From positions 1-23,017 of the IMG/VR virus record IMGVR_UViG_3300031673_000507: a stretch of 23,017 nt of DNA. One strand, 5' to 3'. A program made the position numbers and the translations under genes. The DNA is from a virus. Positions within the stretch are counted from its first letter, which is position 1; every line of letters begins with the position of its first letter. Positions 1 to 23,017 of the stretch are shown piece after piece. The notes under the pieces are model-generated. The model saw only the letters and a program-made list of their open reading frames with translations. It was not told the origin of the DNA and searched no databases.

Positions 1-3000
1 AACGCTTTACCCACTGCCTTGGCTGCTTCCGTGGTTTGTGGGCCGTATTGCATCTCGGCAGGTAACTTTTGTTCCCTTTGTGGAACAATGGGCCTATCAC
101 GGAAGAATGAGTAGTTGGCCTTATTTTCAAGTGCCGGATTAGCCGCAGTAGGTAATATATTAGGAATAAAAGTCTTTAAAGTTTCACCCAACCCCTTAAA
201 CGCTTCCGGGTCTTGGGTTTCAATGTAACTTAACACCCTTTCCGGTATTGATCCAAACAAAACACCAAGCTCAAACGGTTTAGGCACCCGGTAAAGATGC
301 TTTTCTGTTGGAATAATCCAGAATAAGTCTTTCTCCCATTGCGGAAGTTCTTGATAGCGCGGATCATCTTTATTTAACCCATACAAAAGCACTGACGGCA
401 ATGTAATGGCCGTAACAGTTTTAACCATGCTTGATAATGCCTGCTTGGGGTTGCGTGGGTCAAACTGCCTAACCATCTTGTCCATTCCTTGAACACTCGC
501 ATTTAAGAAGGCAGAAATCCTATTCCAGTTCTTCATTTTTGAACCGGCACGGGCGAAGTCTAACGTCACGTCACGGGAAGATAACGCCGCCTCAAAAGGT
601 GAAGCGCCGGACTTGATACCTTTTCTAAACTCACCAAGTCGTGTTCCTTGTTCCATTAACTCTGACAGGTACCGCAATGGTTCAAGGTAAGTTTGAATAC
701 TACCGAGAGACTTAACTCTGTCCCCCATGCTCTTACGCAGTATCTTTTTTAACCCTTGCTGCATGTAATCCCGGTCCATACTTACCATTGTTGACATACC
801 GCCGCCTGAATCGAGCCATTGCCAATACAGATCATCTTTTTTGAGCGTATGAAAAACACCACGAACCAGGTCCACAATGGGTAAGTATCCATATTTGCTA
901 TTGATAAACGCTGAAAACTGGTCACGGGCAGGGTTACGGACCATAAAGTCAGGAGATAACACAGCACCGGCTCTTAACGCCTGCGCCGGATAACTCATTA
1001 ACTTAATAACCAGGTTTGCGCTTTCCTGATCCAGTGAAGTAATGGCCCGATAAAGGTCAGGTTGCACCTGGTAGTGTTCAAGTTCACCATTATTCCACAC
1101 ATCAAGCACGTTTTCTTTACCACTACGCGCCCCCTCCACTTTTTCGACAAGCCTGCCTATACCCTCCGTTGTATTGGCCAACTCAGCAACTGCCTGTCCC
1201 ACTTTGTTTTTAGCTGCAATATTAGAGAACAGGTAAGTGTTTTTAATGATTGATTCAAGCGGGTCCAAAATGTCCCGGTCGCTACCGGTCATTTTCTTAA
1301 CCGGACTTCTAAGGTTGGCGTAACCTTTACCAAGGAATCCTATTGCAGCATTAGGATCATCGGCAAAACTACGGTAAAACGGCACATAATTTGGATATTT
1401 TTGCCGCATTGAAGTTATAGAACCACGGCTAATTACCCCGGCATCTGCCAACATTTCGAGAAGGTTATCCTGATACTTTACCAATTCGTCAAGAACCTGT
1501 TGATATTCTGCCGGTGAGTTTTGCAATACCTCCGCTATATCGGCATCAGTTAATCCGCTTTTCATGCCATAAGAGTTAATTTCCTGTGCGTGTTTAGCTA
1601 CGGCATAGGCGCGAAAATCATCAAGATTTTTTTCCACTGGCTTTAATATTTCTTTAAGCGAATTACCTATTTTGTTGCCATTAGCATCAAGCACGCCTTT
1701 ATTGAGCAATGTTTCAGCTTTACCGACCCATCCTCGGCCAATCCAGGCTAATTTATACGGGTCCTTTTCTGCCGTGAGAGTCCCGGACATTTTGCTAACT
1801 GATTTCAATGGGTCAATCTCGTCAATAAATAAACTGTATAACCTGCCAAGAGTGGTTTTCTTTTGTTCCTTTTCACTGATAGACATACTACCCAAAACAC
1901 GAGCCTTGGCCGGCTGATTGTACCATGTGTAAATATCCTGCTGCGCCTTTCTTAGCGCTTCCTCGATTTCTGGACTAGCTTTGATTTTCTGCTCAAACAT
2001 ATTAAAATACTTAGGCGCTGCCTGCCTTGCTGCTTGCTCGTCAGTCAGGAATAACCGCATAAACTCAGCAACACCTTCTTTTCTTACCTGGCCCGGTGTG
2101 TAACTTGACCGGGATGTTTTGCTGCCTAATGCCATTAATTCACTGTCAAACGCTGGATTTGCAAGTCCCAACTGTTTATCCAGGTAATGACCAACTTCGT
2201 GGGATATAACCGGTAAGTCATTCGCCATTCTAGTTCTGACCACTTCGGGCTTGATCTTGAATATTCCAAGTGCTTTTTGCTTGAAGCGCCCTGTTCTGAT
2301 TGGGACATTTAGTTTATCATCAAGAAATTTAATAATATCCCTGCGCTTAACCGTCCCCGTTGTATTGCCGCCGGTTGGCACCGGACCACCCGGACTTGCC
2401 ATTGCTTGTACGCCATCATCTACAGCACCCGAAAACTCACCTTTAACCTCGCTAGACTTAGCCTTAGTGGTTCCCTTTTTCGTTGCTGCCCCTTGCTGCT
2501 GTCCTGTCTCAACCCCTTGCCTTCCCTTACCGCCCTTCCTCGGTTGCCCCTGCGCTTCCTGCGCCAACTGCGGATACGCCTCAACTATCTTCGCCCTTCG
2601 CGCTTCGTTTTTGGTATTTTTCAAGATATTCCTGGCCGCATTAAGCTCAAAATTAGGTGCCGGAGGTTCGGGCACTTCAATTTTAGCCCTACCTGCGGTT
2701 GCAGAAACTTCCTTCTGTGCCGCTTCTATGCTGCTTTTCCATCCCCTAAATTCGCCCTGTAGCTCCGGGAAGGCTTCTAGTACCTTTGACACCCTGTCGG
2801 GGTTTTTAGAGCGGCTTATAGCAGACCTTGCGGCGTTTAATTCGCCTTCGGTTGGTCCAGTAATAACTTGCCCCTGCGTTGCAGTAGTCTTCCCTGCTTG
2901 CGCTTGCTCTTTGGCGATTTTAGCATCAACACGTTTTGCCATGACGGTAAATTCTTTACGTAGTTGAGGGTAAGTATTGAATATTTTCTGCGCCGTGTCT

Positions 3001-4571
3001 GTGTTTTTGGTTGCTTTTAGTATGTTCCTAGCGTTATTTAATTCTGCGGTTGGCTCCACTGGTTGCCTTGGTGTTAACGGTTTGGGTGGTGGACTTTCTA
3101 AACCAACGACCTCTTTCCACCTTGCATGTTCTGGATTGGTTGCTGTGTTAAACAGGTCTTGTAGGTCAACCCCACGTTTTGCCGCTTCTTGTTCTGCTAA
3201 CTTTTCAATACTTGGATTTTGTTTAATAATAGATTGGGCCATATCTGCAAGATCATCATAAGACATTTTCCTTATCTCGTTCTTGCTAATATCTCCGCCC
3301 AATCCTTCATAAACAAAATTAACAAGTTGTTTTGTGCTTTCCAGCGGTGCCACGCTTCGCTCTGCAACAGGTCTTTGCAATTCGCCCATTAAATTATTTA
3401 ATCTTACCTCTGCCCTCTGTTGCGTAGTTAAAGGCCAACTATACCCAAGTTCTTCCGCTTGCTGCCTTAACGCTGCTTCCTCTGCTGGTTCGGTTATGAG
3501 TTTTTTCTGTGTCGGTGCTTCTGGTTTAATGGTTGTGTCTATAGGCTTAACTTCTCCATTGAGTAGTGGAGTATTGGTCTGATTAGTCATGTCCTGCCGC
3601 AACTGTGCCTCATATCCTGTCATGGGCAACTCTGCCCGTTGCGGCGCTGCACCCTGCCTTATTGTAGTATCTATCTGCCCCGGCAATAGTGGCGTATTAA
3701 CCGCATTATTAACCCGCTGCCTTGCCGCTGTTTCTGCTTGTGCCATTGGAAGTTGTAATGGTTTAGTAAATCCCGATTGCCTAATTGCTTGCCCCGGTGT
3801 CTCTGATGCAAATTCAGGCAACAGTCTTATTTCCTGTCCTGCCGGTAAACCTAATGATTGCTGAATGTGGGGCGGGTTTAGACTTAAACCCCTGATGCGG
3901 TTTAATTTATTGGCATCTGTCGCCGCTTTTAGAAATGACCCGGCACCCTTCAGTGCAACATCACCGGCACCCCAACCTACTGCACCAATGGCCGCATTTT
4001 TGGCAATGTCAGGCAATGGTTCACCCTCTGCCGCTGAACGTGCGCCCTCAAAGATACCGCCCGATAAAGCGCCTTTTGCCGCCGCCTGTCCATAAGTACC
4101 TAGTTTTGCAAGTGCTGGAATCTTAGATACCCCGGCATAAATACCGCTTATTGGTAGAAAAGAACCTGCCAACTCACTCCCTGCCTGCATAACTCGCTCA
4201 GCAGTATTTACCGGAGCTACTTTGGTTGGATCTTGCAGGTACTTACCAACAGAATCCGGTAAAATATCAGCAACACGATCTATGGCGGCAGGTATAAGCC
4301 CACCGCCTTGGATACCCCTGGATGTGATACTAAGTCCACGTAATACCGGATTAGTCGGTACGATGGGAGTTGTGTTGGCCCCGGCAGCGTCAATCATGCG
4401 GAAGTCTGCAATACTGGTAGGTTTTGTAAACAGCAAAGACGCACTATTCTTTTGAGGCTTGGCTGAAGGTAGCGGTAGTGATTGTGTTTTTTTCTGCTTT
4501 TTTTCGTTCTTATTGGAGATTTGTTTATTCCCCAATTCCTCCATTTTCTTTAACGCGTCTAAGTAACTCAT
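1..4571 (-). CDS. Giant phage polyvalent protein with zincin-type metallopeptidase motif and LPD38-like domain (partial, C-terminus off window)
   Basis: One reading frame stays open from the ATG at 4571 to the window edge, 1523 codons with no stop, so the C-terminus is missing. The start follows AAGGTGG, which overlaps the previous stop. In order I see a lysine-rich N-terminus (about 1-45), a Gly/Ala-rich amphipathic segment (about 125-215), a low-complexity part with a two-copy motif (292-348), three helical repeats (510-673), then HEVGH at 791-795 with EGVAE at 832-836. This spacing fits a gluzincin zinc site: H791, H795, E836 as ligands and E792 as catalyst. From about 940 to the edge the sequence resembles LPD38 of phage polyvalent proteins, including DILDPLESIIKNT near 1100 and FFRDRPIVPQ near 1485. 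Polyvalent proteins are thought to be packaged and injected with phage DNA, where the peptidase could act on host proteins or process the protein itself. The role here is inferred. The motifs and open frame are seen directly. Confidence 0.88.
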   Translation of the reverse strand, partial: MSYLDALKKMEELGNKQISNKNEKKQKKTQSLPLPSAKPQKNSASLLFTKPTSIADFRMIDAAGANTTPIVPTNPVLRGLSITSRGIQGGGLIPAAIDRVADILPDSVGKYLQDPTKVAPVNTAERVMQAGSELAGSFLPISGIYAGVSKIPALAKLGTYGQAAAKGALSGGIFEGARSAAEGEPLPDIAKNAAIGAVGWGAGDVALKGAGSFLKAATDANKLNRIRGLSLNPPHIQQSLGLPAGQEIRLLPEFASETPGQAIRQSGFTKPLQLPMAQAETAARQRVNNAVNTPLLPGQIDTTIRQGAAPQRAELPMTGYEAQLRQDMTNQTNTPLLNGEVKPIDTTIKPEAPTQKKLITEPAEEAALRQQAEELGYSWPLTTQQRAEVRLNNLMGELQRPVAERSVAPLESTKQLVNFVYEGLGGDISKNEIRKMSYDDLADMAQSIIKQNPSIEKLAEQEAAKRGVDLQDLFNTATNPEHARWKEVVGLESPPPKPLTPRQPVEPTAELNNARNILKATKNTDTAQKIFNTYPQLRKEFTVMAKRVDAKIAKEQAQAGKTTATQGQVITGPTEGELNAARSAISRSKNPDRVSKVLEAFPELQGEFRGWKSSIEAAQKEVSATAGRAKIEVPEPPAPNFELNAARNILKNTKNEARRAKIVEAYPQLAQEAQGQPRKGGKGRQGVETGQQQGAATKKGTTKAKSSEVKGEFSGAVDDGVQAMASPGGPVPTGGNTTGTVKRRDIIKFLDDKLNVPIRTGRFKQKALGIFKIKPEVVRTRMANDLPVISHEVGHYLDKQLGLANPAFDSELMALGSKTSRSSYTPGQVRKEGVAEFMRLFLTDEQAARQAAPKYFNMFEQKIKASPEIEEALRKAQQDIYTWYNQPAKARVLGSMSISEKEQKKTTLGRLYSLFIDEIDPLKSVSKMSGTLTAEKDPYKLAWIGRGWVGKAETLLNKGVLDANGNKIGNSLKEILKPVEKNLDDFRAYAVAKHAQEINSYGMKSGLTDADIAEVLQNSPAEYQQVLDELVKYQDNLLEMLADAGVISRGSITSMRQKYPNYVPFYRSFADDPNAAIGFLGKGYANLRSPVKKMTGSDRDILDPLESIIKNTYLFSNIAAKNKVGQAVAELANTTEGIGRLVEKVEGARSGKENVLDVWNNGELEHYQVQPDLYRAITSLDQESANLVIKLMSYPAQALRAGAVLSPDFMVRNPARDQFSAFINSKYGYLPIVDLVRGVFHTLKKDDLYWQWLDSGGGMSTMVSMDRDYMQQGLKKILRKSMGDRVKSLGSIQTYLEPLRYLSELMEQGTRLGEFRKGIKSGASPFEAALSSRDVTLDFARAGSKMKNWNRISAFLNASVQGMDKMVRQFDPRNPKQALSSMVKTVTAITLPSVLLYGLNKDDPRYQELPQWEKDLFWIIPTEKHLYRVPKPFELGVLFGSIPERVLSYIETQDPEAFKGLGETLKTFIPNILPTAANPALENKANYSFFRDRPIVPQREQKLPAEMQYGPQTTEAAKAVGKA
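2553..3044 (-). repeat. Three tandem copies of a helical repeat inside the polyvalent protein
   Basis: Residues 510-541, 577-608 and 642-673 of the polyvalent protein align as one 32-residue unit, spaced 67 and 65 residues apart. The shared pattern is ELNxARxxLxxxKN, then a basic stretch, then a hydrophobic residue, (T/A)(Y/F)PxL and a final acidic residue. On DNA the copies lie at 2949-3044, 2748-2843 and 2553-2648. The DNA copies have diverged much more than the protein pattern, which suggests old duplication kept by selection. The segments between copies are rich in Ala, Lys and Gln and look like linkers. I do not recognise the unit as a named domain. Confidence 0.8.
3528..3698 (-). repeat. 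Two-copy NTPLL...DTTI motif inside the polyvalent protein
   Basis: Residues 292-304 read NTPLLPGQIDTTI and residues 333-348 read NTPLLNGEVKPIDTTI. They are the same motif with a three-residue insertion, about 41 residues apart, in a low-complexity region before the helical repeats. Each is followed within a few residues by Ala/Pro/Gln-rich sequence. They could be short linear docking motifs or remnants of a duplication. Confidence 0.6.
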
Positions 4572-4583
4572 TCAACCACCACC

Positions 4584-6230
4584 TTATAGTGAATCAAAAA
4601 GACTTTGCAACTTAGCACCATTAGCCGTATTAAAATAGTCCTCCGGCGACATTTGGGTTTTGGTACGAATTAAGTCAGCAACAACTTGGGATACATTAGC
4701 ACCGCTTTCCCTGGCAGCAGATATCCACTCAGGGTCACTAATTAATGACGAAACAGCGTAATATAATGGGTAGTCATACCCTTTACCTTTGAGTTGTTCG
4801 TATCTGTTGGATGCAGCATTAAATAGTGTGGTTGTGGCCAATGCTTGGCGTTCCCCCTGTGTGCTTGGTGGCTTTACACTGCTGCTGCCACTACCGCTAC
4901 TACCGCCTCCGCCTCCACCGCTACCGCTACTTGCCGCCTTTTGCTGGCTTAAAGCGAATTGTGCCTGGTTCATTGCTTGCTCTGCCGTAAGCCCAGGCGG
5001 TAAATCAAACCCGGTCAACTGCTTAAACGCTGCACTTGTTTCCGACGTAACATTACCGGTAAGTTGGATGATGCCCATTAAGTTAGCTAACTGCTGCTGT
5101 TTTTCTGCTGTCTGTGTTGTCTGCTGGTTTTCAGTCCTGCGCTGTTGTTCCTGGCTCTGCTGCCAGTAGGCGTTATTTTGATCTGACCAATTTTGCCGCT
5201 GGTTGTTGTAATCGTTCAAACTGGCATTATACCTATTCTGCTCACCTTGGCTGAACTGGTTAATAGCCTGGTTGGTGGGAACCCAAGTAATCCCGCGACT
5301 ATTTACGTCCGGTGCCTGCCAATCCTTGTTTTGGTTAAATTCGCGGGGTTGGTAAACGTCATAAGTGGGTGCCGCTGGAAGGTCGTACAACGGCATATTT
5401 AAGGTATTTGCCGCCTGTGCAGTGGCAGGTTGCGAAACCTGCGGTAACTCTAAACCATAACCCACCCGACTGGCATCTGCCTGAAGTCTGTTTGCAAGGT
5501 CAGTGTTTCCGGAGGAAAGTGCCTGACGATAACGGGCCTGCTGGCCTGCTGCGTAACCACCTAAACCGCCGTAACTATCCAAATAACCCCCCTGTGCCTG
5601 GGGAGTTGGTAAATTAACCTGAGGTGCGCTTACCTGGGCTTTTGATTGCGTAGTTGTAGGAGTAGGAAGCATGGCGCTAATGCCCCCTACGCCACTAATT
5701 AAAGGCTTTGGCGTGTATTTACTGCCGCCAAGTGAGCTAGGGTCAGCGTTCATCATACTCTCACCCTTATCGTTGGCAACATAGCCACTGTTTGTAACCG
5801 GGCCGAAATATTTAAAAATATCACCCACACCGGCAAGTCTCGCAACGTCAGAATTGGGAGTGGTGTGGGTATAACCATACTGATCCTTATAGGCAAGGCG
5901 TGTGCCGTCTGCAAAGTCAGGTGCAAGGGTATTGCCAAGTATCATAGCGGAGTTAACCGCACGTTTTATGCTGTCGCCGTAGTCCGTTGGCAAACTGCCG
6001 GGGGCAAAACTACCACCAAGGCCATCGCTGTAGTTACCGGCACTCCTGGCATCTGCTACCGCCTTACTGCTGGTGGACATGCTTTTGCCGGTATCCTTAT
6101 CCTTGTAGGAGTAAGTACCTTTATTACTACCGGAGTTGGAAATGCCCAGGGATTTTTTCTTGTCCTCTGCCGCCTGCGTAGTGATGTGATAACTGCCGTC
6201 TGACTGTTTAACTCTTATCATGTCGGACAT
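4584..6230 (-). CDS. Low-complexity virion protein, candidate DNA-ejection protein
   Basis: This 548-residue protein matches no family I can name. It begins with a charged, Ser/Thr/Lys-rich stretch, carries a Gly/Tyr-containing middle, a Gln/Asn-rich segment (about 325-380) predicted to be helical, a Gly/Ser run (about 430-452) that looks like a flexible hinge, and a compact helical C-terminal part of about 95 residues. No signal peptide or membrane segment is evident. The ATG at 6230 overlaps the preceding stop as TAATG and follows AAGGAG. In short-tailed phages, genes between the tail genes and the largest injected protein often encode internal or ejection proteins (gp7, gp16 and gp20 in P22; gp14-gp16 in T7). 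Position and composition make that the best guess. A tail-associated linker protein is the main alternative. Confidence 0.72.
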   Translation of the reverse strand: MSDMIRVKQSDGSYHITTQAAEDKKKSLGISNSGSNKGTYSYKDKDTGKSMSTSSKAVADARSAGNYSDGLGGSFAPGSLPTDYGDSIKRAVNSAMILGNTLAPDFADGTRLAYKDQYGYTHTTPNSDVARLAGVGDIFKYFGPVTNSGYVANDKGESMMNADPSSLGGSKYTPKPLISGVGGISAMLPTPTTTQSKAQVSAPQVNLPTPQAQGGYLDSYGGLGGYAAGQQARYRQALSSGNTDLANRLQADASRVGYGLELPQVSQPATAQAANTLNMPLYDLPAAPTYDVYQPREFNQNKDWQAPDVNSRGITWVPTNQAINQFSQGEQNRYNASLNDYNNQRQNWSDQNNAYWQQSQEQQRRTENQQTTQTAEKQQQLANLMGIIQLTGNVTSETSAAFKQLTGFDLPPGLTAEQAMNQAQFALSQQKAASSGSGGGGGGSSGSGSSSVKPPSTQGERQALATTTLFNAASNRYEQLKGKGYDYPLYYAVSSLISDPEWISAARESGANVSQVVADLIRTKTQMSPEDYFNTANGAKLQSLFDSL

Positions 6231-7147
6231 TATGCACCACTCCTTAAAGCGTTAAGGTACTGCGTTAATGTGCTGGCGTAATCATTAGGAATTGGAGCAG
6301 AAGGTGTTGCGCTGGCAAGGGTGCCGCCGTAACCAAGCAGGGTGCTTAGTATTTGAGCCTGTAGTGCCTGCTGACGGTATTGTTCATCAAGTCCGGTACT
6401 GCCCTGCTGCTGCCCGAATTGTGCCGCCCATTGGTTCTCTGCCGCCTGTTTTGCAAGTTGGTCCATCTGGTTTTGATACTGTTGCTGTCCGAGTGAGTTA
6501 TTGTACTGGTCAGCATAATTCTGCTGCCCCTGCTGCTGCCCTAACAATGAGGAAAGGTTCTGTGTTGCATCTTGCTGCTGTCCGTACAGATAACCCCTCT
6601 CCGATAAACCCAACTGCGCCTGGGGAATAGTCTGGTTCATGGCCTGCTGCAGGACATTAGTGTTATTGGCCCCGATTGCACCGTTACGGGCTATTTCGTT
6701 GCCCATTAGCTGATTCGTTGCCGTGCCGCCCCGGTTTAACCCCTGCCCGGCAAGCATTTCTTTTAACGCCTCCGCAGACTGATTGTAGTTGGCGTTAGTT
6801 TGGGTATTCATATTCTGACGGATGGGATTCATGGACTCATAATTGTTCTGCGCCGCCTGACTAAACCACTGCGGAGATTGATACTGTGCCGTGCTGCCGG
6901 TATTTGCCGCCTTATTGATTTGGCTCTGTACATCTCCATAACTTACGGTACTGACAGGGCTTTTAGTCCTGGCATATAGAGGACTATCCACCTGAGAGTA
7001 ATCTGTTGGGTTATATTTGTTTTGAATTATGCTGCTATATGCTTCCTTATTTAGTTGATTTGTAGGCCCAGTATAAGATACAGTGTCGTCCTTTTTAACG
7101 TAATAAGGGTCTTGCAAATTTGAAGTATTAATAGCATTAATGACCAT
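6230..7147 (-). CDS. Gln/Asn-rich virion protein, candidate DNA-ejection protein
   Basis: The 305-residue product is very rich in Gln, Asn, Ala and Tyr, with repeated QQQ and GQQQ tracts between about residues 185 and 260 and an ARNGAIGANNTNVLQQA segment near residue 150. It should be mainly helical and soluble. There is no signal peptide or membrane helix. The ATG at 7147 has a very strong site, AAGGAGGTG, placed 8 bases upstream, one of the best in the window, which suggests high expression. It overlaps the next gene by one base (TAATG), so the two are likely translated together. Composition and place in the operon resemble small ejection proteins of short-tailed phages, but I see no family signature. 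Function is inference only. Confidence 0.72.
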   Translation of the reverse strand: MVINAINTSNLQDPYYVKKDDTVSYTGPTNQLNKEAYSSIIQNKYNPTDYSQVDSPLYARTKSPVSTVSYGDVQSQINKAANTGSTAQYQSPQWFSQAAQNNYESMNPIRQNMNTQTNANYNQSAEALKEMLAGQGLNRGGTATNQLMGNEIARNGAIGANNTNVLQQAMNQTIPQAQLGLSERGYLYGQQQDATQNLSSLLGQQQGQQNYADQYNNSLGQQQYQNQMDQLAKQAAENQWAAQFGQQQGSTGLDEQYRQQALQAQILSTLLGYGGTLASATPSAPIPNDYASTLTQYLNALRSGA

Positions 7148-7217
7148 AAAAAATACACCTCCTTGGGGTGCTAGTTGTGGTATTGCTATATTTTAATGAG
7201 TGAACGGTTTAATCCTA

Positions 7218-7355
7218 CTAGGACGCAATTAAATCCTGTTTACCGTCAGCAACAAGGATTTCGTCAATATCGCTTTTAAACTGTGAATACTTTGAAATTA
7301 CCGCCATATAATCCAATTTTCCCTGTTCTATTCTCATCGCTAAGTAAGCTGCCAT
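7218..7355 (-). CDS. Small XkdX-like phage protein
   Basis: A 45-codon ORF begins with ATG at 7355, behind GGGAGGT with good spacing, and ends with TAG at 7218. Only three bases separate it from the stop of the upstream coiled-coil gene. It starts MAAYLAMRIEQGKLDYMAVI and ends DEILVADGKQDLIAS. The N-terminal pattern (short hydrophobic start, Arg-Ile, GKLxY, a second hydrophobic stretch) resembles the XkdX family, found next to tail-fibre genes of Firmicutes phages such as PBSX. The role of XkdX is unknown. It was found by hand because it is below usual ORF-length cut-offs. The site and context make it very likely a real gene. The family call is moderate because the protein is short. Confidence 0.75.
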   Translation of the reverse strand: MAAYLAMRIEQGKLDYMAVISKYSQFKSDIDEILVADGKQDLIAS

Positions 7356-7358
7356 TTT

Positions 7359-7676
7359 TTACATACCTCCCATAATTAAAAAGTCTAATGCTTCCTGCGT
7401 AGTCGCCAACTGTGCTTCCAGGTCTTTTATTTTTGCATCTTTATCGGCCAACTGCTGCAGCATATACTGTGCCGCAGGAGCCTGCTGCACTGCACCAAAC
7501 ATGCCGTTTGCTGTTCCATCAGGGTTAAGATGCGCATAAATTGCGTAAGTAAACTCATCATTAACTTTAAACTGGTCTGTTGCAATTACACCATGTTCTG
7601 CAACAACCGATGTTGGTTCTGTTTCATGTATAGTTACCACATACCCATCAGATTTTTGATATTCAAGATAAGCCAT
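7359..7676 (-). CDS. Small phage protein with C-terminal coiled coil
   Basis: This 105-residue protein starts with ATG at 7676 behind AAAGGGGGT. Residues 1-70 look like a small beta-rich domain. Residues 70-98 form a clear heptad-like helix (LADKDAKIKDLEAQLATTQ) and the protein ends EALDFLIMGGM. Small proteins with this coiled-coil ending sit directly downstream of tail-fibre genes and upstream of XkdX or holin genes in many Firmicutes phages. The same order is seen here: fibre, this gene, XkdX-like gene. It may be a fibre-associated or chaperone-like protein; its biochemical role is unknown. It is probably cotranscribed with the fibre gene, 26 bases upstream. Confidence 0.75.
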   Translation of the reverse strand: MAYLEYQKSDGYVVTIHETEPTSVVAEHGVIATDQFKVNDEFTYAIYAHLNPDGTANGMFGAVQQAPAAQYMLQQLADKDAKIKDLEAQLATTQEALDFLIMGGM

Positions 7677-7702
7677 TTTTATACCCCCTTTAAATTAGAA
7701 CT

Positions 7703-8923
7703 TTAAACTATACCAGTAATTTGTATATAACAATTGCTATTTGCATAATCAGTATCAGCGTAAGCTATTATTTTAACATAAAAATTACCAGATAATGATG
7801 AAACGTCTAATACATTTTGATTGGAAACAGAAGCGTTATATACAGTTTCGTCTGAATGTTGTACTGTTGACACCTGAAAATTATAATGAGTATCTGTAGG
7901 AAAATGAACGGATGCAGTCAAAGTTATAGTATTTACAGAGGTAAGATCAATAGCTGATTCCGTTACCAATCCATTTTTATTATATCTAGGATTACTGAAA
8001 TAGGAAAGAATTTTTAAAGATCCATCAGGTAAATAACCACATTGATTATAAAGAGCAGTATTAGGGATAAAATGTACCCCCTTGTAAGTAATCATTGGAT
8101 TCTTAACAGCAGAACCAGCTACACCATAAATATCCTTACCAATCACAATATTAGGTGCAATTAAATCTGCATCACCTAGTATAGTCTGCGCTCCGCTAAG
8201 ATACTGCCCTGCTGCAATGGTTTGATTTGCTGTACTCGGTGTAATCGTTGCTGCTGTTTTAGCTGGCATAGTTCCTGCTGTACCGGCAACGGTGGTTCCG
8301 GTTAATAGCTTGCTTGCATCAAAAGTTACGGCGCTAACCTTACTGCCGGTTTTGTAATGCCCCTCTGAAACAGCCTGCTCAATATTTGAAGGGGTAAATG
8401 TTACCACGCCACGCTCGGTCATAGTTCCCGTAGCACTATCCCCTGCCAACGCGCTGTCGAATGTCTTACCGGCAAGAACATCCGTTACCGCCGCCGTACC
8501 CGTGGAAGGAACGTCCGTTACAATGCTGTCAATGTTCCCTGCCATTGTTGCAAATGTGTCACTACCATCTGTCGATATACCCTTGTCAGTGATGGCGGTA
8601 GCAACAAGCGTTTTACCATCACTGACAGATTGAAAAAGCTCGGCCATTGCCCCTTCCACATCGGTTGCCGTGAAGTTACCGCCTGCATCCTCTAGTCCAA
8701 CCAAACTCGCACCCTTACCGTTATCCGTTGAGGCGATGTCTTCCGTGTTTGCCTTTTTAGCTATCGCTGCATCAACCTCAACCGTTAGGGTATCGTCAAT
8801 GTAATCCTTTAGCTGCTTTGCCCTGCTGTCAAAGTTGGCCTTTGTTACGTCTGCCGCCAACTCTAATTTATCTGCTTGGTCGGCATGGTTAAAGGTAAAT
8901 ACCGGAGTTTTAGTTAAAGCCAT
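7703..8923 (-). CDS. Tail fibre protein with GDA/GxxIxGVxG-type repeats
   Basis: The 406-residue product has an N-terminal helical part (about 1-75) suited to virion attachment or trimerisation. A central region (about 145-270) carries short fibre repeats: VLAGKTFDS, ATGTM, TVAGTAGTMP, GHYKTGSKVS, GQYLSGAQ and GKDIYGVAGSAV. These are typical of tail fibres of Firmicutes phages and form beta-rich shafts. The last 135 residues or so are a different beta-rich domain, probably the host-binding head. The DNA for that head (7703 to about 8150) is clearly more AT-rich: the 60 bases from 7741 hold 17 G/C, the 60 from 8461 hold 34. This suggests module exchange. The start ATG at 8923 follows AGGTGGTGA, which overlaps the upstream stop codon. 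Confidence 0.88.
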   Translation of the reverse strand: MALTKTPVFTFNHADQADKLELAADVTKANFDSRAKQLKDYIDDTLTVEVDAAIAKKANTEDIASTDNGKGASLVGLEDAGGNFTATDVEGAMAELFQSVSDGKTLVATAITDKGISTDGSDTFATMAGNIDSIVTDVPSTGTAAVTDVLAGKTFDSALAGDSATGTMTERGVVTFTPSNIEQAVSEGHYKTGSKVSAVTFDASKLLTGTTVAGTAGTMPAKTAATITPSTANQTIAAGQYLSGAQTILGDADLIAPNIVIGKDIYGVAGSAVKNPMITYKGVHFIPNTALYNQCGYLPDGSLKILSYFSNPRYNKNGLVTESAIDLTSVNTITLTASVHFPTDTHYNFQVSTVQHSDETVYNASVSNQNVLDVSSLSGNFYVKIIAYADTDYANSNCYIQITGIV

Positions 8924-8934
8924 TTAATCACCAC

Positions 8935-10782
8935 CTACTTAACACGTTTGATAAACATGTACTGAAGCGACTGTCCAAGTATCGTGAGTCCTTCGTTTAG
9001 ATTGCTGTTGCGGATTCTCCACTGCATATACTCGCCCTTTTCCTTGATTTTCTTAGTTTGACTTGAAGGGAAAAACGGAACGCCGTAATTAAATACAGCA
9101 TAGTCAATTGAACTGTAATCAAAACTACCTGCCGTTTCAACGAGTGCGTCGAGGTCTTTCTTATCCTTGTCGGTAAAAATGGTAAGTTGATGGTTTCCTT
9201 CCGGTTGCCCCTTGAAGGTAATGTTTAACCGCATGAATTTCTTAACCCAATCGCGCCTACCTCCGAATATCAGGGGAGAAGTCCACCAAGCATCAATTGC
9301 CGTCCCGTCGTCGCTGTAACTGTTCCTGTTTTGCTTATAAATAACACCTAACGTCTTATGGCCAATGTAAACACTTTCGTTCTGCTCGCTCACTAAAAAC
9401 TGCCCTGCATTAGCATAAACGCCATCGTAGGGATACCAGCAGTAAATACCATTGGCAAGGTCGGAGTAGTTAAGGTCTAAGATCCAAGTTTTATTTTTAA
9501 TGCTAAGTCTGTATTTGCCGTGGTCAAGGCAGGCATAAGCCCCTTCTAAGTCAGCAATATCCTCGTCCAGAATACCGGAATCAACACCGTTTCTGGCAAG
9601 TCCATTAATCTTCTCGCTTACAACCCGGGCGTTAAGTTGTCCGCGCACAAACGAAGGAGTTACCCATATTACCCCCTGCTTAGAGAGTGCCAATAGCCCA
9701 CCTTGCGCCGGCTTAATTGTCCTTGCAGATACACAACCGTATTCGTCGTTCATGGGGTAGTTGGGAAACATTACCTTCCCTGTGCTGTCAACTTCAATCG
9801 TGCTGTAATAAAGACTGTCATACTTAAAATGAATCAGGTAGTCTACCAACTTTCCAAAGCCGGTTAATTCTTCGGCATCACTGCCGAGTAAATCGTAGTT
9901 GTTTATTGGGAAGTAAGTCGGGTCAAGCAGTCCACTGTATACGCGCTGGTTAGGGTAGTCAGGGTTGCCGCACAAAAAAACCCTTGTGTCATTCCTGCCG
10001 CCGTAAATAACCCCTGTAGTGCATTTACTAACGACTGTGGCATCATTGAGCCCTGCCTTGGTTGCTTTAATTTCTACAATGGCATCATTGGCAACGGGGG
10101 AGGCAAAGGTAACTTTTTTATAATCGCCGCCAGTTGGGAAGGTTACTGCGGTTGGTGTGCCGTTAACGGTTGCCGTTGCACTGTCGGCGGCAATGGTTAA
10201 AATATACTCGGTACTTGTTCCGTCCCCGGTAAACCCCTCAATCCAGCTGTTAGAAAGAAGGTTTAGTTCCTTGTCTGTCGCCCCGCCTGTGCCGTCAGGT
10301 GCCTTACCAATCACCACAGTAGGGATATAGCCAACCACATCTGCCACAGCATGAGTGCCGTCATAGACAACATAATCCGTACCGGTCATGCAATAGAGTT
10401 TATCGCCCACAACAAAAAACCAGCACTGCGTATCTGCAATACTGGCCTTGGCCCCGGTCATTAAATCAGTTTTGGTGCCATCATCATTTAACACCCATAA
10501 CTTACCGCCCCAGGCAATAATCCTTTTAAGCGTCCCTCCGGGCGGCGTATATTCAGCCATTCCCTTGATGCCGGTATCGCCCCACGAATCGCTCATACGG
10601 GCAAATCCAAAGCGTTTTGTCGGCTTCGAGCCTACATTGTAGTTCATGTTTATCATGTCCGGGCTTTCATTTGATGCAACAAGATCCGGCGGTACGCTGA
10701 TGTTGTACCCCCCGGCAAAACCTTGGGGGAAGTCGAAGGGCGGTAGTCTTTTGGCTGGTTGAGTAACAGGATAGTTAATCAT
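8935..10782 (-). CDS. Tail hub/nozzle protein, P22 gp10-like (putative)
   Basis: This 615-residue, beta-rich protein starts MINYPVTQPAKRLPPFDFP; its ATG is directly adjacent to the preceding TAG (TAGATG). An early segment (about 15-60, GGYN...PDLVASNESPDMINMNY...KRFGFAR) and blade-like repeats of Gly/Trp/Tyr-rich strands (about 75-150 and 250-500) recall the propeller-containing tail nozzle or stabilisation proteins of short-tailed phages (P22 gp10, T7 gp12 class). A Thr/Val-rich insertion (about 185-245) could be a separate beta domain. Such proteins form a hexameric tube below the adaptor ring and seal the packaged DNA. Its location just after a gp4-like gene supports this. It is longer than P22 gp10 (about 470 residues). 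The family call rests on pattern and position, not on an alignment. Confidence 0.72.
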   Translation of the reverse strand: MINYPVTQPAKRLPPFDFPQGFAGGYNISVPPDLVASNESPDMINMNYNVGSKPTKRFGFARMSDSWGDTGIKGMAEYTPPGGTLKRIIAWGGKLWVLNDDGTKTDLMTGAKASIADTQCWFFVVGDKLYCMTGTDYVVYDGTHAVADVVGYIPTVVIGKAPDGTGGATDKELNLLSNSWIEGFTGDGTSTEYILTIAADSATATVNGTPTAVTFPTGGDYKKVTFASPVANDAIVEIKATKAGLNDATVVSKCTTGVIYGGRNDTRVFLCGNPDYPNQRVYSGLLDPTYFPINNYDLLGSDAEELTGFGKLVDYLIHFKYDSLYYSTIEVDSTGKVMFPNYPMNDEYGCVSARTIKPAQGGLLALSKQGVIWVTPSFVRGQLNARVVSEKINGLARNGVDSGILDEDIADLEGAYACLDHGKYRLSIKNKTWILDLNYSDLANGIYCWYPYDGVYANAGQFLVSEQNESVYIGHKTLGVIYKQNRNSYSDDGTAIDAWWTSPLIFGGRRDWVKKFMRLNITFKGQPEGNHQLTIFTDKDKKDLDALVETAGSFDYSSIDYAVFNYGVPFFPSSQTKKIKEKGEYMQWRIRNSNLNEGLTILGQSLQYMFIKRVK

Positions 10783-11367
10783 CTAACACCACCCAACCCT
10801 TCTAATCTTCCTTTTTTGCCCCCTATTTTGCTTGATATTGTTATAGCCATCGTTCCATAGGGCAAGCCACTTGTTCGCCTTACTGATGGAATCCTCGTCG
10901 TCCTCAATGTTCCAGTATTGAAAAGCAGCAAAAAAGCAAAGTATTTTATGGTCTACCGCTGCTGCCGGGAAAATAGGAGTGTCACCTGTGCCTGTTAATT
11001 CGTCCGGCAGGCAGTAATAATATACTGTAAATGTTTCCCCGGAAGCATTATAAGGGAAATATACCTTTTCGTCGGGGGAAAACTCCCAATTGGTTATCTT
11101 GCTTTCGTTTATATCCTCGATTTTGCGGATTTCGTAAAAGGTTTTGGTAAGTGCGGATAAGGCAAACTGCTGGTCGTTATCTAAGGTAACGGTATCCTTG
11201 TATTCAAGGCGGTATTTTTCCTTGGCAATTTTATTAATGTAGGCGTAGTTGATGGCACTTTTAAACTTATTAACCAGGATTAACTCGTCGCCCGTATATG
11301 GTCCTGCCGCCGCAATTTCCTCGTCCACATATGATGCAATTTCGTGGTACATTTCGTCCAAAGTCAA
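10783..11367 (-). CDS. Head-tail adaptor/tail accessory protein, gp4-like (putative)
   Basis: The 194-residue protein is helical at its N-terminus (about 1-50, MTLDEMYHEIASYVDEEI...FKSAINYAYINKIAKEKYRL), with a central beta part and a helical, basic C-terminus ending QKRKIRRVGWC. Size, order before the nozzle gene, and the N-terminal helical region fit the adaptor or connector class (P22 gp4, T7 gp11) that binds the portal ring. I chose TTG at 11367 because GGAGG lies 10 bases upstream; the first in-frame ATG (11352) is 25 bases away. The GGAGG itself lies in a hairpin (11378-11394), which may dampen translation. The stop is immediately followed by the nozzle start. The recombinase cassette separates this gene from the upstream head genes. 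Confidence 0.68.
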   Translation of the reverse strand: MTLDEMYHEIASYVDEEIAAAGPYTGDELILVNKFKSAINYAYINKIAKEKYRLEYKDTVTLDNDQQFALSALTKTFYEIRKIEDINESKITNWEFSPDEKVYFPYNASGETFTVYYYCLPDELTGTGDTPIFPAAAVDHKILCFFAAFQYWNIEDDEDSISKANKWLALWNDGYNNIKQNRGQKRKIRRVGWC

Positions 11368-11377
11368 AATAAAAAAG

Positions 11378-11394
11378 CCTCCTTTCTTTGGAGG
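11378..11394 (-). promoter_or_regulatory. Hairpin that pairs the ribosome binding site of the adaptor gene; possible second terminator
   Basis: On the minus strand CCTCC, a seven-base AAAGAAA loop, and GGAGG form a 5-bp stem followed by CTTTTTTATT. The GGAGG arm is the only good ribosome binding site for the gene starting with TTG at 11367. The structure could hide the site, or act with its T tract as a weak intrinsic terminator after the integrase. The stem is short, so its strength is uncertain. Confidence 0.45.
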
Positions 11395-11407
11395 TTGTAC
11401 TAAAATT

Positions 11408-11431
11408 TAAAACCACCGTTTGGTGGTTTTA
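11408..11431 (-). terminator. Intrinsic terminator at the end of the integrase gene
   Basis: TAAAACCACC and GGTGGTTTTA form a perfect 10-bp inverted repeat with a four-base loop. The integrase TAA stop (11429-11431) lies in the stem, and a T-rich tail (TTTTAAATTTTA) follows on the minus strand. The stem is symmetric, so it could also act on the plus strand. It would insulate the recombinase transcript from the tail genes unless read through. Confidence 0.7.
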
Positions 11432-12283
11432 TGTGTTGAAATACCGTTTATATATTTGCTTTCTGCGTTCTCCGCTTAGTTGGGCATATATTTGCGTACT
11501 TTCATGTTTGGCGTGGCCCATGAGTTGCTGTATTGCCTCCATTGGTGCCCCATTATTAAGTAAGTGCGTAGCATAACTATGCCTTAACCTATGGGGATAA
11601 ACATTAGCTTCAATGCCTGCCCTTTTAGCTACATTCTTTACTATGGTTCGCATTTGGCTAACACTTAACCTTACTGGTTTACCTCCGAATTTTCGTTCAG
11701 TAACAAATAACGCAGGTTCCTTATCTGTTCTTGTTTCAATGTATTTTTTCATCCATATGCCGCATTTTGTGTTAAAGTAAATTTCCCTTTCAACGCTACC
11801 TTTGCCATGTACTATTATTGAATTATTACGCCAATCAATGTCGTTAATATCTATTTTGACCACTTCACCAATCCTACAACCGGAGGTATACATAAACTCA
11901 ACAATAGCATGTTCCCTTGGTTTTTCGCAATACGCCCGTAGTGTTTCGACTTCTTCTTCGGTCAAAAACTTTGGTACATGTTTACCCATATTAGATTCCC
12001 TTACCTTTGCGGCAGGATTACTTTCTATATATCCTTCGTCAACCGCCCATCTAAACAACGAATGTAAAAACCTTACCCTGTGGTTGATACTTGAAGGCTT
12101 TAAATGTTCCTGCTTGTAAAGATACTCTTTTAGTTGATGGTATGTTATTTCTTTAATGTCGCAATTGTTAAATTCCCTAGAAAGTAAAGTGGCTTGTATT
12201 TTATAACCCTTCAAAGTATACGGAGAATATTTTAAGAGTTTTTTATCCTTCTCGTAATATTCCCACGCTTCCAATATAGTCAT
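11429..12283 (-). CDS. int: Tyrosine recombinase / phage integrase
   Basis: This is a full-length XerC/XerD-type tyrosine recombinase of 284 residues. An N-terminal SAM-like core-binding domain (about 1-90) precedes the catalytic domain. The catalytic set is complete: R137 in TSGCRIGEV, K161 in HGKGS, H231 and R234 in PHRLRHSYATHL, H257 in LMGHAKHESTQ, and the nucleophile Y266. It should cut and rejoin att or dif-like DNA for integration and excision. The frame extends to a TTG at 12328, but I chose ATG at 12283 because AAGGGGGTG lies at good distance. A candidate promoter at 12308-12336 and a terminator at 11408-11431 make it nearly self-contained. Its place between head and tail genes is unusual; integrases normally sit beside att and the repressor. 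The gene is more AT-rich than the head genes, consistent with separate acquisition. It could instead be a resolvase or a fibre-switching recombinase. Confidence 0.95.
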   Translation of the reverse strand: MTILEAWEYYEKDKKLLKYSPYTLKGYKIQATLLSREFNNCDIKEITYHQLKEYLYKQEHLKPSSINHRVRFLHSLFRWAVDEGYIESNPAAKVRESNMGKHVPKFLTEEEVETLRAYCEKPREHAIVEFMYTSGCRIGEVVKIDINDIDWRNNSIIVHGKGSVEREIYFNTKCGIWMKKYIETRTDKEPALFVTERKFGGKPVRLSVSQMRTIVKNVAKRAGIEANVYPHRLRHSYATHLLNNGAPMEAIQQLMGHAKHESTQIYAQLSGERRKQIYKRYFNT

Positions 12284-12307
12284 TTCTTGGCACACCCCCT
12301 TATTGAA

Positions 12308-12336
12308 AGTATACCAAAAATAGTTCAATAAAACAA
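12308..12336 (-). promoter_or_regulatory. Candidate sigma-70/sigma-A promoter for the integrase
   Basis: On the minus strand, TTGTTT (12331-12336) and TATACT (12308-12313) are separated by exactly 17 bases in the 86-base gap between the fibre and integrase genes. The -10 is a 5/6 match and the -35 a 3/6 match. The expected transcript start, near 12301, falls at the beginning of the AAGGGGGTG binding site, which is tight. No terminator is visible after the fibre gene, so read-through from the late operon is also possible. Confidence 0.4.
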
Positions 12337-12369
12337 GCTATTTATCGTGATTCGCACCCCGTTAGTTGA

Positions 12370-14475
12370 TTAAATTTGTAATTTTTCACCTACCACTAAT
12401 ATCATATCATCTGCAGAATTAGTATTATTAACTGTTACTTTGATAAAAGGCATTTTCACATCAGTAAAAAGCAAACCCCTGGTTGACGCTATAGTGGTAT
12501 CTACATCGAAAGGTAATACTGTGCCAAAAGTTGCCGAGCTAGTTGATTCTGTGTCACACCATTGTGCATAAATATTACCATTTAATGCCTTTGAACCACT
12601 TGTTTTATTAACATATAATGAACCCTTACGGTACTTAGACCAATCGTGGACAAATATTGTAGTCGTAGTCCCTGAAGGCACAGTAAATGTTCCCACGACG
12701 GTTGGTTTCTGTGCTAACATATTAGCTTCAGGGTCAACGTATTTTGATAAATCATTAACAGTTATAGAGGCTGGTTCTCCTTTTATTGTTACAATGCTCC
12801 CATCCTCTATATTCTTACACCAAAAATAAAATGATCCTTTGGCATCTGGGCCTATAATAGCAAAAATACCACGTTCCAAACCAGACGATGCAGGAATAAA
12901 TTCTTTGTCAAGTTGCCATTTTTGACCAGCATCCAATGATATAAATATCGAAGGATTCTGCATGCCTAGATATGTGTTAGTATTTGTAACTGTTACCATT
13001 GAACTTGCAATAAATAGATTTCTATAACCAATAAAAGCATATGATGTATGTGGTAATAAAAAAACTCTTATTAAAGGGCCTCGAACACGTACACGATTTA
13101 AATACTCTATACTATATACGCCTTCATATCCTGACGTACCATCAGATGACCAAACCAATCTATCTACTGATGGAGCAAATACCCCAAGTGTTCTATAATA
13201 TTGACTTTGATCGTTAAGTATGTTTTCCCATGTTATACCATCACTAGACTGATACCAAAGTATTCCTGGACCATCGCCGGTTGTGGTAATCCACCTCTGT
13301 ACGTTGTGTAAATACTGGCAACTATGCCAGTGATCCACTCCAGTTGCACCAAATTTATCTAATACTATTGCCCATGTTAAACCGCCATCATTAGAACGAC
13401 GTACAGCAATCGTTGCACCGTTTAAATTGTAATATTCGCAGAAACATATAATATCACCATTAGAATCAACACCGCCGGGTAACGGCAATCCTGTATCACT
13501 CAAAACTTCCGTAAAATTAACATCATCTGTAGAACGATACACTTTTTGGCTATTACAAAATAACAGTAAAACACCTGTGCTTGATAAGTGAGCAGAAGTA
13601 ATCGAAGCTGTACTAGGTGGTGTAAAAATAGAACTACCCCAAGTATCTCCGTTGTCGGTACTTTTATAGAGATTTTTTTGAGTTGTATCCATCCCATAAA
13701 GCGTGTTCTCATAAACAGCTACAACAATGTAATCCATCTCTGTGTATGTTAACCTTGATCTATCCCTTATTGGTATGGATTGATCATCCGCAACATTACT
13801 ACCAGAGAGTTGTACAGATTGAGTACCGGCATCAATAATCTCGTAAATGTCACCATCTTGCCCACCATAGGCATCCATGCCACCGGAAAATGAAATACTT
13901 GAGTTTGTGGTAAATGGTTTACTGCCATCTGCACCAGTTACCGATGCCGTAAATTGAGCAAGTGCATTAATAGCAGCGGCAACCAATGTGCCGGTATTCT
14001 TGGCGGCATCAAGTGCCCCTTCTGCATCAGTGCCAAGGGTTACGGTTATAATGTTGTCTGCCAGTACAGCACTCAGGTCAACATCTGCTCCCTCTCCAGA
14101 CACAACATCTGCGGTGTATTTATTGCCATCATTACCGGCAGCAGCAACCACAATAGTTACTTCGTAATCATATGCGTCACCTATTACGGCACTTGCCGCT
14201 ACTGCTGCGCTTAATTCTGCTGTCGTAAAGGTGTTTGCAGTATTGCTTACGATTGACCTGATAAATTCATTACTACCGGAAAATAACCGGATAAGTTTGC
14301 CTGCAAGCATATTGGTTGTAAAGTTTTTGGTCGTGTCCTGTATGGTTGTCGATGTGCCTCCGGTTGCAGTGCCCCTGATTAGTGCCGTTGCCCCACCTGT
14401 GGTCACAACATAAGCGGAACCATCGCGCCCCTCCTGGTCTGGACGAGAATCATCTCTTGGATCATAATATTGCAT
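12370..14475 (-). CDS. Mosaic fibre protein with Asp-box (BNR) beta-propeller, putative receptor-binding protein
   Basis: The 701-residue product has two short virion-type domains at the N-terminus: about 30-107 (TATGGTSTTIQDTTKNF...AGKLIRL...SNTANTFT), common in phage fibres, and about 108-200 (NDGNKYTADVVSG...IITVTLGTD). Then comes a region with Asp boxes: STDNGDTW at 272-279, SNDGGLTW at 361-368, SSDGITW at 410-416 and SLDAGQKW at 513-520, with a degenerate one near 315. Asp boxes mark sialidase-like beta-propellers, used for glycan binding or hydrolysis. The last 110 or so residues look like a beta-sandwich. The ATG at 14475 abuts the preceding TAG. The DNA is AT-rich after about 13755, just where the propeller starts. 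Its location after capsid genes allows a head fibre as well as a tail spike. Enzyme activity cannot be claimed; no sialidase catalytic arginine triad is evident. Confidence 0.8.
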   Translation of the reverse strand: MQYYDPRDDSRPDQEGRDGSAYVVTTGGATALIRGTATGGTSTTIQDTTKNFTTNMLAGKLIRLFSGSNEFIRSIVSNTANTFTTAELSAAVAASAVIGDAYDYEVTIVVAAAGNDGNKYTADVVSGEGADVDLSAVLADNIITVTLGTDAEGALDAAKNTGTLVAAAINALAQFTASVTGADGSKPFTTNSSISFSGGMDAYGGQDGDIYEIIDAGTQSVQLSGSNVADDQSIPIRDRSRLTYTEMDYIVVAVYENTLYGMDTTQKNLYKSTDNGDTWGSSIFTPPSTASITSAHLSSTGVLLLFCNSQKVYRSTDDVNFTEVLSDTGLPLPGGVDSNGDIICFCEYYNLNGATIAVRRSNDGGLTWAIVLDKFGATGVDHWHSCQYLHNVQRWITTTGDGPGILWYQSSDGITWENILNDQSQYYRTLGVFAPSVDRLVWSSDGTSGYEGVYSIEYLNRVRVRGPLIRVFLLPHTSYAFIGYRNLFIASSMVTVTNTNTYLGMQNPSIFISLDAGQKWQLDKEFIPASSGLERGIFAIIGPDAKGSFYFWCKNIEDGSIVTIKGEPASITVNDLSKYVDPEANMLAQKPTVVGTFTVPSGTTTTIFVHDWSKYRKGSLYVNKTSGSKALNGNIYAQWCDTESTSSATFGTVLPFDVDTTIASTRGLLFTDVKMPFIKVTVNNTNSADDMILVVGEKLQI

Positions 14476-14835
14476 CTATATCCCCCCTAAAGAGAAGTGC
14501 GGAATACCGACAACCCGGTCGAAGTTCTCTAGCGACAGGCTCTCCACGGTATTACGCAACTCCCTGGCCTTTTGCTGCTCTAACATGTCCTCCGAGTGTT
14601 CGAGTTCTCGAATTAAATCCTCTGCACCCCTGCGTTGCAGGTCATACTTACGTAGTCTAGTAAGTACCCGCTCGTCGAGTTTGTCTACGGTCATAACGTG
14701 GTGCGCATCACCATTTTTTTTAGTGCGCTTCACGGCGTACTTATGTTTTTTTTGGTCATACAAAATAAAAAGGGCAGGGTCAATTTCTTTCACCCTGCCC
14801 GATATATCGAACAAATCACCAAAAACGTAGGACAT
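14476..14835 (-). CDS. Conserved small head-region phage protein
   Basis: This 119-residue protein begins MSYVFGDLFDISGRVKEIDP, continues with a short beta segment (FILYDQKKHKYAVKRTK), and has a charged helical second half (about 50-105, LDERVLTRLRKYDLQRRGAEDL...MLEQQKARELRNTVESL). It resembles small proteins lying just after the capsid gene in phages of Firmicutes, whose role is not known to me. A head-completion role, or a chaperone for head or fibre assembly, is possible from location. The ATG at 14835 follows AAGGGG. It lies 15 bases after the preceding stop and directly abuts the fibre start (TAGATG), so tight coupling is likely. Confidence 0.72.
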   Translation of the reverse strand: MSYVFGDLFDISGRVKEIDPALFILYDQKKHKYAVKRTKKNGDAHHVMTVDKLDERVLTRLRKYDLQRRGAEDLIRELEHSEDMLEQQKARELRNTVESLSLENFDRVVGIPHFSLGGI

Positions 14836-14850
14836 TCTTATAATCGCCCC

Positions 14851-15258
14851 TTATACTACCTCATTTGGCATATATTTTATTTGCAGCACACACAGCGGAA
14901 TTGCCGCCCCTGCACCGTTTGTTACGGAGTAGGTAATCACGCTTCCCTCTAAAAATTCAGCGTTTGAAATCGCTCCAAGGGAGGTATAAACCCCTTTAGT
15001 CGGTGGCGTAGACCCCTCAGTGGCGTTATAGGTATCTGTAGCAATTGCCGTGGACCCGCTTTCAACGAGCCACGTACTACCATCAGCGTGACCGGTGTAG
15101 GTATCCTGGGCCATAATACCAACGTCTACTATAGTAATGTCGGTAGGTGCGCAAAATGCCGGAATGTCGGCAGAATCAACCCCTGCTGCCTGTGCAGGTA
15201 CGACAATGGTTGCAATATGCGTTTTAGCACTATCAGCCATATTACGTGGAGTAATCAA
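14851..15258 (-). CDS. Small beta-rich head protein, candidate capsid decoration protein
   Basis: The 135-residue protein is rich in Thr, Ala, Val and Gly, with few charges, and should be almost all beta strand. It follows the major capsid gene, where many phages encode capsid decoration or head-fibre-base proteins; that role is inferred. I use TTG at 15258 because GGAGGTGA lies at suitable distance; the in-frame ATG at 15240 is too far from it (28 bases). A hairpin at 15290-15307 separates it from the capsid gene, so its mRNA level may be lower. No signal peptide or membrane segment is visible. Confidence 0.72.
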   Translation of the reverse strand: MITPRNMADSAKTHIATIVVPAQAAGVDSADIPAFCAPTDITIVDVGIMAQDTYTGHADGSTWLVESGSTAIATDTYNATEGSTPPTKGVYTSLGAISNAEFLEGSVITYSVTNGAGAAIPLCVLQIKYMPNEVV

Positions 15259-15289
15259 TTATGTTTCACCTCCAAAGATTAAGTACAAA

Positions 15290-15307
15290 GGGGGCAATTA
15301 CGCCCCC
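15290..15307 (-). terminator. Hairpin after the major capsid gene (attenuator or mRNA 3' stabiliser)
   Basis: On the minus strand GGGGGC and GCCCCC pair perfectly around a six-base loop, five bases past the capsid stop codon. The tail TTTGTACTT is only partly T-rich, so termination may be partial. Partial termination would fit a capsid gene expressed in excess of the genes after it. Confidence 0.6.
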
Positions 15308-15312
15308 GTTAA

Positions 15313-16521
15313 TTATACGATCAGGTCGGTAAGCAGCGCGTTTTTATTGCAGGCACGACTACCCAGGGTGGCGTAGTAGAACAGGACGGCCTCATATGCG
15401 TCACTGCCGGATACACGAGACAGGATTGCGCCATCTTCTTGCATCCAATCAATGTCGGCCATGCGGTACAGGGCCAGAGAGGTTTCATCTAGGAAGTACA
15501 TCCTGCCGGGGTAACAGTGACGGTCAACAACCAGAGGCTTCTCATTATACTCAAGCCCGGTAAATCCACCGTCCAACTTCAGGGTATTGACGAACCTGCC
15601 GTCTGCCTTAACCAGTGCCAGGTACTTCCGGCGTTGGGTTCGGGAGGTCAGGATCAGGGAGATTTCCCCGCCTTCTTCCTCGGCCAAGTCCTCTGCGGTC
15701 TGCATAAGGTCGAGTGTTAGCTTTCTTGCAACACCGGAGTTGCTAACTACGTTGGCTTTCCAAAACTCGTTACCTGCGGTTGCGCGAGCAATACCACCTA
15801 CGGTAAGGTTGGTGGGGTCGGCATCGGATACGATACCTTTTAGGCCCATCATTTCATACAGATAGTTGCCATAACGCACAATCAGGTCGTTATCTGCAAC
15901 GTCAGCGTGGACGTTGGCAAGCATGGTTGCGGTTAGAGCAGTTGATTTTGCCACAACAGTTATGTTGGTAGCGTTATCCCTTGCGTCACCGGCGGTAACA
16001 CTGGCAGGGTCAACAATGTCAAGTTTCATGCCCTTAGAGAGATACATAGTACCGGGGGTATCCATGGTCAGCACCTTAGATGTGCCGTCAGGGTTGCCGT
16101 TTACCAGGGCCAGAACGCCTGTCCCGTCCAAGTGTAGTTGGCGGTTAATGTCGTCCTTTAAGTCCTTGGTTGCGCCCTGGATTTCGCTGTCTACAGCACG
16201 AACAAAGGCGTACTTGTCCTTCCGGGCAGCTTTCATGGTGGGACCGTCTACCTGGATGCGAGCGTAGTTGTACTTGCAGTTGTATTCAGCGTTTTCATAC
16301 TGCTGGTTCCCGGCAGTTGGCAGGGTACCGCCGGCTGCTCTTGCACCTACACCGGAGTTGCGCCCGGTATGCAGGGGGACAATGGCTTTCTTACCGCCAA
16401 CATCTTCCTCGTTTTTCTCCAGACGAGACATAAGTACAGTGGATTCGTTGATTTGCTCACGAATCGGGCCGAGATAATCCTCTTTTAAAATACTATCAAA
16501 AGTGGTCAGACTTGCTGGCAT
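15313..16521 (-). CDS. Major capsid protein (HK97-fold type)
   Basis: The 402-residue product starts MPASLTTFDSILKEDYLGPI, continues with an N-terminal arm, ARIQVDGPTMKAARKDKYAF (E-loop/P-domain area, about 90-110), a helical spine region (DSEIQGATKDLKDDINRQLHLDGTG) and a mixed alpha/beta C-terminal half. Length and pattern fit HK97-fold phage capsid proteins, and it directly follows the scaffold gene as in P22-like phages. About 400 copies would build the shell. There is no sign of a fused prohead protease, which fits a separate scaffold. The ATG at 16521 has AAGGAG, which overlaps the scaffold stop (TAAGGAG), so translation is coupled. A hairpin follows the gene. Confidence 0.88.
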   Translation of the reverse strand: MPASLTTFDSILKEDYLGPIREQINESTVLMSRLEKNEEDVGGKKAIVPLHTGRNSGVGARAAGGTLPTAGNQQYENAEYNCKYNYARIQVDGPTMKAARKDKYAFVRAVDSEIQGATKDLKDDINRQLHLDGTGVLALVNGNPDGTSKVLTMDTPGTMYLSKGMKLDIVDPASVTAGDARDNATNITVVAKSTALTATMLANVHADVADNDLIVRYGNYLYEMMGLKGIVSDADPTNLTVGGIARATAGNEFWKANVVSNSGVARKLTLDLMQTAEDLAEEEGGEISLILTSRTQRRKYLALVKADGRFVNTLKLDGGFTGLEYNEKPLVVDRHCYPGRMYFLDETSLALYRMADIDWMQEDGAILSRVSGSDAYEAVLFYYATLGSRACNKNALLTDLIV

Positions 16522-16533
16522 TTATATCACTCC

Positions 16534-17724
16534 TTAAGTTTTAGATAGCCGCGCAAGGGCGGCTCTTTTGGCATCTATAAAGTTCTTTGGTTGGTTGATT
16601 TGCACCGGTGGCGCTGCCGTTGTGGATGTGCCTACCGGGGCTGGTACACTACCCTTACTCGTTTTGGTCTTTACGTAATCGGATACGGCCTTGCTGTTCG
16701 AGTTTTTAAGTTGCTCTTTTAGCTCGTCAATCTGCTTTTGCAGACTGCTTTCCTTTTCACTTATAAGGTCGTCGGCTTTTAGTGCCTTAAACGCCTTTTC
16801 TGCGTCAAAGAAGTTGTTTTGCAGCATAAACTGGATAACTTCCTCGCGGTTGAATTTGTCGCCGTAGTCCTTTTCAAGTCCCTTAAATTGGGCATCAAGG
16901 CGGTTAAAAGCCTCTTGCTGCGCTAATTGCTGCTTTTCCTGTGCCAACTGCTGCTTCTCAGTTTCAAGGCGGCGAATTTGGTCGTCGCGGGCAAGTTCAT
17001 TGGGGTCCTTGGGTTCATAAACACCCATAGATTCGTAATGTTCCCTCACCTTTTCCAGCGTTCCGATAGGGTCACGGGAAAGTTGATCCCATAGGGAGAG
17101 TGCCTTTTGTGCCTGCTCTCCGTTTTGGGTGAACCATTCCACCTGTTCCTGGTGCTGTTGACGCTCTGTATCGAATTGGCGCCGCTGTTCGGATAATTCC
17201 TGGGTCTTGCGGGTGTAATCTGCTTGCATCATGTGTCCTTTTTCCCAGGTTTCAACGTCTTTTGCGGAAACTTTGCGGCCATCAGGCAGGGTGATTTCCG
17301 TAGATGGTTCGCCTTTTGGTTCTTCCTTTGGCTCACCTTCCGGCTTTTCGCCTTCGGTCTTTACTTTGGTGGGGTCGGTAGTATCTCCGGTCCCCTTCTC
17401 TGCTTCTTCCGCTGCCTTAACAGGTTCCGTGCCCTCGGGATTATCCGCTTCTGGTTTCGGTGTCTGTTTTTCGCCACCGTTTTCACCTTCGCTGGGTTCC
17501 ACTGACTTTTGGCGTGCCTGATATTCGCGTAAGAATTTAGATGCAGAAGTAAAGTCCTCCCTTTTCAGTGTATTACCGCTATCCGTTGCACCACTTGCAC
17601 CATCTACCGGTGGAACGTCGATCTCACTTGCCGTAGGTTCTGCTGCAGGTTCGGCACCTGCGCCTGCTGTGAGGTCGCCTGTTTCGTTATACAGGCCCAT
17701 TCTGTTCAGTAACCATAGTTTCAT
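16534..17724 (-). CDS. Capsid scaffolding protein
   Basis: This 396-residue acidic protein has a disordered Glu/Pro/Lys/Gly-rich first part (about 20-145). Next comes DGRKVSAKDVETWEKGHMMQ (about 148-167) and ADYTRKTQELSEQRRQF (168-184), a segment typical of phage scaffolds, followed by long coiled coils (about 170-210 and 245-350) and a basic, Pro-containing tail ending KRAALARLSKT that could bind the coat protein. It would direct shell assembly, then leave the procapsid. It sits between portal and capsid genes, the usual place. The ATG at 17724 follows TAGGAGGT. A terminator-like hairpin lies between portal and this gene, so a separate promoter or antitermination may be used; no clear promoter was found. 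Confidence 0.88.
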   Translation of the reverse strand: MKLWLLNRMGLYNETGDLTAGAGAEPAAEPTASEIDVPPVDGASGATDSGNTLKREDFTSASKFLREYQARQKSVEPSEGENGGEKQTPKPEADNPEGTEPVKAAEEAEKGTGDTTDPTKVKTEGEKPEGEPKEEPKGEPSTEITLPDGRKVSAKDVETWEKGHMMQADYTRKTQELSEQRRQFDTERQQHQEQVEWFTQNGEQAQKALSLWDQLSRDPIGTLEKVREHYESMGVYEPKDPNELARDDQIRRLETEKQQLAQEKQQLAQQEAFNRLDAQFKGLEKDYGDKFNREEVIQFMLQNNFFDAEKAFKALKADDLISEKESSLQKQIDELKEQLKNSNSKAVSDYVKTKTSKGSVPAPVGTSTTAAPPVQINQPKNFIDAKRAALARLSKT

Positions 17725-17781
17725 ATTTACCTCCTACACTCCCGGTTGGGTTGGTGTATATTTGTTTTTTGGGATATAAAA

Positions 17782-17807
17782 AGCGGCTCCCGTGGGGGTT
17801 GGCCGCT
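17782..17807 (-). terminator. Intrinsic terminator/attenuator after the portal gene
   Basis: On the minus strand AGCGGC (17802-17807) pairs with GCCGCT (17782-17787), with a further CCC/GGG pairing inside and TTTTTATAT directly after. The portal stop codon (17806-17808) lies in the stem. It is the most convincing intrinsic terminator shape in the late operon, yet it precedes essential scaffold and capsid genes, so it must be read through or bypassed. Confidence 0.7.
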
Positions 17808-19944
17808 AAAATTGGTTATTCTGTTGTTGTTGCCCTTGTTGCCCCATAACCTGCTGAATCTGCTGTGCTATCTGCCCCGGTGGCTGACTTAAAAACTGCA
17901 TCGCCTGGTCAGGCGGCATCTGTTGTACCATCTGCTGTATCTGTGGCGGCAGAGCATCAAATACCGGTTGTAGCTCCGGTGGTATACTGCCATTACCCGT
18001 AGGCGGTCCCTGCCCCTGCGGTGGCCCTTGTGGCTGTTGTGGTTGTTGTGGTGCAGGTGGTTGCATAAACTGCTCATGCGCCTGAATATGCGCCTCAAAT
18101 AACTGCTTTATCTCAGGCGGGAAACTCTCATAGTCGGCGGTTTTACGTAATCGGTTATGCTCGTATATGTGGTTCTCATGGTTGTGCCACTGTTCCGGCA
18201 TAACCTGTATGCCGTCCTTCATATGCTCATTTTCGCGCTTGGCCTGATTGGAGTCCATTGCCGCTTCCTCGTATATGTCGTCAACACTGCCAAACTCCAT
18301 ATACTTCAGTGCCTTGGCAAAGTCTGGTTTACCTGTCCTGCTGTCGGTAAAGAATCCGGCGTTAAGCATATCCATAACCATGCTCTGCTGTGCCGCCTTG
18401 CTCCGGGGCATAGCACTGCCTGGCTCCACTCCCACATCTATATTTGCATCCAGGTCGGCCTTACTAAACTCTATCCACTCGACCTCGTTATCCTCTCCGA
18501 CAATGGCAAAGCCTCTATCCTCGTCGTAGTTGTCCTGGCATAGCTCGAAGTCTGTCTTAAACACATCGGCATACCCGGATTCTATCTGGTCGATGATGGG
18601 GCGCACAATGTCGTCGTCCTTCTCCTGCAGGAAGTTGATCGCTTTGCCAGAAGTGGCGTTTGACGTATCCTTGCCGTAACTCACCTTGTTTAGGATGGGC
18701 ACTAACTCAAACTGCTGGTCTAGGATTTCAAACTCCTTAAATATCTCCGGCTGCAGACTTGGCACCTGCAGAACGTGTACTGCCGCCCTAACGTCCATGC
18801 CGGGGGTTTTGGCCTCTAACAACAGTCCCGGCTCAGTTGTCCACTCGTCCGGGTCAATTACATTGGGGTCAATCACCGTGGGAGGGTCGCAGTAATAGTC
18901 GTTGTGCATTTCAATTTTGGACAGCAGGCTATTCCAGCGCCGCTGTATCGGTATAACATCGTCAATTATGGACCTGTACCAAAACTGGCCGGGCATCTCT
19001 ATCAGGCCAAAATGCGTAAACATGAGCTTTTTACATTCCTCCACGGCATAAAGCATCTTGTCATTTGCCCAACCGAAGATGATGCCGCTTGGGAATTGAC
19101 TGCAAGGTAGTATCCGAAGCTCCTTGACCGTTGCGTTGTTGTCCAGGTTGCGCTCTTCCATCTGGCCCCGATTGATCGTACCTTCTAGGGTCTGATTAAT
19201 ACGCACTAACTTGGTGTCCTTCTCCGGCGCGATCTCCTTGCCATATAACTCGGCTATTTCATCCACGCCCATGATCTCGGCGTCGCCAATTATGCGACAT
19301 TCGCGCAGTTTGGTCTTGCCGGGTTCGGGGTAAATGTTAAAGGGGCTCCGCACAATCAAGTCGGTGTCCCCTAAGTTAAACTCAATTTGCTGTTGCTTGC
19401 CCTTGTTCTGTGGTAATCCTTCCTCGGTTAGTCCCGCCTCGGCATCCATTCCGCTGAAGTCGGTAATCTTATCGCCTTTCTTTGCGTTCCAGAACTGTTT
19501 ATAAAAACAATTGCCGGTGGCGACAAGCCAAGATACCATTTCCGGGTGCTTGGCGTCGAGTTCTAATGTATTCCAGTGGTTACCGAGTAGTTTCACCGCG
19601 GCCCGGGCTGCCTGTATATCGTTTTCGTCACCACTTTGGGCCTGTGCTGAAGGCATGGGCTTATTTTTAGTTAGCTTGGCAACAATGGTGCGGTATATCG
19701 GCAGGATGCGGTTATCTACCATGCGTACTACCCAATCCGGGTCGTACTCCACGTTCGCCCGGTTGAGTTTGCCTGTGTGCCTATTGACGTTAACCAGTTG
19801 GTCGCCTGCGATAAAGGCTATGTTAAGTAGCCAGGAGTATTCCATGAGCCGTTTGGCCTTTGCAGAACGGTCAAAGAAGTCGTTTCCGAACGCGATTAGT
19901 GACTGCTCGTCGTGTACGTCTGTTAGTTTCGTTGTTGTCACCAC
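17806..19944 (-). CDS. Portal protein (P22-like, large)
   Basis: The 712-residue protein has the helix-rich start (about 10-45), the segment YDPDWVVRMVDNRILPIYRTIVAKLTKNKP split over residues 65-100, and an alternating helix/strand core, all typical of P22-type portals (P22 gp1 is about 725 residues). Residues after about 625 form a Pro/Gln-rich tail with long QQ runs, possibly disordered or at the barrel end. Twelve copies would form the ring where the terminase docks and the adaptor attaches. The frame opens with two GTG codons at 19944, but the good AAAGGTGGTGA motif overlaps them and is better placed for an ACG at 19932, so the start is not certain. It lies 67 bases after the membrane-protein gene, with AT-rich weak inverted repeats in the gap. 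A hairpin terminator follows. Confidence 0.9.
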   Translation of the reverse strand: MVTTTKLTDVHDEQSLIAFGNDFFDRSAKAKRLMEYSWLLNIAFIAGDQLVNVNRHTGKLNRANVEYDPDWVVRMVDNRILPIYRTIVAKLTKNKPMPSAQAQSGDENDIQAARAAVKLLGNHWNTLELDAKHPEMVSWLVATGNCFYKQFWNAKKGDKITDFSGMDAEAGLTEEGLPQNKGKQQQIEFNLGDTDLIVRSPFNIYPEPGKTKLRECRIIGDAEIMGVDEIAELYGKEIAPEKDTKLVRINQTLEGTINRGQMEERNLDNNATVKELRILPCSQFPSGIIFGWANDKMLYAVEECKKLMFTHFGLIEMPGQFWYRSIIDDVIPIQRRWNSLLSKIEMHNDYYCDPPTVIDPNVIDPDEWTTEPGLLLEAKTPGMDVRAAVHVLQVPSLQPEIFKEFEILDQQFELVPILNKVSYGKDTSNATSGKAINFLQEKDDDIVRPIIDQIESGYADVFKTDFELCQDNYDEDRGFAIVGEDNEVEWIEFSKADLDANIDVGVEPGSAMPRSKAAQQSMVMDMLNAGFFTDSRTGKPDFAKALKYMEFGSVDDIYEEAAMDSNQAKRENEHMKDGIQVMPEQWHNHENHIYEHNRLRKTADYESFPPEIKQLFEAHIQAHEQFMQPPAPQQPQQPQGPPQGQGPPTGNGSIPPELQPVFDALPPQIQQMVQQMPPDQAMQFLSQPPGQIAQQIQQVMGQQGQQQQNNQF

Positions 19945-20011
19945 CTTTCATGGGGGGTAATATGTAAAAAGCTATTTTACAAGTTCAATATCCAACTCCG
20001 ATATTTTAACT

Positions 20012-20323
20012 TTATCCTTCCTCCAACTTCTTCTTTTCCTCGGCTATCTTTGCATCATTGATCCGCTTACTCATTACCTTGCCGCTGCCCTGCCGTATTG
20101 CCTGTGCCTGCTTTACCTCTGTCAAGTCACGGGCCATTAGGCGGTCGATTAGGTCTTTGCGCTCTGCAGCATGTAGTTCCTGCATGGCTATAGCGCGTTC
20201 GTAATGCAACTCAATCAACTTGTCAGTGTCACGCAAGTACCTACCTTGCTGCACCATGATTATGACAACAAAAAAGACTACCAACAGTGTGATAGTCACA
20301 ATAAACAGGGGTATGTAGTCCAT
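20012..20323 (-). CDS. Small membrane protein with cytoplasmic coiled coil
   Basis: The 103-residue product has one strong N-terminal membrane helix (about 5-26, PLFIVTITLLVVFFVVIIMV), then a long charged helix (about 27-103) with heptad-like spacing, rich in Arg, Glu and Lys. The charge pattern suggests the C-terminal part is cytoplasmic. It lies between the terminase and portal genes, spaced 23 bases from TerL, and starts at ATG 20323 behind GGAGGG. I do not recognise the family. A holin normally has more helices, so this is not an obvious holin. An anchoring role for assembly, superinfection exclusion, or a spanin-like inner-membrane part are open options. Confidence 0.7.
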   Translation of the reverse strand: MDYIPLFIVTITLLVVFFVVIIMVQQGRYLRDTDKLIELHYERAIAMQELHAAERKDLIDRLMARDLTEVKQAQAIRQGSGKVMSKRINDAKIAEEKKKLEEG

Positions 20324-20346
20324 TCGGCTTTTCGCCCTCCTTTTAT

Positions 20347-21777
20347 TTACACGGCATATCGCCGCACTTTGCGCTTTTTGCTCTTGTCTAGGCTCTCTAT
20401 GTGGTCCTTTAGCTTTTGCTGCTCTGGTGGTAGTTGTGGTTTGGGTGGCTTGGATTGCTTCATGTGATGAGCAATAATGCCATAACCTGCACCGTCATAC
20501 CAATGGTCGTAATTTGTTTCAGCAACCTTCTCAGGGTTCCTTTCGTCCTCCAGCTGCTGTGGAAGTGTTTCAATCAGTTTCTTGCAGTTTGAAAATATCT
20601 TTACCTTGGCCGTCTGTTTGCCGGGGTTTAGGGCATCATCAAACGGCTTTAAATACTCATGCCAGGTAGCTTTCCTTAGTTTCCTGTCCGTTACGGCGCG
20701 TCTACACCCAGTCACGCCTCCCTCTGCGTAGAAGTCAATTATGGTCTTGCCTGACTCAGACAGCGGGTGAGAGTTAAAAGCGTCATGCCCCACTATCGTA
20801 ACTCCAATTGGCTCAGGTTCCTGCTGCTCTGTATCAGGATCGAAATAGGTGGATAACTCAACAACCTTCTTGGCCTGCTCGGAATAGGTAATCTTATCGT
20901 CCTTATACTCCCTGGTGTATTCCCGGTAAATAAATACGGTCCCTTGCTCGTCTACAGCAAACCAGTACCAGGCAAAGGGGTCAGTATAACCATTATCGCA
21001 GGATCTCCAGCGCCGCCAGTGTGCAGGAATAGCAAAGGGCCGGCAGACGTGTATATCCTTGCTAAATTCCTCAAAGGCCACGCCGCCCGGCACACCGTAT
21101 TCACCCAAGCCGACCACCTTGTAACGGTCAGGGTTATTTACCTTTAGATCCTCGATTAGTTTGCGGTCGGCATCATCCAGCCACTCATTGCATTTGTATG
21201 TCGTGGTCAGGGTAAACGCTTCCGGGTCCGTATTATCAAAGAACCTAATCTTAGTCCAATGGGTATCAACCCAGGGGTTATAGGTTAAGGTTAATTGCTT
21301 CCAGTACCCCTCCGGCACATCACCGCGAATAGATTCGTCAAGGGTACGAAATTCTTCCTCGTCCTCAATCTCATATGCTTCCTCTAGCCATACCCAACAC
21401 AAAAAGCCGACACTCACAGTTATGGAGGTCAGTTTCAGCGGATCGTCAAAGCCACGGAATAATATCTTTTGGCCCGTAGGCTTGTAAACTGCCTCCAAGG
21501 GACTCTCTTTAAACTGCCATAAGTGATGTACCTTTAGGCGCTCTGCTGCCCATTTCAGCACGGCAAAGGTGCTATCCTTGTGCGTGTTAAAGGTATTACG
21601 CACTACCAAGGCATTGGCCAGGGGGTACTTCATTACGTTGTAAATGTACCAAAGACCGGCCGTGCGACTTTTCTTGCTGGCGCGGCCTCCCTTTAAGACG
21701 CGATAACGGTGCTTATCCCGCCAGAAGCTGCCGTAACCGGAACCAACAATATCAGGTAAGTTAATCTCAGTCTGCAA
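20347..21777 (-). CDS. terL: Terminase large subunit (PBSX/Terminase_3 type)
   Basis: This is the packaging motor ATPase and nuclease. Just after the N-terminus RYRVLKGGRASKKSR holds a variant Walker A, in which the usual glycine before K-S is a lysine; this form is known in phages of Firmicutes. CWVWLEEAYE (about 130 residues in) is the Walker B with catalytic glutamate. The C-terminal half carries aspartates for the RNase H-like nuclease (WRSCDNGYTDPFAWYW and VGHDAFNSHP). The frame extends to a GTG at 21789, but I prefer TTG at 21777, since AAAGGTG lies at a usable distance; this gives 476 residues. The gene overlaps terS by 11 bases (23 with the GTG), a usual coupling. Family assignment is firm. 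The exact start is not. Confidence 0.93.
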   Translation of the reverse strand: MQTEINLPDIVGSGYGSFWRDKHRYRVLKGGRASKKSRTAGLWYIYNVMKYPLANALVVRNTFNTHKDSTFAVLKWAAERLKVHHLWQFKESPLEAVYKPTGQKILFRGFDDPLKLTSITVSVGFLCWVWLEEAYEIEDEEEFRTLDESIRGDVPEGYWKQLTLTYNPWVDTHWTKIRFFDNTDPEAFTLTTTYKCNEWLDDADRKLIEDLKVNNPDRYKVVGLGEYGVPGGVAFEEFSKDIHVCRPFAIPAHWRRWRSCDNGYTDPFAWYWFAVDEQGTVFIYREYTREYKDDKITYSEQAKKVVELSTYFDPDTEQQEPEPIGVTIVGHDAFNSHPLSESGKTIIDFYAEGGVTGCRRAVTDRKLRKATWHEYLKPFDDALNPGKQTAKVKIFSNCKKLIETLPQQLEDERNPEKVAETNYDHWYDGAGYGIIAHHMKQSKPPKPQLPPEQQKLKDHIESLDKSKKRKVRRYAV

Positions 21778-22264
21778 GTTCTCCCTCACCTTTAAACACC
21801 ACCAAAGAGCCGGTAATATCCAACTTATCCCGGAACATGCCCATGTGTTTGCCGAGCAGTTCCAATGCCTTTATCTTATCGGCCATCTTAACCTCACGCT
21901 CAACAATCTCTCCGTCCTGGGTGGGAATCCTCTTTACCTTGACCGATAGGATCGCTGCCGTGTCGTCGCGGGTAGCTCCGGCCTTAATTGTGCCATCCAT
22001 TGCGTCGATAATATCAGGTGGGTTAACAAGGGCAATTCGGGCGAGTTCGCGGATAACTCTATCCTGGTTTATACCGGTGCGTTTAGAGCGTTTTGCAAGG
22101 GCAGCGTCTATATGTGCGCGTACGTTAACATGCGATAACAGTCGAGCTCCTTGCTCCTTAGCTGTCCTTGGACTATACCCTGCCCTAATAGCGGCCTGTG
22201 TGGCGTTTAGGTCAATGAGGTACTCATCTACAAAAGCCTGCTGTTTTACGTTTAAATTAGCCAC
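21767..22264 (-). CDS. terS: Terminase small subunit (Terminase_2 family)
   Basis: The protein begins VANLNVKQQAFVDEYLIDLN, then ATQAAIRAGYSPRTAKEQGARLL, the helix-turn-helix DNA-binding segment of the Terminase_2 family. A central helical oligomerisation part (about 70-145) and a short C-terminal strand region ending ITGSLVVFKGEGELAD follow. It would bind the packaging site and recruit TerL. I use GTG at 22264, behind AAAGGCGGTGA, rather than the upstream TTG at 22282 that would fall within the binding site; this gives 165 residues. Its stop lies inside terL. Its translation is probably also tied to the small ORF just upstream, whose TGA overlaps this binding site. The packaging site is often in or near this gene, but I cannot point to it. 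Confidence 0.93.
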   Translation of the reverse strand: MANLNVKQQAFVDEYLIDLNATQAAIRAGYSPRTAKEQGARLLSHVNVRAHIDAALAKRSKRTGINQDRVIRELARIALVNPPDIIDAMDGTIKAGATRDDTAAILSVKVKRIPTQDGEIVEREVKMADKIKALELLGKHMGMFRDKLDITGSLVVFKGEGELAD

Positions 22265-22268
22265 AAAA

Positions 22269-22325
22269 TCACCGCCTTTCAAATAAATTAGTTAATTCCC
22301 CACAAAAAAGAGTGTGCTGTGCCAT
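22269..22325 (-). CDS. 18-codon ORF coupled to terS (candidate leader peptide or microprotein)
   Basis: ATG at 22325 follows AAGGAGTGAG at good spacing and encodes MAQHTLFCGELTNLFERR, with TGA at 22269-22271. The stop lies inside the AAAGGCGGTGA site of terS. Ribosomes finishing here would be placed on the terS start. The peptide has no recognisable domain. The strong site supports translation; a role as a coupling leader is inferred. Confidence 0.45.
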   Translation of the reverse strand: MAQHTLFCGELTNLFERR

Positions 22326-22346
22326 ACTGCCTCACTCCTTATATCA

Positions 22347-23017
22347 TCAATATGCAACCTCATACATTCGCCGTACCTTCACGCCGTCTGAAACAAAGTG
22401 CAGTATATGGTAATCACAGTTTTTATATTCAGTCCTAAAATGCTTATCAATTATCCGTTTCATACTATCCATGTCAAGATCACCAAAGTCAACTTCAAGT
22501 TTTCCGTCATAAAAACTAATTATCTTATCGGTAACACGTTCCCACTGTTCTTCCTTTAATCTGGGGTGTTGTCTACCCATCTCATTCTCGTATTCATTAA
22601 GATAGTAAATAACCGTATCAACTATATCATTATCAACCCAGCACGAATTACAAAATTCTTCAAATGTGCAAGGAGTAGTGGTAGCTACTCCCTTATTGTT
22701 TTTCTCTGTTTTAATCTCTGTGGTGGTTTCTGTTAAAGAACCTTCGTTTTCAAAGTTTCGTTCCTTTGTATTCGCAGTTTGGTTTCTTTGAAAACGCAGA
22801 AACGAATCTGCAAACTTACTTATATTTAATCGGTAGTGTACCGTAGGGTTGCCGTTAGCCTTTTTAATCTTAGTTTCAAGGATGCCCATGTCTTTAAGTT
22901 GCCTGGCTGATTTTCTAATTGCGTATTCAGTCAGACATATTTCTTCCTGCCATTCTTTATAGGTCTTATAAATCCATCCTTGTTTATTACCTCCACGGTC
23001 ACACCAGTATATTAATT
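22347..23017 (-). CDS. Winged-helix phage replication-type protein (partial, N-terminus off window)
   Basis: The frame stays open to the right edge, beyond the internal ATG at 22889, so the start lies outside. The visible N-terminal part, LIYWCDRGGNKQGWIYKTY followed by KEWQEEICLTEYAIRKSARQ and LKDMGILETKIKKANG, with HYRLN at its end, is a winged helix-turn-helix as in phage replication initiators and DnaD/O-like proteins: recognition helix then wing. A Thr/Glu/Lys-rich linker (about 60-110 residues in) leads to a C-terminal alpha/beta domain with HPRLKEEQWERVTDKI and DYHILHFVSDGVKVRRMYEV, seen in related phage proteins of Firmicutes. It may bind the origin. It is AT-rich compared with the structural genes. 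It ends 22 bases before the small ORF. A transcriptional regulator is the alternative. Confidence 0.7.
   Translation of the reverse strand, partial: LIYWCDRGGNKQGWIYKTYKEWQEEICLTEYAIRKSARQLKDMGILETKIKKANGNPTVHYRLNISKFADSFLRFQRNQTANTKERNFENEGSLTETTTEIKTEKNNKGVATTTPCTFEEFCNSCWVDNDIVDTVIYYLNEYENEMGRQHPRLKEEQWERVTDKIISFYDGKLEVDFGDLDMDSMKRIIDKHFRTEYKNCDYHILHFVSDGVKVRRMYEVAY

What the first reader, a model, noticed from the sequence alone, without database searches (positions are those of the whole stretch)
1..4571. Giant polyvalent protein with a zinc-peptidase motif, open for at least 1523 residues
The whole left fifth of the window is one reading frame, easily missed because it has no stop in the window. 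HEVGH at 791-795 with EGVAE at 832-836 fits a gluzincin site, and the C-terminal half resembles LPD38 of phage polyvalent proteins. Such proteins are thought to be injected with DNA to counter host defences. The peptidase may cleave a host target or the precursor itself. The combination of Gly/Ala-rich front end, repeats, peptidase and LPD38 in a short-tailed phage deserves attention.
Basis: partly seen in the sequence, partly recalled or inferred. Interest (0 to 1): 0.65.

Follow-up and report, generated by a model that had tools for sequence, protein, structure and literature searches.

The report
Phage ejection protein with embedded zinc-peptidase
A short-tailed phage carries a giant protein, probably injected into the bacterium with its DNA, that has an intact zinc-protease domain fixed directly in front of a large helical module found throughout phages but with no match among solved structures; the general type is already known.

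Summary
The frame lies on the minus strand (ATG at 4571, open at base 3, 1523 aa, cut by the contig end). HEVGH and EGVAE are where stated. No Pfam zincin model hits this single sequence, but relatives settle it. In 59 aligned relatives the only invariant residues are H791, E792, H795, E832, G833, A835, E836, R839 and P853. AlphaFold gives a confident zincin fold (core pLDDT 97-99). The nearest solved structures by sequence and fold are M34 peptidases (lethal factor, PPEP-1/Zmp1, PPEP-3). E832, not E836, is the likelier third zinc ligand.

Pfam LPD38 covers only 1403-1523. It is part of a helical module (905-1523 and beyond) conserved across phages, with no match in the PDB. Where present, the peptidase starts its HExxH ~120 residues before this module in 105 of 106 proteins, with HExxH intact in 139 of 139. 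About half of the sampled modules lack the peptidase (at least 8 gains or losses).

Most likely reading: a virion-packaged ejection protein whose active metallopeptidase cuts in cis to free N-terminal cargo. Cleavage, packaging and target are inferred. The type is described (Iyer et al. 2017), so this is a new member.

The parts
3..4571 (-). giant polyvalent/ejection-type protein, 1523 aa, ATG at 4571, C-terminus cut off by the contig end
   Evidence: Shine-Dalgarno-like aaggtggtgg at 4585-4576
3927..4184 (-). Gly/Ala-rich segment, about residues 130-215
   Evidence: possible membrane-active stretch (inference)
2556..3053 (-). three ~34-residue repeats (about 507-541, 572-610, 638-672)
   Evidence: pairwise scores 83-90, none of 2000 shuffles as high
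1956..2351 (-). M34-like zinc metallopeptidase (zincin) domain, about residues 741-872
   Evidence: AlphaFold pLDDT 97-99; VIA-align to lethal factor Z 8.6 and PPEP-1 Z 7.0; PDB profile search
2187..2201 (-). HEVGH, residues 791-795: two zinc-ligand histidines and general-base glutamate
   Evidence: invariant in 59 relatives; HE..H in 139 of 139
2064..2078 (-). EGVAE, residues 832-836: E832 predicted third zinc ligand, E836 second shell
   Evidence: alignment to lethal factor; E836 replaced by Q or D in two relatives that keep E832
3..1859 (-). C-terminal helical module, residues 905-1523 and beyond the window
   Evidence: AlphaFold pLDDT 89.5, pTM 0.89; no PDB match; 83 BFVD matches at E <= 0.001
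3..365 (-). Pfam LPD38 (PF18857), residues 1403-1523, part of the C-terminal module
4584..6230 (-). 548-aa protein directly upstream, position of a gp15-like ejection protein
   Evidence: weak match to the gene at the same place in L012 (E 1e-4); median upstream gene 380 aa in related loci
6230..7147 (-). 305-aa protein, next upstream, position of a gp14-like ejection protein
   Evidence: weak match to the gene at the same place in L012 (E 4e-4)

Best explanation
The gene encodes an ejection (internal virion) protein at the place where T7-like and N4-like phages have their largest ejection protein. It has three parts: a variable N-terminal cargo (Gly/Ala-rich segment and repeats), an active M34-type zinc metallopeptidase, and the LPD38-containing helical module, which is the constant part and most likely the packaging/ejection chassis. 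H791, H795 and E832 bind zinc and E792 activates water. Fixed between cargo and chassis, the peptidase most likely cuts the polypeptide in cis, at the linker in front of it or inside the cargo, at assembly or after ejection, so that the cargo is freed from the chassis. Shown computationally: the domain, the intact conserved site, its fixed position, its dispensability for the module. Inferred: packaging, ejection, zinc binding, proteolysis and the cut site. I put about 0.85 on an intact zincin in an ejection-type protein and about 0.45 on cis-cleavage as its main job.
For: Zincin by profile: Pfam ATLF matches 15 of 59 members at E < 0.1, best 4e-4, far more than any other family; the best PDB sequence matches of the A1 and A2 profiles are lethal factor and PPEP/Zmp1. 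Fold: helix, three strands, HExxH helix, Glu helix; lethal factor Z 8.6, PPEP-1 7.0, Certhrax 6.9, PPEP-3 6.6, IrrE 6.0. Conservation: HE..H in 139 of 139, in 39 of 39 peptidase-bearing proteins of a sample seeded on the C-terminal module, not on the motif. Fixed place: HExxH 112-145 residues before the module in 105 of 106. Gain or loss at least 8 times while the module stays. Homologues: JC1 gp69, a giant LPD38 protein with a lytic transglycosylase domain, was found in virions by mass spectrometry (PMC9144972). Relatives carry SLT, phage lysozyme, ParB, methyltransferase, RadC and nuclease cargo. Gene order in L007 and L009: tail tubular A/B, acetyltransferase, internal virion protein B, ~500 aa, giant. 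Precedent: P1 DdrB, which has an MPTase, is proteolytically processed before packaging (PMC5512222).
Against: N4 virion RNA polymerase also has an HExxH domain before a helical C-terminal part, yet is packaged uncut (PMC5512222) and showed no degradation as a recombinant protein (PMC12633501). The Pro-rich linker before the peptidase (10.1% Pro against 5.5% farther up) is no cleavage clue, since proteins without the peptidase have it too (13.1% against 5.0%). Longer cargo with the peptidase (median 630 against 383 aa, p 0.013) does not survive control for kinship (sign test median p 0.4-1).
Confidence: 0.5

Rival explanations
1. The peptidase is an injected effector that cuts a host protein in trans (for example a defence or envelope protein); the fixed place next to the chassis only reflects descent.
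For: The nearest characterised relatives, lethal factor and PPEPs, act on other proteins (established knowledge; fold and profile matches). Iyer et al. 2017 allow for this. Repeated loss in some lineages fits a host-dependent benefit.
Against: Position fixed in 105 of 106, although other cargo domains vary freely; no known defence-related match.
Confidence: 0.3
2. The domain is a structural part of the C-terminal module (a folding or regulatory subdomain like N4 C1, which contacts both C2 and the polymerase), with or without zinc, and proteolysis is not its job.
For: Fixed adjacency; N4 C1 and C2 are contiguous in the cryo-EM structure and the protein stays uncut (PMC12633501).
Against: The catalytic glutamate E792 never varies (139 of 139), which zinc structure alone would not need; half of the modules do without the domain. 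Only L125 (and its near-copy L127) shows a lost ligand (K for E832).
Confidence: 0.15
3. Counter-defence antirestriction protein of the DarB type, protecting the injected DNA, with the peptidase only maturing it.
For: Relatives are annotated DarB-like or DNA methylase; some carry ParB or methyltransferase domains.
Against: No methyltransferase, helicase, ParB or other antirestriction domain is found in this protein.
Confidence: 0.05

Closest known systems
Phage polyvalent proteins with MPTase and LPD38 (Iyer et al. 2017, PMC5512222)
   Same: giant multidomain phage protein, zincin-like MPTase, LPD38, structural-gene neighbourhood
   Different: the N-terminal half matches no catalogued cargo domain; the zincin is closer to Pfam ATLF than to Pfam MPTase-PolyVal (15 against 2 of 59 members)
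MEROPS M34 peptidases: lethal factor and Pro-Pro endopeptidases (PPEP-1/Zmp1, PPEP-3)
   Same: fold (Z 8.6 to 6.6), HExxH, third Glu on the next helix; best PDB profile matches
   Different: embedded in a phage protein, about 20% identity, no transport or receptor-binding parts; specificity unknown
Coliphage N4 virion RNA polymerase (gp50)
   Same: HExxH domain (C1) directly before a large helical module without structural relatives (C2); giant last gene of an ejection cassette
   Different: no RNA polymerase here; profile comparison aligns only the HExxH stretch and gives no significant match for C2
T7 gp16 / Bcep22-like DarB-like protein (JC1 gp69)
   Same: largest protein after the tail and core-protein genes; LPD38 shared with JC1 gp69; the relative L002 has the N-terminal SLT domain
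   Different: the window protein has no SLT domain; sequence relation to T7 gp16 not shown

Membership tests
LPD38 (PF18857) | score above Pfam's gathering cut-off | tested here: met
   129.8 bits against 27, residues 1403-1523, cut by the contig end
Zincin metallopeptidase | HExxH plus a third ligand on a following helix, in the helix / 3-strand / 2-helix fold | tested here: met
Zincin metallopeptidase | binds zinc and cleaves peptides | not testable with these tools
   needs purified protein
M34 / ATLF-PPEP | sequence-profile match | tested here: inconclusive
   best E 1e-3 (PDB), 5e-3, 4e-4 for the best member against Pfam ATLF; consistent but below gathering cut-off, and no hit for the window sequence alone
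M34 / ATLF-PPEP | fold most similar to M34 structures | tested here: met
   top 41 rows of VIA-align all M34/ATLF-type, Z 8.6-6.3, above IrrE at 6.0; the Foldseek E-values are weak, the best M34 row is at E 0.064
M34 / ATLF-PPEP | catalytic Tyr shortly before the zinc-ligand Glu | tested here: inconclusive
   Y824 lies 8 residues before E832; 34 Tyr at offsets 7-9 across 59 members, not one fixed column
Pfam MPTase-PolyVal (PF18818) | score above gathering cut-off | tested here: not met
   no hit for the window protein; 2 of 59 relatives, best E 7e-3
Phage polyvalent proteins | several unrelated domains in one phage protein, beside structural genes | tested here: met
   repeats, zincin, LPD38 module; neighbours are portal, capsid and adaptor genes
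Phage polyvalent proteins | carried in the virion and delivered with DNA | not testable with these tools
   only by homology: JC1 gp69 in virions (PMC9144972)
N4 vRNAP C1-C2 | homology of the C-terminal module | tested here: inconclusive
   hhalign probability 0.5%, E 0.11 with a shallow N4 profile

The most novel reading that the evidence does not exclude
The residue 905-to-end module (of which Pfam LPD38 is a fragment) is an unrecognised general packaging/ejection chassis with a new fold, and the M34-type peptidase is its dedicated cargo-release protease, gained or lost as a cassette according to cargo.
Probability: 0.25. Interest if true: 0.65.

Novelty: new member of a known kind. Interest (0 to 1): 0.4.

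Why it matters
How giant proteins are packed into capsids and sorted after ejection is open. This family offers a clean comparison: one chassis, with and without an intact peptidase at one fixed place, so the role of the peptidase can be tested by one point change in a podophage. The confident helical C-terminal model without any PDB match is a good structural target.

Tried and rejected
Single-sequence Pfam, PHROGs, NCBIfam and PADLOC searches gave no zincin or defence match. Pro-rich linker as an M34-type cleavage site: fails the control, since proteins without the peptidase have an even more Pro-rich linker. Peptidase going with longer cargo: nominally p 0.013, gone after pairing on the tree. 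Homology of the C-terminal module to N4 C2: not significant. PDB fold relatives of the C-terminal module: none listed by Foldseek (best E 0.42) or VIA-align (best Z 4.5); N4 vRNAP entries exist, but whether they were in the fold library was not checked. The 64-row C-terminal alignment was too diverse for a collection scan. Seeding caveat: the first set of relatives was found with EG[FV]AEF in the pattern, so conservation of that motif was re-tested on the C-terminal-seeded set.

Full report
What is there. The window is a 23,017-base virus record whose genes run on the minus strand from a terminase small subunit near the right end to a giant gene that leaves the left end. The giant frame starts at ATG 4571 and is open at base 3, with aaggtggtgg in front. 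The plus strand over the same bases has many stops. Neighbours are terminase, portal, scaffold and major head protein, an SU10-type adaptor near cut-off, a head-closure/virion protein that is 31% identical to a protein of the Bacillus phage Palmer, a tail fibre and two proteins of 305 and 548 aa. This supports, but does not prove, a short-tailed phage.

The zinc site. The single sequence hits no Pfam zincin. Relatives do: an alignment of five already keeps HExxH and EGxAEF at about 25% identity. A scan of viral contigs with it gave 80 loci. In the 59-row alignment the only invariant columns are H791, E792, H795, E832, G833, A835, E836, R839 and P853. Searching the PDB with these profiles puts lethal factor (E 1e-3) and PPEP-1/Zmp1 and lethal factor (E 5e-3 to 1e-2) first. 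Pfam ATLF is matched by 15 of 59 members (best 4e-4), MPTase-PolyVal by two. AlphaFold on the alignment gives pLDDT 89.7, core 97-99, with helix 10-20, three strands, the HExxH helix 53-68 and the Glu helix 93-110, the layout that Iyer et al. describe for MPTases (PMC5512222). VIA-align ranks lethal factor (Z 8.6, 120 residues, 3.2 A), PPEP-1 (7.0), Certhrax (6.9) and PPEP-3 (6.6) above IrrE (6.0). Plain Foldseek scores are weak (best E 0.03 for unrelated regulators; lethal factor 0.064 with probability 0.98), so the M34 assignment rests on agreement between methods.

Which glutamate. In the alignment, E832 pairs with the lethal-factor glutamate at chain position 478, four before 482. With the published lethal-factor numbering (ligands H686, H690, E735; established knowledge) position 478 is E735. 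In a set of relatives found through the C-terminal module, E832 is kept in 39 of 40 rows (K in L125), while E836 is Q in L115 and D in L120. So E832 is the likely ligand and E836 a second-shell residue.

The C-terminal module. Pfam LPD38 covers 1403-1523, but conservation runs from about 905 to the end. Bacillus, Pelagibacter, Vibrio, Shewanella and Escherichia phages share it. AlphaFold gives pLDDT 89.5 and pTM 0.89, nearly all helical. Nothing in the PDB matches (Foldseek best E 0.42; VIA-align best Z 4.5), while 83 predicted phage proteins do at E <= 0.001.

Relation of the two parts. Seeded on the C-terminal module alone, 39 of 80 proteins have the peptidase, all with HE..H; the others lack the domain altogether. 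Over all sets, 139 of 139 keep HE..H. The distance from HExxH to the module start is 112-145 residues (5th to 95th percentile), with one outlier in 106; three more proteins, two of them cut off by contig ends, show no module hit. On a tree of the module the peptidase changes state at least 8 times, all forced by supported branches. Hence the module does not need the peptidase, but the peptidase, where kept, is kept catalytic and always in the same place.

Mechanism. By gene position, LPD38, and virion detection of the homologue JC1 gp69 (PMC9144972), this is best read as an ejection protein. Fixed position between variable cargo and constant chassis fits cis-release of cargo; P1 DdrB is a precedent for processing (PMC5512222). 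N4 vRNAP is the counter-example: same order (HExxH C1, helical C2), no cutting seen (PMC12633501). A Pro-rich linker and longer cargo looked like support but failed controls. I therefore give cis-cleavage 0.45, trans-cleavage of a host protein 0.3 and a structural role 0.15.

Novelty. Polyvalent phage proteins with a zincin MPTase and LPD38, and the kinship of such MPTases to lethal factor, were published in 2017. This is a new member, with a sharper assignment (M34-like, E832), a positional rule and a larger, structurally unmatched C-terminal module.

Noticed in passing
window 11429-12328 (-): A tyrosine integrase (PF00589, 140 bits) sits inside the structural gene block, between a 701-aa protein and the adaptor gene, which suggests a temperate phage with an unusual integrase position.
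   Followed up: no
window 12370-14475 (-): 701-aa protein with weak BNR/Sortilin and F510_1955 glycosylhydrolase matches, perhaps a beta-propeller virion or tail protein.
   Followed up: no
L007 5281-6774: In Caudoviricetes sp. ct8d5349 the gene before the giant one matches the repeat region (510-632) of the window's giant protein (29%, E 8e-6): domains move between the two ejection-type genes.
   Followed up: no
L144 giant ORF 3911-9607: A peptidase-less relative carries histidine phosphatase and Zeta-toxin-like domains as N-terminal cargo.
   Followed up: no
L125 and L127 giant ORFs: Near-identical relatives in which L125 has K in place of the predicted zinc ligand E832 (KKGFAEF) while HELGH stays, possibly an inactivated copy.
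   Followed up: partly
L099 408-11102: A 3565-aa relative encoded on a 433-kb contig of Brevibacillus migulae, probably in a prophage; other prophage-like copies in Fermentithermobacillaceae and Ammonifex assemblies (L091, L092) suggest a Firmicute host for the window's phage.
   Followed up: partly
window 22741-22799: Short imperfect 22-bp tandem repeat (2 copies) near the right end.
   Followed up: no
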